Source: Glutamicibacter ardleyensis (GTDB lineage Bacteria; Actinomycetota; Actinomycetes; Actinomycetales; Micrococcaceae). From it: a DNA stretch of 64,000 nt. Shown in pieces: positions 1-64,000 of this stretch. Each line of letters opens with the position of its first letter. Position 1 is the first letter of the stretch. The stretch lies in assembly GCF_014644555.1 (NCBI RefSeq), contig NZ_BMKX01000006.1, positions 124,001-188,000 of the forward strand, read 5' to 3'. Below the pieces are notes generated by a model. The model ran no database searches and was not told the DNA's origin. It was given only the letters and a program-made list of their open reading frames with translations. Position numbers and translations under genes: made by a program.

Positions 1-298
1 GTCCCCCGCCAAAGAACTGTTCGAAGATATCGCCAAAACCACCGAAGTTCTGACCGCCGCCACCACCGAAACCTTGCTGACCGTTGCCATTGAGGTCCCC
101 GGTCGCGTCAAAGTTGGCGCGCTTCTTTTCATCTGAAAGGACCTCGTAGGCGCGGGTGACCAGCTTAAATTGCTCAGCAGCACCTTCACTGGGGTTCACA
201 TCGGGGTGCAACTTGCGTGCCAGTTTGCGGTAGGCACTCTTGATTTCCTGCGGGGTCGCATCCTTAGCAACACCCAGCGTCTCGTAATGCGAGCTCAC
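1..298 (-). CDS. dnaJ: DnaJ-type co-chaperone, N-terminal part (cut by window start)
   Basis: Only the first 99 codons are present; the rest lies before position 1. The protein stimulates the ATPase of DnaK and hands it unfolded clients. Visible are a J domain (residues about 4-68) with the HPD tripeptide in 'KLHPDVNP', then a glycine/phenylalanine-rich linker rich in GGG and FGG. The GTG start at 298 gives [10 protein letters not shown], the usual J-domain beginning, with AGGAC about 12 bases upstream. It follows hrcA on the same strand, the standard actinobacterial hrcA-dnaJ2 pair, so it is probably co-transcribed and under CIRCE control. The zinc-finger region cannot be seen. Confidence 0.93.
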
Positions 299-349
299 GA
301 TATTCGCCGTGTCCTTTCGTAAAAATAAAAATTTTAGTGGCGACGAAAA

Positions 350-1363
350 CTAATTCGTCAAAATCTTCGATAGGTAGCGCGCTACCGCGCGTACCGATGC
401 CATCGATGAAGGGTAATTCATTCTGGTCGGTCCAAGTACGCCCAGTTTGCTACGTGCGTCCGAACCATAGGTTGTGGCAATCACCGTTGCATCGGATAAC
501 TGTCCGTAATGATGTTCGGTACCAATGGTCACCGCTACACCACGTGAGTCAGCTTCCAGCTCGGAAAATAGCTTAAGCAAAACTACCTGCTCTTCTAAGG
601 CTTCCAGAACTGGGGTCAGCGTCAGCGGGAAGTCACCCGAGGAACGCGCCAGATTAGCAGTACCGGCCATCACGATGCGCTGTGCATTCGCGGCTCGTGC
701 CATTTCCTGCAAGCTATCGACGATCGATTCGAACAAAGGATCTTCGTGAAGCTGTGGCGGGACTGTGTCCAACTTTAGGCTTCCCACGAGCTCAGCAAGT
801 TGCCTTCCGCCCAGAGCGTTAAGCAAAGTCAGCTTCAGCGCGTGCAGTTCCTCGTCGCTATAAGCTCTCGCGGTCGAGATCATTCGCTGATCTACGGTCC
901 CATTAGAGGCAATCATCACCATCAACACCTGCGCGGAGCCTAATCCCACAAGATCCAAATTTCGTAACGACGCCGTGTCATAGTGTGGCACTTGAATTAG
1001 GGCGACTTGGTTTGTCAGGCGTGCCAACAATCGAACGGTGCTATGGAGTACCTCGTCGAGATCTTGGGAGCTATCTAAGATCTTATTGATCGCTTCGCGT
1101 TCGGCCCTAGACAGCGGCTTCAGCTCACCTATCTGATCAACAAAACGGCGGTAGCCCTTCTCCGTGGGAATACGCCCTGAAGAGGTGTGCGGAGCCGCGA
1201 TCAGCCCTTCTTCTTCCAGCAATGCCATGTCGTTACGGATCGTCGCCGCGGAGACTCCGAGGTTATGACGATCGAGCAATGCCTTGGACCCAACTGGTTC
1301 ATGCGACTGGACGTAGTCCTCCACAATGGCGCGCAAGACGTCTAGCCGTCGAAACTCACTCAC
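350..1363 (-). CDS. hrcA: Heat-inducible transcription repressor HrcA
   Basis: HrcA represses heat-shock genes by binding CIRCE operators, its active form being stabilised by GroEL. The 337-residue product has an N-terminal winged helix (about residues 1-75, with 'GVSAATIRNDM') followed by the long HrcA effector and dimerisation domain. I chose the GTG at 1363, which encodes VSEFRRLDVL, because AGGAGG lies 7 bases upstream. An upstream in-frame extension to 1414 would start inside the CIRCE element and has no ribosome binding site. The gene is 51 bases from dnaJ and likely forms an operon with it. The operator directly upstream predicts negative autoregulation. Confidence 0.95.
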   Translation of the reverse strand: MSEFRRLDVLRAIVEDYVQSHEPVGSKALLDRHNLGVSAATIRNDMALLEEEGLIAAPHTSSGRIPTEKGYRRFVDQIGELKPLSRAEREAINKILDSSQDLDEVLHSTVRLLARLTNQVALIQVPHYDTASLRNLDLVGLGSAQVLMVMIASNGTVDQRMISTARAYSDEELHALKLTLLNALGGRQLAELVGSLKLDTVPPQLHEDPLFESIVDSLQEMARAANAQRIVMAGTANLARSSGDFPLTLTPVLEALEEQVVLLKLFSELEADSRGVAVTIGTEHHYGQLSDATVIATTYGSDARSKLGVLGPTRMNYPSSMASVRAVARYLSKILTN

Positions 1364-1394
1364 CTCAACACCTCCTATGAAACCACGCAAGGTT

Positions 1395-1421
1395 TTGGCA
1401 CTCGAACCTATCAAGTGCCAA
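1395..1421. promoter_or_regulatory. CIRCE operator (HrcA binding site)
   Basis: Inverted repeat with arms TTGGCACTC (1395-1403) and AAGTGCCAA (1413-1421) separated by exactly 9 bases. The family consensus is TTAGCACTC-N9-GAGTGCTAA. It sits 31 bases upstream of the hrcA GTG and between hrcA and the divergent DUF3097 gene. HrcA binding here would shut its own operon. A possible minus-strand -10 (TATTAG, about 1424-1429) lies next to it, but no -35 is convincing. Confidence 0.9.
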
Positions 1422-1488
1422 GTCTAATACGTTCATCGGTTGCTAGCATTGGATTTCGAGCGTATTCGATCACAGCGAAAGGCAGTAC

Positions 1489-2358
1489 GTGTCCAATTAC
1501 TCCTGGGGAGCGCAAGACCTCAGTGCACCAGCACCCAAAAAACTGCGTCAAATTCCGGTGTCCGTCGGTTTGTTATTGGAAGACGTGGACAGCGGATGGG
1601 TCGGTGAAGTGGTTCGCACCGAAAAGTCCGGAGGAATGCGTGTCATCGTGTTGGAGGACCGTCGCGGCAAGACACGTTCATTCCAGGCCGGGTTCGGATT
1701 CCTGCTCGAAGGAGAACCGGTCGAGATCGTAGAACCGCAGCCTAAAGCGGCAGCACCTAAGAAGTTAGTTTCGGCATCCGGTTCTCGTGCGGTCACTGAC
1801 CTGAAAGCTCGTACCGCCCGGGCCAGTCGTATTTGGGTCGAAGGTAAACACGACGCAGAGTTGGTCGAAAAAGTCTGGGGCCATGACCTGCGCGTTGAAG
1901 GCATTGTGGTGGAGCCCTTACACGGAGTTGATGATCTTGCCGGAGCAATCCGAGCGTTTAATCCTTCACCGGAACGGCGCTTGGGGATCCTAGTGGATCA
2001 CCTTATTTCTGGAACCAAAGAAGAACACATCGTCAAGGAAGCAATGCGGGTCCCCGGAGCAGCGCAACATGTGCTGATCCTGGGCCATCCGTACGTCGAT
2101 GTCTGGCAGGCGGTTAAACCCTCGGCGCTTAATATTACGAAATGGCCGGTCATTGCGCGCGGCACCGACTGGAAAACCGGAATATTACGGGAGTTCGGTT
2201 GGCCACACTCCACAGCAGAGGATATTGGTCTGGGCTGGCAACGCATCCTTTCCCACGTTGACCACTATTCTCAGCTAGAACCACAGCTGTTAGGCAAGGT
2301 TGAGGAGCTGATCGATTTCCTCACCAGTGAAGATTACGGTTTCCTAACGATTGACTAA
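1489..2358 (+). CDS. DUF3097 family protein with a Toprim-like signature
   Basis: Conserved actinobacterial protein of unknown function, 289 residues, usually found next to hrcA. The N-terminal part (about 24-85) looks like a small beta-barrel domain. The part after residue 110 shows 'WVEGKHDAELVEKVW' (116-130) and 'GILVDHLISGTKE' (167-179). These resemble the Glu and Asp motifs of Toprim nucleases such as RNase M5, although the second acidic motif is D-H-L rather than D-x-D. That resemblance is my inference. The GTG start at 1489 has GAAAGG about 8 bases upstream. It is divergent from hrcA, sharing the CIRCE-containing spacer. Confidence 0.85.
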   Translation: MSNYSWGAQDLSAPAPKKLRQIPVSVGLLLEDVDSGWVGEVVRTEKSGGMRVIVLEDRRGKTRSFQAGFGFLLEGEPVEIVEPQPKAAAPKKLVSASGSRAVTDLKARTARASRIWVEGKHDAELVEKVWGHDLRVEGIVVEPLHGVDDLAGAIRAFNPSPERRLGILVDHLISGTKEEHIVKEAMRVPGAAQHVLILGHPYVDVWQAVKPSALNITKWPVIARGTDWKTGILREFGWPHSTAEDIGLGWQRILSHVDHYSQLEPQLLGKVEELIDFLTSEDYGFLTID

Positions 2359-2447
2359 TAGTTGGAGTTTCAGGGCGGGTTGGCCTTTACATCGCTAGAA
2401 CCTCGATAGAATTGGAGTATCACCCTATCGAGACAAGGAAGAGCCAC

Positions 2448-2849
2448 GTGACAACACGCAAGACCGTACCGCCGGAGAATTCACGTTTCGAAGGTTCCAA
2501 GGTCTCAGCTTTACCCTTGTCTCCTTCCGAGGACCGCCAATGGGCAATGATGTCGCACTTCGGCGCCATACTAGGTTGCATCCCAGCGGCCATCATCTTT
2601 GCGGTGTACCGCGACCGCGGGCCCTTCACTTCTCAGGAGTCAAAGGAAGCGTTCAACTTCACGTTCCCGTTGACTATCTTGGCAATCATTCTGAACGTGC
2701 TCACCCTGATCCCGGGCATCGGTTGGATCTTCGCTGTACTCACCGTGGCACTGTGGGTCTACATGACGCTAATGGGCGCCCATGCCGCCATTCAGGTCAA
2801 CAAGGGACGCCCATACCGTTACCTCATTAACCTGCGGTTGATGAAGTAA
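2448..2849 (+). CDS. DUF4870 domain membrane protein
   Basis: Small protein of 133 residues with the DUF4870 pattern: 'MMSHFGAILGCIPAAIIF', a short polar stretch with 'QESKEAFNF', then two more hydrophobic segments and a short basic tail ending 'YRYLINLRLMK'. It is predicted to sit in the cytoplasmic membrane with three helices. The GTG at 2448 has AAGGAAGAG upstream. A TTG 12 codons earlier (2412) is possible but has no binding site. Function is unknown. It stands alone between DUF3097 and the convergent hemW, with 16 bases to the hemW stop. Confidence 0.85.
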   Translation: MTTRKTVPPENSRFEGSKVSALPLSPSEDRQWAMMSHFGAILGCIPAAIIFAVYRDRGPFTSQESKEAFNFTFPLTILAIILNVLTLIPGIGWIFAVLTVALWVYMTLMGAHAAIQVNKGRPYRYLINLRLMK

Positions 2850-2865
2850 CTAACTTTTCTATGCT

Positions 2866-4095
2866 TTAGAAATCTAACAACTCACGAACAACCAGGTCGG
2901 CCAAGAGCCGGCCTCGTTGCGTTAACACCACAGATCCAGCAAAAGCAGCTTTCGGATCAATCAACTCATCGGCGATTAAACCTGCCACAGCCTTCCGGCC
3001 ATGCTCATCGAGCTCTGCGATAAGCATTCCGCTGCTGAGTCGGGTCAGGAGCATCGTTCGCTCTAACTGGACTGCTTCGGCGTCAGGGAACTCGCGACCG
3101 TGTCCCGGAGAGATGCCACCGTCGATACGCTGTTGGTAAGCGGCAGGATGCTTCACATTCCACCAGCGCAATCCGCCCACGTGCGAGTGCGCTCCAGGGC
3201 CTGCGCCCCACCAGTCACCACCTTGCCAGTACGCAACGTTATGGCGACAAGCATGCTCGTCACCCTTGGCCCAGTTGCTGACTTCGTACCATTGGTAACC
3301 GGCTGCAGCGAACATCTCATCGGCTAGCTGATACTTTTCGGCATGATCATCATCATCAATATTAGGAACCTGCCCGCGCCGAATTTGCGCCGCCAGTTTA
3401 GTTCCCTCTTCGATAATGAGCGCGTAGGCAGAAATATGATCAGGTTCGTAGGATAGCGCCGCCTCGATACTGGCACGCCAGTCCTCCACCGACTCCCCCG
3501 GCGTTCCATAGATCAAATCCACGCTCACGTCCAAGCCCACCTCGCGTGCCCACTGAACTACCTGTGGAACGCGCTTGGGGTCATGGGTACGTTCTAGGAC
3601 CGCCAACACATGGGGAACTGCAGACTGCATCCCAAAGGAGACTCGAGTAAATCCGCCATCTTTAAGCTCTTGAAGACTTTCACGGGTCACCGAATCGGGG
3701 TTCGCCTCGGTGGTGACCTCGGCACCGGGTTTGAGCCCGAATTCACTGCTAATGCGTCCTAATACCGAAACAAGGTCACTAGCGGGTAGCAAGGTCGGGG
3801 TGCCACCCCCGAAAAATACGGTTTCAATCTCGCGATGCGCAATGTCAGACTTGTCCATCACGCCGCGGGCGAAACTGATTTCCTGGCTGACCGTGGCAGC
3901 ATAGCTGGCCTGGCTGGAGCCAGAACCAAGTTCCTTCGCTGTATAGGTGTTGAAGTCGCAATAACCGCAACGCACAGTGCAAAACGGAATATGCACGTAG
4001 AAGGACATGGTCCGCTCCTGCGCATTGTGCGAGCATAATGCGGGGAGCAGACCATCGGCCGGAGCCGGATCGCCGTCAGGCAAAACTGAGGGCAT
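2866..4095 (-). CDS. hemW: Radical SAM protein HemW (coproporphyrinogen oxidase-like, heme chaperone)
   Basis: 409 residues, radical SAM family. The iron-sulfur cluster ligands are C39, C43 and C46 in 'CTVRCGYCDF', followed by 'FFGGGTPTLLP', the SAM-binding glycine motif. HemN_C-like sequence covers the last third. HemW proteins were long called oxygen-independent coproporphyrinogen III oxidase but, where tested, act as heme chaperones. The start ATG at 4095 gives MPSVLPDGDPAPADG, a typical actinobacterial N-terminus. It directly abuts the lepA stop (TAA then ATG), implying translational coupling with lepA. Confidence 0.93.
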   Translation of the reverse strand: MPSVLPDGDPAPADGLLPALCSHNAQERTMSFYVHIPFCTVRCGYCDFNTYTAKELGSGSSQASYAATVSQEISFARGVMDKSDIAHREIETVFFGGGTPTLLPASDLVSVLGRISSEFGLKPGAEVTTEANPDSVTRESLQELKDGGFTRVSFGMQSAVPHVLAVLERTHDPKRVPQVVQWAREVGLDVSVDLIYGTPGESVEDWRASIEAALSYEPDHISAYALIIEEGTKLAAQIRRGQVPNIDDDDHAEKYQLADEMFAAAGYQWYEVSNWAKGDEHACRHNVAYWQGGDWWGAGPGAHSHVGGLRWWNVKHPAAYQQRIDGGISPGHGREFPDAEAVQLERTMLLTRLSSGMLIAELDEHGRKAVAGLIADELIDPKAAFAGSVVLTQRGRLLADLVVRELLDF

Positions 4096-5940
4096 TTACT
4101 TCTTTTTCTCTTCACCAGTGGATAGGGCGGCGATGAAGGCTTCCTGCGGAACCTCCACACGACCGACCATCTTCATACGCTTCTTACCGGCCTTCTGCTT
4201 TTCAAGCAGCTTGCGCTTACGGCTAATATCGCCACCGTAGCACTTGGCTAGCACGTCCTTGCGAATAGCTCGAATGGATTCACGAGCAATAATGCGTGAG
4301 CCGATAGCTGCCTGAATTGGCACCTCAAACTGTTGGCGCGGGATCAGTTCACGCAGCTTTCCGGTCATCATGACACCGTATGCGTAGGCCTTGTCGCGGT
4401 GGGTGATCGCACTGAAAGCGTCGACCTGCTCACCTTGCAACAAGATATCGACCTTGACTAGGTCAGCAATTTGCTGGCCGTCGGCCTTCCAATCCAAGGA
4501 GGCATATCCGCGGGTGCGGGACTTGAGGTGATCGAAGAAGTCGAACACGATCTCCGCCAGTGGCAAGGTGTAGCGCATTTCTACGCGCTCCTCGCTGAGG
4601 TAGTCCATACCGCGCAACGTGCCACGACGGCCCTGGCACAGTTCCATCACCGAACCAATAAATTCAGCTGGTGCAAGGATAGTCGCAGAAACCAGAGGTT
4701 CATGAACCTCAAGAATCTTGCCTTCTGGGAACTCCGATGGGTTGGTCACGGTGATCATGACCTTGTCTTCACGCATGACCTCGTACACCACGTTTGGAGC
4801 GGTGGAAATCAGATCGAGATTAAACTCGGCTTCCAAGCGTTCACGGGTGATTTCCAAGTGCAAAAGGCCCAAGAAACCAACACGGAAGCCGAAGCCTAGT
4901 GCTACCGACGTTTCTGGTTCATAAACCAGTGCAGCGTCGTTGAGCTGGAGCTTATCCAACGCATCACGCAGCGCCGGGTAGTCACTGCCATCCATCGGAT
5001 ACAAGCCCGAGAAGACCATTGGCTTCGGGTCCTCATAGCCGCCCAAAGATTCGGTGGCAGGCTTGATGCTATTGGTGATCGTATCGCCAACCTTGGACTG
5101 GCGGACGTCCTTCACGCCGGTGATCAGGTAGCCTACTTCACCCACACCCAAGCCTTTACTCGGAACCGGGTTAGGTGCTGAAACGCCGATTTCAAGTAGT
5201 TCGTGAGTAGTGCCGGTGGACATCATCTGAATACGCTCGCGCGGACGAAGCATGCCGTCAACCACACGAACATAGGTAACCACACCACGATAGGTGTCAT
5301 ACACCGAGTCGAAAATCATTGCTCGAGCCGGAGCGTCAGCCACGCCCTTAGGCGCAGGCAGCTGCTTGATTACTTCGTCTAACAAGTCTTCTACGCCTTC
5401 ACCGGTTTTACCCGAGACCTTCAGCACGTCTTCAACTTCGCAACCGATCAAGTTAGCCAATTCTAAGGCATACTTTTCCGGCTGGGCGTTAGGCAAATCG
5501 ATCTTGTTTAGCACCGGAATGATGTTCAGATCACTCTCGATAGCCAAGTAAAGGTTAGCCAGGGTCTGCGCTTCGATGCCTTGGGCCGCGTCAACCAACA
5601 AAATGGCGCCTTCGCAGGCTGCCAAGGAGCGCGAAACCTCGTAGGTGAAGTCAACGTGTCCTGGCGTGTCGATCATATTCAGCGCATAGGTCACGCCGTC
5701 GACTTCCCACGGCATGCGCACTGCCTGCGATTTAATGGTGATACCGCGCTCGCGCTCAATATCCATGCGGTCCAGATACTGGGCCTTCATATCGCGCGAA
5801 GAAACCACGCCGGTGGACTGCAGCATGCGGTCGGCCAAGGTTGATTTACCGTGGTCGATGTGGGCAATAATGCAGAAGTTACGGATGAGCGACGGATCGG
5901 TCGCGGCTGGCACCTGGGCGGTGCGGGCCAATGGAGACAC
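4096..5940 (-). CDS. lepA: Elongation factor 4 (LepA), translational GTPase
   Basis: 614 residues, the normal length. LepA binds the ribosome and affects translocation and 30S maturation. The G1 loop AHIDHGKST is at residues 26-34, the switch region has '[13 protein letters not shown]', G3 is 'DTPGHVD' and G4 is 'NKIDLP'. The LepA-specific C-terminal domain ends with a lysine-rich stretch. GTG start at 5940 with GAGG about 10 bases upstream. It heads the lepA-hemW pair and is divergent from the PemK-like gene. Confidence 0.97.
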
Positions 5941-6052
5941 CTAAACAGACCTCATTTACTAACTAAGAATTTACGCGGAATTAGGCTCCATTCTGTCATG
6001 ATTTACGCGTCACTACCTATTTGGAAGCGCGCGCCCTGATAGTTTGTCGATC

Positions 6053-6619
6053 ATGGCTTTGAATGCACAGAAGATTCTTTCCCTTGCACTGCGTGCGGTT
6101 AAACTTTTTAACTCCTCACGTAGCAACGGAGCAACCGGCACAACTACTACCCGTCAGCCAACTCAGGCACCAAGCCGATCTCGGCATCCGCAAGCAGCAT
6201 CCAACGGCTCAGCTACTCAGCCCGGTTCTGCATATCCCGGAGACTTTCGAGGCACCGTGCACTACGAGTACAACCCGAATCTTGACGGCCAAGCAGATCC
6301 CGGTGAGGTTGTCTGGGGCTGGGTTCCTTACGAGGAAGATCACAGCCAAGGCAAGGACCGCCCGGTATTGATTATCGGACGCGATGGAAAGTGGCTCCTA
6401 GGCTTGATGCTGACCAGCAAGGACAAGAATTTTGAGGGCCACCGAAATTCGGACTACATGGATATCGGTACCGGTGATTGGGATCGGGAACGGCGGCCCA
6501 GCGAGGTCAAGCTAGATCGAATTATTCGACTCAGCCAAAGTTCGGTGCGTCGTGAGGGTGCATTCCTTGATGAGCAGCGTTTTAACAATGTGGTGAACAC
6601 CCTAAACAAGCAGCGCTAA
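6053..6619 (+). CDS. PemK/MazF-fold protein, orphan, between lepA and rpsT
   Basis: 188 residues. The first 65 or so are low-complexity and rich in Ser, Thr, Gln and Ala. The C-terminal part shows the MazF/PemK pattern: 'DPGEVVWGWVPYEED', 'KDRPVLIIGRDG', 'LTSKDKN'. MazF proteins are mRNA endonucleases, but no antitoxin gene lies beside this one, so toxicity is doubtful. The ATG at 6053 was preferred over a TTG at 6044: no ribosome binding site is present, and a -10-like TAGTTT (6040-6045) ends 7 bases before the ATG, suggesting a leaderless mRNA. Activity is unknown. Confidence 0.8.
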   Translation: MALNAQKILSLALRAVKLFNSSRSNGATGTTTTRQPTQAPSRSRHPQAASNGSATQPGSAYPGDFRGTVHYEYNPNLDGQADPGEVVWGWVPYEEDHSQGKDRPVLIIGRDGKWLLGLMLTSKDKNFEGHRNSDYMDIGTGDWDRERRPSEVKLDRIIRLSQSSVRREGAFLDEQRFNNVVNTLNKQR

Positions 6620-6623
6620 GCGT

Positions 6624-6652
6624 TAGTTGTTAGACGGCCATTCTGCTAGAGT
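6624..6652 (+). promoter_or_regulatory. Probable rpsT promoter
   Basis: A -10 hexamer TAGAGT (6647-6652) fits the actinobacterial TAnnnT pattern. The hexamer 17 bases upstream, TAGTTG (6624-6629), is a weak -35. Transcription would begin near 6660, leaving a leader of about 130 bases before rpsT. Confidence 0.4.
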
Positions 6653-6660
6653 TAATTCTT

Positions 6661-6687
6661 GTGTGTCACGCAGGTTGGGTGACACGC
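6661..6687 (+). other. Hairpin in the rpsT leader RNA
   Basis: Arms GTGTGTCAC (6661-6669) and GTGACACGC (6679-6687) form a 9-pair stem with one G-U pair and a 9-base loop. No T-run follows, so it is not an ordinary terminator. It would lie at the very 5' end of the rpsT transcript. A role in ribosomal-protein autoregulation is possible but unproven. Confidence 0.5.
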
Positions 6688-6789
6688 CCCCTTTGGGTCG
6701 CCATAGGTGCCCCACACCGCTCAGTCGATGGCTCGAAGGATGAACCCTCTACCGACCGTATTTGACGATAAACGAGAGAGTTTATTAAA

Positions 6790-7050
6790 GTGGCAAACAT
6801 CAAGTCCCAGAAGAAGCGTAACCTTACCAACGAAAAGGCTCGTCTACGTAACGTAGCAGTCCGCTCGGAGGTCAAGACCCTTATCCGTAACGTCAGCGAG
6901 GCAGTCGCCACCGCTGACAAGGAGAAGGCAACTGACGCACTGCGTTTGGCTAGCAAGAAGCTCGACAAGGCAGTTAGCAAGGGTGTTCTTCACAAGAAGA
7001 ACGCTGCTAACCGTAAGTCGGCAATCGCCAAGAAGGTTAACGCCCTCTAA
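6790..7050 (+). CDS. rpsT: 30S ribosomal protein S20 (bS20)
   Basis: 86 residues with the family start [11 protein letters not shown] and the conserved '[18 protein letters not shown]' end. It is very rich in Lys and Ala, as expected for an all-helical 16S rRNA binder that acts early in 30S assembly. GTG start at 6790 after a leader of about 130 bases. The nearby ribosome binding site is weak (GAGAG about 13 bases upstream), which would suit translational control. It is a single-gene unit ending in a strong terminator. Confidence 0.97.
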
Positions 7051-7066
7051 GCACCGCTAAACTTCA

Positions 7067-7109
7067 GCAAGATCCTCGAATCCTTTGGGATTCGGGGATC
7101 TTGCGTTTT
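7067..7109 (+). terminator. Intrinsic terminator of rpsT
   Basis: A 17-pair stem with one G-U pair: 5' arm 7067-7083, loop TTTG (7084-7087), 3' arm 7088-7104, then GTTTT (7105-7109). It begins 17 bases after the rpsT stop. Confidence 0.92.
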
Positions 7110-7144
7110 AACCGCCATTTTCATCCGTGCGCTAGCCTGTGAGC

Positions 7145-7627
7145 ATGCCTCAACTCAATAGCTGGATCGGATCCGAGAACTCCTCGGTCATCCATCACTG
7201 GCAGTTTCCGGTCACGACTGACCAGGTATGGCACGCATGGACTCAAGGTGCCCAGCTAAGCAAGTGGCTTGGCGAACCTCGCTTGGCTAACTTCGAAGTC
7301 GGACAGGTTGTGGAAATTCAACACGCCCTAGACTACTGGTGCACTTGTCTAATCCAACGGTGCGAACCAGGGAAACTTTTGATCATGACTCGGAAGTTCC
7401 CCGACGAGAACCTTTCAATGCTGGAATTACGACTCACCGGCAACTCAACGGGTACCAAGTTATCACTCGTACACAGTCAGCTGTCGGATCAAGCCACTAA
7501 TTATCTGACCGGATGGCAGGCACACCTGCAGTATCTAGAAGATCTACTCTGCGGGACACCTCGTCCAATGACAGACTTTTGGTCCTTTTACGAGAAATTA
7601 GCCGCAGACGCCAAGCAGGCGAACTAA
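7145..7627 (+). CDS. SRPBCC (AHSA1-like) domain protein
   Basis: About 160 residues with the START/Bet v 1-like pattern of AHSA1 proteins: 'FPVTTDQVWHAWTQGAQLSKWLG' near the N-terminus, a central beta sheet, and a C-terminal helix 'GWQAHLQYLEDLLCG'. The fold binds hydrophobic ligands; the ligand is unknown. A TAGCCT hexamer (7133-7138) ends 6 bases before the ATG at 7145 and no ribosome binding site is visible, so the mRNA is probably leaderless from that ATG. A GTG at 7139 is the alternative start. Its stop overlaps the convergent holA stop by 4 bases. Confidence 0.82.
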   Translation: MPQLNSWIGSENSSVIHHWQFPVTTDQVWHAWTQGAQLSKWLGEPRLANFEVGQVVEIQHALDYWCTCLIQRCEPGKLLIMTRKFPDENLSMLELRLTGNSTGTKLSLVHSQLSDQATNYLTGWQAHLQYLEDLLCGTPRPMTDFWSFYEKLAADAKQAN

Positions 7628-8616
7628 CGTTGTGGGGCCTTGGACGCAATGAACAAGATGGCACGTTCTAAGGCATAACCTGGAGAACGGCCACCACCTT
7701 TAACCATGCGATCCGTTTGCGCAATATTTTCAATGCACAAGGCAACATCCGCACGCTTCCACCCGCGGGCTTGCTGCTGTGCAGCCTGCACCTGCCACGA
7801 CGCCATACCAAGTTCTGAAGCTAACGATGCCGCAGGCTCATTGACTCCCAGCACCTTAGCCAATTGACGAATTTTCATCGCCAACGTTGCAACAATTGGG
7901 ATTGGATCAGTTCCGGTATCCAGCGAATGACGCAGGGTAGTTAAGGCGAGCTGCGCATTTCCTGCCAGCGCCGCATCAGCCACTTTGAAGGCTGTCGCTT
8001 CAATACGTCCGCCGTAATAGCGATCCACTACTTCTTGGTCGATGGTCCCAGTGGTGTCTTGAATTAGTTGATGACAGCTCGAGCCAAGCTCTGCCAGCGA
8101 ATTACCCACCGCTGCAACCAACGACTTCACCGCATCATTAGTGATTCGGCGTTTGGCGGCCTTAAACTCGGCCTGCACAAAATCGATTTTTTCAGCGTCT
8201 CGTTTGATCGGTTGGCAATTGACGATCAGCGCTCCGGCAGCCTTGATGGCCTCCAATAATTTTTTGCCTCGAGTGCCACCTGAATAATGCAGAATCAGCA
8301 CGTTCTCTGGGGCCTGATCTTTGAGGTAGTTCAAGGCGTCTTTGAGGAAGTACTCATTCATGCTGGCGAGGTCATGGACTTCGACCAGATTGGCGCTAGA
8401 GAACAACGAGGAGCTCGTTGCAAGCAATAGTTCTCCGGGCTCATAGGTGGCCGCGTTGAGCCGCGTATGTTGAATGTCTTCGCGTGTTGCCGCTTGGCTA
8501 CGCAATAGTTCGAACGCCCGGGAAGCCAGATATTGCTCGGATCCGGTCAGTAGGATCAGTGGTTGAGGAGTTAAATCCCTCCACGATATTCCCGGGGATG
8601 CTTGCGCGCGTGCCAT
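7624..8616 (-). CDS. holA: DNA polymerase III subunit delta
   Basis: 330 residues. HolA is the clamp-loader subunit that opens the beta sliding clamp. The N-terminal AAA+-like domain has 'LILLTGSEQYLASRAFELL', followed by 'VNCQPIKRDAEKIDFV' and the C-terminal helical collar with 'ALERAILFIA'. As usual for delta there is no Walker A motif. ATG at 8616 has AAAGGAG 4 bases upstream. It follows comEC, the common comEA-comEC-holA order. Confidence 0.93.
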   Translation of the reverse strand: MARAQASPGISWRDLTPQPLILLTGSEQYLASRAFELLRSQAATREDIQHTRLNAATYEPGELLLATSSSLFSSANLVEVHDLASMNEYFLKDALNYLKDQAPENVLILHYSGGTRGKKLLEAIKAAGALIVNCQPIKRDAEKIDFVQAEFKAAKRRITNDAVKSLVAAVGNSLAELGSSCHQLIQDTTGTIDQEVVDRYYGGRIEATAFKVADAALAGNAQLALTTLRHSLDTGTDPIPIVATLAMKIRQLAKVLGVNEPAASLASELGMASWQVQAAQQQARGWKRADVALCIENIAQTDRMVKGGGRSPGYALERAILFIASKAPQR

Positions 8617-8650
8617 CGAGCTCCTTTATGCGTCGTGCGGTACCTTGATC

Positions 8651-10921
8651 CTACCGAACTACAGCTCCAATCGCCTTGGCCAGCACCTTGTCCGCTTCGA
8701 ATGTGAGCAGAACACTACCTTCCTGATCCGTCCTGATAACTTTTGAGCCAACGTGTTTTGCTGCGTCAAGAATTTTTTGATGCGGATGACCGTATGAGTT
8801 GTCTTCGCCCACGGATACCAAAATCACTTGAGGCTTGAGCTTCTCGATGACTTCGACTCCACCGTTTTTAGCCCCATGATGCGATGCTTTGAGCACTTGT
8901 ACCGGTGGTTGTGGTTGGCTCGCCAGCAACTGGTGCATCGCAGCTTCTTCTAAGTCTCCGGCAGTAAAGAAGCTGACTACTCCCCCATCCAAAATAAAGT
9001 CGAAGACGATCACCAAAGAAGTGTCATTGGGCTCTGCATAGCGCGCACTGACCTCATCAGGGCCGATCACCCGATACCGCACCACGTCGCTGCCCCCGCT
9101 ATCCCCCGGTGCGATAGCTTGCGCACCTTGCCAGAGATCCGGACCAAAACCAGAGGACACTAGTCGCTCGCCGATCTCGATTCCGGAAGCCTCAATTTCA
9201 GGTATTCCGCCAAAATGATCGGCATGCTCGTGGGTAATAAACACCTTGGACAGCTTCGTGATTCCTAATCGTTTCACGCAAGATTCCACGTGCCCATCGG
9301 GCGGGCCCGAATCCAGCAGCCAGGCTTCTCCTGGACCGGTATGGATCATAAAAGCGTCCCCCTGCCCGACATCACACATTGCAACGTTCCATTCTCCGCC
9401 AAGATCAGGACGATAGAACAAGGTCGCCGGCACAACAATCGCAGACATCGCCACCAGTGCTACGGTCAAGCCTCCGGCAGCGACTCGGTGCACGGCCAGA
9501 TGTTCACTTTCACGGCCGGTCACAAGTAATACGGTGAAGACGACAGAGAATCCAATAGCCAGACTGATACCGGCAACGCCCGCTGGCCACGGGCGCGAAG
9601 CACCAGGTAACTCGACCACCCATAACGCTATTTTCCCGATCCACCCGGCCGGTAGCCCAGGCACCCACACCAGCACCTGTATTAGACCCGGCAAAGCGGT
9701 ACACAGCAATAAACAAAGCACCCCGACGGTGGTGATCAGCGGCAATAATGGGGCAACTACGAGGTTCGCTGGCAATGAGTACAAACTAAAGTTTGAGTTC
9801 AACGCGATAATCACCGGAAGGCAGGTGAACTGGGCGGCACAGCAAATTGCGGTGAGCTGTGCAAACCATGGCGGGAAAATACGCGAGAAAATCTCGGTGA
9901 GCGCCGGAGTCAGCACGATAATACCTAGTGTAGCCAGCACCGATAATGCGAATGCCGGATCTACCGCGAGCGAGGAATCCAGATGTAGCAAGATCGTCGC
10001 GGACAAGCTTAGGATGCCCAGCGATCCCCTGCCACGGCCGAGCATCAACGAAATGGTGGCGATCATTCCCATCAGTCCGGCCCGAAGTACGCTGGGATCT
10101 GGCCCCACAAACCAAATAAACAACCCCAAAAAAGCGATACTCAAGATGGCCGCAGGGATTCTGGGAACGGTAAAAAGTCGCAGGAGCACCAACACCATCG
10201 CCCCGAGCAACGCCACATTTGAACCGCTGACCGCGGTCAGATGGCTCAAGCCACTATTTTTCATAGCTGTCGAAAGCTCTTCGCTCTGCCCCGAGCGATC
10301 CCCATAAAGCATTCCAGGCAGTAGCCCCTGAGCTTCATGGCTTAGACCTTGCAAGCTGGATGCAAACCGTGTTTTTAGGTAATCGGCGGCGTTAGGATCT
10401 TGCGAACTGAGAACTACCGGCTGACTCTGCGCTCGAGCCCACCAGGCAAACGAGCCGTTTGAATCGGTGGCTTGCAGAGCAAGGATTGTTTCAAAGTTAT
10501 CGGCGGTGACTTCGAGACTGTAGGGCACGCTCAGATACACCTCAATAGGACAGCTAACCCATTGTTCTTCGTGCCAGTATTTGAGTATCTGCGCAGCTCC
10601 TTGGCTGACCTCGTCTGCGCCAAGTCTGGGTTGCCCGTCGAAGGCGATGATCACCTTGCGTTGCTGTTCGGCTTCGCCGGGCAATAAACATTCATTGTTC
10701 TCAGAGCCGAGCGCGCTGACGCTGATCGCGGCTAAAAGCAATAAGAGCGGCCCGGTAAACCAGGGGGCCGACGAGGGGGAGTCGTGACGCTGGCGCAGTA
10801 AAAATGCCAGAATCACGAAGAAGACCACCAGCACCACCAGCATTACTGGCAAGGCCGGTTTCAAATACGCGGTCAGCCACGCCCCTGCGAGCACCCACAG
10901 ACCCCGAAAATCCGTTTTCAT
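8651..10921 (-). CDS. comEC: ComEC/Rec2 DNA uptake channel with metallo-beta-lactamase domain
   Basis: 756 residues. An N-terminal region with two or three membrane helices and a DUF4131-type outer loop precedes the polytopic competence domain, with 'SGSNVALLGAMVLVLL' near its start. The last 230 residues form a metallo-beta-lactamase domain with 'ITHEHADHFGG' (HxHxDH) and 'ASHHGAKNGG'. ComEC carries single-stranded DNA across the membrane; the lactamase domain is thought to degrade the other strand. Its ATG overlaps the comEA stop (ATGA, 10918-10921), so the two are translationally coupled. Natural competence cannot be concluded from these two genes alone. Confidence 0.94.
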   Translation of the reverse strand: MKTDFRGLWVLAGAWLTAYLKPALPVMLVVLVVFFVILAFLLRQRHDSPSSAPWFTGPLLLLLAAISVSALGSENNECLLPGEAEQQRKVIIAFDGQPRLGADEVSQGAAQILKYWHEEQWVSCPIEVYLSVPYSLEVTADNFETILALQATDSNGSFAWWARAQSQPVVLSSQDPNAADYLKTRFASSLQGLSHEAQGLLPGMLYGDRSGQSEELSTAMKNSGLSHLTAVSGSNVALLGAMVLVLLRLFTVPRIPAAILSIAFLGLFIWFVGPDPSVLRAGLMGMIATISLMLGRGRGSLGILSLSATILLHLDSSLAVDPAFALSVLATLGIIVLTPALTEIFSRIFPPWFAQLTAICCAAQFTCLPVIIALNSNFSLYSLPANLVVAPLLPLITTVGVLCLLLCTALPGLIQVLVWVPGLPAGWIGKIALWVVELPGASRPWPAGVAGISLAIGFSVVFTVLLVTGRESEHLAVHRVAAGGLTVALVAMSAIVVPATLFYRPDLGGEWNVAMCDVGQGDAFMIHTGPGEAWLLDSGPPDGHVESCVKRLGITKLSKVFITHEHADHFGGIPEIEASGIEIGERLVSSGFGPDLWQGAQAIAPGDSGGSDVVRYRVIGPDEVSARYAEPNDTSLVIVFDFILDGGVVSFFTAGDLEEAAMHQLLASQPQPPVQVLKASHHGAKNGGVEVIEKLKPQVILVSVGEDNSYGHPHQKILDAAKHVGSKVIRTDQEGSVLLTFEADKVLAKAIGAVVR

Positions 10922-11547
10922 GGGACCACCAGCTCGGTTAGTTCACCCAGTAGTACCGGCCCGATACCGGAGACGGCGTCTAGTTGCTCCACGCTGGTAA
11001 AGGGGCCGTTCTTGGTGCGGAAGTCGATGATGCGTTTGGCTAACGCCGGACCGATCCCGGGCAAGGTCATCAGCGTTTGCTCGTCGGCTTGGTTCAAGGA
11101 GATCTTCGCGCCGGCGCCGGGGGCTTTCGTAGCTTCGGCCGGAGAGCTGCTGCTGGCACCGGGCAAGATGATTTGTTGCCCGTCGGTGAGTTTGGCCGCC
11201 AGATTGAGAAGTTCGGGAGCAGCCTTTTTGCTCATCCCACCGGCCTTATTAATGGCGTCGATGATGCGCGAGCCCTCGGCTAGTTCATACACTCCGGGTT
11301 TTTTGACCGCACCGACCACATGCACGGTAATCATGTTGACCGCTTGGGTCGCGGCAGGATGTTGCGGATCGGCGACCAGCGGGATTGCTTCTAATTCTTC
11401 GGCTGCCGGTGGTGGAGCAAAAATAATGGAGAAGGCGACCCAAACCAGCACCACAAGCACCAATACGAGCGCGGCCACGCGCGACACGGCGAAGCGCAAA
11501 CGGGTCGGCCGTGGCGCAAATTTAGAGAAGAAGTCGTGGCGCCCCAT
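10918..11547 (-). CDS. comEA: ComEA, membrane-anchored DNA-binding protein
   Basis: 209 residues. One membrane helix at about 24-43 anchors the protein. An SLBB domain (about 72-128, 'VHVVGAVKKPGVYELAEGSR') follows, then a Ser/Ala/Pro linker, then a double helix-hairpin-helix domain (about 148-208, 'LMTLPGIGPALAKRIIDF' and 'LDAVSGIGPVLLGEL') that binds double-stranded DNA non-specifically. It captures DNA outside the membrane and passes it to ComEC. ATG at 11547, 21 bases after the degV stop, so degV-comEA-comEC-holA may be one operon. Confidence 0.94.
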   Translation of the reverse strand: MGRHDFFSKFAPRPTRLRFAVSRVAALVLVLVVLVWVAFSIIFAPPPAAEELEAIPLVADPQHPAATQAVNMITVHVVGAVKKPGVYELAEGSRIIDAINKAGGMSKKAAPELLNLAAKLTDGQQIILPGASSSSPAEATKAPGAGAKISLNQADEQTLMTLPGIGPALAKRIIDFRTKNGPFTSVEQLDAVSGIGPVLLGELTELVVP

Positions 11548-11568
11548 GAGCCACAGTTTGCGCCAAAG

Positions 11569-12501
11569 TTAGTCGTTGGTGCGCTGCGCGGTGTCGGGCT
11601 GTGGATTCAGTGGCCCGACGGCCACCGCAAGGACCCCAATCCCGGTATGCGCGGCAAGCACTGCGGGTAAGGATTCGATCTGCACCGGCTCCTCGCTCAG
11701 CGAAGCCAGCTCGTTGGCCACCTCGGTGGCCAGTTCCGCGGCCCCAAAATGCATCACTCCGATGCGCACCGGCCCGGCAGCCTTGCTGGCCGCGTCGGTA
11801 CCCAGCGCTACGAGACGAGCCTGGGCTCGAGCAAAAGAACGCGGCTTTTCAATGGGTTGAATCAGCCCATCATCGATGTGCAGGATTGGTTTAACGTTGA
11901 GCAGATTACCAAGCACCGAGGACATCGTGCTGATCCGCCCACCACGGCGTAACTGCTCTAGGCTGGGCACCGCAAAATAGACAGAATTTTGTGTGGCCGA
12001 ACGCGCGATCTGGGCCAACATTTCGAGCGGCGCACCGGCCTGCCGGGCGGCCAGCACATCGGCGACGGCAAAACCTTGGGGCATCGCTACGGTACGCGTA
12101 TCGACCACCGTTACCGGCAGCTGAACATCATTTGCTGCCAGCCGGGCGGCGTCCACCGTGCCCGAAAGCTGACCGGACATGTGAATAGAGATAATTGACT
12201 CACAACCAGCATCCTGCAACTGCCGGTAAACCCGGGTGAATTCCCCCGGTGCTGGGCGTGAGGTCTTCACCGATTTGCCCATTGCCAGGCCCATCATCAG
12301 CGCGTTCAGATCATCACCGTGCACATGGTTGTCGACGATAATGGGGATATTCACGCAGGCGAAGTCGGCGCTTTGCAGCAAACTACTAGGCAGGCAGGCG
12401 GCGGAGTCGGTGACCACGCCGATCCGGGTACGCGAAAGCCCACGCGGGGCCAGCCATTTAGGCAGCCAGCCCGCGCGTGGACTCTTTGTGCGTTCGCTCA
12501 T
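11569..12501 (-). CDS. DegV family fatty-acid-binding protein
   Basis: 310 residues. 'IGVVTDSAACLP' at about 27-38 and 'GCESIISIHMSGQLSGTVDAA' match the two DegV motifs. DegV/FakB proteins bind a fatty acid and present it to the kinase FakA; no kinase gene is in this window. ATG at 12501 has no ribosome binding site but a TAGGCT hexamer ends 6 bases upstream, so it looks leaderless. The gene is 9 bases from the leuS stop. An N-terminal basic stretch precedes the core. Confidence 0.9.
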   Translation of the reverse strand: MSERTKSPRAGWLPKWLAPRGLSRTRIGVVTDSAACLPSSLLQSADFACVNIPIIVDNHVHGDDLNALMMGLAMGKSVKTSRPAPGEFTRVYRQLQDAGCESIISIHMSGQLSGTVDAARLAANDVQLPVTVVDTRTVAMPQGFAVADVLAARQAGAPLEMLAQIARSATQNSVYFAVPSLEQLRRGGRISTMSSVLGNLLNVKPILHIDDGLIQPIEKPRSFARAQARLVALGTDAASKAAGPVRIGVMHFGAAELATEVANELASLSEEPVQIESLPAVLAAHTGIGVLAVAVGPLNPQPDTAQRTND

Positions 12502-12507
12502 GGGTTG

Positions 12508-12513
12508 AGCCTA
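12508..12513 (-). promoter_or_regulatory. Candidate -10 box for leaderless degV transcript
   Basis: TAGGCT on the minus strand overlaps the leuS stop codon (TAG) and lies exactly 6 bases before the degV ATG. This is the spacing of leaderless actinobacterial genes. A -35 box was not convincing. Confidence 0.4.
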
Positions 12514-15000
12514 CGGTGCCGGAACCACATTCACGAGCTTCGGCGCACGGACGATCACTTTCAGCGGCTCCTTGCCATCGAGCATGCGGATCACCGTTTC
12601 GTGAGCCAGAGCCTGCGCACGCAGATCGTCCTCGGAAATGTCCAGCGGAACTTCTAAGCGCGCGCGGACCTTGCCCTTGATCTGCACCACGGCGGTGACG
12701 GTGTCATCAACCAGCAACGACTCGTCAACCTGCGGCCAGGCGCTATTTACGACGCTTGGCTCGTAGCCCAGCTGGGACCACATATCTTCGGCGGTGTATG
12801 GCGCAAACATGCTCAGCAGCTGCGCGGTGACCGTCGCCGCCTCGCGTACCGCAGGGTCACTTGCGCCGGCACCGGAATCGATGGTTTTACGCGCCGCGTT
12901 GACCAATTCCATGGTCTTGGCGATCACCACGTTAAACTTGCCCGAGTCCAGCAGCTGAGCGGCCTCGTGCACGGTGCGGTGAGTGACCTGACGCAAGGAC
13001 TTCTCGCCGGTGGTGTAATCCACGCCCTGTGCGCTTTGCACGTCCTGGGCGATACGCCAGGCGCGCGCCAAGAACTTCTGCGAGCCCGATGGGGACACAT
13101 CGGCCCAGTCCACGTCGTCCTCCGGCGGGGAGGCGAAGATCATCGTCAGACGCACCGCGTCCACACCAAACTTGTCCAGCTGCTCGCCCAAGTCAACACC
13201 GTTGCCCAGCGACTTGCTCATCGCCTTGCCACCGTTGAGCACCTGGCCCTGGTTCAGCAGCGCGCTAAATGGTTCGTCCACGTCGATCAAGCCCAGATCA
13301 AAAATGACCTTGGTGAAGAAGCGCGAGTAGAGCAGGTGCAAAATCGCGTGCTCCACGCCGCCGACGTACTGGCCTACCGGCATCCAATCGCGCACGGCCT
13401 GCGGGTCAAAAGGACCCTCGGTGTAGTGCGGGGAAACAAAACGCAGGAAGTACCAGGAGGAATCGACAAAGGTATCCATGGTGTCGGTGTCACGCTTGGC
13501 GGCGCCACCACACTTCGGGCAGTCCACGTTGACCCACTCTTCGACGGCAGCCAGCGGACTGGTGCCCTTCGGAGCGAGCTGCTCGCCGCGCAGGTTATCT
13601 GGCAGGCGTACCGGTAGCTGGTCATCGGGAACCGGGACCTCACCGCAGTCGGCGCAGTGAATGATCGGGATCGGGGTACCCCAGAAGCGCTGGCGGGAGA
13701 GCAGCCAGTCGCGTAGCCGGTAGTTGATCGTGTGCTCACCGGTGCCAGCGGCCTCAACAATCTCGATCGCCTTCGCGACGGCCTCGGTCTTGGTCAAACC
13801 GGAGAGCTCACCGGAGTTGATCAGTTGGCCCTCGCCGGTGGTCGCGGTTCCGGAAACTGCCGGATCCTCTTCACCGGTTTCGACGACCACGCGCACCGGC
13901 AGCTCAAAGGTGCGAGCAAAGTCCAAGTCACGCTGGTCGTGCGCGGGCACGGCCATAATTGCACCGGTACCGTAATCGGCCAGCACATAGTCCGCCGCCC
14001 AGACCGGCAGCTTCTCGCCAGAGAGTGGATTGATCGCGTAACGACCCAAGAACACGCCGGTCTTCTCACGTTCCGAAGACTGACGTTCGATCTCGGAGAG
14101 CGCTTTAACCTGCTCCTGGTATTCTTCCAGGGCGGCGCGGTGCTCATCGGTGACCAGCTCGCCGGCCAGCGCGGCGTCGGCGGCAACAACCATGAAGGTC
14201 GCACCGTACAAGGTGTCCGGACGGGTGGTGAAGACCGGGATCTTCACTTCTTCCAACTGATCCTGCGCGGTGATGCCGAAGGTCACCTGGGCGCCCTCGG
14301 AACGGCCGATCCAGTTCTTCTGCATCAGCAACACGCGCTCAGGCCAGTGACCCTTGAGCCCGTCCATATCTTCCAGCAGACGATCCGCGTAATCGGTGAT
14401 CTTGAAGTACCACTGGTTCAGGCTCTTCTTGGTCACCGCGGTGCCACAACGCTCACAGGCACCGTTAACTACCTGCTCATTAGCCAACACGGTCTGGTCC
14501 GTCGGGCACCAGTTCACCGGGTGGTCCTTGCGGTAGGCCAAGCCCTTTTCGTAAAACTTATTAAACAGCCACTGGGTCCAGCGGTAGTATTCCGGATCCG
14601 AGGTGTGCAACCGGCGATCCCAGTCGGCGGAGATCGCGTAACGCTTGAAGCTCTCCGCCTGGGTGTCAATGTTTTTGTAGGTCCACTCCGCCGGGTGCGC
14701 ATTGCGCTTAATAGCGGCGTTTTCCGCCGGCAGGCCGAAGGAATCCCAGCCGATCGGATGCATCACGTCATAGCCACGCAACCGCCAGTAACGCGACACC
14801 ACATCGCCCATAGCAAAAGCCTCGGCGTGACCCATGTGCAGGTCACCGGAGGGGTACGGGAACATATCCAGCACATAGCGACGCTCGCGGCTGCCGTCAT
14901 CGGCGGGCTTGAACACTTCAAGTTCATCCCATACCGGTAGCCACTTGGACTCGAGGTCCTTAAAATCGTAGGTTCTGGGTTCGTTCGTCGATGATGTCAC
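12511..15000 (-). CDS. leuS: Leucyl-tRNA synthetase
   Basis: 829 residues from the GTG at 15000 ([17 protein letters not shown]), chosen because GAGAAGAG lies 5 bases upstream. The open frame continues in phase to 15087, but that extension starts in the loop of the leader terminator. The class I signature HMGH is in '[18 protein letters not shown]' and the KMSKS motif appears as '[10 protein letters not shown]'. A CP1 editing domain lies between them. The enzyme charges tRNA-Leu. The leader upstream carries a short leucine-containing reading frame and a terminator, indicating attenuation control. Confidence 0.97.
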
Positions 15001-15066
15001 TGAGCTCTTCTCACACACTTGCGGAAAAATTTCCTGACGGAAAACTTGGTTCGGGTCCAGACACAA

Positions 15067-15094
15067 CAAAAGCCCCCAAATCACCACTCGGGGG
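15067..15094 (-). terminator. Terminator in the leuS leader (attenuator)
   Basis: On the minus strand CCCCCGAG (15094-15087), loop TGGTGA, and TTTGGGGG (15080-15073) form 8 pairs including two G-U, followed by CTTTTGTTGT. It sits about 70 bases before the leuS start and just after the leader frame, so it can stop leuS transcription early. CCACT of the preceding hairpin could pair with AGTGG inside this one, giving a possible antiterminator. Confidence 0.65.
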
Positions 15095-15095
15095 T

Positions 15096-15110
15096 ACGGC
15101 CAGTGGCCGT
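15096..15110 (-). other. Hairpin preceding the leuS attenuator terminator
   Basis: Perfect 6-pair stem ACGGCC-ACT-GGCCGT between the leader-peptide stop codon and the terminator. It is in the position of a pause or 1:2 stem in a classical attenuator. Confidence 0.55.
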
Positions 15111-15112
15111 GC

Positions 15113-15139
15113 TTAGCCTAGGTTGCGCTGAAAATGCAT
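15113..15139 (-). CDS. Putative leuS leader peptide (MHFQRNLG)
   Basis: Nine codons including the stop: M-H-F-Q-R-N-L-G. The ATG lies exactly 6 bases after a TAGAAT -10 box, as in leaderless actinobacterial mRNAs. It contains a single leucine codon, CTA, the one usually rarest in GC-rich actinobacteria. Ribosome stalling at CTA when charged tRNA-Leu is scarce would hold the ribosome next to the following hairpin and could free leuS from termination. The mechanism is inference; attenuators before leuS have been predicted in some Streptomyces. Confidence 0.55.
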
Positions 15140-15145
15140 ACGCCG

Positions 15146-15151
15146 ATTCTA
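15146..15151 (-). promoter_or_regulatory. -10 box of the leuS leader transcript
   Basis: TAGAAT on the minus strand, a good TAnnnT match, ending 6 bases before the leader-peptide ATG at 15139. The -35 region is poor. Confidence 0.55.
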
Positions 15152-15317
15152 TCGCAGTTCAACTCGCAACGGCGCATCCGTGAAATGCTCGCTCCACCAC
15201 CAGGCCAATGTCATCGCTCACAACCCTCGCGCCGGTGTCCGATGAATTCGCGCACGCTTATCCACAGCCGGCACCCACCATGGCGCCACACCTCGCTACC
15301 GGGTCAAGAATAGCTTC

Positions 15318-17087
15318 ATGAACACGCCAGCGCTCATCGCCACCTTGCACACCCTGTGCGCCGCCCCGCTTCAGCTCGGGACGCAGCTCACCGGTGACAT
15401 GATGCTGCGTTTAGGCTCCCTGACCCTGGCCCTGTTCACCGCCATTGGCCAGCTAGTGCATCAGCATCGCGATCCACGCCTCGTGCTTGCCTACTGCGAC
15501 CTCGTGGAAAAATTCGCCCAGCAGATCCACCACGAACAACTGGCCACCGCGCTTGATGCGGAGCTCAGCGGCGCACACGCGCTGAGCCTTGAAAGCTTCG
15601 ATCAGTTGCGCGCCGGCACCTGCATTCTGGAGGGTGAACCGCAACTCGCTGTGGGCCGAACCTGTTACAAATCTGCCGGGGACTTGCTGGCCGCATGGTT
15701 AGGACTGAACTATTTCGAGGCACAACGGCGCATCGACGACGCCCACCTGCTCATCGGCCGGCGCACCGCCCAGGGCGAGTCTTGTGAACCACGCATGCCC
15801 CAGCTGGCCAGGCTCTATGCCGACTGCGGCGCAAACCGACGCAGCATCACGGTCACCGCCCGCAGACTTGAAAAACTCGAACCCAAAGACACCACCTTCG
15901 ACGGCACACCGGCGCAGCTCACCGCCAGGGACACCGACGGGCAACTCTTAGAGACCCACGCCGCACGCGCCTTAGCGCAGCTTGGTCCCAATGCCGCCCG
16001 CAAGGAGATCAGTACCCGGATCGGGATCTACAAGGAACTGCACTGCGAAAAACAACCACCGGCGCTGGGCCTATTCATCGGCCCGGTCATCGACGGCGTT
16101 CATGAATTCACCCTGCGCACCTTGGCCGCCCACGCTCAGGTAATCCGTTCGATCCGCGTGCAATCCGCAGACTGGCGCACCCAAGCGGGCAAGGCCGCAC
16201 GTCACGCAACCGCAGAGCCTGCCGCTTTCGTTCCTGATCCGTCGCCAGCAACCAAAGCGCAGCAGCCAGTTGCGCATCCCGCGGCAACGCCCAGCACCCC
16301 AACATGGTTACAGCCCGAGACCCCGATGCCCGCATGGGCTAAGCCGGCGGACAAGCAATCTGAAGCCGATGGCACCCCGAACTGCACCACGAAGCCCGAA
16401 CCAACGGGCAATCACGAAGAGACGGTGACTTCCGAGCTGCGCGCACTTAACGCCTTCATGGCCATCCTCACCTCACCTGCCAGCGGAGGCAAAATCAAAC
16501 CAGTCATTCCACGCATCTTTGTTTACATGTGGCTAAGTGACCTACAGAATCTCGCCGAAGCCCACGCCGTCACCTCAAATGGGGTGCACTTACCGCCTGG
16601 AGAACTTCGACGAACGTTAGCCGAAGCCAACATCATTCCGGTTGTCCTAGGCGGCAACAGCCAACCACTAGATCTAGGTCGATCCAGGCGCTATCACGAG
16701 GGGTACGTCAGGGCGGCAGTGTTAGCCCGAGATCGCGGCTGCATCGTGCCCGACTGCACTACACCGCCAGATCACGTAGAAATTGATCACTATCAACGCT
16801 CGTGGGCCGACGGTGGTACTACCAGCGTGCAGTCCGGGGCAGGATTGTGTCCCGATGGGCACCACAGTCGCCACGTGGATCAAATTAGAATCGTCGACGT
16901 CGATGGCCTCCCCCACGTGATCCTGCCAGCGCATCTTGATCCTGAGCAAAAACCTCGGCGCAACACCTATTGGGGAGCCCTGCAATTAGGAGATGCGCCC
17001 GATCATGAGGCCGCACCTGTAGCTCCACCCGATCCACCTGGTTCAACTGATCCACCCGGTTCACCCGGTTCACCCGAGGAAAGTTAA
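15318..17087 (+). CDS. DUF222 / HNH endonuclease domain protein (13E12-repeat type)
   Basis: 589 residues. An N-terminal DUF222 helical region is followed by a Pro/Ala-rich low-complexity linker (about 290-365). The C-terminal HNH nuclease core has 'RDRGCIVPDC', 'VEIDHYQRSWADGG' and 'LCPDGHHSRH'. Two C-x4-C style pairs would hold zinc and the HNH residues are intact. The tail repeats DPPGS/PGSP, encoded by imperfect 9-base repeats near 17028-17075. Such genes are multicopy in Mycobacterium (13E12 family) and Micrococcales; their role is unknown. It is flanked by the leuS leader and a terminator, and is the most accessory-looking gene in the first third. Confidence 0.85.
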   Translation: MNTPALIATLHTLCAAPLQLGTQLTGDMMLRLGSLTLALFTAIGQLVHQHRDPRLVLAYCDLVEKFAQQIHHEQLATALDAELSGAHALSLESFDQLRAGTCILEGEPQLAVGRTCYKSAGDLLAAWLGLNYFEAQRRIDDAHLLIGRRTAQGESCEPRMPQLARLYADCGANRRSITVTARRLEKLEPKDTTFDGTPAQLTARDTDGQLLETHAARALAQLGPNAARKEISTRIGIYKELHCEKQPPALGLFIGPVIDGVHEFTLRTLAAHAQVIRSIRVQSADWRTQAGKAARHATAEPAAFVPDPSPATKAQQPVAHPAATPSTPTWLQPETPMPAWAKPADKQSEADGTPNCTTKPEPTGNHEETVTSELRALNAFMAILTSPASGGKIKPVIPRIFVYMWLSDLQNLAEAHAVTSNGVHLPPGELRRTLAEANIIPVVLGGNSQPLDLGRSRRYHEGYVRAAVLARDRGCIVPDCTTPPDHVEIDHYQRSWADGGTTSVQSGAGLCPDGHHSRHVDQIRIVDVDGLPHVILPAHLDPEQKPRRNTYWGALQLGDAPDHEAAPVAPPDPPGSTDPPGSPGSPEES

Positions 17088-17138
17088 CCAGCAGACCGTG
17101 CCCGCCGACCCCCAATCCCCCACCGGCCGGCACCGAAA

Positions 17139-17185
17139 AAACGCAGACCCCGAACCCATCGCTCATGGGTTCGAGGTCTGCGTTT
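17139..17185. terminator. Bidirectional terminator between DUF222-HNH and glpK
   Basis: Long inverted repeat with outer arms AAACGCAGACC and GGTCTGCGTTT and inner arms CGAACCCAT and ATGGGTTCG around loop CGCTC, with one C-A mismatch. A- and T-runs flank both sides. It serves the two convergent genes ending at 17087 and 17203. Confidence 0.9.
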
Positions 17186-17202
17186 GTGCGTGGTGAGGCT
17201 GA

Positions 17203-18723
17203 CTAAGCTTTGGTGTCTTCGTCCACCCAGTCAAAGGTGCGAGTCACGGCTTTCTTCCACAGGCGCAGGCTGCGTTCGCGCTCTGCGTCCTCCATCGCCG
17301 GCTCCCACCGCTTGTCCTCAGACCAGTTCGATTCCAGTTCGCCAAGGTCCTTCCAGAAGCCCACCGCGAGCCCGGCCGCATAGGCGGCACCCAGTGCGGT
17401 GGTTTCGGTGACCTTTGGACGAACCACAGGCACCCCAAGAATGTCGGCCTGGAACTGCATCAATGCCTCGTTGGCCACCATGCCACCGTCGACCTTCAAC
17501 TCGGTCAGCGGTACCTCGGCGTCGGCGTTGACTGCGTCCAGCACCTCGCGGGTCTGGAATGCGGTAGCTTCCAAGGCGGCACGGGCGATGTGGTTTTTGT
17601 TCGCAAAGCGGGTCAAACCCACTATCGCGCCACGTGCTTCGGCCCGCCAATAAGGTGCGAAGAGACCGGAGAAAGCAGGCACGATGTACACGCCACCGTT
17701 GTTATCGACCTTGGCTGCCAGCTCTTCAATCTCTGGAGCGGTAGCGATCATGCCGATATTGTCTCGTAGCCACTGCACCAGCGAACCGGCTACCGCGATA
17801 GAGCCTTCCAGCGCGTAGACCGGAGCGGCGTCGCCCAGCTTGTAGGCCATCGTGGTCAGCAGCCCGTTGGACGAATGCACGATCTCGGTGCCGGTGTTGA
17901 AGATCAAGAAGCAGCCGGTGCCATAGGTGTTTTTCGCGGTACCCGCGGTGAACGCGGCCTGTCCGAAGGTGGCTGCCTGCTGGTCACCTAAAATGCCGGC
18001 CACAGGCACTTCTCGCAGCAACTGGTTGCCAGCCACGGTGCCATACACCTCGGAGGAGGAACGGATCTGCGGCATCATCGATACCGGCACACCAAAGTCG
18101 GCAAGGATTTCTTCATCCCAGGCCAGGGTCTTCAGGTCCATGAACAAGGTGCGCGAGGCATTGGTTACGTCGGTGACATGCACGCCGCCGTCGATGCCAC
18201 CGGTCAGGTTCCATAGCACCCAGCTATCGGTGGTGCCGAAGATCAAATCTCCAGCTTCGGCGCGTTCGCGTGCACCTTCAACGTTGTCCAGAATCCACTT
18301 GATCTTAGTTCCGGAGAAGTAGGTTGCCAGAGGCAGTCCTACCCGGTCCTTGTAACGATCTACTCCGCCATTGGCAGCCAGTTCGTCAACGATCTCTTGG
18401 GTACGGGTATCCTGCCAAACAATCGCGTTGTACACCGGTTCGCCGGTGTTCTTATCCCACACCACGGCGGTTTCACGCTGGTTAGTGATGCCAACTACTT
18501 CGATGTCGTGTCGGGTCAGGTTCGCCTTGGATAGCGCCTGGCCGATAACTTCGCGGATGTTGTTCCAGATTTCAGCTGCATCATGCTCAACCCAGCCGGC
18601 GGCCGGGAAGATCTGCTCGTGCTCGAGCTGACCGACCGAGACTACCTCGCCGGCGTGATCGAAGACGATGGCTCGGGAACTAGTCGTCCCCTGGTCGATG
18701 GCGATAACATATTTTTCACTCAT
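17203..18723 (-). CDS. glpK: Glycerol kinase
   Basis: 506 residues, FGGY family. '[16 protein letters not shown]' at the start is the phosphate-binding loop, and '[19 protein letters not shown]' and '[21 protein letters not shown]' are the two family signatures. It phosphorylates glycerol to glycerol-3-phosphate. ATG at 18723 with GAGAG upstream, 17 bases after glpF. It is the last gene of glpD-glpF-glpK, which takes up glycerol, phosphorylates it and oxidises it to dihydroxyacetone phosphate. Confidence 0.97.
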
Positions 18724-18740
18724 GATTCACATCTCTCTTT

Positions 18741-19472
18741 CTAGAACAGCAAGCCGGCGCCGACGCCGCCAAGTAGACCACCAATGACAGGACCAACGAT
18801 CGGAACCCAGGCGTAGGCCCAGTCCGATGATCCCTTGCCCTTGATAGGAAGGATAGCGTGTGCCAGTCGTGGACCGAGGTCACGTGTTGGGTTGATTGCA
18901 TAACCGGTCGCTCCACCAAGGGATAGACCGATGGCCACCACGAGCAACGCGACCGCTAGCGGGCCAAGCTCATGTGGTGTCTTACCGAAACCGGCAATCA
19001 CAAAGACGAGCACGAAGGTACCGAAGATTTCGGAGACCACATTCCAGCCGTAGGAGCGGATCGCAGGACCGGTGGCGAATACGCCCAACTGGTTACCGGC
19101 GTTCTGCTTGTCGTCGAGGTGCTTTTTGTAAGCCAACCAGGTACCAACGGCACCGAGGAACGCACCCACAAGCTGAGCTAGGAAATAAAGCATGGTGTTG
19201 GCGAATGTTTTGGCAACACCGGGGGCATATTCGGCGGCGTCCGGGTTGATCAGCAACCCAAGGGTGACCGCAGGGTTCAGGTGCGCACCGGAAATACCGG
19301 CGATCCAGACACCGCAGTAAACACCAAGGCCCCAGCCGAAGCTGATCGCCAGCCAACCGGCGGCGCTACCAAGGGTTCCCTTGAGTGCTACGTTGGCGCA
19401 TACGCCCGAGCCCATGAGGATGAGAATGAAAGTGCCGGCTAATTCGGCAAGAAACACGTGAGTGGACAACAT
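18741..19472 (-). CDS. glpF: Glycerol uptake facilitator (MIP/aquaglyceroporin)
   Basis: 243 residues from the ATG at 19472; an in-frame TTG at 19505 would add 11 residues but lacks a binding site, whereas AAGAGG precedes the chosen ATG. Six membrane helices and two half-helices are visible. The first half-helix has the standard 'HLNPAVTLG'. The second reads 'AINPTRDLGPR', with Thr in place of the usual Ala while the pore arginine is kept. It conducts glycerol by facilitated diffusion, with trapping by the co-transcribed kinase. Confidence 0.94.
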   Translation of the reverse strand: MLSTHVFLAELAGTFILILMGSGVCANVALKGTLGSAAGWLAISFGWGLGVYCGVWIAGISGAHLNPAVTLGLLINPDAAEYAPGVAKTFANTMLYFLAQLVGAFLGAVGTWLAYKKHLDDKQNAGNQLGVFATGPAIRSYGWNVVSEIFGTFVLVFVIAGFGKTPHELGPLAVALLVVAIGLSLGGATGYAINPTRDLGPRLAHAILPIKGKGSSDWAYAWVPIVGPVIGGLLGGVGAGLLF

Positions 19473-19526
19473 TGACCTCTTAGTGGTTTCGAAAGCCGGC
19501 GGCAACCTACCGCCGGCCGGTGCAGG

Positions 19527-21206
19527 TTACGCGAGGATGACCCCATGGCTTTCTGCAAGGACCGAGAGCGAATGGTCGATCTCGGCTGCGGTCTGGGTCT
19601 GATCCCAGCCCATTGGTTCCGCGAGGTGCGAGGCGACCTCGGTGACCAAATCTTTGGTGACCAACCCGCGGAAGGCGAGGTTGGTGCGGCGAATAAACAC
19701 GTCGATCAAGCGGCCGACCTGTTCGTGCGCGACCAGGTAGGAAAGTTCCTGAACGGACAGTTCGCTGCTGTGCGTCAGCAGCTCTTCGTGCTCGCCAACT
19801 TCAGCAAGCACCCGATCCGCTCCGGTGCCATAACGCTCGAGCAGGACGCGTAGCCGCGCATGCGGAGCACGATCCTCACGGGCCGCGTACCAGGCGGCCA
19901 GCTGGCCCTCATTGGTGGGGAAGTTTTTGCCGCCGCCAATAGCCACACCTTGCGTGCTGTGCTTTTCACTCTCGCCAAGGAAGGCCAATGCCTTGCCTCC
20001 GAGGTTTTCAGCCAGCGCGCGGAAGGTGGTCCATTTGCCACCGATCAGTGAAAGCATCATGGTGGAATCGGTCAGCCGGGTTTCCTTCACCTGGTAATCA
20101 CGGGAGACGAAGCCCGGGGCGGTGTCGTCGTGGTTCGGTAGTGGACGCACACCGGAGAACTTGTAGACGATCTGCTCTTCACTCACGGAAATCCGCGGGA
20201 ACACCTGGCCGATCAAATCGAAGAAGTACGCGACTTCCTCGTCGGTGCACACCGCTGGTTCACGCATGTCGTGTTCCAGGTCGGTGGTTCCCACCAGTAC
20301 CCGGCCAAGCATTGGGTAGATCAGTACGATGCGACCGTCTTCGTTTTCGAAGAAGATTTCACGTCCTCCGGTCGCCGCCAGCAGCTCTGGGTGATCAAGC
20401 ACGATGTGTGAGCCCTTGGTGCCACCGGTCCATTTGGTGTTTTTACCAAGCTCGGCGTTGGTCAGATCCACCCAGGCGCCGGTGGCGTTGATGATGACCT
20501 CGGCTTCAAAGTCGAACTGTTCGCCGGTCAGGACGTCGCGTAGCGTCGCGGTGCCGTCGGTGACGGTGGTTAGCTCCACGTAGTTGCTAGCGCGCGCCTG
20601 ATCGCTGGCACCCAGACCGTCGCGCAGTACGTCGAGGGTTAGGCGTTCGGGATTGTGCACCGACGCGTCGAAGTAGGTGGCGGTGTATTTGACGTCCTCG
20701 CGCAGTTCGGGCAGATCCTTGCGGGCCGCCTTGGTGCCTTTAAAATTGTGCCATGGGGTGTTGCGTCCGCCGATGCCGGCGAACACGTCGTACATGATCA
20801 ATCCGGCTTTAATGAGCGCCGCACCGCGCTCGGTCGGCTTGCCGGACTTGTGAGTTAAGAAACGCATCGGCGCGCTGAGCATGCCGGAGAACGTGGAAAA
20901 AATCGGGATCGTGGTCTGCAATGGCTTCACGTAGTGTGGAGCGATCTCCAGCAACGAGTTGCGTTCCTGGACCGATTCGTGGACGAGGCGAAATTCACCG
21001 TTTTCGAGGTAACGGATCCCACCGTGGATCATATGTGAGCTTGCCCCGGAGGCTCCTTGGCAGTAGTCGCCGCGCTCCACCAGTGCCACATCGATTCCCT
21101 GCATCGCGAGGTAGCGGAAAGTCGCCACACCGTTGATGCCACCGCCGACAACGAGCACCCGCGCCTTTGGCCGTGCACGTAGTTGCTCTAGCTGGTCCCG
21201 ATTCAC
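19527..21206 (-). CDS. glpD: Aerobic glycerol-3-phosphate dehydrogenase
   Basis: 559 residues. The FAD-binding dinucleotide fold is 'VLVVGGGINGVATFRYLAMQG' near residue 17, and 'GASGASSHMIHGGIRYLENGEF' is the GlpA/GlpD signature. It is a membrane-associated flavoenzyme that oxidises glycerol-3-phosphate and passes electrons to quinone. The GTG at 21206 (VNRDQLEQL) has AAAAAGGGG about 9 bases upstream; an open extension to 21263 runs into the operator region. First gene of the glp operon, divergent from the SorC-type regulator. Confidence 0.95.
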   Translation of the reverse strand: MNRDQLEQLRARPKARVLVVGGGINGVATFRYLAMQGIDVALVERGDYCQGASGASSHMIHGGIRYLENGEFRLVHESVQERNSLLEIAPHYVKPLQTTIPIFSTFSGMLSAPMRFLTHKSGKPTERGAALIKAGLIMYDVFAGIGGRNTPWHNFKGTKAARKDLPELREDVKYTATYFDASVHNPERLTLDVLRDGLGASDQARASNYVELTTVTDGTATLRDVLTGEQFDFEAEVIINATGAWVDLTNAELGKNTKWTGGTKGSHIVLDHPELLAATGGREIFFENEDGRIVLIYPMLGRVLVGTTDLEHDMREPAVCTDEEVAYFFDLIGQVFPRISVSEEQIVYKFSGVRPLPNHDDTAPGFVSRDYQVKETRLTDSTMMLSLIGGKWTTFRALAENLGGKALAFLGESEKHSTQGVAIGGGKNFPTNEGQLAAWYAAREDRAPHARLRVLLERYGTGADRVLAEVGEHEELLTHSSELSVQELSYLVAHEQVGRLIDVFIRRTNLAFRGLVTKDLVTEVASHLAEPMGWDQTQTAAEIDHSLSVLAESHGVILA

Positions 21207-21226
21207 GATTGCATGCCCCTTTTTTG

Positions 21227-21248
21227 ACTGTTGGTGTCTGTCAACAGT
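21227..21248. promoter_or_regulatory. Inverted repeat in the glpD-regulator spacer (candidate operator)
   Basis: Arms ACTGTTG (21227-21233) and CAACAGT (21242-21248) with an 8-base spacer. It contains a minus-strand TTGACA (21239-21244) and lies within a possible plus-strand promoter TTGACT (21224-21229) / TAGTCT (21249-21254, spacing 19). Its position suits repression of both divergent units. Confidence 0.5.
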
Positions 21249-21285
21249 TAGTCTTGTCACCATGGAACAAAACGGTCAAACGAAA

Positions 21286-21299
21286 TGCACAAACGTGCA
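21286..21299. promoter_or_regulatory. Second palindrome in the glpD-regulator spacer
   Basis: TGCAC-AAAC-GTGCA, a perfect 5+5 inverted repeat 16 bases before the regulator start. It could be a second operator half or chance. Confidence 0.3.
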
Positions 21300-21314
21300 G
21301 AAATGGTCTGATTG

Positions 21315-22322
21315 ATGCAGATATCCCCCGGGAACGGTCCCTATAAACTGCCAAATCCTGACACATCCGTGCATACGAACCCCAAAGCCAAGGACGCCTT
21401 ACGCGCCGCACAGTTGTATTACCTGCAGGACATCAAGATGGAAGTGATCGCCCGTGAACTTGGCGTTTCCCGATCCACGGTCTCTCGCCTGCTCGCCCAC
21501 GCCAAACGCACCGGAATGGTCTCGGTGAAGATCAACCCCTCGGCTAACCTGTCGGCATTAGTCAGTAACCAGTTAGCCGAAAAATACGGGATCAACGTGC
21601 ATCTAGTACCCACCGACGGGTCGATGGATGACACCGAACTGCTCCAACGTGTCTCGGCACATGCCGCCTATCTGCTGGGCACGATCGTGTCCTCCTCAAT
21701 GACCATCGGTGTCGCCTGGGGCCAAACCATGCAGGCCGTCTCCGCGGCACTGACCGGCCACCCCACCCACGACTCGGTGGTCGTGCAACTAAACGGGGCG
21801 GCCAACCCGGTCTCCAGCGGGGTGCGCTACGCCAGCGAAATCCTGACCCGCTTCGGCCAAGCCTTTACCGCCCGCACCGAACAGTTCCCGGTCCCGGCAT
21901 TTTTCGACAAGGCCAGCACCCGCGAGGCGATGTGGCAGGAAACCTCCATACATCGTGTGCTGAATATCCAACGCGAAATGAATTTGGCGGTCTTCTCCCT
22001 GGGAGCGGCCAACTCAAACCTCGCCTCGCAGGTGTACCGCGGCGGTTACCTCAGTAAGGCCGAGACAAGACAGCTCAGTGAGATGGGTGTAGTAGGCGAC
22101 GTGGCGACGGTCTTTTTCGACAAAAACGGCGACGACGCGCACATTGAAATCAACGCTCGAGCCACCGGCCCCACCTTGGCAGAACTACGCAAGGTCCCAA
22201 GGCGCTTCTGTGTGGTCTCGGGACGCGGCAAATTACAAGCCGTCCGCGGGGCACTGAATGGCAAGCTGATCACCGAGCTGGTCATCGACGAGGGCACCGC
22301 GCTGGCGTTGCTCGACGGGTAG
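21315..22322 (+). CDS. SorC/DeoR-type sugar-binding transcriptional regulator, probable glycerol operon regulator
   Basis: About 335 residues from the ATG at 21315 (a TTG lies one codon earlier). The N-terminal helix-turn-helix (about 42-65) has 'IARELGVSRSTVSRLLAHA'. The rest matches the SorC effector domain: 'GTIVSSSMTIGVAWGQTM', 'VVQLNGAANP', and the closing 'VVSGRGKLQAVRGALNG'. These proteins bind phosphorylated sugars or polyols as inducers. Its divergent position against glpD and the inverted repeats between them suggest it controls glycerol use, with glycerol-3-phosphate as a likely effector. That assignment is inference. The ribosome binding site is weak. Confidence 0.88.
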   Translation: MQISPGNGPYKLPNPDTSVHTNPKAKDALRAAQLYYLQDIKMEVIARELGVSRSTVSRLLAHAKRTGMVSVKINPSANLSALVSNQLAEKYGINVHLVPTDGSMDDTELLQRVSAHAAYLLGTIVSSSMTIGVAWGQTMQAVSAALTGHPTHDSVVVQLNGAANPVSSGVRYASEILTRFGQAFTARTEQFPVPAFFDKASTREAMWQETSIHRVLNIQREMNLAVFSLGAANSNLASQVYRGGYLSKAETRQLSEMGVVGDVATVFFDKNGDDAHIEINARATGPTLAELRKVPRRFCVVSGRGKLQAVRGALNGKLITELVIDEGTALALLDG

Positions 22323-22332
22323 GGTTAAATAC

Positions 22333-23199
22333 ATGACGCCACGCACCCAACTGGTCACCACCCATACCCTGCACGGATCCACCACCAAGGTCTACAGTTA
22401 CCCGGCCAGCGGGCAGCCAAGCGCCGGAACGATTTTTGCGATCCACGGTTTTCGTGGCGATCATCATGGGCTGCAACGCATCGTGGACCAGCTGTCGCAA
22501 TACACCATCATCGTGCCCGATCTACCTGGTTTCGGCTCCTCCAGCTCAATGGACCTACCCCATGACGTCGACGGATACGCGACGGCCTTGTCCACGTTGG
22601 CCGACGAGTTCGCCCTGCCTTCCAACGCCATCTTGCTCGGACATTCTTTTGGCTCGCTGGTGGCCGCCAAACTGGCTACCGAACGCGACTTTTCCAGGCT
22701 TGTGCTGCTGAACCCGATCTCCGAGCTGGCGTTGGATTCCTCGCAGGCACTGATGGCCAAACTCACCGGATTTTACTACGAGGTCTGCGCAAAACTTCCC
22801 GAACGCCTCGGTTCTGCGGTTCTGCGCTCGGAGTTATTCTCCGACGCAATGAGCGTGGTGATGACCAAGAGTAAAGACCGCGCCATGCGCCAGTATGTGC
22901 GCGAACAGCACCGCGCCTACTTTGGTGGCTTTCATTCACGAGTAACCCTTGCGCAGGCATATCAGGCATCTATCGCGCACACCGTGGGCGAATACAGCGC
23001 AGATATTCACATTCCGGTACTCCTGGTCGGCGGCATGCTCGACGAGTTAGGCACCCCGGAAACCCAAGAGAAGCTCCGTGCAAGCTTTGGCGACGCGCGG
23101 CTAGTCATGCTGGAGAACGTCGGACACCTGATTCACTACGAAAAGGCCGGCGACACCGCGGCGGCGATCGACAAATTTCTGCAGCAATTGCCGGACTAA
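22333..23199 (+). CDS. Alpha/beta hydrolase
   Basis: 288 residues with the alpha/beta-hydrolase fold. The nucleophile elbow is 'LLGHSFGSLVA' (Ser105). The oxyanion region is 'FAIHGFRGDHHGL', a likely acid is in 'GGMLDELGTPE', and the catalytic His is in 'ENVGHLIHYEKAGD'. The substrate is unknown; esters, haloalkanes or epoxides are all possible for this fold. ATG at 22333 is 10 bases after the regulator stop, so it is probably co-transcribed with it. It converges on priA with only 7 bases between the stops. Confidence 0.85.
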   Translation: MTPRTQLVTTHTLHGSTTKVYSYPASGQPSAGTIFAIHGFRGDHHGLQRIVDQLSQYTIIVPDLPGFGSSSSMDLPHDVDGYATALSTLADEFALPSNAILLGHSFGSLVAAKLATERDFSRLVLLNPISELALDSSQALMAKLTGFYYEVCAKLPERLGSAVLRSELFSDAMSVVMTKSKDRAMRQYVREQHRAYFGGFHSRVTLAQAYQASIAHTVGEYSADIHIPVLLVGGMLDELGTPETQEKLRASFGDARLVMLENVGHLIHYEKAGDTAAAIDKFLQQLPD

Positions 23200-23206
23200 T
23201 CTTGGG

Positions 23207-25168
23207 CTAAAGCACCCCGTCGGGATCCACCGCGATGTTCACTACCGGATCTTTAGCCGCGGACATCCGCGCCCGCAAAGCTCGCAGCGAGGTGGTAACT
23301 AGGTGGCCGTCGGCGTAGGAAAAGAACAGCACGTAGCGGTGTTCGATCGGCGGGCCATCAATAATCGTCGGACCGTGCACCGCCAGCTTTTCACGCAGTT
23401 GCGGTGCCATGGCAGCGATTAACCGTTCGGCCCCGGGACCGGAGACCACGGCGCTTCGTACCGCCGGAGGCAGTCCCAGTTCACGACGCTCTCCCAGTTC
23501 ACGCTCGGCAAAACTTGCCGGGTCATAACGCACCAGTGCCGCGCCGGCCGGGCTCGGCGTGCCGGTCAGCACCACTACCCCATCGTGCGAGGCCAACGAG
23601 GCGGCGCTAAACCAGCGGCTGAGCACCTCCTCGGTATTACGAAGCGAGTCATGGGCCATCATTTTGTCCGCGTCCAGTAGCAGCACGGCACTGTATCCTC
23701 CGTCCACCACCGGCTCCACCCCGGGGGTTGCTACCACCAGCGCGGGTTTGCGCTCCAGCCGGCGCACCGGTTTGGCCCCGGTAGAAGAGATGACCGGCAC
23801 CTTGGCAAACGCCTGACCCAACTCGTCCGCGGTACGATCCGCGCCAATGCTTGCCGCGCGGATCCGTGGCGAATTACATTCGGCACAACGGTATTCGCGA
23901 TACTGTTCGCCACACCATTTGCAGGAAATATGGTGGGTTGACCCGCCAAGTTGTAACGGACCCTGACAGGCCGGGCAGCGGGCCAACGTTCGGCAGTCCT
24001 GACAGGCCAGCGCGGGCATAAAACCGGTGCGCGCCACTTGCACCAGCACCGGCCCGGTTTCCAGTGCCTTGCTTGCTTCACGCCAGGCGAGCGACGGGAT
24101 CCGAGCACGGGCAAGCACCGGGTCACGTTCCATTTCAAAGTCATTGGTGGTAGCCACCACGCGCGGGGTCTGCGCGCGCAGCACCGCCCGGGGCACCTTG
24201 AGCTCCGTGGCCCATCCGGTAGCCACCAGGCGCTGGGCTTCGACCGAACGCGAAGGTGAGGCAATGAGCAGCGAGCAATCGCTATGGGTGCTGCGCAACA
24301 ACGCCACCTCACGCGCATGCTGGTACGGCGCGCGCTGTTCGCGGTGGGATTGATCTGCATCTTGCCAGAGCACGATCAGCCCCAACTGCGGTATGTGGCA
24401 CTGCGCGGCGGATCGGGTGCCGATGACGATCTGCACCTGCCCGCCGATGGCGCGCAGGAAATTTCGGTACCGTGGGGTCGGCCCATCGTCGGCCTGCAGC
24501 CGCGCATAACTGTCTTTACCGAAGTGCTCGTCTAAGTGTTCGGCCAGTCGAGCCAGATCACTGGCGTCGGGCACCAGCAGGAGCACGCGCTGCCCGCGGG
24601 CCAACACCGGACGGCAGGCATCAAGCAAAAATCCGGGCCACGAGCCATAAAAGTTCGGCACCCAGGTGGCTACCGCGCGCAGCGTATCCCCGTTGGCCCA
24701 GGCTTGGAGCGCCTCGGGACCCAGCTCGTAATGTTCGAGCTGATTTGGATGCTCAGGCAGCGTGGGGGCTACCTCTTGCAGTTCTTCCTTTTCGGCCTTG
24801 GCCGCGCGTGCCGGGACGGCTAGGCGTACCACATCCCAGACGGTGCCGGCATAACGCTGTGCTACTAGTTCGGCGACTTCATAAACCTCGCGGTGCAGCA
24901 CCACCTTGTCGCTGACCAGTTTAGACAGTGTCTTGAGCTTGATCGGCGAGGCGTAGTCTTCAAGCACCTCGGTGATAAAGCCAGGCAGTTGTTGCGCCCC
25001 AAAAGGCACCTTCACGCGTGTGCCGGCCACCGCGGTGGACAGCATTGACTCGGGCACCTGATAGTCGAAGAGCCGGTCCAGATGTGGCAGGGAAGAATCA
25101 ATCAGCACCCGAGCAACCCGCTTGATACGGGCCGGCACGGGTGCTGATATGAGGGCGTCTTGCTGCAC
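23207..25168 (-). CDS. priA: Primosomal protein N' (PriA), probably helicase-inactive
   Basis: 653 residues. The N-terminal 3'-DNA-end-binding domain has 'RVKVPFGAQQLPGFI'. The zinc-binding part carries eight cysteines, from 'CQDCRTLARCPAC' to 'CKWCGEQYREYRCAEC'. In the helicase core no Walker A GxTGSGKT can be found, and the DEEH box is replaced by 'WQDADQSHREQ'. GTRSA of a neighbouring motif is kept. ATP-driven unwinding is thus unlikely, as in other actinobacterial PriA proteins; a DNA-binding role in replication restart may remain. GTG start at 25168, 8 bases after the metK stop. Confidence 0.92.
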   Translation of the reverse strand: MQQDALISAPVPARIKRVARVLIDSSLPHLDRLFDYQVPESMLSTAVAGTRVKVPFGAQQLPGFITEVLEDYASPIKLKTLSKLVSDKVVLHREVYEVAELVAQRYAGTVWDVVRLAVPARAAKAEKEELQEVAPTLPEHPNQLEHYELGPEALQAWANGDTLRAVATWVPNFYGSWPGFLLDACRPVLARGQRVLLLVPDASDLARLAEHLDEHFGKDSYARLQADDGPTPRYRNFLRAIGGQVQIVIGTRSAAQCHIPQLGLIVLWQDADQSHREQRAPYQHAREVALLRSTHSDCSLLIASPSRSVEAQRLVATGWATELKVPRAVLRAQTPRVVATTNDFEMERDPVLARARIPSLAWREASKALETGPVLVQVARTGFMPALACQDCRTLARCPACQGPLQLGGSTHHISCKWCGEQYREYRCAECNSPRIRAASIGADRTADELGQAFAKVPVISSTGAKPVRRLERKPALVVATPGVEPVVDGGYSAVLLLDADKMMAHDSLRNTEEVLSRWFSAASLASHDGVVVLTGTPSPAGAALVRYDPASFAERELGERRELGLPPAVRSAVVSGPGAERLIAAMAPQLREKLAVHGPTIIDGPPIEHRYVLFFSYADGHLVTTSLRALRARMSAAKDPVVNIAVDPDGVL

Positions 25169-25176
25169 GCTAGGTC

Positions 25177-26382
25177 CTAGGCGTTAAACCAGCTGCGCAG
25201 CGCATCCACGCGGTCGGTACGCTCCCAGGTGAAGTCGGTGTCGTCACGTCCGAAGTGGCCGTGCGCGGCGGTTTTACGGTAGATCGGACGCAACAAATCC
25301 AGGTCTTCGATGATGCCCAGTGGGCGCAGGTCAAAGATTTCGTTGATGGCGCGGGTGATTTTGGCCGGTTCTACGGTTTCGGTGCCGAAGGTCTCCACAT
25401 ACAGACCCACCGGGCGAGCCACGCCGATGGCGTAGGCAACCTGAACCTCGGCGCGGCGAGCAAGCCCCGCGGCGACCACATTCTTCGCTACCCAACGCAT
25501 CGCGTAGGCGGCCGAACGGTCAACCTTGGAAGGGTCCTTGCCGGAGAACGCGCCGCCACCGTGGCGGGCGAAGCCGCCGTAGGTGTCCACGATGATTTTG
25601 CGTCCGGTGAGCCCGGCATCGCCTACCGGTCCGCCGATCACAAAAGGACCCGAAGGGTTCAGGATCACGTTGGTGGCTGAGGTGTCCAGATTGGAACGCT
25701 CAAGAATCGGGGTGACAACCTCTTCGAGCAGGTCTGCCTTCAAGGTCGCCAACTCGTATTCCGAGGCGTGCTGGCTGGAAACGACCACGGTGTCGATGGA
25801 GACCGGAGTGTCCCCGTCATAACCGATAGTGACCTGAGTCTTGCCGTCCGGACGCAGCAGCGGCATGCGTCCATTCTTGCGCACCTGGGTCAGTCGCTCG
25901 GACAGACGGTGAGCCAAGAAGATCGGGGTAGGCATCAGCGAATCGGTTTCATCCGAGGCGTAGCCAAACATCAGGCCCTGGTCGCCGGCGCCCTGCATAT
26001 CGCGGGGGTCCTTGGCGGTACCTTCACGCGCTTCCAGCGAGTTGAATACGCCGTCGTGGATTTCCTGGGACTGCTGTCCGATCGAGACCGACACACCACA
26101 GCGCGCCCCGTCAAAGCCGTTGGCCGAGGAGTCGTAGCCGATGTCCAGGATGGTACTGCGCACGATCTCGGGGATCTCTACGTAGCCGTTGGTGGTCACC
26201 TCGCCGGCCACATGCACCAGTCCGGTGGTGGTCAGCGTTTCGACGGCGACCTTAGAGTTCGGGTCCTGCGCCAGCATGGCATCGAGGATCGCATCCGAGA
26301 TCTGGTCGCAAATTTTGTCTGGGTGTCCCTCGGTAACGGATTCCGAGGTGAAAAGACGAAGTTCGGGGGTAGTTGAAGTCAC
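25177..26382 (-). CDS. metK: S-adenosylmethionine synthetase
   Basis: 401 residues, full length. It makes S-adenosylmethionine from methionine and ATP. Signatures seen are '[16 protein letters not shown]', '[12 protein letters not shown]' and '[21 protein letters not shown]'. The GTG at 26382 has no usable ribosome binding site (AAAAAGG abuts it), but a TAGAGT hexamer ends exactly 6 bases upstream, so it is probably leaderless. It is followed closely by priA. Confidence 0.97.
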
Positions 26383-26388
26383 CTTTTT

Positions 26389-26394
26389 ACTCTA
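26389..26394 (-). promoter_or_regulatory. -10 box for a leaderless metK transcript
   Basis: TAGAGT on the minus strand, 6 bases before the metK GTG. The same hexamer precedes rpsT and the DUF349 gene. The -35 region is poor. Confidence 0.45.
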
Positions 26395-26443
26395 TCTGGT
26401 CTGACCGACCGATTGGCTTTAGTTGCGACGTTACGTGACCAAA

Positions 26444-26455
26444 CACCATATGGTG
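26444..26455. repeat. 12-base perfect palindrome between coaBC and metK
   Basis: CACCATATGGTG lies just after the coaBC stop and about 50 bases upstream of the metK -10 box. There is no T-run, so it is a weak terminator at best. It may be a protein binding site. Confidence 0.35.
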
Positions 26456-26459
26456 CGGC

Positions 26460-27686
26460 TCACTTTGTGACGTGCGGATGTCCGATTATTGCGCTGGCGA
26501 TCTGCTCTATGACCACCCGGGCCACCTCGAGTTTGCTTCCCGTAGCCTGCACACTCGGAGCCTGCGAGGCAAACAGCACCTGAATGCTGTTGGTGTCTTG
26601 TCCAAAGGCAAGCTGCGCGCCCACCTCGTTGACCACGAGCATTTCGCAGCCCTTACGCGCCAACTTCGAGCGCCCGTAGTCCAGCACGCTGCCCTGCTCG
26701 TCACCGGTTTCGGCGGCGAACCCGACGATCAGTGAGGGCAGCGTCGCATCCTGGGCACGTGCCTGCACAATCTCGGCCAGAATGTCTGGATTGCGCACCA
26801 AGGTGATCACCGGAGCGGAGTGTTCGTCGCGCTTTTTAATCTTCGAATTTTCGATGTTTGCCGGGCGGAAGTCGGCCACCGCGGCGTTCATGATCAGCAC
26901 ATCGTGACCTGGAGCCTCGGCGAACACCGCCGCGCGCAGCTCTAACGCGCTCGATGCATGCACCAGACGCACCCCAGCCGGTGGGGCAACTTCGAGGTGA
27001 GTGGCCAGCAACGTCACCTCGGCGCCAGCATCACGGGCGGCCTGCGCCAGTGCCACGCCTTGGCGGCCGGAGGAACGGTTACCCAAGAAGCGCACCGGGT
27101 CCAAAGGCTCGCGAGTACCACCAGCGGTGATCAACACTCGCTGGCCGGCCAGGATCGGGGTGCTGAGCAACGGGGTAATCTGCGCAAAAATATCTTCGGG
27201 TTCTGGAAGTCGTCCCGGTCCGGAGTCTTTTCCGGTCAACCGCCCGCTAGCCGGTTCGATGATGGTCACCCCACGTGAGCGCAAGGTGGCCACGTTGGCG
27301 CGGGTGGCCTCGTGTTGCCACATTTCGGTGTGCATTGCCGGGGCCATCACTACCGGGGCCCGGGTCGCTAGCAGCGTGCCGGTCAACAAATCATCGGCGA
27401 TCCCCGCCGCCGCCTTGGCCATCAGGTCCGCCGTCGCTGGCACGATCAGCACCAGGTCGGCTTGCTGACCTAAGCGCACGTGGTTCACCGATTCGACCGC
27501 GTCAAAAACGTTGGAGGTCACGCGATTGCCCGACAGGGCTTCCCAGGTGGCGTTGCCAACGAAGTTTTCGACCTTCGCAGTCGGGATGACGTCGACGTGA
27601 TGCCCGGCCTCTTTGAGCAGGCGCAGCAACAACACGGACTTGTAGGCGGCGATCCCAGCCGAGACGCCCAAAACGATACGCAACAC
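26460..27686 (-). CDS. coaBC: Bifunctional phosphopantothenoylcysteine decarboxylase / phosphopantothenate-cysteine ligase
   Basis: 408 residues. The first half is the FMN-dependent CoaC flavoprotein ('VLGVSAGIAAYKSVLLLR', 'APVVMAPAMHTEMW') and the second the CoaB ligase ('VLITAGGTREPLDPVRFLGNRSSGRQG', 'IMNAAVADFRP'). Together they carry out two steps of coenzyme A synthesis. GTG at 27686 with AAAGGA 8 bases upstream. A strong terminator lies between rpoZ and this gene, so it needs its own promoter or read-through. Confidence 0.96.
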   Translation of the reverse strand: MLRIVLGVSAGIAAYKSVLLLRLLKEAGHHVDVIPTAKVENFVGNATWEALSGNRVTSNVFDAVESVNHVRLGQQADLVLIVPATADLMAKAAAGIADDLLTGTLLATRAPVVMAPAMHTEMWQHEATRANVATLRSRGVTIIEPASGRLTGKDSGPGRLPEPEDIFAQITPLLSTPILAGQRVLITAGGTREPLDPVRFLGNRSSGRQGVALAQAARDAGAEVTLLATHLEVAPPAGVRLVHASSALELRAAVFAEAPGHDVLIMNAAVADFRPANIENSKIKKRDEHSAPVITLVRNPDILAEIVQARAQDATLPSLIVGFAAETGDEQGSVLDYGRSKLARKGCEMLVVNEVGAQLAFGQDTNSIQVLFASQAPSVQATGSKLEVARVVIEQIASAIIGHPHVTK

Positions 27687-27722
27687 GCGAAATATCCTTT
27701 GGTGATTTATTACCTGGTGGTT

Positions 27723-27758
27723 AAAGAAAAAAGATGGCGCCCGATCGGGGCGCCATCT
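27723..27758 (-). terminator. Intrinsic terminator of the mihF-gmk-rpoZ unit
   Basis: An 11-pair GC-rich stem with a 5-base loop (arms 27732-27742 and 27748-27758) followed on the minus strand by TTTTTTCTTT. It starts 7 bases after the rpoZ stop. Confidence 0.93.
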
Positions 27759-27764
27759 CTCATA

Positions 27765-28025
27765 TTAGTCTTCGGTAACTTCAGCCCGAGTGACCTTGAG
27801 CAGCTGGCTGTCCAGTTCGCGCAATGCGATGGTCAGTGGCTTTTCGTTCAACTTGGTCTCAACCAATGGACCAACATACTCGAACAGGCCTTCATTTAGC
27901 TGCGCGTAGTAAGCGTTGATCTGACGTGCGCGCTTTGATGCGTTGAGCACCAGCGCGTACTTCGAGTCGTTGGTCTCAAGCAACGAGTCGATCGATGGGT
28001 TAATGATTCCCTCTAGATTGGACAC
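27765..28025 (-). CDS. rpoZ: RNA polymerase omega subunit
   Basis: 86 residues from the GTG at 28025 ([17 protein letters not shown]), which has AAAGGGAG 4 bases upstream. An ATG at 28043 overlapping the gmk stop by 8 bases is an alternative start. The omega motif '[23 protein letters not shown]' is present. Omega helps assemble the beta' subunit. gmk-rpoZ adjacency is typical. Confidence 0.93.
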
Positions 28026-28035
28026 AGGACTCCCT

Positions 28036-28599
28036 TTAGTCATTCTTCAGGCCCATAAGGGCCACAAGCTCTTCGGCGGCGCGTGAAACATCATCGTTAA
28101 CGATGGTGACATCGAATTCTGATTCCGCCGCAAGTTCTAGTTTAGCGGTTTCTAGGCGACGCTGCTGCTCCTGGGCCGTTTCGGTCCCACGACCGATCAG
28201 TCGGCGCACCAATTCATCCCACGTTGGCGGGGCCAAAAAGACAAACTTTGCCTCAGGCAACGTCTCTTTAACCTGTCGTGCACCCTGCAGATCGATCTCC
28301 AGCAGGACCTTCTTGCCATTGGCCACCGCGTCGTCAACCGTGGAACGAATGGTCCCGTAGCTATTCTGCCCGTGCACCACAGCCCATTCCAACATGTCAC
28401 CGCCATCGACCAGTTGATGGAACTTTTCAGGCCCGACGAAGAAGTAATGAACCCCATCCTCTTCGCCTGGCCGTGGGTCTCGGGTTGTAGCCGAGACCGA
28501 AAGCCAGACATCAGGATAGTTATCTCGGATGTAGGTGGAGACGGTGCCCTTACCTACGGCCGTGGGGCCGGCTAGAACAGTTACCGACGCAGCGGTCAT
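28036..28599 (-). CDS. gmk: Guanylate kinase
   Basis: 187 residues. It converts GMP and ATP to GDP and ADP. The P-loop is '[12 protein letters not shown]', the GMP-binding region has '[19 protein letters not shown]', and the lid contains '[17 protein letters not shown]'. ATG at 28599 follows mihF by 3 bases. mihF-gmk-rpoZ forms one operon closed by the terminator at 27723-27758. Confidence 0.96.
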
Positions 28600-28602
28600 T
28601 GA

Positions 28603-28938
28603 CTACACTTTCGTTTTTGGTGGCGATTGCTTGAAGTGTTCGGTGATCGCCGTGCGCTGCTTGCGGCCTAAACCGCGCAAGCGACGCGAAGGGGAAATGC
28701 CAAGACGTTCCAGCAGGTTTGCTGCACGAACTTCGCCAACACCCGGCACCGATTCCAGAAGGTCCATGACACGCATGCGTCCCACAGCCTCGTCTTCGTA
28801 TACCAAGTCTAGTACCTCCGTGATGGAGATCTTGCCGGTACTGAACTGGGCTTTAAGTTCTGCACGGCGTGTGCGAGCTGCCAATGCCTTGGCACGAGCC
28901 CGAATACGGTCTTCGTCTGAGAGTTCTCGCAGTACCAT
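28603..28938 (-). CDS. mihF: Integration host factor, actinobacterial type
   Basis: 111 residues. It is a nucleoid-associated DNA-binding protein, unrelated in sequence to E. coli IHF. A basic helical N-terminus precedes 'LLESVPGVGEVRAANLLERLGI', a helix-two-turn-helix DNA-contact segment, and a basic C-terminus 'RRLRGLGRKQRTAI'. Its place directly before gmk is conserved in actinobacteria. ATG at 28938 has AAGGA about 12 bases upstream. About 130 bases separate it from pyrF, including a long hairpin. Confidence 0.95.
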   Translation of the reverse strand: MVLRELSDEDRIRARAKALAARTRRAELKAQFSTGKISITEVLDLVYEDEAVGRMRVMDLLESVPGVGEVRAANLLERLGISPSRRLRGLGRKQRTAITEHFKQSPPKTKV

Positions 28939-29016
28939 CGTTCAGCCATCCTTCATGTGTAGTGGACTAAGGCTATGAGAGTGAACATAGCGATCAAACG
29001 CGCATTTTGCAAGAGT

Positions 29017-29061
29017 AATCGCGTTGTGGCTACCAGAAACTGTAGTAGCCACAACGCGATT
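29017..29061. terminator. Long perfect hairpin between pyrF and mihF
   Basis: Two 17-base arms (29017-29033 and 29045-29061) pair perfectly around an 11-base loop. It begins 12 bases after the pyrF stop. No T-run follows on the minus strand (ACTCTTGC), a form often used in actinobacteria. It is most likely the terminator of the pyr operon. Confidence 0.75.
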
Positions 29062-29072
29062 GCGCTAGTTAT

Positions 29073-29906
29073 TTAGCCCGCGGCCAATAATTCATCACGA
29101 ACTTGCGCTGCTTTCGCCCGCAAGGCGTTTACACTTGGCCCCACCTTGAGGATGTCCCGGCTGCTGGTACCCAGTACTTGTGAATAGCTACCGGCAAATG
29201 CGGCGGCGATATCACGTGCCGTGGCCCCTTGGGCACCGAGCCCAGGGGTGAGCAATGGCGCCTTCGTTGCACTCAGATCGATGCCCAGTTTCGCCGGTGC
29301 ATCGCCAATGGTTGCGCCTACCACCAGACCCACGTGGCCCATATCTTCAGCGCCCGCATTTTCTGCGGTGACTTGGTCAATAATCGATTTTGCAACCGAC
29401 TTTTCACCGCCAACGTGCTGCACAGAGGGCCCTTCAGGGTTCGAGGTGAGCCCCAAAACGAACACTCCACGACCGGTCTGCGCGGCCAGATCAATGGCCG
29501 GACGAAGCGACTCATAACCGAGGTACGGACTGAGCGTCACCGCGTCCGAAGCCAGCGGTGAAGCATCGTCCAACCACGCCGTGGCATAGGCCGCCATGGT
29601 CGAACCAATGTCGCCACGCTTAGCATCTGCGAGGGTTAATATTCCCGCAGATTTTGCCAAGCTGAGAGTTTCCTCCAAAACCGCAAATCCTGCGGACCCG
29701 AAGCGCTCATACAACGCGACCTGAGGCTTCAAAATTGCTGCCACACCAACCATGGCTTCCACCACGGTCAGTGAGAAAGATCGCACCCCAGCGGGGCTGT
29801 TTTCCAGCCCCCACGCTTGAAGCAACGCCGGGTGCGGGTCAATTCCCACACACAGCGGCCCGGAGGCCTCCATCGCCGCCCGAAGACGGGTTCCGAAGTT
29901 AGGCAT
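29073..29906 (-). CDS. pyrF: Orotidine-5'-phosphate decarboxylase
   Basis: 277 residues, the longer actinobacterial PyrF subfamily. The catalytic segment is '[14 protein letters not shown]'; '[18 protein letters not shown]' is near the N-terminus. It makes UMP, the last step of the pathway. The ATG at 29906 overlaps the carB stop as ATGCCTAA (8 bases). A longer open frame to 30002 runs back into carB and was not used. It is the last gene of the pyr operon. Confidence 0.95.
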
Positions 29907-32900
29907 TACGCGCACCGCGCAGGTTCTGATCGTGCACCTGCAAGCTGGTGACATCCCACTCGTACTCACGTAGCGCGTCGATGGCCTGCACGCAGGCACC
30001 AAACTCGGCGACGGTAGTGATAATTGGGGTGCCCACCGACACCGCGGCGGCGCGGATCTCGTAGCCGTCCCCGCGTGCCTCGGAGCCGGTTGGGGTGTTC
30101 AAGATCAGGCCGATCTGCCCGGCGTTGATCAGATCAACGATGGACTCGCCGCCCTCATGGACCTTGCCGACCACCTGGGTCGGGATGCCATTGCGGCGCA
30201 GTACCTCTGCGGTACCACCGGTGGACAGGATCTCAAATCCGTTGTCCGCCAGGTGCTTGACCGGGATCACGATGGAGCGCTTGTCACGGTTGGTCACCGA
30301 AACAAATACCTTGCCGCCGGTAGGCAGCGGGTTGTTCGCCGCCGCCTGGGACTTGGCGAAGGCGGTATCAAAGTACTTGTCGATACCCATGACCTCACCG
30401 GTGGAGCGCATCTCTGGGCCGAGCAGCGAGTCGACGACCTTGCCCTCCGGGGTGCGGAAGCGAGCGAAGGGAAGCACCGCTTCCTTCACCGCGATCGGCG
30501 CCGAATCTGGCAGGTGAGTGCCATCTCCGGTAGCCGGCAGGGAGCTGCCGCGCAGCTCGGCGATGGTGTGTCCCACGCCGATCAATGCCGCAACCTTGGC
30601 CAGCTGTACGCCGGTAGCCTTCGAGGTGAATGGCACGGTGCGGCTGGCGCGTGGGTTCGCTTCGATCACGTAGAGAATATCTGAGGCGAGCGCGAACTGG
30701 ATGTTGATCAGACCGCGGACGCCCACACCGTCGGCGATGGCGCGCGTGGCGGCTGCCACGCGGTCACGCACGTCTGGGCCCAGGGTGATCGGAGGCAAGG
30801 TGCAGGCCGAGTCGCCGGAGTGAATGCCGGCCTCCTCGATGTGCTCCATGATGCCGCCGACGTACAGGTCGGTGCCGTCGAACAGGGCGTCCACGTCGAT
30901 CTCGATGGCGTCTTCCAGGAAGCGGTCCACTAGCACCGGGTGGTCCACGGTGATTTCGGTGGCGTTGGCGATGTAGCGTTCCAGGTGCGCCTCGTCGTAG
31001 ACGATCTCCATACCGCGTCCGCCCAGCACGTAGGAAGGGCGCACCAAGACCGGGTAGCCGATCGAGTCGGCGATCTTCTTCGCGTCGGCGAAGGACACCG
31101 CGGTGCCGTTCTTCGGGGCGATCAGCCCGGCGTTATCCAACACCTGCTGGAAGGCGCCACGGTGCTCGGCGAGGTCGATGGCCTCCGGGGAGGTACCCAG
31201 GATTGGCACGCCGGCTGCCTTCAACTCGGCTGCGAGCTTCAGCGGGGTCTGACCGCCAAGCTGCACGAACACCCCGAGTACTCCGCCGGTCGCTTCTTCC
31301 GCGTGGATGATTTCCAGCACGTCTTCCAAGGTCAGCGGCTCAAAGTAGAGACGATCGGAAATGTCATAGTCGGTAGACACGGTTTCCGGGTTGCAGTTGA
31401 TCATCACGGTGTCGTGGCCTGCTTCTCGCAAGGCCATCACCGCGTGCACGCAGGAGTAATCAAATTCGATGCCCTGGCCGATCCGGTTTGGGCCGGAACC
31501 CAGGATGATTACCGAGGGCTTCTCGTGGGCGACAACCTCGGTCTCTTCGTCGTAGGTCGAGTACATGTACGGGGTGAACGCCTCGAACTCGGCCGCGCAG
31601 GTGTCCACGGTCTTGAAGACCGGGCGCACACCCAACGCGTGACGGATTCCGCGGATGACCGCTTCAGGCTTACCGGTCAGCGCCGCGATCTGCGCGTCGG
31701 AGAAACCGTGGCGCTTCGCTTCGCGCAAGACCTCTTCGGACAGGTCCTTATTCGCCGCAATCATTTGTGCGGTCTCGTTGATCAGGGCCAGCTGATCCAG
31801 GTACCACGGGTCGATCGCGGTGGTTTCAAAGAGCTTTTCGATGGAGACCCCGGAGAACAGCAGACGCTGCACTAGCGAGAGGCGCTCGGTGGAGCCCTTC
31901 ACGATCGAGGCCAGCACCGCCTCATGCTCTTCTTCCGGAATCGGCTCGAAGGAAAGCTCCGAGCCCTTCTGCTCGAGCGAACGCAACGCCTTCTGCAGGG
32001 CCTCGGTGAAGTTGCGGCCCAGCGCCATCGCCTCGCCCACGGACTTCATGGTGGTGGTCAGCGTCTTATCGGCTGCCGGGAACTTCTCGAAGGCAAAGCG
32101 TGGGACCTTGACGACCACATAGTCCAGCGCCGGTTCGAAGGAGGCCGGGGTCTTCTGCGTGATGTCGTTTGGAATCTCGTCCAGGGTGTAACCCAGCGAG
32201 AGCTTGGTGGCGATCTTCGCGATCGCAAAGCCGGTGGCCTTGGAGGCCAGCGCCGAGGAACGCGAGACGCGTGGGTTCATCTCGATGACAACCACTCGTC
32301 CGGTGTCCGGTTCGATCGCGAACTGAATGTTACAGCCGCCGGTGTCCACGCCCACCTCGCGGATGACCGCGATGGAGATGTCACGCAGGTTCTGGTATTC
32401 GCGGTCGGTCAGCGTCATCGCCGGGGCGACGGTGATCGAGTCGCCGGTGTGCACGCCGACCGGGTCGAAGTTTTCGATCGAACACACGACGACGACGTTG
32501 TCGTTCTTGTCGCGCATCATTTCCAGCTCGTATTCCTTCCACCCCAGGATGGACTCCTCCAGGAGCACCTCGGTGGTCGGCGAGTACTGCAGGCCCGCTC
32601 CGGCGATACGGCGCAGATCCTCGGCGTCATAAGCCATGCCCGAGCCAAGTCCACCCATGGTGAACGAAGGGCGCACTACCACCGGGTAGTTCAGAATCTC
32701 GACGGCGGCAAAAGCCTCCTCCAGCGTGTGCACGATCTGTGACTTCGCCGATTCGGCGCCACAGCGCTCCACGACGCCCTTGAACTTCTCGCGGTCCTCG
32801 CCCAGCTCGATGGCCTCGATATTCGCGCCGATCAGCTCGACGTTGTACTTTTCAAGCACGCCTGCCTTGTCCAGTGCGATGGCGGTGTTCAGTGCGGTCT

Positions 32901-33177
32901 GCCCGCCCAGGGTCGGCAGGATCGCGTCGGGGCGTTCCTTGGCGATGATCTTCTCCACGACCTCCGGGGTGATCGGCTCGATGTAGGTGGCATCGGCGAA
33001 TTCCGGGTCGGTCATGATGGTGGCCGGGTTGGAATTCACCAGGATGACCCGCAGGCCCTCCTCCTTGAGCACCCGCAGTGCCTGGGTGCCGGAGTAATCA
33101 AATTCGGCCGCCTGGCCGATGACGATCGGGCCCGAACCGATGACGAGTACTGAGGTGAGATCGGTGCGCTTAGGCAT
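29899..33177 (-). CDS. carB: Carbamoyl-phosphate synthase large subunit
   Basis: 1092 residues, full length. Two homologous ATP-grasp halves ('[19 protein letters not shown]' and '[19 protein letters not shown]') are followed by a C-terminal allosteric domain with '[21 protein letters not shown]'. It uses ammonia from CarA, bicarbonate and two ATP to make carbamoyl phosphate. The ATG shares one base with the carA stop (TAATG). Confidence 0.98.
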
Positions 33178-34346
33178 TACTTGCTGTCCTTATCTGCGGC
33201 GGAATCCATCGCGGAAACGAAACGGTCAAAGAGGTAGGCGGCATCGTGGGGACCCGATGCTGCCTCCGGGTGGTACTGCACGGAGAAGGCCGGGATGTCC
33301 AGGCAGGACAGGCCCTCCACCACGTGGTCGTTCAGCGAGAAGTGCGAGACTTCCACCTTGCCGAAGCGTTCCACCGGTGCGGTGACGGCGCCTTCAAGCG
33401 GTGCGTCGACGGCGAAGCCGTGGTTCTGGCTGGTGATCTCCACCCGGCCGGTGGACTTGTCCATGACCGGCTGGTTGATTCCACGGTGTCCGAAGCGCAG
33501 CTTGTAGGTGTCAAAACCCAGTGCGCGGCCTAGGATCTGGTTGCCGAAGCAGATGCCGAAGTATGGCATGCCGGCGTCGAGTACCTCGCGAACCAGTTCC
33601 ACCTGTGCGGTAGCTGCCGCCGGGTCACCGGGGCCGTTGGAGAAGAACACTCCGGTGGCGCCGGTGGCCTTAATTTCTTCCAGTGTCGCGTTGTACGGCA
33701 AAACGTGTACGCGCAGGCCACGCTCGGCCAGACGGTGCGGGGTCATCGACTTCATGCCCAGGTCCACGGCGGCCACGGTGTGCAGTGGTGCGCCACTAAA
33801 TCCGTGATCGGCCGGTTCCACGGTATACGCGGTAGCTACCGAAACCTCGGCGGAGATGTTCCGTCCGGCCATGGCTGGCTGCGCCTTGACGGCGGCGATC
33901 AGTTCGGTCTCGGGCTGTGCGGCGGCCTCACCGGAGAAGATGCCGGACTTCATTGCCCCGGCGTCGCGCAGGTGACGGGTCAGCGCGCGGGTATCCACGT
34001 TGCGGATACCGACGATGCCGTATTCGACCAGGTCTTCATCCAAGGTGCGTTCGCTGCGCCAGTTGCTGGGGCGTCGGGCCGCGTCGCGCACCACATAGCC
34101 GGCCGGCCACATCCGAGTGGACTCCGGGTCTTCGCTGTTCACGCCGGTGTTTCCCACGTGTGGGAAGGTCTGCACGACGATCTGGTGCGCGTAGGAAGGG
34201 TCGGTCAATGTTTCCTGGTACCCGGTCATTCCGGTGGTGAACACTGCTTCGCCAAGGCTTGTGCCTACGGCGCCGTAGCTACGTCCACGGAAGATGCGGC
34301 CATCTTCGAGTACCAACACTGCTGGTAGGTTGCTCAGGGAATTCAC
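33177..34346 (-). CDS. carA: Carbamoyl-phosphate synthase small subunit (glutaminase)
   Basis: 389 residues. The N-terminal CPSase domain includes '[20 protein letters not shown]'. The C-terminal class I glutamine amidotransferase has the nucleophile in '[12 protein letters not shown]' and His/Glu in '[13 protein letters not shown]'. It supplies ammonia to CarB. GTG start at 34346 directly abuts the stop of the upstream PH-like gene (TAA then GTG). Confidence 0.97.
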
Positions 34347-34856
34347 TTAGTTTGTCTCCTGCTCGGCCGCGTCGGCTTGGTGCGACGCCAGCAACTGATA
34401 AATCTTTGCGGTGTCCTCGTGGTAGCGAGGACGGAATCCGGTATCGAAGGTGAAATCATCCTTCGTCCAGGTGATCACGATCAGCCCGTCACGTTCGACG
34501 AACTTGCCGACCATGCCGGCGGACCGGGCCACCTTCACAAACGCGTTCCACGGAATGTGCAGGTCGGTGGTGCCCGGACGGAGCAGATGCACCCCGCCGC
34601 TACCCAGTTCCAAGGTGGCGTTCGAACGCACTCCGAGCTGATGGACGGCGATCCGATCCAACCAGTCTTCATACCGGGTGGTGGCCACGTACATGCCGGT
34701 GAACTGGTGTTCAGGCTCATCGTCGAACCCGGCATAAGGCGCCGGAATGCCCGACTGTCGTCGTTTCATATTGCGCCAGCCGATCAGGATCAGCGCACAA
34801 AAAAGTACCACGATCCCGATGGTGACCAGCACGCTGGTGAGCTCCCCGCTAGTCAT
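34347..34856 (-). CDS. PH-like domain membrane protein inside the pyr operon
   Basis: 169 residues. One N-terminal membrane helix (about 6-25, 'VLVTIGIVVLFCALILIGW') is followed by a basic 'RNMKRRQ' and a soluble beta-rich domain like those called PH-like or exported in actinobacteria ('LELGSGGVHLLRPGTTDLHIPW', 'IVITWTKDDFTFDTGFRPRY'). A gene in the same place occurs in mycobacterial pyr operons (Rv1382). The ATG at 34856 overlaps the pyrC stop as ATGACTAG. Function is unknown; its fixed place suggests a link to pyrimidine synthesis at the membrane. Confidence 0.85.
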   Translation of the reverse strand: MTSGELTSVLVTIGIVVLFCALILIGWRNMKRRQSGIPAPYAGFDDEPEHQFTGMYVATTRYEDWLDRIAVHQLGVRSNATLELGSGGVHLLRPGTTDLHIPWNAFVKVARSAGMVGKFVERDGLIVITWTKDDFTFDTGFRPRYHEDTAKIYQLLASHQADAAEQETN

Positions 34857-36150
34857 TAGCCACCCGCGGGGTAGCCAGCGCACCGTCGAGCACGGTGGGG
34901 TGACCGTGGAAGAAGGTGGCGCGCACCGCACCTGGCAGCTCCATCCCGGCAAACGGTGAGTTGCGCCCCTTGGTGGCCATCGTGAACGGGTCCACGATCC
35001 AGCGTGCCGCCGGGTCCACTAAGGTCAGGTTGGCCGGTTCACCTACGGCGATCGGGCGGCCCTGATCTGCTAGGCTGCCGATCTTCGCCGGGGTGAACGA
35101 GGTAATCCGCGCCACGTCGGCCCAGGAAAGCAGCCCGGTCTGAACCAGCGTGTGCTGCACGATGGACAGCGCGGTTTCCAACCCGGTCATGCCCATGGCC
35201 GCGACACCCCATTCGCAGTCCTTCGCTTCGCTCGGGTGCGGGGCGTGGTCGGTGCCGATCACGTCGATGGTGCCATCGGCGACGCCCGCGCGCAGCGCCA
35301 GCACATCTTCTTCGCGGCGCAGCGGCGGGTTGACCTTGTACACCGGATCAAAGGTTTTCACCTTTTCGTCGGTCAGCAACAGGTGGTGTGGGGTGACCTC
35401 GGCGGTGACGGCGATGCCGCGCGCCTTGGCCCAGCGGATAATCTCCACCGATCCGGCGGTTGACACGTGGCACACGTGCAAGCGTGCGCCGACATGTTCT
35501 GCCAGCAGCACGTCGCGGGCGATGATCGATTCTTCGGCGACTGCCGGCCAGCCGGTCATGCCGAGCACCGCGGACACCTCGCCCTCGTTCATTTGGGCGC
35601 CCTCGGTGAGCCGTGGTTCTTGGGCGTGCTGGGCGATCACCCCGTCGAAGGCCTTCACATATTCCAGCGCACGGCGCATCAGCAGCGGATCGGAGACACA
35701 GATCCCGTCATCTGAGAACATCCGCACTTTCGCGCGGGAATCTGCCATCGCGCCGATTTCGGAGAGCTGCTGCCCGCCCAGTCCTACGGTCACCGCACCG
35801 ACCGGGCGAACATCCACCCAGCCAGCCTTGCGGCCCAGCTCGTAAACCTGCTCGACGACGCCGGCGTTATCTGCCACCGGGGTGGAATTGGCCATCGCGT
35901 GCACCGCGGTGTAACCGCCGCGAGCCGCGGCCTGGGAACCGGTTTCCACGGTTTCGGCATCTTCACGGCCCGGTTCGCGCAGGTGCGTATGCGGGTCAAC
36001 GAGCCCCGGCAGCAATACCAGCCCGGCGGCTTCGATCACCGTAGCCTCGGCGTCGCTGAGCTCGCCGAGCTGTGCGATCTTGCCGTCAATGATTAGCACG
36101 TCGGTAGCTTGACCGCCGAGAACGGCGGCCTGTCGAATCAAATACTTCAT
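34849..36150 (-). CDS. pyrC: Dihydroorotase
   Basis: 433 residues, type I amidohydrolase. Zinc ligands H54 and H56 are in 'DPHTHLREPG'. Further ligands are in 'HVCHVSTAGSVE' and 'GTDHAPH'. It cyclises carbamoyl aspartate to dihydroorotate. ATG at 36150, 10 bases after the pyrB stop, with AAGGAACC-like sequence in the gap. The ring-forming partner PyrB lies immediately upstream. Confidence 0.97.
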   Translation of the reverse strand: MKYLIRQAAVLGGQATDVLIIDGKIAQLGELSDAEATVIEAAGLVLLPGLVDPHTHLREPGREDAETVETGSQAAARGGYTAVHAMANSTPVADNAGVVEQVYELGRKAGWVDVRPVGAVTVGLGGQQLSEIGAMADSRAKVRMFSDDGICVSDPLLMRRALEYVKAFDGVIAQHAQEPRLTEGAQMNEGEVSAVLGMTGWPAVAEESIIARDVLLAEHVGARLHVCHVSTAGSVEIIRWAKARGIAVTAEVTPHHLLLTDEKVKTFDPVYKVNPPLRREEDVLALRAGVADGTIDVIGTDHAPHPSEAKDCEWGVAAMGMTGLETALSIVQHTLVQTGLLSWADVARITSFTPAKIGSLADQGRPIAVGEPANLTLVDPAARWIVDPFTMATKGRNSPFAGMELPGAVRATFFHGHPTVLDGALATPRVAND

Positions 36151-36160
36151 CTTAGGTTCC

Positions 36161-37123
36161 TTAGATCAGGTCGCCGGAAAGCAGCATGTAGAGGCTTGCC
36201 ATGCGGACCGCAACGCCGTTGGTGACCTGTTCCAGGACCATCGACGCTGGCGAATCGGCGGCAGCCGAGGATATTTCAAGACCGCGGTTCATCGGGCCAG
36301 GGTGCAAGATCAGCGTGTCGTGCCCCTTGGCTTCAAGCGCTTTGAGCCGGGTGTCATCCAGCCCCCAGTAGCGCGAGTATTCGCGTGGGTTCGGGAAGAA
36401 CGCTGCCCGCATGCGCTCGCCTTGCACACGCAGCATCATCACCGCATCCACCCCGGATTCGATCACCGCGTCCAGCGAGTAACTAATTTTGCACGGCCAA
36501 GCGCTCGCGCCGACCGGCAGCAGCGTCGGCGGGGCGACCATGGTCACCGATGCGCCGAGCGTGTTCAGCAGCCACAAATTTGAGCGGGCCACCCGGCTGT
36601 GCAGGATGTCACCGACGATCGCGATCTTCAGCCCGTCCAGTCCCCGGCCTAGCGGAGAGACGCCCTCGCGCAGCGCCAGCTGGCGGCGCAGCGTAAACGC
36701 GTCGAGCAACGCCTGGGTGGGGTGTTCGTGGGTACCATCCCCGGCGTTGACGATCGGCAGTCCGATCCAGTCGGTGGCCGCCAGGCGTGCCGGAGCCCCG
36801 GAGTCAGGGTGGCGGATCACTACCGCGTCCGCGCCGATGGCCAGCAGCGTCTGTGCGGTGTCCTTCAACGATTCGCCCTTGGACACGCTGGAGCCCTTGG
36901 CCGAAAAGTTGATCACATCCGCGCTCAAGCGCTTGGCGGCAGCTTCGAAGGAGATGCGGGTGCGGGTGGAGTCCTCAAAAAACAGGTTCACCACGGTGCG
37001 TCCGCGTAACGCCGGAAGCTTTTTGACCTGCCGGGTGCCGGTTTCGCGCATTTCTTCGGCGATGTCCAGGATCGCGATGGCTTCTTCGCGGCTCAAGTCC
37101 GCGGTGGATAGCAGGTGTTTCAT
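36161..37123 (-). CDS. pyrB: Aspartate carbamoyltransferase
   Basis: 320 residues. Carbamoyl-phosphate-binding '[13 protein letters not shown]' near residue 49 and the '[13 protein letters not shown]' segment identify it; '[11 protein letters not shown]' lies near the C-terminus. It makes carbamoyl aspartate. Its ATG overlaps the pyrR stop (ATGA), so PyrR repression of the first cistron should carry over by coupling. Confidence 0.97.
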
Positions 37124-37689
37124 GCGCTGGCCTCGATGATGACTTCGTTGCTTCCGTCGATTTCGGCCAGGTGCACGCGCACCTTTTCGCTTTTTGCTGT
37201 GGGCAGGTTTTTGCCTACGTGGTCCGCACGAATCGGCAACTCGCGGTGCCCGCGGTCAATGAGCACAGCCAGTCGCACAATGCGCGGCCGTCCCCAGTCC
37301 GAGAGCGCGTCCAGCGCGGCGCGAATGGTGCGTCCGGAATAAAGTACATCGTCCACCAGTACGACGACCTTGCCGTCGATGCCACCGGCAGGCAGGCGCG
37401 TAGGCGCCGGGGTGCGGGTGGTGGAGTGACGCAGATCGTCACGGTACATGGTGATGTCCAGCTGTCCGACCAGCGACGCGGGGTCCAGCTGGTTCGGCGT
37501 CGAAGCGGCGATGCGTTGTGCTAGGCGTTGGGCCAGCGGATAACCGCGGCTCGGAATGCCTAGCAGCACCAGATCTTCGGTGCCCTTGTTGGCTTCGATA
37601 ATTTCGAAGGCCACACGGGTCAGTACACGTTCGATGTCTTCGCCGGTCAAAACCGTGCGAGCCACATCGTGCTGTGAATTTTCATTCAT
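37120..37689 (-). CDS. pyrR: PyrR, pyr operon RNA-binding regulator / uracil phosphoribosyltransferase
   Basis: 189 residues from the ATG at 37689, preceded by GGGAGAGG 9 bases upstream. The PRPP-binding motif is '[17 protein letters not shown]'. PyrR senses UMP/UTP and binds a hairpin in its own mRNA; in mycobacteria this blocks translation rather than transcription. A matching loop lies at 37702-37729 and includes the ribosome binding site. First gene of the seven-gene pyr operon. Confidence 0.96.
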
Positions 37690-37701
37690 CGGTGTGCACC
37701 T

Positions 37702-37729
37702 CTCCCTTCTCCGCCTCACGGGACGGGAT
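37702..37729 (-). promoter_or_regulatory. PyrR-binding RNA hairpin in the pyr leader
   Basis: On the minus strand, GTC, hexaloop CCGTGA and GGC, then GGAGAAGGGA, with a lower stem TCCC/GGGA. The hexaloop fits the CNGNGA consensus and the whole fits the Bacillus pattern GUC-CAGAGA-GGC-NGAGAAGGA. The 3' side contains the pyrR ribosome binding site, so binding should hide it. Confidence 0.8.
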
Positions 37730-38122
37730 TTAAAGGAATATTGCTAGTTCAAATTATCACGATCCGGCCATCATTCCCTAGCGGAAACCTATGCATACCC
37801 GTGAATGACCTATGACTTCTTTCACAGTGTGATCCGCGCGCTCTCACGATCCCCCGCAAAGTGCGCTAATTCGCGCTCTTTGTCACGCTCGATGACCATC
37901 TACCTGTCGCTTTGAGCACACTGGCAGGGGTAAGCAGGTACGCCATAGTGTGATGTAGCTCCTCAAGGTTTCCCGCTCACGCCGGACACACACTCACGTA
38001 ACAAAACCAGAACTACGTGAGAACTACCAGCTGACCGGCAAGATTTTCGAAGCTCACGCACCGGCATGGCTGTTAGCCTCGGAGAATCAGCGACCTGCGA
38101 GGAAATGGATCGGTTTGCCCAC
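37730..38122. other. Intergenic region between pyrR and the methyltransferase
   Basis: About 390 bases with no gene. It must hold the pyr promoter, but I found only a weak minus-strand GATAAT (about 37754-37759). An imperfect inverted repeat with 9-base arms AAAGTGCGC and GCGCTCTTT lies at 37858-37881. AGTGTGAT occurs twice, about 105 bases apart, the first inside the palindrome TCACAGTGTGA. A TAGCCT hexamer (38075-38080) may be the -10 of the methyltransferase gene. Confidence 0.5.
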
Positions 38123-38818
38123 ATGAGTCAAGACACCAACTACGACACCTTCGCCGAGGCGTATAACGCCGAAAATGAAACCAGCCTGCTCAACGCCTAC
38201 TATGAGCGCCCGGCGATGCTCAAGCTCGCCGGGCAAGTGCGAGGTAAAACGATTCTTGATGTCGGCTGCGGCGGCGGGGTGCTCAGCGAAGAATTGCTCC
38301 GACGTGGGGCCACGGTCCACGGGTTCGATGCCAGTCAAGCCATGCTCGATATCGCCCGACGCAGGCTCGGCGCGCAGGCCCAGCTGAAGTGCGCGGACCT
38401 AAGCGAGCCTCTGCCCTACGCCGAGAATAGTTTTGACGATGCCTGCGCCTCCTTGGTCTTGCACTATCTGCAAGACTGGAGCGCTCCACTGGCCGAGCTG
38501 CGGCGTGTGCTCAAACCTGGCGGACGCTTGCTAATCTCGGTGAACCACCCATTGCTGTACCCGCTGACTCATCAGGGTGTCCAGTACTTTAAGACCACCA
38601 GGTACACCGATGAGCTCGAATTTGACGGTCAGCAAGGCAGCCTGACCTACTGGCACCGTCCGCTGCATGCAATGTCCGACGCCTTTGCGAGGGCCGGATT
38701 CAGCATCGAGCTGATCAGCGAGCCGCCCTACTCCAAGGACGCACCGGATGAACTGGTTCCGGAGAATTTAAAGGACCGTGAAGCCTTTGTGAGTTTCATC
38801 TTCTTCGTGCTGCGTTAA
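38123..38818 (+). CDS. Class I SAM-dependent methyltransferase
   Basis: About 231 residues from the ATG at 38123 (MSQDTNYDTFAEAYN). In-frame ATGs at 38105 and 38066 are possible; the first of these comes before a likely -10 (TAGCCT) and so is less likely. Motif I is 'ILDVGCGGGVLSEEL', motif II 'GATVHGFDAS', then 'FDDACASLVLHYLQDW' and 'LKPGGRLLISVNHP'. It transfers methyl groups from S-adenosylmethionine; the substrate is unknown. The closest style is the ubiquinone/UbiG-like small-molecule group. It stands alone and converges on nusB. Confidence 0.85.
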   Translation: MSQDTNYDTFAEAYNAENETSLLNAYYERPAMLKLAGQVRGKTILDVGCGGGVLSEELLRRGATVHGFDASQAMLDIARRRLGAQAQLKCADLSEPLPYAENSFDDACASLVLHYLQDWSAPLAELRRVLKPGGRLLISVNHPLLYPLTHQGVQYFKTTRYTDELEFDGQQGSLTYWHRPLHAMSDAFARAGFSIELISEPPYSKDAPDELVPENLKDREAFVSFIFFVLR

Positions 38819-38830
38819 GCGTATTTAAAT

Positions 38831-38867
38831 ACCGAGAGCCGGAACCCAGCAGGTTCCGGCTCTCGGT
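38831..38867. terminator. Bidirectional terminator between the methyltransferase and nusB
   Basis: Perfect 16-pair stem, arms 38831-38846 and 38852-38867, loop CAGCA. On the minus strand it is followed by ATTTAAAT. The convergent genes end at 38818 and 38886. Confidence 0.92.
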
Positions 38868-38885
38868 AGATTATGAAGTCGAGGA

Positions 38886-39296
38886 TTAGTCGATCAGGGT
38901 GTCCTTGACGCTCTGAATGCGTCCGAGCACACCGTTGACGAATTCCGGAGATTCGTCGGTGGATAGTTCACGTACGTTCACGACCGCTTCGGCCACGGCA
39001 ACCGCGTCCGGAACGTCGTCGTTGTACAGGATTTCCCAGACACCGATGCGCAGCGCCATGCGGTCAACGCCCGGCATACGCTCGATGGTCCAGCCCTTAA
39101 CGTAGCTTTCAAGCACCTCGTCGATGCGGTCCAGGTGGGCCATAACGCCCTCAAGGATTGTCAGCGAGTACTCGTTAAGCACGATGTCAGAATTGTCGCG
39201 GCGGCCGATCGCTACACTAAGCGCATCAACGTCGCGGGCCTCGGCTTCAAAAAGAAACTCAAGTGCACGACGTCGCGCCTTAGCGCGGGCCCTCAC
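38886..39296 (-). CDS. nusB: Transcription antitermination factor NusB
   Basis: 136 residues, all-helical NusB fold. 'KARRRALEFLFEAEARD' begins the protein and 'VDRMALRIGVWEILYNDDVPDAVAVAEAVVNVR' is the family core. It binds boxA RNA with S10 to permit rRNA antitermination. GTG at 39296 shares one base with the efp stop (TAGTG), so it is coupled to efp. Confidence 0.96.
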   Translation of the reverse strand: MRARAKARRRALEFLFEAEARDVDALSVAIGRRDNSDIVLNEYSLTILEGVMAHLDRIDEVLESYVKGWTIERMPGVDRMALRIGVWEILYNDDVPDAVAVAEAVVNVRELSTDESPEFVNGVLGRIQSVKDTLID

Positions 39297-39856
39297 TAGG
39301 AGACACGTCCCAGGTAATCGCCGGTGCGGGTATCAACCTTCACCTTGGTGTTCTGCTCAACAAACAATGGAACCTGGATTTCCAGACCGGTCTCCAGGGT
39401 TGCGTTTTTGGTACCAGCCGACGAGCGGTCGCCCTGCAGGCCCGGCTCGGTGTAGGTGATTTCCAGAACGACGGATGCTGGCAGTTCCAGGTACAGTGGG
39501 CTGCCGTCGTACATTGCGATGGTCAGCTCCTGGTTCTCCAGCAGGTAGCCTGCTGCGTCTCCCACGGTGACTCCGGAAACGGTGATCTGGTCGTAGTCTT
39601 CCAGGTTCATGAAGACGTAGTCTTCGCCATCCTGGTAGAGGTACTGGTAATCGCGGCGGTCAACGGTGGCCAGCTCAATTTTGGTGCCGGCGTTGTAGGT
39701 CTTATCCAAGACCTTTCCGGACATCACGTTGCGCATCTTGGTACGGACGAAAGCGCCGCCCTTGCCTGGCTTAACGTGCTGGAAGTCGATGATGGTAAAA
39801 AGCTGGCCGTCAATCTTGATGACCTGACCATTTTTGATGTCAGTTGTATCCGCCAC
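39296..39856 (-). CDS. efp: Elongation factor P
   Basis: 186 residues. EF-P relieves ribosome stalling at polyproline. Domain I carries the tip loop '[13 protein letters not shown]' with Lys32 at the position modified in other bacteria. Domain III ends '[12 protein letters not shown]'. GTG at 39856 with GAGGA 4 bases upstream. efp-nusB is conserved in many bacteria. A -10 box lies about 60 bases upstream. Confidence 0.97.
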
Positions 39857-39916
39857 GGGTCCTCAATCCTCTATTTTTTGCCGGCATACACCGGCATTAT
39901 CAAAAATCCATTTATC

Positions 39917-39922
39917 ACTATA
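39917..39922 (-). promoter_or_regulatory. Candidate -10 box for efp-nusB
   Basis: TATAGT on the minus strand in the 83-base gap before efp. The -35 region is poor. A small hairpin (TGCCGG/CCGGCA) lies between it and the efp start. Confidence 0.4.
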
Positions 39923-39939
39923 GCAAACTGCGCTAATGA

Positions 39940-40470
39940 CTAATTTTGTGCACGTTCCTCGGCCAGTCGTAAACAACCGGCCGACGCGTTGAGCAAATGC
40001 TGCGAAGAACCCATCTGCTGGCGCTGCTCCAATGCGGTGCGGAACCGGGTTACCGCTGCCTTGTAGTCACCCTTTGCGAAGAATGACATGCCCAGGTGGT
40101 GCTGCATCAGCGGCTCGTAGTAGGTGCCCGAAAATTCATCCACCAGCTTGCGCAAGCGGTTGATAGCGCGATCGAAATCACCTTGCAAGCGGGTCAGCTC
40201 GGTGTCCAACACGCGTAAGTGCGCATTGGTTGGGTCTTCAAAACGTGATTCGGCAATCAGATTACCGGCCAGCGCGAGCTCGCCACGAGCCATGTGGATC
40301 ACCACTTGGTCGGTAGGCGTGCCGTTGGCCATCGAACGATCGGCGGCCTGTTCATCGTTGATGAAGGGACGCAGAGTGTTCGGGTCAATCAATACTCCGT
40401 CGATGGAGGTGCCCACGCCTTCGTGGTTTACCGATGCGACGTCAATGGCGTATGCGGTGAATTCGCTCAT
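39940..40470 (-). CDS. Tetratricopeptide-repeat protein downstream of aroB
   Basis: 176 residues. After a 50-residue N-terminal part of unknown nature, two to three TPR-like helical pairs are visible: 'HMARGELALAGNLIAESRFEDPTNAHLRV', 'LTRLQGDFDRAINRLRKLVDEF', and 'HHLGMSFFAKGDYKAAVTRFRTALE'. TPRs mediate protein contacts; the partner is unknown. The ATG at 40470 is 2 bases after the aroB stop, so it is co-transcribed with the aro genes and separated from efp by a promoter region. Confidence 0.85.
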   Translation of the reverse strand: MSEFTAYAIDVASVNHEGVGTSIDGVLIDPNTLRPFINDEQAADRSMANGTPTDQVVIHMARGELALAGNLIAESRFEDPTNAHLRVLDTELTRLQGDFDRAINRLRKLVDEFSGTYYEPLMQHHLGMSFFAKGDYKAAVTRFRTALEQRQQMGSSQHLLNASAGCLRLAEERAQN

Positions 40471-40472
40471 GC

Positions 40473-41564
40473 TTACTCTCCGATTTCCTGGTAGGCGGCG
40501 AATAACAGCGAGTTATCCGGCACCTCGTAAATACGTGGTTTGCCGATGGCGTCGAGCACTACAAAACGTAGTTGATCACCACGGGTCTTCTTATCGCGCT
40601 TCATGCCGTCTAGCAGCGCCATCCACTTGTCGTTGCGGTAGCTGGTCGGCAAGCCCAAGGACTTCAGGATGCTGAAGTGCCGTTCGGTGACCGCGTCGGG
40701 GGTGTGCCCCACCGAACGGCCCAGCTCTGCGGCGAAGCACAGCCCGATGGACACTGCCGCGCCGTGGCGGATGTTGTAACGCTCGGACAATTCGATCGCG
40801 TGGGCCAGGGTGTGGCCATAGTTCAGGAACTCGCGGTCCCCCGCTTCCTTCAGGTCGCGTGAAACCACCTCGACCTTCACCGCGATGGTGCGTTCGATAA
40901 TTTCGCGTAACCGGTCGCTGTCGGCGCGGATCGCATCTTCGGGATCTTCTTCGATCAGTTCCAAGATGCGCTCATCGGCGATGAACCCGCACTTCACTGC
41001 TTCGGCGAGGCCGGTAACCAGTTCGTGCTTAGGCAGCGTGGCTAGCGCATCAAGATCCGCCAGCACACCCGCCGGCGGGTGGAAGGAACCGACGAGGTTT
41101 TTACCCTCGGCGGTGTTGATACCGGTTTTGCCGCCCACGGCGGCGTCGACCATACCCAACAGCGAGGTTGGCACGTGGATCACCTTCACTCCACGCAGCC
41201 AGGTGGCGGCCACAAAGCCTGCAAGGTCGGTGACCGCTCCGCCGCCCACGGCGACAATTGCGTCGCTGCGGGTGAAGTCGTTCTTGCCCAGTACTTCCCA
41301 ACAGAAGGAGGCAACTTGAATGTGCTTGCCCTCTTCGGCATCGGGAATTTCAGCGGTCAGCGAGGTAAGCCCGGCTTTTTCCAGGTCGTCGCGAACGACG
41401 TCACTGGTAGCGCGCAGGGCGCGAGGATGGATGACCAGAACCTTCTTAACTGCCGGACCCAAAAGTTCGGGCAATTCTCCCAGTAAGCCGTTACCGACCA
41501 TGACCGGATATGACTCCGCTGGGGTGGTTCCGGTGACCTGAAGTGTGGTTGGTGCGAGTGGCAT
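40473..41564 (-). CDS. aroB: 3-dehydroquinate synthase
   Basis: 363 residues. It converts DAHP to 3-dehydroquinate with NAD and a divalent metal. 'VGGGAVTDLAGFVAATWLRGV' binds NAD, and metal ligands are in 'GLAEAVKCGFIAD' and 'YGHTLAHAIE'. ATG at 41564 has AGGAGG upstream, with 62 bases separating it from aroK. Confidence 0.97.
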   Translation of the reverse strand: MPLAPTTLQVTGTTPAESYPVMVGNGLLGELPELLGPAVKKVLVIHPRALRATSDVVRDDLEKAGLTSLTAEIPDAEEGKHIQVASFCWEVLGKNDFTRSDAIVAVGGGAVTDLAGFVAATWLRGVKVIHVPTSLLGMVDAAVGGKTGINTAEGKNLVGSFHPPAGVLADLDALATLPKHELVTGLAEAVKCGFIADERILELIEEDPEDAIRADSDRLREIIERTIAVKVEVVSRDLKEAGDREFLNYGHTLAHAIELSERYNIRHGAAVSIGLCFAAELGRSVGHTPDAVTERHFSILKSLGLPTSYRNDKWMALLDGMKRDKKTRGDQLRFVVLDAIGKPRIYEVPDNSLLFAAYQEIGE

Positions 41565-41626
41565 CCTTGACGTTCCTCCTGATGGTGCTGATCTATCCAG
41601 CGTACGCGGGAGCGCTGTAGGTTTTG

Positions 41627-42121
41627 CTATCTCGTGGCGTGAATCACATGCGACTCGATCGCCTCAACGAGCTGCGCGAGACTCAAATTATCAACCTGTA
41701 AGGTCAGATCAGCAAGGTTTTCGTAAATTTCTTGGCGGGTCTCGTAGAGCCGGGACCAGGTGGTGAGGGTTTGGTCACCAGCGAGCAGTGGGCGGTGCGT
41801 ATCCCCCGCGAGGCGACGCTTAGCGGTCTCTAAAGTCATCGCTAAGTAGATGACCGTGCCGCCGCGTAACACTTGTTGATTCTCTTCGCGCAATACCGCG
41901 CCTCCACCGGTGGCGATCACCCCGGCACGTAATTGCGCCAGAGCCGCCACCTCAAGGTCACGGAAGTAGGCCTCATCGTGCTCGGCAAAAATCTGTGCGA
42001 TCGACCCATGCTGGGCGACAATATGCACGTCGGAATCGGCAAAACTAGTGCCCAAGGCCTTAGCCAGCGACCTGCCCACGGTGGACTTGCCGCTGGCCAT
42101 CGGACCAATCAGGTAAATCAT
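41627..42121 (-). CDS. aroK: Shikimate kinase
   Basis: 164 residues. The P-loop is 'IGPMASGKSTVGRSLA' at about 5-20, the shikimate-binding Asp lies in 'FADSDVHI', and 'ATGGGAVLREENQQ' follows. It phosphorylates shikimate. ATG at 42121 directly follows the aroC stop (TAA then ATG). Confidence 0.95.
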   Translation of the reverse strand: MIYLIGPMASGKSTVGRSLAKALGTSFADSDVHIVAQHGSIAQIFAEHDEAYFRDLEVAALAQLRAGVIATGGGAVLREENQQVLRGGTVIYLAMTLETAKRRLAGDTHRPLLAGDQTLTTWSRLYETRQEIYENLADLTLQVDNLSLAQLVEAIESHVIHATR

Positions 42122-43321
42122 TTAGACCCCGGTCGAGCCCAGCGAGGCAGGAATATTCGCCAGGTAGCTGTCGATATTGCGCTTAGTTTCATTCAGCGAG
42201 TCGCCGCCGAACTTTTCTAGCAACGACTGCGCCAGTACCAGTGCGACCATCGCCTCGGCGACCACTCCGGCGGCCGGAACCGCACAGACGTCCGAACGCT
42301 GATGGTGCGCGGTGGTTTCTTCACCGGTGGCGGTGTCGATGGTGGCTAGCGCGCGGGGCACTGTGGCGATCGGCTTCATGGCGGCGCGTACACGCAGTAC
42401 CTCGCCGATGCTCATGCCGCCTTCGATGCCGCCGGCACGATTGGTTTCACGCTTGATTCCGCCGGATTCGGCGGGGATAATTGCATCGTGCGCGGCCGAA
42501 CCGCGTCGCGCTGCGGTAAGGAAACCGTCGCCGACCTCAACACCCTTGATGGCCTGAATACCCATCAGGGCTCCGGCCAGACGCGAGTCTAAGCGGCGAT
42601 CCCAGTGCACGTAGGAGCCGATGCCCGGAGGCAGGTTGTAGGCGAGCACCTCAACCACACCGCCGAGGGTCTCCCCTGCCTTATGCGCGTCATCGACCTC
42701 AAGAACCATTGCCGCGCTGGTTTCGCCATGGAAGCAACGCAGTGGATCGGCGTCCAGTGCGTCCACGTCGGCCAAGGTTGGCAGCGGCGCATCAACCGGA
42801 GCGGCGACCGCACCAATAGCGGTGGTGTGTGAAACAAGTTCGATGCCAAGGCCGGCCAGGAAGGCTTGGGCTACCGAGCCGAGGGCGACGCGGGCAGCGG
42901 TCTCTCGCGCGCTAGCACGCTCGAGGACCGGACGTGCATCGTCGAACCCGTACTTTTGCATTCCGGTGAAATCGGCATGGCCCGGACGTGGCCGGGTTAA
43001 TGGGGCGTTACGCGCCATCGAGGCCAGTTCGTCGAGGTCTACCGGGTCCGCGTTCATCACGCGCTCCCACTTGGGCCATTCGGTATTCCCGATTTCAATG
43101 GCGATCGGGCCGCCCTGGGTTTTGCCATGGCGCACGCCACCGAGGAAGCTGACCTGATCCTTTTCAAATTTCATTCGCGCGCCTCGGCCGTAGCCAAGAC
43201 GTCGCCGAGCGAGCGCATCGCGCACCACTTCACTGTCCACCGAGACTCCGGCGGGTAGACCTTCAAGAATTCCAACGAGTGCCGGGCCGTGTGATTCGCC
43301 CGCCGTCAACCAACGCAACAT
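42122..43321 (-). CDS. aroC: Chorismate synthase
   Basis: 399 residues. '[26 protein letters not shown]' is the family start and '[17 protein letters not shown]' the second signature. It eliminates phosphate from EPSP to give chorismate and needs reduced FMN. ATG at 43321; no clear ribosome binding site, and a TAGAAT hexamer lies only 2 bases upstream. Part of the aroE-aroC-aroK-aroB order. Confidence 0.97.
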
Positions 43322-43350
43322 GGATTCTATTTTGCCATGACGTGGCTTCT

Positions 43351-44181
43351 TTAACCGCGTCGATGAAGCCCAAGTGAGTGATACATCGCATTTGTGACGC
43401 GTTCACGGGTTAGCTCATCAAAGGGTAAAGCGCTGAAATAACGGGCTTGTTCCACCGCTTGATGCACCAGCATATGAAGCCCGGAAATCACCGTTCCAGC
43501 CCAGTTCTGCGCCAGCTCGCTGGGCCAAGGGTCATAAGCGACGTCCAGCAGGATGCCTCGCCCGGCGCCTAATGGCGCCACCCAACTGTCCGCCGCACGC
43601 GGCGGCAAGGTGCTGATGACCAGTGGATCGGCGATAATTCCGAGCTCGTCAAACGAATTAACTTCGACGAGCTCAACGCGCATTCCAAGCTCTTGGGCCA
43701 AGGAGATGGCGAGGCTAGCGCGGGCCGGGTCACGGACCACAAGTTTCAGCTCGGTAGTGCCCAGTTCGGCGGCCGCCTCAATAGCTGCCAGCGCGGTATT
43801 TCCCGCGCCAAGTATGGTGGCCTGGCTACTGTGCCGCACGCCCGCGTCGGCCAAGGCCAACACGATCCCATCAACATCCGTATTTTCTCCGTAGAGTCTT
43901 CCATCGCGGCATACCACAATGGTGTTCAACGCACCGAGCCGGGCCACGCGGTCCGACACCTCGTCCATCAGTGGCACGAAGACATCTTTGAGCGGCATCG
44001 TCACCGAACAGCCGGCCCACTGGTTGGCACGCAGCTGTTGCGCGAATTCTCCAGCGTCGGCGGGAGTCAGCTCGATCGCCTCGTAGTTAATGTCTGCGCC
44101 GAGCAACGCATAGGCGGCCCGGTGCAGGATCGGCGATTTGGAATGGCTAATCGGCTGGCCGAGCACCGCCGCTCGCATCAT
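43351..44181 (-). CDS. aroE: Shikimate dehydrogenase
   Basis: About 276 residues. The substrate-binding 'PISHSKSP', the catalytic Lys in '[11 protein letters not shown]' and the Asp in 'ENTDVDG' are present; '[15 protein letters not shown]' binds NADP. It reduces 3-dehydroshikimate. Three close ATGs exist. I chose 44181 because GAGG lies 7 bases upstream and it overlaps the mltG stop as ATGA. The ATG at 44187 is an alternative. Confidence 0.93.
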
Positions 44182-45527
44182 TTGCATACCTCAGGGTTTG
44201 CGTCGCACCAGGCGCTGAACTTTGCGTGGTTCACCTGATGTTCCGCATAGGTGGAGGCAAATTTCGTCTCACCGGTTTGGGTGTTCACGGTGACCCAATA
44301 GTAGAAGCCGTTATCCTGTGGGTTCACCGCGGCGTTGATCGCCGAGGTGGCCGGGGATCCGATCGGAGTCGGCGGCAGGCCGGTGTGTACGTAGGTGTTG
44401 TACTTGTTGCTAGCGTCCTTCTTCTCCGCTTTGGTGAACTGCAGCGAATAGCGGTTCAGCCCATAAATCACGGTGGAGTCGGTCTGCAGCAGCCCATGAG
44501 TTTCGTTATTATTTGGGTCCAGCCGGTTCTGGATGGCTCCGGAAACGACCTCGTAATCCTTCGGGGTGGCTTCGGCCTGCAAAATGGAGGCGATCTTTAG
44601 CGCCTGATAGCCTTCGCTCAGGTCACTGACGCCGGCATCGGTCAACGCTTTTTTGGTGGAGTCAACCATGGTTGTCAGTACCTCGTCGGCCTTGGTGTCC
44701 AACGGGAAGCGGTATTCTCCGGGGTGCAGCCAGCCTTCAAGGTTTGTTGATTCGCTGGGTAGCCCGAATTTTTCTGGCTGATCAGCCAGTTTACGAAGGG
44801 TTTCAAGCTTCAGGCCCGAACCCTTGGCAATCTCTTCCAACGTAGCGCTCAGGCGCATATTTGCCTTCAGCCCGACGTAAAAGACCTTATCCGGTCGCTT
44901 GTCGATCAGCTCGTCCGCGGCTGCCGCGGCGGACATCTGCGTCTTGAGCAGGTAGGTGCCGGGGTGGATGAGTTTGCTTTTGGCATCCGAATTGTCGATG
45001 GCCGACATGAACAGCTTGTCACTGGCCACGACGTCTAGGTCATCAAGCTTGCGCGAAATGAGGGCCGGACCCCAGCCGTCTTCCACGGTGAATTCCACCG
45101 CTTGGCCGCCAGGACCCGGGTAATCATCGGGGTTAAACTGCTTGTACAGCGAGCGAATGAAGTAGAAAGATCCGGCGACAACCACGGCAAAGATCAGGAA
45201 AGTTGCCAGCATCACCAAGTTACGGCGGCGTTTGCTACGCTTTTTGCGCGCCTTGCCACCGTGGCCGGCCGAGCCGGCACGCAACGCCTGTTGTGTGCCG
45301 GGCTCGTCGTGGTACTCGGGTTCGGGCTGCGAGAAATCCTGTGCGACCGGCGCGGATTCCGGTGCAGAGTGCTCTGGCGCGCCAGCGTCGGCGTCAAGAT
45401 ACACTCCTCCGCCGGTCAGTTCCGGGCTCGAAGCCTCGGGTAAAACCGAGCGTTGCCCGGCAGCAAAACGTGCGTAAAGCTCGGAGTGGGTTTCACGCTG
45501 CCGTTTGCGGCGGGCTTCATCTCGCAT
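44178..45527 (-). CDS. mltG: Endolytic murein transglycosylase MltG
   Basis: 449 residues from the ATG at 45527, with GGGAGA 4 bases upstream. A long charged cytoplasmic N-terminus precedes one membrane helix (about 121-145, 'LVMLATFLIFAVVVAGSFYFI'). The external YceG domain has the catalytic Glu in 'ASILQAEATPKDYE' and 'LLQTDSTVIYGL'. It cleaves nascent glycan strands and so sets their length. It sits between ruvX and aroE, a common actinobacterial order. Confidence 0.94.
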   Translation of the reverse strand: MRDEARRKRQRETHSELYARFAAGQRSVLPEASSPELTGGGVYLDADAGAPEHSAPESAPVAQDFSQPEPEYHDEPGTQQALRAGSAGHGGKARKKRSKRRRNLVMLATFLIFAVVVAGSFYFIRSLYKQFNPDDYPGPGGQAVEFTVEDGWGPALISRKLDDLDVVASDKLFMSAIDNSDAKSKLIHPGTYLLKTQMSAAAAADELIDKRPDKVFYVGLKANMRLSATLEEIAKGSGLKLETLRKLADQPEKFGLPSESTNLEGWLHPGEYRFPLDTKADEVLTTMVDSTKKALTDAGVSDLSEGYQALKIASILQAEATPKDYEVVSGAIQNRLDPNNNETHGLLQTDSTVIYGLNRYSLQFTKAEKKDASNKYNTYVHTGLPPTPIGSPATSAINAAVNPQDNGFYYWVTVNTQTGETKFASTYAEHQVNHAKFSAWCDANPEVCK

Positions 45528-45560
45528 TAATTCTCCCAAGTGGTTTCTCGCGTCGCGCCG

Positions 45561-46034
45561 TTATTTCAACACGATACGGCTGGCTTGCACACGCACGGAG
45601 TTGCGACGCATTTCAAGCACCTGTTGCAGGATTTCGACGGCTGCCACCTGGTCAACGACCTGGCGGTGATCTTGCATGCGGCGACCTGAGGCATGCAATG
45701 AACGATGGGCACTGACCGTGCTCAAACGCTCATCGACCAAAAAAATTCCAACCTCGATTTTAGCCTCATTTGCCTCTTCCGCCAAGGCAATCGCGTAGTC
45801 ACGAGCCATTCTTGTGGATTCGGTTGAGTTTCCGGCCAGTGATTTCGGTTCGCCGATGAATACCTCGGACACGCCCCGGTCAACGATCATGCGTAATAAC
45901 ATGCGTCGATCAGAGTTTTTCTTCAGGTCCCTGCGCAGTGTCATCACCGGGGTGGCGAGGATTCCGGAGGGATCGGACACGGCGACGCCGACGCGGGCCA
46001 GGCCCACGTCGACGCCGAACGCAATATTAGCCAT
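45561..46034 (-). CDS. ruvX: RuvX / YqgF RNase H-fold protein (putative pre-16S rRNA nuclease)
   Basis: 157 residues from the ATG at 46034, which overlaps the alaS stop as ATGGCTAA. The RNase H-like core has 'FGVDVGLARVGVAVSD', 'VGEPKSL'-type 'EVFIGEPKSLAGN', 'FLVDERLSTVSAHR' and a final acidic region with 'VDQVAAVEILQ'. The family processes the 16S rRNA 5' end and is also called a putative Holliday junction resolvase. The open frame continues upstream into alaS but that is not coding in this phase. Confidence 0.94.
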   Translation of the reverse strand: MANIAFGVDVGLARVGVAVSDPSGILATPVMTLRRDLKKNSDRRMLLRMIVDRGVSEVFIGEPKSLAGNSTESTRMARDYAIALAEEANEAKIEVGIFLVDERLSTVSAHRSLHASGRRMQDHRQVVDQVAAVEILQQVLEMRRNSVRVQASRIVLK

Positions 46035-48717
46035 TGGCAAGTGCCGCCCGAATTGCTGCCAGCGCGTCATCGATCTTTGACACGTCCTGGCCGCCGCCCT
46101 GAGCCATATCGTCCTTGCCGCCGCCTCCTCCTCCGAGTACCCCGGTTGCGGTGCGAACCAGCGCGCCGGCCTTAAAGCCGTTGCTGCGGGCCTCATCGTT
46201 AGTCACTGCGAGCACCAGCGGACGGGAGCTTGACTCGCCGATCAGCACGATGACAGCCGCTTCGCTACCAAGTTTGCCACGCAGATCCAACGCCATGGTG
46301 CGTAGCGCATCGGCCGAATCGATGGTCCCGGCATTGTGCGCCAAGAGCCGGGTTTGGCCGATGGTTTCGACCTTCTCCAACAGCTTTGCCGACTGTGCGA
46401 GCATCGCCTGGCTCTTCAGCTCGGCGATCTGCTTCTCCGCTGCCTTCAACTTCGCCACGGTGTCATTGACCCGCTCGGAAACCTGATTTGAAGGCACCCG
46501 GAAGAGGCCTGACAGCTCGGAAACTAGGGCACGTTCGGCCGCTCCGTGACGGAACGCCTCCATGCCTACCAGTGCTTCGACGCGGCGGTTGCCCGAACCG
46601 ACCGAGGCTTCGGAGAGCAAGGTGAGCTGGCCGATGCGTGAGGTGGTTGGCACGTGCGTGCCACCGCAGAGCTCGCGGGACCAGGCGCCGTTCATCTCAA
46701 CGACGCGCACCGCGCTGCCGTACTTTTCACCGAACAGGCTCATCGCGCCCAGCTGCTGCGCTTCGGCCAAAGCCATCTCGTTGGTGACCACCTGGTGGTT
46801 GGCGGCGATCGCGAGGTTCACGACCTCCTCAACCTCGGTACGTGCCTGGGCCGAGAGTGCCTCGGTCCAGGAGAAGTCAAAGCGCAGGTAGCCAGCCTTG
46901 TTGAAAGAACCGGCCTGGGTGGCGGTGTCGCCAAGTAACTGACGCAACGCGGCATGCACCAGGTGGGTGGCCGAGTGGGCCTGCTCACCGGAGTGGCGAC
47001 GGATTGCATCTACCTGGGTGCGCACCAGCGCGTCGGCGGGAAGTTCACCCTCGCGCACGATCACCTTGTGCACGTTCAGCCCCTTCACCGGAGCCTGCAC
47101 GTCGGTGACCTCAAGGACAAAGCCGTCGCCGGTGATCAAGCCGATATCGCCGGCTTGGCCGCCAGATTCGGCGTAGAACGGGGTCTCGTCGAGCACCAGT
47201 TCAATTTCTTGACCCTGCTCGGCGTAGTTCACCACCGCACCGTTGGAAACGATACCGCGGATCTTCGATTCACCCACGAGCGTGTCATAACCGGTGAAGT
47301 TGACCTTGCCGGCCAGCGCCAACTGGTTAAATACGCTCAGATCAGCGTGCCCACCCTTTTTGGACTTGGCGTCCTTCTGGGCGCGGGTGCGCTGTTCGGT
47401 CATCAGTTCGCGGAAGCGCTTCTCATCTACCGCAAGCCCCGCCTCGGAAGCGATTTCCAAGGTCAGGTCGATTGGGAATCCGAAGGTGTCATGCAGGGTG
47501 AAGGCGTCATCTCCGGAGAGGTTGTGTCCTTCGGCCTGAGCGGATTTCAGCGCGTCGTCCAGTCGGATGGTGCCCGAGGCGATGGTGCGGCTAAAGGCGC
47601 GCTCCTCTGCGTAGGCGATGCGTGCGATACGTTCGAAGTCTTCGGCGACGATTGGGTAGACACCCTTCATCGCGTCGCGCGAGACCGGCAGCAGCTCTGG
47701 CAGAACCGCGGTGTCCACGCCCATCAGGCGCAGCGCGCGCACGGCACGGCGGATCAGTCGGCGCAGTACGTAGCCGCGGCCTTCGTTACCCGGGGTGACA
47801 CCATCGGAGATGAGCATCAGCGAGGAGCGAGTGTGGTCAGCGATCATGCGCAGGCGCACGTCGTTGGCGTGGTTCGGGTCTGCCGGGTCCTCGGTGGAGG
47901 TGTATACGATGCCGGCGAGTTCCGCGGCCTTGTCGAGCACCGGACGCAGCTGATCGGTCTCGTACATGTTCTCCACGCCCTGCAAGATCATTGCCAGACG
48001 TTCCAGACCCAGACCGGTATCGATATTGCGCTTGGGCAGTTCGCCGGCAACATCAAAGTCGGTTTTGGAGCGTACCGCGGAAAGCCGGTACTGCATGAAG
48101 ACGAGGTTCCAGATTTCGACAAAACGGGTTTCGTCGACGGCCGGGCCACCATCCACACCGTATTCCGGGCCGCGGTCGTAGTAGATTTCCGAGCAGGGGC
48201 CACCGGGGCCGGGCTGGCCGGTGTTCCAGTAGTTATCTTCCTTGCCGGTGCCGACTACGCGTTCGGAAGGCATGCCGATCTCGTCTTCCCAGATGCTGCG
48301 AGCTTCGGTGTCTTTTTCGTCGCCGTCCTCGTAGACGGTGACCCAGAGACGAGCCTTATCTAGCCCGTAGCCACCGTCTTCGATCGAACCGGTGAGCAGT
48401 TCCCAGGCGAAGTGGATCGCTTCGCGCTTGAAGTAATCGCCGAAGGAAAAGTTGCCGCACATCTGGAAGAAGGTGCCGTGACGTGAGGTCTTACCGACCT
48501 CTTCGATGTCACCGGTGCGAATGCACTTCTGCACCGAGGTAGCGCGCGTGTAGGGCGGCTCTTCCTGCGCGGTGAGGTAAGGGATGAACGGGACCATGCC
48601 GGCCACCGTAAAGAGCAGCGAAGGGTCAGATGAGACCAGCGACGCGCTGGGTACCGCCGTGTGCCCCTTGGAGACGAAGAAGTCTACCCAGCGGCGTGCA
48701 ATTTCCTGCGTTTTCAT
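46027..48717 (-). CDS. alaS: Alanyl-tRNA synthetase
   Basis: 896 residues. The class II catalytic core occupies the first 400 residues. The editing domain has the zinc motif 'HSATHLVHAALR' and 'CGGTHVPTTSRIG'. A coiled coil precedes the DHHA1 domain, which ends in a glycine-rich 'GVLGGGGGGKDDMAQGGG'. It charges tRNA-Ala and removes mis-attached Ser and Gly. ATG at 48717. First gene of the alaS-ruvX-mltG-aro operon. Confidence 0.98.
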   Translation of the reverse strand: MKTQEIARRWVDFFVSKGHTAVPSASLVSSDPSLLFTVAGMVPFIPYLTAQEEPPYTRATSVQKCIRTGDIEEVGKTSRHGTFFQMCGNFSFGDYFKREAIHFAWELLTGSIEDGGYGLDKARLWVTVYEDGDEKDTEARSIWEDEIGMPSERVVGTGKEDNYWNTGQPGPGGPCSEIYYDRGPEYGVDGGPAVDETRFVEIWNLVFMQYRLSAVRSKTDFDVAGELPKRNIDTGLGLERLAMILQGVENMYETDQLRPVLDKAAELAGIVYTSTEDPADPNHANDVRLRMIADHTRSSLMLISDGVTPGNEGRGYVLRRLIRRAVRALRLMGVDTAVLPELLPVSRDAMKGVYPIVAEDFERIARIAYAEERAFSRTIASGTIRLDDALKSAQAEGHNLSGDDAFTLHDTFGFPIDLTLEIASEAGLAVDEKRFRELMTEQRTRAQKDAKSKKGGHADLSVFNQLALAGKVNFTGYDTLVGESKIRGIVSNGAVVNYAEQGQEIELVLDETPFYAESGGQAGDIGLITGDGFVLEVTDVQAPVKGLNVHKVIVREGELPADALVRTQVDAIRRHSGEQAHSATHLVHAALRQLLGDTATQAGSFNKAGYLRFDFSWTEALSAQARTEVEEVVNLAIAANHQVVTNEMALAEAQQLGAMSLFGEKYGSAVRVVEMNGAWSRELCGGTHVPTTSRIGQLTLLSEASVGSGNRRVEALVGMEAFRHGAAERALVSELSGLFRVPSNQVSERVNDTVAKLKAAEKQIAELKSQAMLAQSAKLLEKVETIGQTRLLAHNAGTIDSADALRTMALDLRGKLGSEAAVIVLIGESSSRPLVLAVTNDEARSNGFKAGALVRTATGVLGGGGGGKDDMAQGGGQDVSKIDDALAAIRAALANG

Positions 48718-48736
48718 CGTGTTACGGATGGTCCCT

Positions 48737-48946
48737 TCACTTAGCGGTGTCCACGCCTAAGGCGGAACGTAGTTCTACTTCGCGGGAGTTCATTCCCTCA
48801 CGGAATGCTCCCACTACCTCCGAGATGCGATCGGCATACTTACCGACCTGACGGTTTAGCGCCGCCCCGGAGGATACTTCGGTGTATTTTTTGGTGGCGA
48901 GGACTCCGACGCCCACGCCAATAACAACCCACAAAAGCTTCTTCAT
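48737..48946 (-). CDS. Small membrane protein upstream of alaS
   Basis: 69 residues. 'MKKLLWVVIGVGVGVLATKKYTEV' is one membrane helix with a basic start; the rest is a soluble helix 'YADRISEVVGAFREGMNSREVELRSALG'. ATG at 48946 has GGGGAGA 7 bases upstream. It is 19 bases from alaS and 11 bases after the DUF948 gene. Function is unknown; the pair is typical of this locus in Micrococcales. Confidence 0.8.
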   Translation of the reverse strand: MKKLLWVVIGVGVGVLATKKYTEVSSGAALNRQVGKYADRISEVVGAFREGMNSREVELRSALGVDTAK

Positions 48947-48957
48947 TCTAGTCTCCC

Positions 48958-49329
48958 CTAACGGCTACGGCGGCCCTTGCCGCTGGCATTCGCGTTCATC
49001 GCTGCCTTCACACCCGAGGTGAAAGCTGCGACCTTGATCAGTGGCTTGCCCACCGTGGCTGCCACCAAGGAGGACAGCGCGGAGACGTTGGCGCTCGCAT
49101 CGGAGACGTTTGAGGTGATCGCGTCGACCTTCTTGAGCTGGTCATTGGTCGTGGCCACCGTGTTAACAACCTCGCCGATCAGCGGAGTGGTCCCGTCGGA
49201 GAGGTCCTTGATCGAGTTGCGAAGCTCATCAAACACCTTGCCCAACTTGATAATTGGTACGGCCAACAGTGCCACCAAGATGGCAAAGACGCCGGCCGCG
49301 ATGAGCCCTGCAATATCCGAACCCGACAT
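48958..49329 (-). CDS. DUF948 membrane protein
   Basis: 123 residues. An N-terminal membrane helix (about 6-27, 'IAGLIAAGVFAILVALLAVPII') is followed by an amphipathic helical stretch of heptad type ('VFDELRNSIKDLSDGTTPLIGEVVNTVATTNDQL'), the DUF948 pattern, and a basic tail 'GKGRRSR'. Proteins like this are envelope-associated with unknown role. ATG at 49329, GAGGAAG upstream. Confidence 0.85.
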   Translation of the reverse strand: MSGSDIAGLIAAGVFAILVALLAVPIIKLGKVFDELRNSIKDLSDGTTPLIGEVVNTVATTNDQLKKVDAITSNVSDASANVSALSSLVAATVGKPLIKVAAFTSGVKAAMNANASGKGRRSR

Positions 49330-49406
49330 GTGCTTCCTCTTCTGCTTTGGGTGCTTGCTGCCAGTCCACCTTATCGAACCGGAGGCGATTAAAGGTAGTT
49401 AAGCCA

Positions 49407-49437
49407 GTGGCCCGCAACCGAGTCGGTTGCGGGCCAC
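49407..49437 (-). terminator. Terminator of rpsD
   Basis: A 13-pair stem (49407-49419 with 49425-49437) and loop GAGTC, 16 bases after the rpsD stop. The tail on the minus strand is TGGCTTAAC, without a long T-run. Confidence 0.85.
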
Positions 49438-49453
49438 CAAACACACACTAAGT

Positions 49454-50077
49454 TTAGCGTGCGTAGTACTCGACCACGAGGTTCTCTTCGCAGGTCACTG
49501 GGATCTCTGCACGCTCAGGAGCGCGCAGGTAGGTAGCCTGCAAGGCTTCCAGCTTCACGTCCAGGTAAGCAGGAGCTGCTGGAAGCACGGTAGCGTGCTC
49601 TCCGGCTGCTGCCATCTGGAAAGGAACCATCTTCTCGCTCTTTTCGTGCACGTGGATCAGCTGACCCGGCTGCACCTTGAACGATGGGCGGTCCACGCGC
49701 TGGCCGTTAACTAGGATGTGGCGGTGCACAACTAGCTGACGAGCCTGCTGGATGGTGCGGGCGAAGCCTGCACGCAGAACCAGAGCGTCTAGACGGGACT
49801 CGAGCAGTGCCAACAGGTTGTCACCGGTCTGGCCGCCGAGGCGCTTTGCTTCCTTAAAAGCGTTAAGCATCTGAACTTCGCGGATGCCGTACTGGGCACG
49901 AAGACGCTGCTTTTCGCGCAGACGTACCGCGTAATCGCTGTCCTGCTTCTTGCGGGCGCGACCATGCTGGCCGGGACCGTAGGGACGACGCTCCATGTAC
50001 TTTTCAGCTTTTGGAGTCAGGGCAAGGCCGAGTGCGCGCGAGAGGCGCACGGTACGGCGGGCACGGGCGTTAGCCAT
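49454..50077 (-). CDS. rpsD: 30S ribosomal protein S4 (uS4)
   Basis: 207 residues. The N-terminal domain has 'RPYGPGQHGRARKKQDSDYAVRLREKQRLRAQYG' and the S4 RNA-binding motif spans about 97-160 ('SRLDALVLRAGFARTIQQARQLVVHRHILVNGQRV'). No zinc-binding cysteine knuckle is present, so it is the cysteine-less form. It nucleates 30S assembly. Standing alone outside the alpha operon is usual in Micrococcales. ATG at 50077 after AAAGGA; a leader of about 150 bases lies upstream. Confidence 0.97.
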   Translation of the reverse strand: MANARARRTVRLSRALGLALTPKAEKYMERRPYGPGQHGRARKKQDSDYAVRLREKQRLRAQYGIREVQMLNAFKEAKRLGGQTGDNLLALLESRLDALVLRAGFARTIQQARQLVVHRHILVNGQRVDRPSFKVQPGQLIHVHEKSEKMVPFQMAAAGEHATVLPAAPAYLDVKLEALQATYLRAPERAEIPVTCEENLVVEYYAR

Positions 50078-50135
50078 AAGTGTGTCCTTTTCGTTTTAGC
50101 GACGGGATCTACTGGCCTCCGGGACGGAGAGTGTT

Positions 50136-50150
50136 GGGGCGTCGCGCCCC
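50136..50150 (-). other. GC hairpin in the rpsD leader
   Basis: GGGGCG-CGA-CGCCCC on the minus strand, a perfect 6-pair stem with a 3-base loop, about 60 bases before the rpsD start and within the spacer 50078-50267. It has no T-run. S4 is an autoregulator in other bacteria, so it could be a translational control site; this is inference. Confidence 0.4.
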
Positions 50151-50267
50151 TGAACCACTGCAACCTTGTTACCCCTGCGATTACTCGCGGGCGCAACTTA
50201 GCTTGCCAGCCAAAGATCAAGTCTACACGAATGCAGGGGCCAGCCAGGCCCGTTGTAACGTAGCTCG

Positions 50268-51641
50268 CTATCGTTTCTTCTTGTCTTTACGGCGAATGAT
50301 CTCCCGTAGCTTTGCCAGTCGATCACTCAACGTGCGTTCGGTGCCGTTGGCCGTGGGACGGTAGTAGTTGGTGCCGAGCAGATCGTCGGGCAGATACTGC
50401 TGGCTGGCGATCGAATGCGGGGCATCGTGCGAATAAATGTAGCCGACCCCGTGGCCCAACTGCTTAGCTCCCGGATAGTGGGCGTCGCGCAGGTGGTCTG
50501 GGACCAGCGAGCCCTTGCCTGCGTTCACGTCGGCGATGGCCTCGTTGATCGCGGTGTAGGCGGCGTTTGATTTCGGCGCGGTGGCCAGGTGCACGGTGGC
50601 GTGCCCAAGGATCAGCCGCGCCTCGGGCATGCCGATCAGCGCTACCGATTGGGCGGCGGCTACGGCCAGCGGCAGTGCGCTGGAGTCGGCCATGCCGATG
50701 TCCTCGCTGGCACTGATCATCAGCCGGCGGGCGATAAACCGCGGGTCCTCCCCCGCGGAGAGCATGCGCGCCAAATAGTGCAGGGCGGCATCTACGTCGG
50801 AGCCGCGAATGGATTTGATGAACGCGGAGATGATGTCGTAGTGCTGGTCCCCGTCCTTGTCATAACGTTGCACCGCTTGATCCATGGCGAGCTGGACGTG
50901 TTCGTCTTGGATTTCGATCGGCGGTTCCGGCTTTGTCCCGGACGCGTTCCAGGCCACCGCCCCGGCGGCTTCCAGCACCGTCAAGGAACGCCGGGCGTCG
51001 CCTTGGGCCAGCCGAACGATCGCGTCTCGCTGCGTTTCGGGAAGGATTACCTGCGCGTCAAAACCTCGCTCGTCCGCCACCGCACGGTCAAGGAGCTGCG
51101 CGAGATCCGCATCGGTCAGCGGTCGCAGAGTCAGCAGTAAGGAGCGCGAGAGTAGCGGAGAAATCACCGAAAAGGAGGGGTTTTCGGTGGTGGCAGCGAC
51201 CAGCACCACCACCCGATTTTCGACCCCGGGAAGCAATGCGTCCTGCTGGGCCTTGTTAAAGCGGTGAATCTCATCGAGGAAAAGCACCGTGGTCACCCCG
51301 CGTAGATCGCGGTCATCCTTGGCCTGCTCGATCACTCGGCGGACATCTTTCACCCCGGCGGTAATTGCCGAAAGCTCCACAAATTTACGGTCCGTGGCAC
51401 GCGCAATCACGTGGGCGATGGTGGTCTTGCCGATACCTGGCGGGCCGTACAAGATCACACTGGCAGGCCCGGCCAAACCGGTTTCGGGATGTTCGGCGAG
51501 TTGCCGCAACGGCGAGCCGGGGCCCAGCAGGTGGCCTTGGCCGACCAGTTCATCTAGCGTCTTGGGGCGCATACGTACCGCAAGGGGTGGGCGCGGCCGC
51601 TTGATCGAACCGTCATCCAGGGCATCCAGCAAATCGTTCAC
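50268..51641 (-). CDS. rarA: Replication-associated recombination protein A (RarA/MgsA) AAA ATPase
   Basis: 457 residues. Walker A is '[17 protein letters not shown]', Walker B '[19 protein letters not shown]'; the sensor 1 region is '[19 protein letters not shown]'. A C-terminal tetramerisation region ends with Lys/Arg. It acts at stalled replication forks. ATG at 51641 is 27 bases from the divergent dtd region. Confidence 0.96.
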
Positions 51642-51731
51642 AGACCCAGCCTACCGATATTCTGATAGTTGCGCGGTGCAGCTCAACACTTCACCGCCAC
51701 CACCCACCACCTTTTGAAAGGACCCTGCCCT

Positions 51732-52169
51732 ATGCGCGCCGTCATCCAGGTTGCCAGCAACGCCCACGTCGAGGTCGAAGGGGAAGTTGTCGGCAAATTA
51801 GATGCCCCGGGGCTGGTTATTCTTTTGGGCGTGACGCACGACGATGACCAGGACACCGCGCGCAAGGTTGCGGAGAAAATCTGGCAGTTGCGCATTTTAG
51901 AAGATGAAACCTCGGCGGCCGGAACTGATTCACCGTTGCTGGTGATCAGCCAATTCACGCTCTACGGTTCGGTGCGCAAGGGGCGGCGGCCCTCATGGTC
52001 AAATGCGGCACCCGGCCCGATCAGCGAGCCGCTCTACGAGTACTTCGTGCGCTACCTGCGTGAGTTGGGAGCCACGGTTGCGACCGGAAAATTTGGCGCG
52101 ATGATGAACGTGTCGCTGACAAACACCGGCCCGTTCACCGTGATCGTTGATTCGGCGGAGCTGGCTTAG
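51732..52169 (+). CDS. dtd: D-aminoacyl-tRNA deacylase
   Basis: 145 residues from the ATG at 51732, with GAAAGGA 10 bases upstream; an earlier in-frame start at 51669 overlaps low-complexity sequence. 'MRAVIQVASNAHVEVEG' is the usual start. The active-site motifs are 'ISQFTLYGSVRKGRRPSW' and 'TNTGPFTV'. It removes D-amino acids and glycine from mischarged tRNAs. Its stop overlaps the convergent padR stop by 4 bases. Confidence 0.95.
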   Translation: MRAVIQVASNAHVEVEGEVVGKLDAPGLVILLGVTHDDDQDTARKVAEKIWQLRILEDETSAAGTDSPLLVISQFTLYGSVRKGRRPSWSNAAPGPISEPLYEYFVRYLRELGATVATGKFGAMMNVSLTNTGPFTVIVDSAELA

Positions 52170-52495
52170 CGTCCGGTAGTTCTCACCAGCTGCGCGAGCA
52201 TATCGAAGTTTGCGCGATGGCTTTCTAGCTCGGCATAGCCGGAATCCGAGAGTTCGTAGACCTTCCGCCCCGGCCCGCCTTGCCCTTCTTCCCATCGGGT
52301 TTCCACGAGTCCCGATGCTTCCAACTTCGCTAATGCGGGATAGAGCGTTGCGCCCTTGATCGGCCCAAAACCGCGGTCCTGCAGGGATTTGGACAGGGCG
52401 TAACCGTGGGCGTGCCCCGTAGATAATTCAGCCAACAAAAGCATCGGTAGCATGGCTCGTTGCCAGCTGCCGGGAAATGGTGAATCCTTACTCAT
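52166..52495 (-). CDS. PadR family transcriptional regulator
   Basis: 109 residues from the ATG at 52495 (MSKDSPFPGSW), which overlaps the stop of the upstream gene as ATGAGTAA. The winged helix shows 'LLLAELSTGHAHGYALSKSL', 'GATLYPALAKLEASGLV' and 'GRKVYELSDSGYAEL'. PadR proteins are repressors, often of the operon they lie in. It is translationally coupled to a HAAS-domain membrane protein, a known pairing. A candidate operator lies before the operon. Confidence 0.9.
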   Translation of the reverse strand: MSKDSPFPGSWQRAMLPMLLLAELSTGHAHGYALSKSLQDRGFGPIKGATLYPALAKLEASGLVETRWEEGQGGPGRKVYELSDSGYAELESHRANFDMLAQLVRTTGR

Positions 52496-53606
52496 CGCGG
52501 CCTTCTTCCAGACCGCGGGCGTGGGCGCGCCTTTCGGCAAGTTTCGATTGCACGTATTCCGCGCGATTTGCGGAGCGTAACTCGTAGAGCGTAATTACTG
52601 CATAAATCAGAATGCAAACTCCGAAGAAAATATCCCAGCCACTGCGGTCCGGGGCAAGCACCTCCGGCAGGAGGCTTGTGCCGTATAAAACTACTAATGC
52701 CAGTGGCAGCAAGCGGCGCATCAACCAGCGTCGCTTCAGCGCATTTGCGGTGTTGACTCCGAGTCCTATGGTGAATTCGCCCGGCGTACCGAATTCTTCG
52801 ACAATTGTTGCCTCACCGCCTTCCACGCTCATATTCGACCAGTGCTCGCGGGCAGGCTCCAATGCAGATGCCGCTTCTTTACCCCGCATTCCGTAGCGTC
52901 CGCGCAACAAACGTGTGGATTCGGCAAACCAGGTCTCTGGATCGGTGAAAGCTGAGGCGCAGTTACGCGGTGCTGCAGGTTCTTTATTGAATGGTAGCCA
53001 AAAGACACCGACGGCCAGTGCGATCCCGAGGATCGGCGCTAGCCAGTTGGGCAGTTGCATGGCTTCTTCACCGCCGAGTACTGCGATGATCGCAGCCGCT
53101 GCGATGGAAACCACTATTCCTGCCAAACCCAGCGTCCATGATCGGGCGAACCTGCCTTTCAACCGGTAGAGCCACCACAGGTGCCCGGATAATGCGATTC
53201 CTGTGCCTGCGCTCAAGGCGGCTAGCTGCCAATAGTGCCACGAATTCGAAGCCCATCCATCACGGAATCCGACCCAAGTTCCAAAACCGGCGCACAGTAG
53301 GCCAACCACAAGGCCAAAACCAGCCAGTAGCAACACACTGCTGTTGATCGACATCTCCGAATCCGCGAGCTGTTGCGGCGTCAATCGCGCGTAGGACCGG
53401 ACTTCGCCGTATTCGCTTGGATCGCCAAAGAGATCTTCTGCACCTTGGCCGCTATCTCGGATGGCAGCCAACGCATTTTCCAGTTCTTGATCGCTCTGCG
53501 AATCAGTCAGGTCATTCAGCCACATGGCCAGGCCGAAGTCCTGCGCCCATGCGCGGTCGCTTTCCGGGTATCGCTCGATGATGCCGTCCGGTTCTGCCGA
53601 GGCCAA
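52488..53606 (-). CDS. Membrane protein with two HAAS-like domains, partner of PadR
   Basis: 372 residues, TTG start at 53606 with AAGGAG 5 bases upstream. Two similar soluble segments are seen: one at about 22-72 ('AMWLNDLTDSQSDQELENALAAIRDSG...LFGDPSEY') and one at about 228-285 ('LRGRYGMRGKEAASALEPAREHW...EEFGTPGEFT'). Four membrane helices lie between them (about 88-110, 125-145, 157-177, 188-205) and two follow (297-314, 324-342). HAAS domains accompany PadR regulators and are thought to signal envelope state. The double arrangement is my reading. Confidence 0.75.
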   Translation of the reverse strand: MASAEPDGIIERYPESDRAWAQDFGLAMWLNDLTDSQSDQELENALAAIRDSGQGAEDLFGDPSEYGEVRSYARLTPQQLADSEMSINSSVLLLAGFGLVVGLLCAGFGTWVGFRDGWASNSWHYWQLAALSAGTGIALSGHLWWLYRLKGRFARSWTLGLAGIVVSIAAAAIIAVLGGEEAMQLPNWLAPILGIALAVGVFWLPFNKEPAAPRNCASAFTDPETWFAESTRLLRGRYGMRGKEAASALEPAREHWSNMSVEGGEATIVEEFGTPGEFTIGLGVNTANALKRRWLMRRLLPLALVVLYGTSLLPEVLAPDRSGWDIFFGVCILIYAVITLYELRSANRAEYVQSKLAERRAHARGLEEGRDE

Positions 53607-53629
53607 ACGGTCTCCTTGGATCGAAATAT

Positions 53630-53650
53630 CTAGGTTGAAAAATAACCTAG
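53630..53650. promoter_or_regulatory. Candidate PadR operator
   Basis: CTAGGTT-GAAAAAT-AACCTAG, a perfect 7+7 inverted repeat 24 bases before the TTG of the HAAS/padR operon, in an AT-rich stretch. A possible -10 (TAGGTT on the minus strand) lies within it. Autorepression is the simplest reading. Confidence 0.6.
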
Positions 53651-53693
53651 TATTAAAATCATCATTAATCCATCTCTTGACCGACTTTGATGC

Positions 53694-53741
53694 AAAAAAG
53701 AAGCCGGATGGAACGCGAAAGTGCGTTCCATCCGGCTTCTT
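53694..53741 (-). terminator. Intrinsic terminator of aspS
   Basis: A perfect 19-pair stem (53698-53716 with 53723-53741), loop GAAAGT, followed by a minus-strand T-run. It starts 15 bases after the aspS stop. Confidence 0.95.
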
Positions 53742-53755
53742 GAAGCGACCGAAGG

Positions 53756-55549
53756 CTACTTAGCTTCGGCCTTGACGGTCTCTTCGACCTTCTTCTCTGG
53801 CTTGAAGTCGATGCCGGCTTCCTTGCGCTGTGCCGGGGTGATCGGCGCAGGAGCAGCGGTCAGCGGATCAAAACCGCCGCCGGTCTTCGGGAAGGCGATG
53901 ACGTCGCGGATCGACTCGGAACCGGTAAGCAACTGCAGTACGCGGTCCCAGCCCAGGGCAATGCCGCCGTGTGGAGGGGCGCCGAACTTGAAGCCCTCCA
54001 GCAGGAAGCCGAACTGGGTCTGCGCCTGCTCGTCGGACACGCCCATCAGCTTGAAGACACGTTCCTGTACGTCACGCTGGTGGATACGGATCGAACCGCC
54101 ACCGATTTCATTACCGTTGCAGACGATGTCATACGCGTAGGACAGGGCCGAACCCGGATCGGTGTCGAAGGTGTCCATGAACTCGGGCTTCGGGCTGGTG
54201 AACGCGTGGTGCACGGCGGTCCATGCGCCGGCACCCACTGCCACGTCGCCGGAGGCTACGGCGGCGGAAGCTGGCTCGAACATTGGTGCGTCAACGATCC
54301 AGACGAAAGCCCAGTCGCCGTCCTTGATCAGACCGGTGCGGTGACCGATTTCCACGCGGACCGCGCCAAGCAGTGCACGCGATTCGGTTTTGTCTCCCGC
54401 GGAGAAGAAGATGCAGTCGCCGGGCTTCGCGCCGGTCGCCTCGGCCAAGCCGGCCTTCTCCTCGTCGGACAGGTTCTTCGCCACTGGACCAGCCAGCTCG
54501 CCATCTTCCTTGAGTAGGACGTAGGCAAGACCCTTGGCACCGCGCTGCTTAGCAAATTCCTGCCAAGCATCTAGGGTGCGTCGTGGCTGGGATGCGCCAC
54601 CTGGCATGACCACGGAACCGACATACGCGGACTGGAACACCTTGAAGGAAGTGTTCGAGAAGTATTCGGTCATTTCGGTCAATTCCAGACCGAAGCGCAG
54701 ATCTGGCTTGTCGCTGCCGTACTTGGCCATCGCCTCGGAGTACGCCATGCGGCGGATCGGGGTGGGGACCTGCACGTCGATCAACGACCAGATTTCCTTG
54801 ACCAGCTTCTCACCGAGCTCGATGATGTCGTCTTCCTCAACGAACGAGGCTTCGATATCCAGCTGGGTGAATTCTGGCTGGCGGTCCGCGCGGAAGTCCT
54901 CATCGCGGTAGCAACGAGCGATCTGGTAGTACTTTTCAAAGCCACCGACCTGCAACAGCTGCTTGAACAGCTGTGGGGACTGTGGCAAGGCGTACCAGGA
55001 GCCCGGGGAAAGGCGTGCCGGCACGACGAAGTCGCGGGCGCCTTCCGGGGTGGAACGGGTCAGCGTTGGGGTTTCGATTTCGACGAAGCCCTCATCGTGC
55101 AGCAGGTTACGCGCGGCACGGTTGACCTCGGAGCGCAAACGCAGGTTGCGGGTCGGGGTCGGACGGCGCAGGTCAAGGTAGCGGTGACGCAGACGCGCCT
55201 CCTCGCCGACCTCAACGTGCTCATCGATCTGGAAAGGAAGCGGGGCTGCGGTGTTCAGCACGATCACCTCATCGGCGATCACCTCGATCTCGCCGGTCGG
55301 CAGGTTCGGGTTTTCGTTGCCCGCCGGGCGACGCTCAACGGTGCCCTTAATCTGCAACACGAATTCATTGCGCAGCGGGTGGAAGTCCTCTTCATCACGT
55401 ACGACTACCTGGGCGAACCCAGAGGCATCGCGCAGATCGAGGAACGCCACGCCACCGTGGTCGCGGCGACGCGCAACCCAACCGGTGAGGGTGACCTGCT
55501 GTGAAATGTGCTCGGCGCGAAGTTCGCCCAGCTGATGAGTGCGTAGCAC
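53756..55549 (-). CDS. aspS: Aspartyl-tRNA synthetase
   Basis: 597 residues, bacterial type. The N-terminal OB anticodon-binding domain has '[23 protein letters not shown]'. Class II motif 2 region includes '[22 protein letters not shown]', and the inserted GAD domain is at about 300-420. Motif 3 is '[16 protein letters not shown]'. In species with GatCAB it may also charge tRNA-Asn. GTG at 55549 with AAAGGA upstream. It follows hisS by 72 bases. Confidence 0.97.
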
Positions 55550-55621
55550 TACGATCCTTTCGGTCGGTTGAGACTAGAAATCTCTTCAGTTCTTCTCGTT
55601 GACGAGTTTAGTGCACCGCAA

Positions 55622-56947
55622 CTAGTTGACGGTGTTGTACAGATCTTCTGCCGGTGGGGTCCAGCTGCTTGGATCGGCGGTGATTTGCTCACCGGTGCGG
55701 ATATCTTTCACCTCGTGGGTGCCGTCTTCCTGGGTGAACCAAACGAACGGAATCCCGCGTCGGTCTGCGAACTTGATCTGCTTACCGAACTTTTCGGCGC
55801 TCGAGGCGACCTCGCAGGCGATCCCCCGGCCACGCAGCGAAGCTGCAACGTCTTGGGCTTGGTGCCAGGAATCGTCATCAGCCAAGGTGACATATACCAC
55901 CGACGGCACGGTGCGCGCGGCGCTCACCAGCTCTTCGGCAAGGATCCGCGAGACCAAACGAGTGACTCCAATGGACAGGCCCACGCCCGGATAATTTTTC
56001 TTCCCCTTGGAAGCCAACGATTCGTAGCGTCCGCCGGAGCAGATCGAACCCAAGGATTCGTGACCCACCAGCACGGTCTCGTACACGGTGCCGGTGTAAT
56101 AATCGAGGCCGCGGGCGATGGACAGGTCCGCCATCACCTTGCCCGGGGCGCGCTTGGAGGCGGCGTCGATGACCTGGAAGAGTTCATCGAGCCCGGTGTC
56201 TAAGAGTTCGTGTTCTACGCCGAGCGCGCGCACCTGCTCCACGAAGCTGGTATCCAGGGTGCGGATGGCAGCCAGGGCCAGCGCGGCGTCGGCCTGTTCA
56301 CGGGTGGCGCCGACCTCGTCGATGAGGATCGTAGCGACCGCCTCGTTGCCGATCTTTTCCAGCTTGTCGATGGCGCGCAACACCGCGTCCGGATCTTCTA
56401 GGCCCAGACCACGGTAGAAGCCTTCGGCCAGCTTGCGGTTGTTCACGCGCAAACGGAAGTCGCCGATCGGCAGTGCGGACAGCGCATCGGCAATGGTTAG
56501 TGCCAGCTCCACGTCGTAGCTAAAGGCGAGGGTGCCCTCGCCAACGACGTCGATATCTGCTTGGGTGAATTCGCGGAAGCGGCCGTCTTGCGGACGCTCG
56601 CCGCGCCACACCTTCTGCATCTGGTAGCGGCGGAAGGGGAAAGCCAAGTGTCCGGCATTTTCTACCACGTAGCGGGCGAAAGGCACCGTCAGATCAAAGT
56701 GCAGGGCTAGTGCGTTGGGATCGTGCTTATCTTCATTTTCAGCCGCCAGCCGGGAGAGGCCGTAAACTTCCTTGTCGATCTCGCCCTTGCGCAGTAGCTG
56801 CCCGCGGGTTTCTACCGCGCGCGTTTCAATGTTGGCAAAACCATGCAGTTCAAAGGTGCGACGCAAGGTGTCCAACACATGTTGTTCGACGACCCGCTCG
56901 GCGGGAAGCCATTCGGGGAAACCTGATAATGAGGCCTTGCGTGCCAT
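55622..56947 (-). CDS. hisS: Histidyl-tRNA synthetase
   Basis: 441 residues. Class II motif 2 is 'WRGERPQDGRFREFTQADID', and the His-specific 'ARGLDYYTGTVYE' and motif 3 'GVGLSIGVTRL' follow. The C-terminal anticodon-binding domain spans about 335-425. ATG at 56947 has AAGGAG 4 bases upstream. hisS-aspS order is common in actinobacteria. Confidence 0.96.
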   Translation of the reverse strand: MARKASLSGFPEWLPAERVVEQHVLDTLRRTFELHGFANIETRAVETRGQLLRKGEIDKEVYGLSRLAAENEDKHDPNALALHFDLTVPFARYVVENAGHLAFPFRRYQMQKVWRGERPQDGRFREFTQADIDVVGEGTLAFSYDVELALTIADALSALPIGDFRLRVNNRKLAEGFYRGLGLEDPDAVLRAIDKLEKIGNEAVATILIDEVGATREQADAALALAAIRTLDTSFVEQVRALGVEHELLDTGLDELFQVIDAASKRAPGKVMADLSIARGLDYYTGTVYETVLVGHESLGSICSGGRYESLASKGKKNYPGVGLSIGVTRLVSRILAEELVSAARTVPSVVYVTLADDDSWHQAQDVAASLRGRGIACEVASSAEKFGKQIKFADRRGIPFVWFTQEDGTHEVKDIRTGEQITADPSSWTPPAEDLYNTVN

Positions 56948-57043
56948 GAAACTCCTTCATACAAAATGGTTGCCTATCCATCTTACGACGCAACAGCTAG
57001 CAATACTGTGCACGTCGGCTTACTAAGAAGTGCAGCTCACAGG

Positions 57044-57049
57044 TAGAGT
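57044..57049 (+). promoter_or_regulatory. Candidate -10 box for the DUF349 gene
   Basis: TAGAGT, 41 bases before the GTG, identical to the -10 hexamers proposed for rpsT and metK. No good -35. Confidence 0.35.
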
Positions 57050-57090
57050 TAGCCAAAGCAAGCGAACAGTAAAGCGAAAGAGTTTCAGCG

Positions 57091-58449
57091 GTGACCACCA
57101 GTCAGAAATCCGACGACAGCCCGAACATCCCCTTGCCACAGGCGCATAAGCCAGTGGCAAAGCAGGTTGTGGCTCAGCCCGTCGACCACAGTACCCCCCT
57201 TGAAGAAGCGGCAAAATTTGCCCGCGTCACCGACGATGGGCATGTATTTGTCATCATTGACGGCGCCGAGCACCCGGTCGGACAGTACCCGGATGCCACA
57301 AAGGATGAGGCTTTGGCCTACTTTGTGCGCAAGTACGACGATGTCCTGTCCCAGTTGATGCTGCTCGAACAGCGCGTGAGTGCCAAGGCACCAAGCGGCG
57401 ATATGCCGAAGACCTTGGATACCTTGGCCGCCACCGTGGCCGAACGTCATCTGGTCGGCGATATTCCTAAGCTCGAAGCACGGATCGCCGCTGCACGTAC
57501 CGCGGTGAGTGCTCTGGCTGGCGAACAGCGTCAGGTCACCGAGGCCGCCCGCGCCGAACAGCTCAAGGTCCGCGAAGCCTTAGTGGAGCAAGCCGAAGCA
57601 TTGGCTGAGAAGCGCCCCGAGCAGATCCAGTGGAAGACCGCTTCCACCGCAATGAACGAACTGTTCGAAACGTGGAAGGGAACTCAGCGTTCGGCCGTAC
57701 GCTTGCCGCGTGCCACCGAAGATGCGCTCTGGAAACGTTTCCGTGCCGCGCGCACCACCTTTGACCGGCACCGCCGGGCATACTTCTCACAGCTCGATGC
57801 CACCAACGCGCAGGCGAAGTCTGCCAAGGAGGAGCTGATCAGCCGCGCCGAGGCGTTGCAAAGCTCCACCGACTGGGCAGGCACCGCCGCCGAGTACCGC
57901 AAACTGATGGACGAGTGGAAAAAATCCCGCCGTGCTTCGCGTAAGGATGACGACGCACTGTGGAGCCGCTTCCGTGCCTCGCAGGATGTATTCTTCCAGG
58001 CTCGCGCCGCGGAAAATGCGAAGGTCGACGCCGAATACGGTGAAAACCTGATCGTCAAGGAGGCGCTGCTTGAAGAGGCTCGTGCCCTGGTACCGGTGAA
58101 GGATCTTTCCATCACCAAGCAGAAACTCGATTCAATTCGTAGCCGTTGGGAAGTAGCTGGCAAGGTGCCACGCGCGGACCTCCAGCGAGTGGAATCGGCA
58201 TTGCGTCAGGTTGAAGAGGCCGTCAAGGGTGCCGAAGAAGAGCAGTGGCGCCGGTCAAATCCGGAGACCAAGGCTCGGTCGAACTCGATGCTTTCGCAGT
58301 TGCAGGACACCATTGCAGCTTTGGAAGACGATCTTGAAGCAGCGAAAAAGCAGGGTAATGCCAAGCGGATCGCGAAGGCTCAGGAGGCCCTGGAGGCTCG
58401 CCAGATGTGGTTGAACACCCTGGAGAAGTCTGCGGCGGATCTCGACTAG
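57091..58449 (+). CDS. DUF349 domain protein
   Basis: 452 residues, mostly helical and charged. At least two DUF349 repeats are evident from the pattern 'LWKRFRAARTTFDRHRRAYF' (about 212-231) and 'LWSRFRASQDVFFQARAAEN' (about 289-308), with long coiled-coil-like stretches around and a final 'LSQLQDTIAALEDDLEAAKKQG'. Function is unknown; it is conserved next to hisS/relA in actinobacteria. GTG at 57091, GAAAGAG upstream. Divergent from hisS. Confidence 0.9.
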   Translation: MTTSQKSDDSPNIPLPQAHKPVAKQVVAQPVDHSTPLEEAAKFARVTDDGHVFVIIDGAEHPVGQYPDATKDEALAYFVRKYDDVLSQLMLLEQRVSAKAPSGDMPKTLDTLAATVAERHLVGDIPKLEARIAAARTAVSALAGEQRQVTEAARAEQLKVREALVEQAEALAEKRPEQIQWKTASTAMNELFETWKGTQRSAVRLPRATEDALWKRFRAARTTFDRHRRAYFSQLDATNAQAKSAKEELISRAEALQSSTDWAGTAAEYRKLMDEWKKSRRASRKDDDALWSRFRASQDVFFQARAAENAKVDAEYGENLIVKEALLEEARALVPVKDLSITKQKLDSIRSRWEVAGKVPRADLQRVESALRQVEEAVKGAEEEQWRRSNPETKARSNSMLSQLQDTIAALEDDLEAAKKQGNAKRIAKAQEALEARQMWLNTLEKSAADLD

Positions 58450-58507
58450 AATCCACAGATCGCACAAACACCCCCTACGCGGCGGCGCTTGCTGGTTCAG
58501 TAGCTTT

Positions 58508-59113
58508 ATGGAAAAAGTTACCGGACAGCGCGTCGCCGCGTTGCGTATCCCCGAAGACCTGTTTATCGTCGGCGAACCTTTTACCCGCAATGAGCTCGGC
58601 GCCATGGCTACCCATGGGTTGCTGCGCGAATCCATTGGCGGGTGTTTTGTGGAGAGCAGGTTTCGTTATGACTCGACCGCGCGGGCGCAAATAGCCGCGT
58701 TTCTTGCCGGTCGGCACTTTGGCAGAACTGATATTTTCTGCCAGCAGACCGCAGCGTGGATTCACGGCTTACTGCCACATGTGAACACCGTCTGTATTTC
58801 ATCGGACCTCTATCACCGGCCTTACCGGCCGGGCAACGGGCTGAACTTTGAATTTGTGCAGCTGCCGATTGACGATGAGGATGTGGTCAATCGCAAGCGG
58901 GTCAGGCTGAGCAGTTCATTGCGCACGGTATGCGATGTGGCCTGTTATGACCCGTTGCCGATCGCCACCTCGGTGTTTAATCAAGTGCAACGCCTCGGTG
59001 ATCCGTTTTTGAATCTGGATGCCGTGGGCGAAAGCCTGGCCCAACTGGAGGCTAGTGCCCCGGTGGCGCGCGCACTACGGTTGGTGCAGTCCTATGAGGC
59101 GCGTGCTGCCTAA
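58508..59113 (+). CDS. AbiEi-like (type IV antitoxin-type) protein, orphan
   Basis: 201 residues. 'FTRNELGAMATHGLLRESIGGCFVE' (about 25-49) resembles the winged-helix start of AbiEi-type proteins and 'CQQTAAWIHGLLP' the following helix of the same family in actinobacteria. No AbiEii nucleotidyltransferase lies beside it; rel follows convergently. Function as an antitoxin is thus doubtful. ATG at 58508 has no ribosome binding site and a TAGCTT hexamer ends one base before it, so the true start could be later. Confidence 0.75.
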   Translation: MEKVTGQRVAALRIPEDLFIVGEPFTRNELGAMATHGLLRESIGGCFVESRFRYDSTARAQIAAFLAGRHFGRTDIFCQQTAAWIHGLLPHVNTVCISSDLYHRPYRPGNGLNFEFVQLPIDDEDVVNRKRVRLSSSLRTVCDVACYDPLPIATSVFNQVQRLGDPFLNLDAVGESLAQLEASAPVARALRLVQSYEARAA

Positions 59114-59131
59114 ACCGGCAGGGTTTAGCGT

Positions 59132-61399
59132 TTAGCGCCGGCTTCCTGCGGTGGTGCGGTAGACGTCGTAGACCCCGTCGATGCGGCGGACCTGGTTGAG
59201 CACATGGCTCAGGAACTTTGGATCGCCCATTTCGAAGGAGAACCGTGAGATCGCCACTCGTTCGCGGCTGGTTTGCACGCTGGCCGAGAGAATGTTCAGG
59301 TGGCTTTCGGACAAGATCCGGGTGACATCGGAAAGCAGTGACTTGCGGTCCAACGCCTCCACTTGGATTTCCACCAGGAACACCCCGTGGTGCTTTTCCG
59401 CCCAAGATACCTGAACCAGCCGCTCAGGTTGTTGGGCAAGCTGTGCGAGGTTGAGGCAGTCGGTGCGGTGCACCGATACTCCGGCGCCGCGGGTGACGAA
59501 GCCCTGGATCTCATCCGGTGGGACCGGAGTACAGCAACGAGCGAGCTTGACCAGCACGTCGCCGACACCCTGAACGATGACGCCGGCGTCGTTGCCCGTG
59601 GTGGGCTTGGACAGGCTCGTACTGACGACGGCTTCTTCATCAACCTGTTCGCCCGCCGGAGGGCCGGTGAGCGAGACCAGATGTTCGATAACGTTCTGTG
59701 CACTGGTGTGCCCATCACCCACCGACTGGTAGAGCGCTGAAATATCCACGTGGTGCAGGTTGGTGGCCACGGTGGTCAGCAACTCATGGGTCATCAATCG
59801 CTGCAGTGGCAGCTGATTGCGGCGCAGCTCCTTGGTGAGCAGCTCCTTGCCCTTTTCAATCGCTTCCTCGCGGCGTTCCTTAGAGAAGTACGCGCGAATT
59901 TTAGCCTTGGCCCGCGGGGATTTGACGAAGTTCTGCCAGTCCTGCGAAGGGCCGGCGTCTTCGGCCTTGGAGGTGAAGACCTCCACCACGTCGCCCTGCT
60001 TCAACTCGGTATGCAGCGGAACGAGCTTGCCATTCACCCGGGAGCCGATGGTGCGGTGGCCGACGTCGGTGTGGATGGAGTAGGCGAAGTCGATCGGTGT
60101 AGCACCCACCGGCAGCGACATGATGTCACCTTTGGGGGTGAACACGTAAACTTCGGCGGAGTTGATGGTGTAGCGCAGCCCGTCGAGGAATTCCTCGGAG
60201 TCGGTGGTGTCTTCCTGCCACTCCATTAAGGAGCGTAGCCACTCCATGTTCTTCTCCGGCGAGAGCATCGCATCTGACCGGTCGCCGTGCTTGTACTGGA
60301 AGTGTGCTGCCACCCCGTTTTCGGCATGCAGGTGCATCTCATGGGTGCGGATCTGAATTTCCACCGGCTTGCCCTCTGGGCCCATCACGGTGGTGTGCAA
60401 AGACTGATAAAGGTTTAGCTTAGGCAGGGCGATGTAGTCTTTGAAACGTCCGGGCAGCGGATTCCATTCGGAGTGCACTACACCCAGTGCGCCATAACAA
60501 TCCTTCACCGAGTCCACGGTGATCCGCACGCCCATCAGGTCGTGAATGTCGTCGAAGTCTTTACCGCGCACGATCATCTTCTGGTAGATCGAGTAGTAGT
60601 GCTTCGGTCGGCCGGAGACTTGGGCATGGACGTTGAGTTCGTTAAGTTTATTGTTCAGCTGTTCGCGGATGCCGGCGAGGTATTTTTCGCGTTCCGGGGT
60701 GCGGTCCCCCACCATGCGAACAATCTCTTGGTACACCAGTGGGTGCAGGGCTGCGAAGGAAAGGTCTTCCAGTTCCCATTTAACCGCGTTCATACCCAGC
60801 CGGTGCGCCAGCGGAGCGAAGATCTCTAAGGTCTCCTTCGCCTTGCGCGAGCTGGACTCCGGGGAGACATAGCGCCAGGTGCGCGCGTTGTGTAGACGGT
60901 CAGCCAATTTGATGAGCAGCACGCGGATATCGCGGGACATCGCGACGACCATTTTGCGCACGGTTTCCGCCGGGGCGGCATCCCCGTAGGTGACCTTGTC
61001 GAGTTTGGTCACCCCATCGACGAGCATCGCGATCTCTTCGGAAAATTCCTTGGTGACCGATTCCAGCGAGTAGTCGGTGTCTTCCACGGTGTCATGCAAC
61101 AACGCGGCAGCCAGGATCGAACCTGTCATACCCATTTCTGCAAGGATCGTCGCCACGGCCACCGGGTGGGTGATGTAGGGGTCGCCACTTTTGCGTTTTT
61201 GACCCTCGTGGTACTTTTCTGCCACCTCGTAGGCGTGGATCAGCAGATCCAGATCAGCCTTGGGGTGTTTGGATTTGACCGTGCGCAGCAGCGGTTCCAA
61301 AGTTGGCGAGGTGCTGGGGGTGCTTCCTCGGCCCGCAAAGCGTACTAGACGTGAGATAGAGCGTCGCTTCGAATTGTTCGGGGTCGGCGTGTTAGCCAT
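59132..61399 (-). CDS. rel: Bifunctional (p)ppGpp synthetase/hydrolase Rel
   Basis: 755 residues from the ATG at 61399, with AAGGAG 6 bases upstream; an open extension to 61471 lacks one. The HD hydrolase is intact ('[11 protein letters not shown]'). The synthetase has '[21 protein letters not shown]'. TGS ('[24 protein letters not shown]'), a zinc-finger-like region ('[30 protein letters not shown]') and a C-terminal ACT domain follow. It makes and degrades the alarmone in response to uncharged tRNA. Both activities look present. Confidence 0.96.
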
Positions 61400-61486
61400 G
61401 CCTCGCTCCTTCCCACCGTTGCCGGTCCTAACGGTGCTAGGTGCCAAGCTAGCGATGCCGGCGCCGTGCAATGTTTTAGTTCATTC

Positions 61487-61492
61487 GTTATA
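61487..61492 (-). promoter_or_regulatory. Candidate -10 box for rel
   Basis: TATAAC on the minus strand, about 90 bases before the rel ATG. The hexamer 17 bases upstream is TAGTTG, the same weak -35 proposed for rpsT. Confidence 0.35.
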
Positions 61493-61537
61493 GCACATTC
61501 GCGCAATGACAACTAATTACCCGTTCGACACTACTAT

Positions 61538-61573
61538 AAAAAAGTGCCCCGGATCGGTTGATCCGGGGCACTT
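61538..61573 (-). terminator. Intrinsic terminator of secD-secF
   Basis: A perfect 14-pair stem (61542-61555 with 61560-61573), loop GGTT on the plus strand, followed on the minus strand by TTTTTT and AT-rich sequence. Confidence 0.93.
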
Positions 61574-61608
61574 CGCTCGTGGCTTGATGCCAAGAAGGTT
61601 TTTAGTGC

Positions 61609-62583
61609 TTAGGCGTCCAGCGCTTCCATCTTCTTATTGTGCTTTTGCACGTCCTCATCGCCGTGACGCAGCTGGTAATACAGCGGCGCTTGAACGAAGA
61701 GGGTCGATAGTGCCGAGACGATAATACCGACGAACAACGCCAGCGACAGGTCCTTGAGCGTACCGGCACCGAGCAGGTAGGAACCGATGAACAAGATCGA
61801 AGCCACTGGCAGCACTGCAACCACCGAGGTGTTGATCGAACGCACCAACGTCTGGTTCACCGCGAGGTTCACCTGCTGCTGGAAAGTTCGCTTGGTCTGT
61901 TGATCAAAGTTCTTGGTGTTCTCTCGAACCTTGTCGAAGACCACCACGGTGTCGTACAGACAGTAACTGAGAATCGTTAGGAAGCCGATAATCGCACTGG
62001 GCGTGATCTCAAAACCGGAGAGTGAATAAATTCCGGCGGTAATGATGATCACCACCAGTAGACCAATGATGGCTGCGGCGGACATCTTCCAGGTGCGGAA
62101 GTACGCTGCCATCAGCAGACCCACCAGCACGATGAAGACCAAGAGGCCTAACAGCGCCTGGCGCGAAACGTCCTGCCCCCAGGTTGGACCAATGAAGTTA
62201 CTGGTCACCTCGCTAGCTTCCACCTCGTAGGCTTGGGCCAGTTCCCCGGCAACGCTGATCGTCTGATCATCGCTGAGTCGATCGGTCTGCACGCGCATGG
62301 TGCCCGGAGCGATATTCGTGACTGTGGCTTCGGCGCCGTCTGCGGCGTTCTTGACTACGTCTTCGCCGACGCTGACCTGGGTGTTCTGGACACCAGAGAC
62401 CATAAATTCCGAACCGCCACGGAAATCGATTCCGAGGTTGAACCCACCCTTAGCCACTGGGACCAGGATCGCGGCGATCATCAGGATCCCTGCGATCAGG
62501 AACCACAAGCGGTGCTTTTGCGTGAACGGGTAGGAGCGCTTCCCGGTGTAGAGCTGATTGCCCCACTCTGCGAGCTTATTCAT
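61609..62583 (-). CDS. secF: Protein translocase subunit SecF
   Basis: 324 residues. Six membrane helices of the RND type; the first is at about 29-47, followed by the P1 head with 'NLGIDFRGGSEF'. 'GFEITPSAIIGFLTILSYCLYDTVVVFDKVREN' is the family core. With SecD it uses the proton gradient to pull exported proteins outward. The ATG at 62583 overlaps the secD stop as ATGAATAA. Confidence 0.97.
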   Translation of the reverse strand: MNKLAEWGNQLYTGKRSYPFTQKHRLWFLIAGILMIAAILVPVAKGGFNLGIDFRGGSEFMVSGVQNTQVSVGEDVVKNAADGAEATVTNIAPGTMRVQTDRLSDDQTISVAGELAQAYEVEASEVTSNFIGPTWGQDVSRQALLGLLVFIVLVGLLMAAYFRTWKMSAAAIIGLLVVIIITAGIYSLSGFEITPSAIIGFLTILSYCLYDTVVVFDKVRENTKNFDQQTKRTFQQQVNLAVNQTLVRSINTSVVAVLPVASILFIGSYLLGAGTLKDLSLALFVGIIVSALSTLFVQAPLYYQLRHGDEDVQKHNKKMEALDA

Positions 62584-64000
62584 TGTTCTCCTCCCGGTTT
62601 GCTTCGGCGCGACGACGTTCGGCGATGGTCAGCCGCTTGGCAGCCTCACCGCTCGCCTTAGAGTTCTTCTTGCCGCGGTTCTCCTGCGCATTTTCATTAA
62701 AGCTGCGCACCTTGCCGGCACCGCGGTATAGCGGCACCGCGCCAAGCAGCGATGGATCCAGACCGGAGAGGCGGTGTCCGTCGGCGAAGAACTTCGTGCG
62801 TGCCAGCAGCATCAAGGTTGGGTGGGTCAGACCGTACACGACGATGAGGTCGATGATTGCGGTCAAGCCCAGCGTGAAGGCGAACCCTCGCACGTTGCCC
62901 ACTGCTACCAGATAGAGCACGATAGCGGCCAGCACGTTCACTGCCTTCGAAGCAAGAATGGTGCGCTTAGCGCGCGACCAACCTACATCGACGGCGCTGG
63001 CCAATGACCGGCCATCGCGCAACTCATCGCGGACACGTTCGAAGTACACGATGAAGGAGTCAGCGATCAAACCGATGGCCACGATCAGACCTGCCACACC
63101 TGCCAGGGATAGGCGATAATTCATCGCCCAGCCAAGTAAGACGATCGCGAGGTAGGTCAGTACACCGGATGCTAGCAATGAAGCAATCGTGACGAGACCC
63201 AGCGCGCGGTACTGGAAGAGCGAATAGATGAACACCAAGATCAGGCCGATGACGCCGGCAATGAGACCGGCTTCAAGCTGGTCACCACCCAAGGTCGCCG
63301 AAACCTGCTGTTCAGACTGAATCTCAAAGCTGATCGGCAGTGCGCCGTATTTGAGCTGTTGGGCCAGCGCCTGAGCGGATTCCTCGGTGAAGCCACCAGA
63401 AATCTGTGGGCGACCATCGGAGATCACCGCATTGGTGGTTGGAGCTGAGATGACGGTTCCGTCAAGCACGATGGCGAACTGGTTCTGCGAACCCTGCAAC
63501 GCGATGAGGCGCTGAGTCGTTTCCGCAAAGGTTGCGGCGCCCTGCTTGTTGAACTCGATCACCACGACCCACTCGCCGGTAACCGCACCCTGCACACCGC
63601 GTGCCAAGTTGGCATAGGCATCAGAAATTTGGTCACCTGGAATTTCCTGCGGGCCGAGGATGTACTTCACTCCTTGGCGAGGGTCGCAGGAGATCATCGC
63701 GGTCTTTGGATCGTGATCGGTGGTTTCACGCTTCTCGAGCTCGATGGGGCAGTCGTAGGCCTCGAACTCTTTATAAAGCTTTTTGGTGATCCAGCTGGTA
63801 TCCGAAGGATTCTCCGGCTTAGCCGTTGGCGCTGGAATGTCCTTGTCAGCTGTGCGCTGTTCCTTTGGAGTTGCCTCGTAGGAACCGGTAATGAGCACCG
63901 GACGGAATTCCATATTCGCCGAGGCTTGGATCAGCTGGCGAGTTTCAGCGTCCGGGGTACCGGGCATCGACACGACGACGTTACGTCCAGACTGGGTGGT
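62576..64000 (-). CDS. secD: Protein translocase subunit SecD (N-terminus cut by window end)
   Basis: 475 codons are present; the gene continues past 64000. The visible part begins in the P1 head domain ('TTQSGRNVVVSMPGTPD'), continues through 'ISGGFTEESAQALAQQLKYGALPI' and then five or six membrane helices with 'GLIVAIGLIADSFIVYFERVRDELRDG'. The C-terminal tail is long, basic and charged. The GTG at 63973 is an internal codon, not the start. It is translationally coupled to secF. Confidence 0.95.
   Translation of the reverse strand, partial: TTQSGRNVVVSMPGTPDAETRQLIQASANMEFRPVLITGSYEATPKEQRTADKDIPAPTAKPENPSDTSWITKKLYKEFEAYDCPIELEKRETTDHDPKTAMISCDPRQGVKYILGPQEIPGDQISDAYANLARGVQGAVTGEWVVVIEFNKQGAATFAETTQRLIALQGSQNQFAIVLDGTVISAPTTNAVISDGRPQISGGFTEESAQALAQQLKYGALPISFEIQSEQQVSATLGGDQLEAGLIAGVIGLILVFIYSLFQYRALGLVTIASLLASGVLTYLAIVLLGWAMNYRLSLAGVAGLIVAIGLIADSFIVYFERVRDELRDGRSLASAVDVGWSRAKRTILASKAVNVLAAIVLYLVAVGNVRGFAFTLGLTAIIDLIVVYGLTHPTLMLLARTKFFADGHRLSGLDPSLLGAVPLYRGAGKVRSFNENAQENRGKKNSKASGEAAKRLTIAERRRAEANREENNE

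Follow-up and report, generated by a model that had tools for sequence, protein, structure and literature searches.

The leucyl-tRNA synthetase gene of Glutamicibacter ardleyensis is preceded by a short element that is probably the Glutamicibacter form of a leaderless LeuL-type leader controlling leuS by premature termination. The window, meaning the whole stretch of 64,000 nt that was analysed, has at this place the layout that defines the grouping: upstream of leuS, a short frame with a Leu codon stands directly before a first hairpin (hairpin 1) and a stem resembling a terminator. The original prediction had proposed a leader peptide and a terminator hairpin ahead of leuS, of the kind predicted in Streptomyces, and conservation, that of the Leu codon included, supports this. 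The parts of the element are:

15146..15151, minus strand: -10-like box TAGAAT, 6 nt upstream of the leader ATG (sequence)
15145-15140, minus strand: spacer CGGCGT, from the box to the ATG (sequence)
15113..15139, minus strand: leader frame MHFQRNLG* (sequence and conservation), starting at the expected +1, probably leaderless
15119..15121, minus strand: CTA, codon 7 and sole Leu codon of the frame, the proposed stall codon (conservation)
15096..15110, minus strand: hairpin 1, ACGGCC-ACT-GGCCGT, 6 pairs (sequence, fold, covariation of the homologous hairpin, linker counts)
15073..15094, minus strand: terminator-like hairpin (CCCCCGAGU...AUUUGGGGG) (sequence and fold)
15068..15071, minus strand: T run TTTT, after one C (sequence)
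15062..15067, minus strand: GTTGTG, tentative partner of leader CGCAAC (15122-15127) in the read-through RNA (minimum-energy fold)
12511..15000, minus strand: leuS, leucyl-tRNA synthetase, 829 residues from the GTG at 15000 (NCBIfam TIGR00396 leuS_bact, 978 bits, cut-off 548)

On the minus strand the frame reads ATG CAT TTT CAG CGC AAC CTA GGC, from the ATG at 15139-15137 to the TAA at 15115-15113. The box, the 6-nt spacing, the ATG, the peptide MHFQRNLG and CTA as its only Leu codon can all be read there as described beforehand. The same is true of the 6-pair hairpin and of the terminator stem with CTTTT before leuS; the GC-rich stem (arms 15094-15086 and 15081-15073) has 8-9 pairs when G-U is counted, and it is separated from hairpin 1 by a gap of 1 nt. 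The leuS gene, expected about 70 bases downstream, appears to start with the GTG at 15000, 68 nt past the end of the T run, and a longer listed frame opens at an upstream GTG. CTA had been called rare. It is uncommon but not the rarest Leu codon, with 83 of 1307 Leu codons against 47 for TTA (window ORFs of at least 300 aa with third-position GC above 0.6, ORFs at 0.6 or less being excluded). The fold of the window leader only mildly beats shuffles (z -1.72, 9 of 200 shuffles equally good), so the case for this leader rests on conservation and not on folding energy. Rfam models, T-box included, gave no match in the whole window at the gathering score and none in 14900-15250 at E up to 1. In six relatives searched with Rfam at E up to 0.1 the sole match was a tRNA in L152, which ARAGORN did not confirm. 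The divergent neighbour of leuS (15318-17087, plus strand) is a 589-aa frame whose only match, to DUF222, stays below threshold (20.4 bits against a cut-off of 24.4).

Within the genus, 18 genomes were sampled, the window's own among them. The frame and its CTA, whose conservation was the check named with the original prediction, are kept in 17 of the 18, together with the -10-like box TAGAAT, the 6-nt spacing, the length of eight codons and the place of CTA at codon 7. Across the 16 Glutamicibacter sequences that were profiled (L017 and L018 excluded) CTA is invariant, while codons 2-6 and 8 vary. Identity in this set is 90% from -18 to -1 and 87% in the frame, compared with 49-59% in the flanks, the stretch from -100 to -19 likewise lying at 49-59%. 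The leader of L017 is MKPQ*, without a Leu codon, and its two hairpins are still there by eye; to judge from its sequence, this genome has undergone a natural loss of the sensor. L018 keeps CTA at codon 7, reading CTA CTC TAA, and hairpin 1 is absent from its fold. Six Glutamicibacter loci (two of them read on the wrong strand) yielded no candidate when scanned in a simple way for a branched-chain leader ahead of ilvB.

The layout extends to other genera of the Micrococcaceae. The survey covered 98 leuS upstreams, from the 18 genus genomes and 80 named loci, seven of which (L031-L037) are apparently genus genomes entering a second time. The layout was recognised in 72 of the 98 by a lenient picker; this picker ranked by Leu count and by a length of eight codons and is biased accordingly, and it missed L044, an R1 match (see below) at 73 bits. 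Exactly eight codons occur in 46 of its 49 picks outside Glutamicibacter, a count to be read with the picker's preference for Leu and for eight codons. The description of the leader as unusually compact is therefore apt for its few Leu codons and not for its length, which is usual in the family. Codon 7 of these 46 is CTT in 43, CTA in two and CCT in one, that is, Leu in 45, and the -10-like box lies 6 nt from the start in 45 of the 49 picks and 7 nt in the other four. A fixed rule (TANNNT, 6-7 nt, ATG or GTG, exactly eight codons with Leu at codon 7, then CCCC...GGGG...T) holds for 62 of 91 leuS upstreams, 17 of 18 in Glutamicibacter and 45 of 73 elsewhere, and for none of 1820 dinucleotide shuffles of the same 91 upstreams. 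Neither the picker nor R1 (E up to 1) found the leader at loci of Kocuria, Rothia, Nesterenkonia, Yaniella, Micrococcus and some others. A contig titled Sporosarcina (L071, NZ_JADHDY010000020.1) carries a Micrococcaceae-type leuS with its leader and is probably a mislabelled or mixed assembly.

Covariation supports hairpin 1. In the other genera hairpin 1 has double-sided changes in five of ten pairs, and four of the five pairs beside the stop codon are invariant, which is uninformative either way. The covariation score of the two-hairpin structure is reached by none of 500 shuffles, and the number of pairs with double changes by 7 of 500; further pair types in the same test are not above shuffles (304 of 500). 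Slid versions of the structure score far lower. The homologous terminator stem is paired in all cells of A2, with six of its seven pairs never varying.

The reach of the element beyond the family was followed with R1, a covariance model of 16 Micrococcaceae leaders, none from Glutamicibacter, whose calibration is rough. R1 matches 132 of 245 family genomes, once in each, the family being the one to which its training sequences belong. It matches 126 of 394 genomes of the class, spread over 49 of 138 genera (E up to 0.05), and 16 of 246 genomes in a phylum sample (E up to 0.001), four of these lying outside the class, in four families, and one of the four being placed before leuA. Among the Glutamicibacter sources R1 reaches 15-21 bits (E 0.02-0.73) in 10 of 18, with the window match at the leader itself (15060-15139), and finds nothing in the other eight at E up to 1. 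A test of 117 R1-match loci returned a leuS N-terminal match for 100, ilvB for six (three places) and neither for 11, some places being counted twice and some of the last class, to which L215 and L230 (see below) belong, lying at contig ends or having little sequence. The leader stands no more than 300 nt before the leuS start in 34 of 35 loci (L111-L145).

The common form is a leaderless-looking frame M/V-R-x-x-L-L-L, with CTT as the last Leu codon in 126 of 138 leaders outside Glutamicibacter. A run of at least two Leu codons is usual and not defining, as single-Leu leaders occur outside the genus too (L042, L154). Four R1 matches (L148, L150, L152, L156) encode MRAVRLLLSEPR, which is letter for letter the published LeuL2 of S. 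lividans. R1 also matches before ilvB (L207, L209, L214), citramalate synthase (L215) and leuA (L230). In L207 codons for I, L and V take the place of the Leu run, and in L215, by eye, four Ile codons do so (IIIIT*, start codon not found). One assembly (G454) has two different leuS genes, each with a leader (L210 and L211); with an estimated contamination of 2%, a mixture is possible.

A merged set of 155 leaders (150 distinct, species possibly entering twice) combines 66 picks, from which six picked named Glutamicibacter copies among L031-L037 are left out, with 89 of 95 R1 matches. L144, L171, L179, L184, L189 and L202 were dropped for a missing start, Leu codon or anchor. Setting aside L018, where hairpin 1 is absent, gives 154 leaders. 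Hairpin 1 spans 15 to 69 nt in these, yet the linker between it and the terminator stays short: 0 nt in 85, 1 nt in 61, 2 nt in six, and 3 nt and 6 nt in one each, so that 152 have 0-2 nt. As R1 itself contains both hairpins, the counts were repeated on the picks alone, with the same outcome (0 nt in 23, 1 nt in 38, 2 nt in three and 3 nt in one of 65; 0-2 nt in 64).

The position of a ribosome relative to hairpin 1 can be computed if its leading edge is set 12 nt past the first base of the A-site codon, an assumption drawn from general toeprint knowledge. Where at least three Leu codons are adjacent, a ribosome on the first of them would leave hairpin 1 entirely uncovered in 111 of 112 leaders; at the stop codon it would cover at least five pairs in all 154. 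Over the full set of 154, shorter runs included, a ribosome on the first Leu codon leaves every pair uncovered in 113 leaders and covers at least five pairs in ten. The picks alone, which R1 did not choose, give the same result (39 of 39 at the first Leu, 65 of 65 at the stop). In most leaders (129 of 154) 4-5 nt separate the Leu codon from hairpin 1, and in the 16 Glutamicibacter leaders with the hairpin the distance is 8 nt. Because hairpin 1 begins that far on, a stall at CTA covers two of its six pairs and leaves four free, and a ribosome at the stop covers all six. This placement of hairpin 1 one codon (3 nt) further on is what would be expected of codon 7 as the working sensor, and it is the best argument that CTA is in use. 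A hairpin shift that preserves the geometry is no rule for all reduced leaders.

The following course of events would account for this arrangement. Transcription would start at or beside the leader ATG, as suggested by the -10 spacing and by the published start of the Streptomyces homologue (leaderless by RNA-seq for S. lividans LeuL2 in the available text of PMC8079986). The identity of the LeuL2 peptide, which ties the window element to a described leader, is the best support for this start, and the leaderless frame of the original prediction stands as probable, given also the constant 6-7 nt from the -10-like box. A ribosome would load on the 5′ ATG and read the eight codons, as the conservation of the frame implies. 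With charged tRNA-Leu it would arrive at the stop codon with its leading edge, by the computed geometry, over all six pairs of hairpin 1, and RNA polymerase would then make the terminator stem and stop. When the tRNA-Leu that reads CTA is uncharged, the ribosome would wait at codon 7 with four of the six pairs available; hairpin 1 would form flush with the terminator and more polymerases would enter leuS. The direction, with more leuS on stalling, is presumed from the role of leuS.

The last step would use no strand common to hairpin 1 and the terminator. The favoured guess is a hindrance in the RNA exit channel, where a stable hairpin standing 0-2 nt from the base of the terminator would make the latter harder to complete. 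Extended to the whole group, the proposal is of a phylum-wide leucine attenuator free of a competing antiterminator, where a ribosome-gated, covarying hairpin 0-2 nt from the terminator sterically blocks its completion, and where Glutamicibacter has the minimal form with one CTA and the hairpin shifted by one codon. This wider proposal is tentative and, as a whole, doubtful. Adjacent hairpins are counted as terminators in the accessible part of PMC8355165, which stands against the steric reading, as does the fact that calculations of secondary structure are unable to reveal a steric effect, and fewer control codons mean lower sensitivity in the theory given in the available portion of PMC1183508, which counts against a sensor with a single CTA.

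The original prediction had instead placed the switch in an antiterminator, with CCACT of hairpin 1 (15106-15102) pairing to AGTGG of the terminator (15088-15084). The complementarity is correct in the window. The proposed pairing was nevertheless rejected: the loop bases of hairpin 1 vary by species (CCAAT in L002, CCATT in L003, CCGTT in L004, CCTGC in L011), although G-U pairs might, by eye, still allow CCATT and CCGTT to pair, and the 5′ arm of the terminator is little sequestered in relatives. Sequestration was measured, on secondary structure only, as pairing of the terminator 5′ arm with upstream RNA before the 3′ arm is made. The same script gave 0.83 with the ribosome stalled and 0.00 with it at the stop for E. 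coli trpL, and 0.51 and 0.00 for leuL. The actinobacterial leaders run opposite to E. coli, with means of 0.036 at the first Leu, 0.174 at the last Leu and 0.245 at the stop. At face value this modelled pattern would favour termination during stalling; reversed polarity, with leuS falling on stalling, is unlikely.

Trp-type attenuation through CCACT:AGTGG, or through any other antiterminator sharing a strand with the terminator, is very unlikely on these values. An intrinsic terminator does lie between the leader frame and the gene as judged from sequence and fold, and the window leader (L001) itself has a sequestration of 0.32 at CTA vs 0.07 at the stop. At CTA the value is 0.22 in L009 and L010, which have 0.20 at the stop, and no more than 0.15 in any of the remaining 13 Glutamicibacter leaders. 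Over the whole set, a classical strand-sharing antiterminator is scarce: the stall-minus-stop difference exceeds 0.3 in the classical direction in two of 154 leaders (seven with the last Leu codon), compared with 47 in the reverse direction, and with the ribosome on the first Leu none exceeds 0.5 classically. Judged against the positive controls trpL and leuL, no strand-sharing antiterminator formed on stalling is seen as a feature of these leaders. A pseudoknot between the hairpin 1 loop and the terminator arm was likewise rejected, as 441 of 1000 permutations were as good (60 of 148 distinct cases, with loops of at least 6 nt), which puts loop-terminator complementarity at chance. The equilibrium probability of the terminator was discarded as a measure; it is uninformative because trpL and leuL also give 0.94-0.97 at every ribosome position. 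With regard to a pause-hairpin idea, TG occurs 10-11 nt past hairpin 1 in 58 of 154 leaders, a count that has no control, and falls inside the terminator loop.

It is unlikely that the Glutamicibacter leader is a decaying relic, in which the terminator is constitutive or weak and the single CTA no longer regulates. Such decay would fit the reduction of the Leu run to one codon, the lost frame of L017, the missing hairpin 1 of L018 and the weak R1 scores in the genus, and several control codons are favoured by the theory in the available portion of PMC1183508. It fits poorly with the retention of CTA in all 16 profiled sequences among variable neighbours, and with a hairpin lying 3 nt further on, such that a stall at codon 7 leaves most of it free.

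Quite unlikely, too, is a control acting after termination, in which leader codons pair with the sequence past the T run (GTTGTGTCTG here) and affect how the read-through RNA is translated or how stable it is, in loose resemblance to the LEU element of leuA. The pairing appears in minimum-energy folds of Glutamicibacter leaders. Cognate segments beat permuted ones in 147 distinct leaders (0 of 1000 permutations) and in 66 others that lie outside an approximate Micrococcaceae group (1 of 1000), larger tests that mix groups of differing base composition; no significant effect is seen in 68 leaders of Micrococcaceae (119 of 1000) or in 13 of Glutamicibacter (451 of 1000). A sequence of the type TGTCCGG (TGTCCGG, TGCCCGG or TGTCTGG) stands just past the T run in 89 of 155 leaders and could pair with leader codons. 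Premature termination gated by the ribosome at hairpin 1 remains the preferred reading.

Part of this is already known: leaderless Leu leaders stand before leuS in Streptomyces, and CUA is a sensitive control codon in Salmonella, according to the available text of the papers cited here for each. The leuS leaders in print, so far as the accessible parts of PMC1262725 and PMC8079986 go, come from three Streptomyces species. The available portions of PMC3896937, PMC9413887 and PMC11995493 do not mention leuS leaders, and those of PMC4833913, PMC2965389 and PMC5784534 do not have leuS. As far as the searches can tell, the literature searched, which covers few subscription papers, does not report that the element is spread over the phylum, that Micrococcaceae keep a fixed register of eight codons, that a form with one CTA has its hairpin shifted, or that a strand-sharing antiterminator is nearly absent. 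The layout is far wider than three Streptomyces species. If the proposal is true, the element offers a case in which one can test how a leaderless frame of eight codons senses tRNA, how control codons are naturally reduced to one, and how attenuation proceeds when its switching step is other than a simple exchange of strands.

Leaderless polycysteine short frames before mycobacterial cysteine operons, described by Canestrari in 2020, reportedly act as amino-acid sensors. They are like the window leader in being leaderless short frames with this role. Their control is at the level of translation in the accessible part of PMC13236596, unlike that proposed for the window leader. The leu leader of Salmonella and E. 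coli shares with the window leader a CUA control codon before a leucine gene. It is not known to be leaderless, and E. coli leuL, with four CTA codons, 28 residues and a strand-sharing antiterminator, is unlike the window leader. A change of CUA to CUG lowered the sensitivity of the Salmonella leader, as reported in the available text of PMC1183508. The attenuators that PMC1262725, in the part available, predicts for leuS of S. coelicolor and S. avermitilis share with the window leader the Leu leader frame and the terminator before leuS; an antiterminator hairpin is drawn for them, whereas a strand-sharing one is found in only two of 154 leaders here (seven with the last Leu codon). LeuL2 of S. 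lividans, as presented in the available text of PMC8079986, has the same arrangement as the window leader: leuS is preceded by a leaderless Leu leader, after which come a hairpin and a U stretch. It differs in having three adjacent Leu codons and 12 residues, where the window leader has one CTA, 8 residues and a hairpin beginning 8 nt past the Leu codon.
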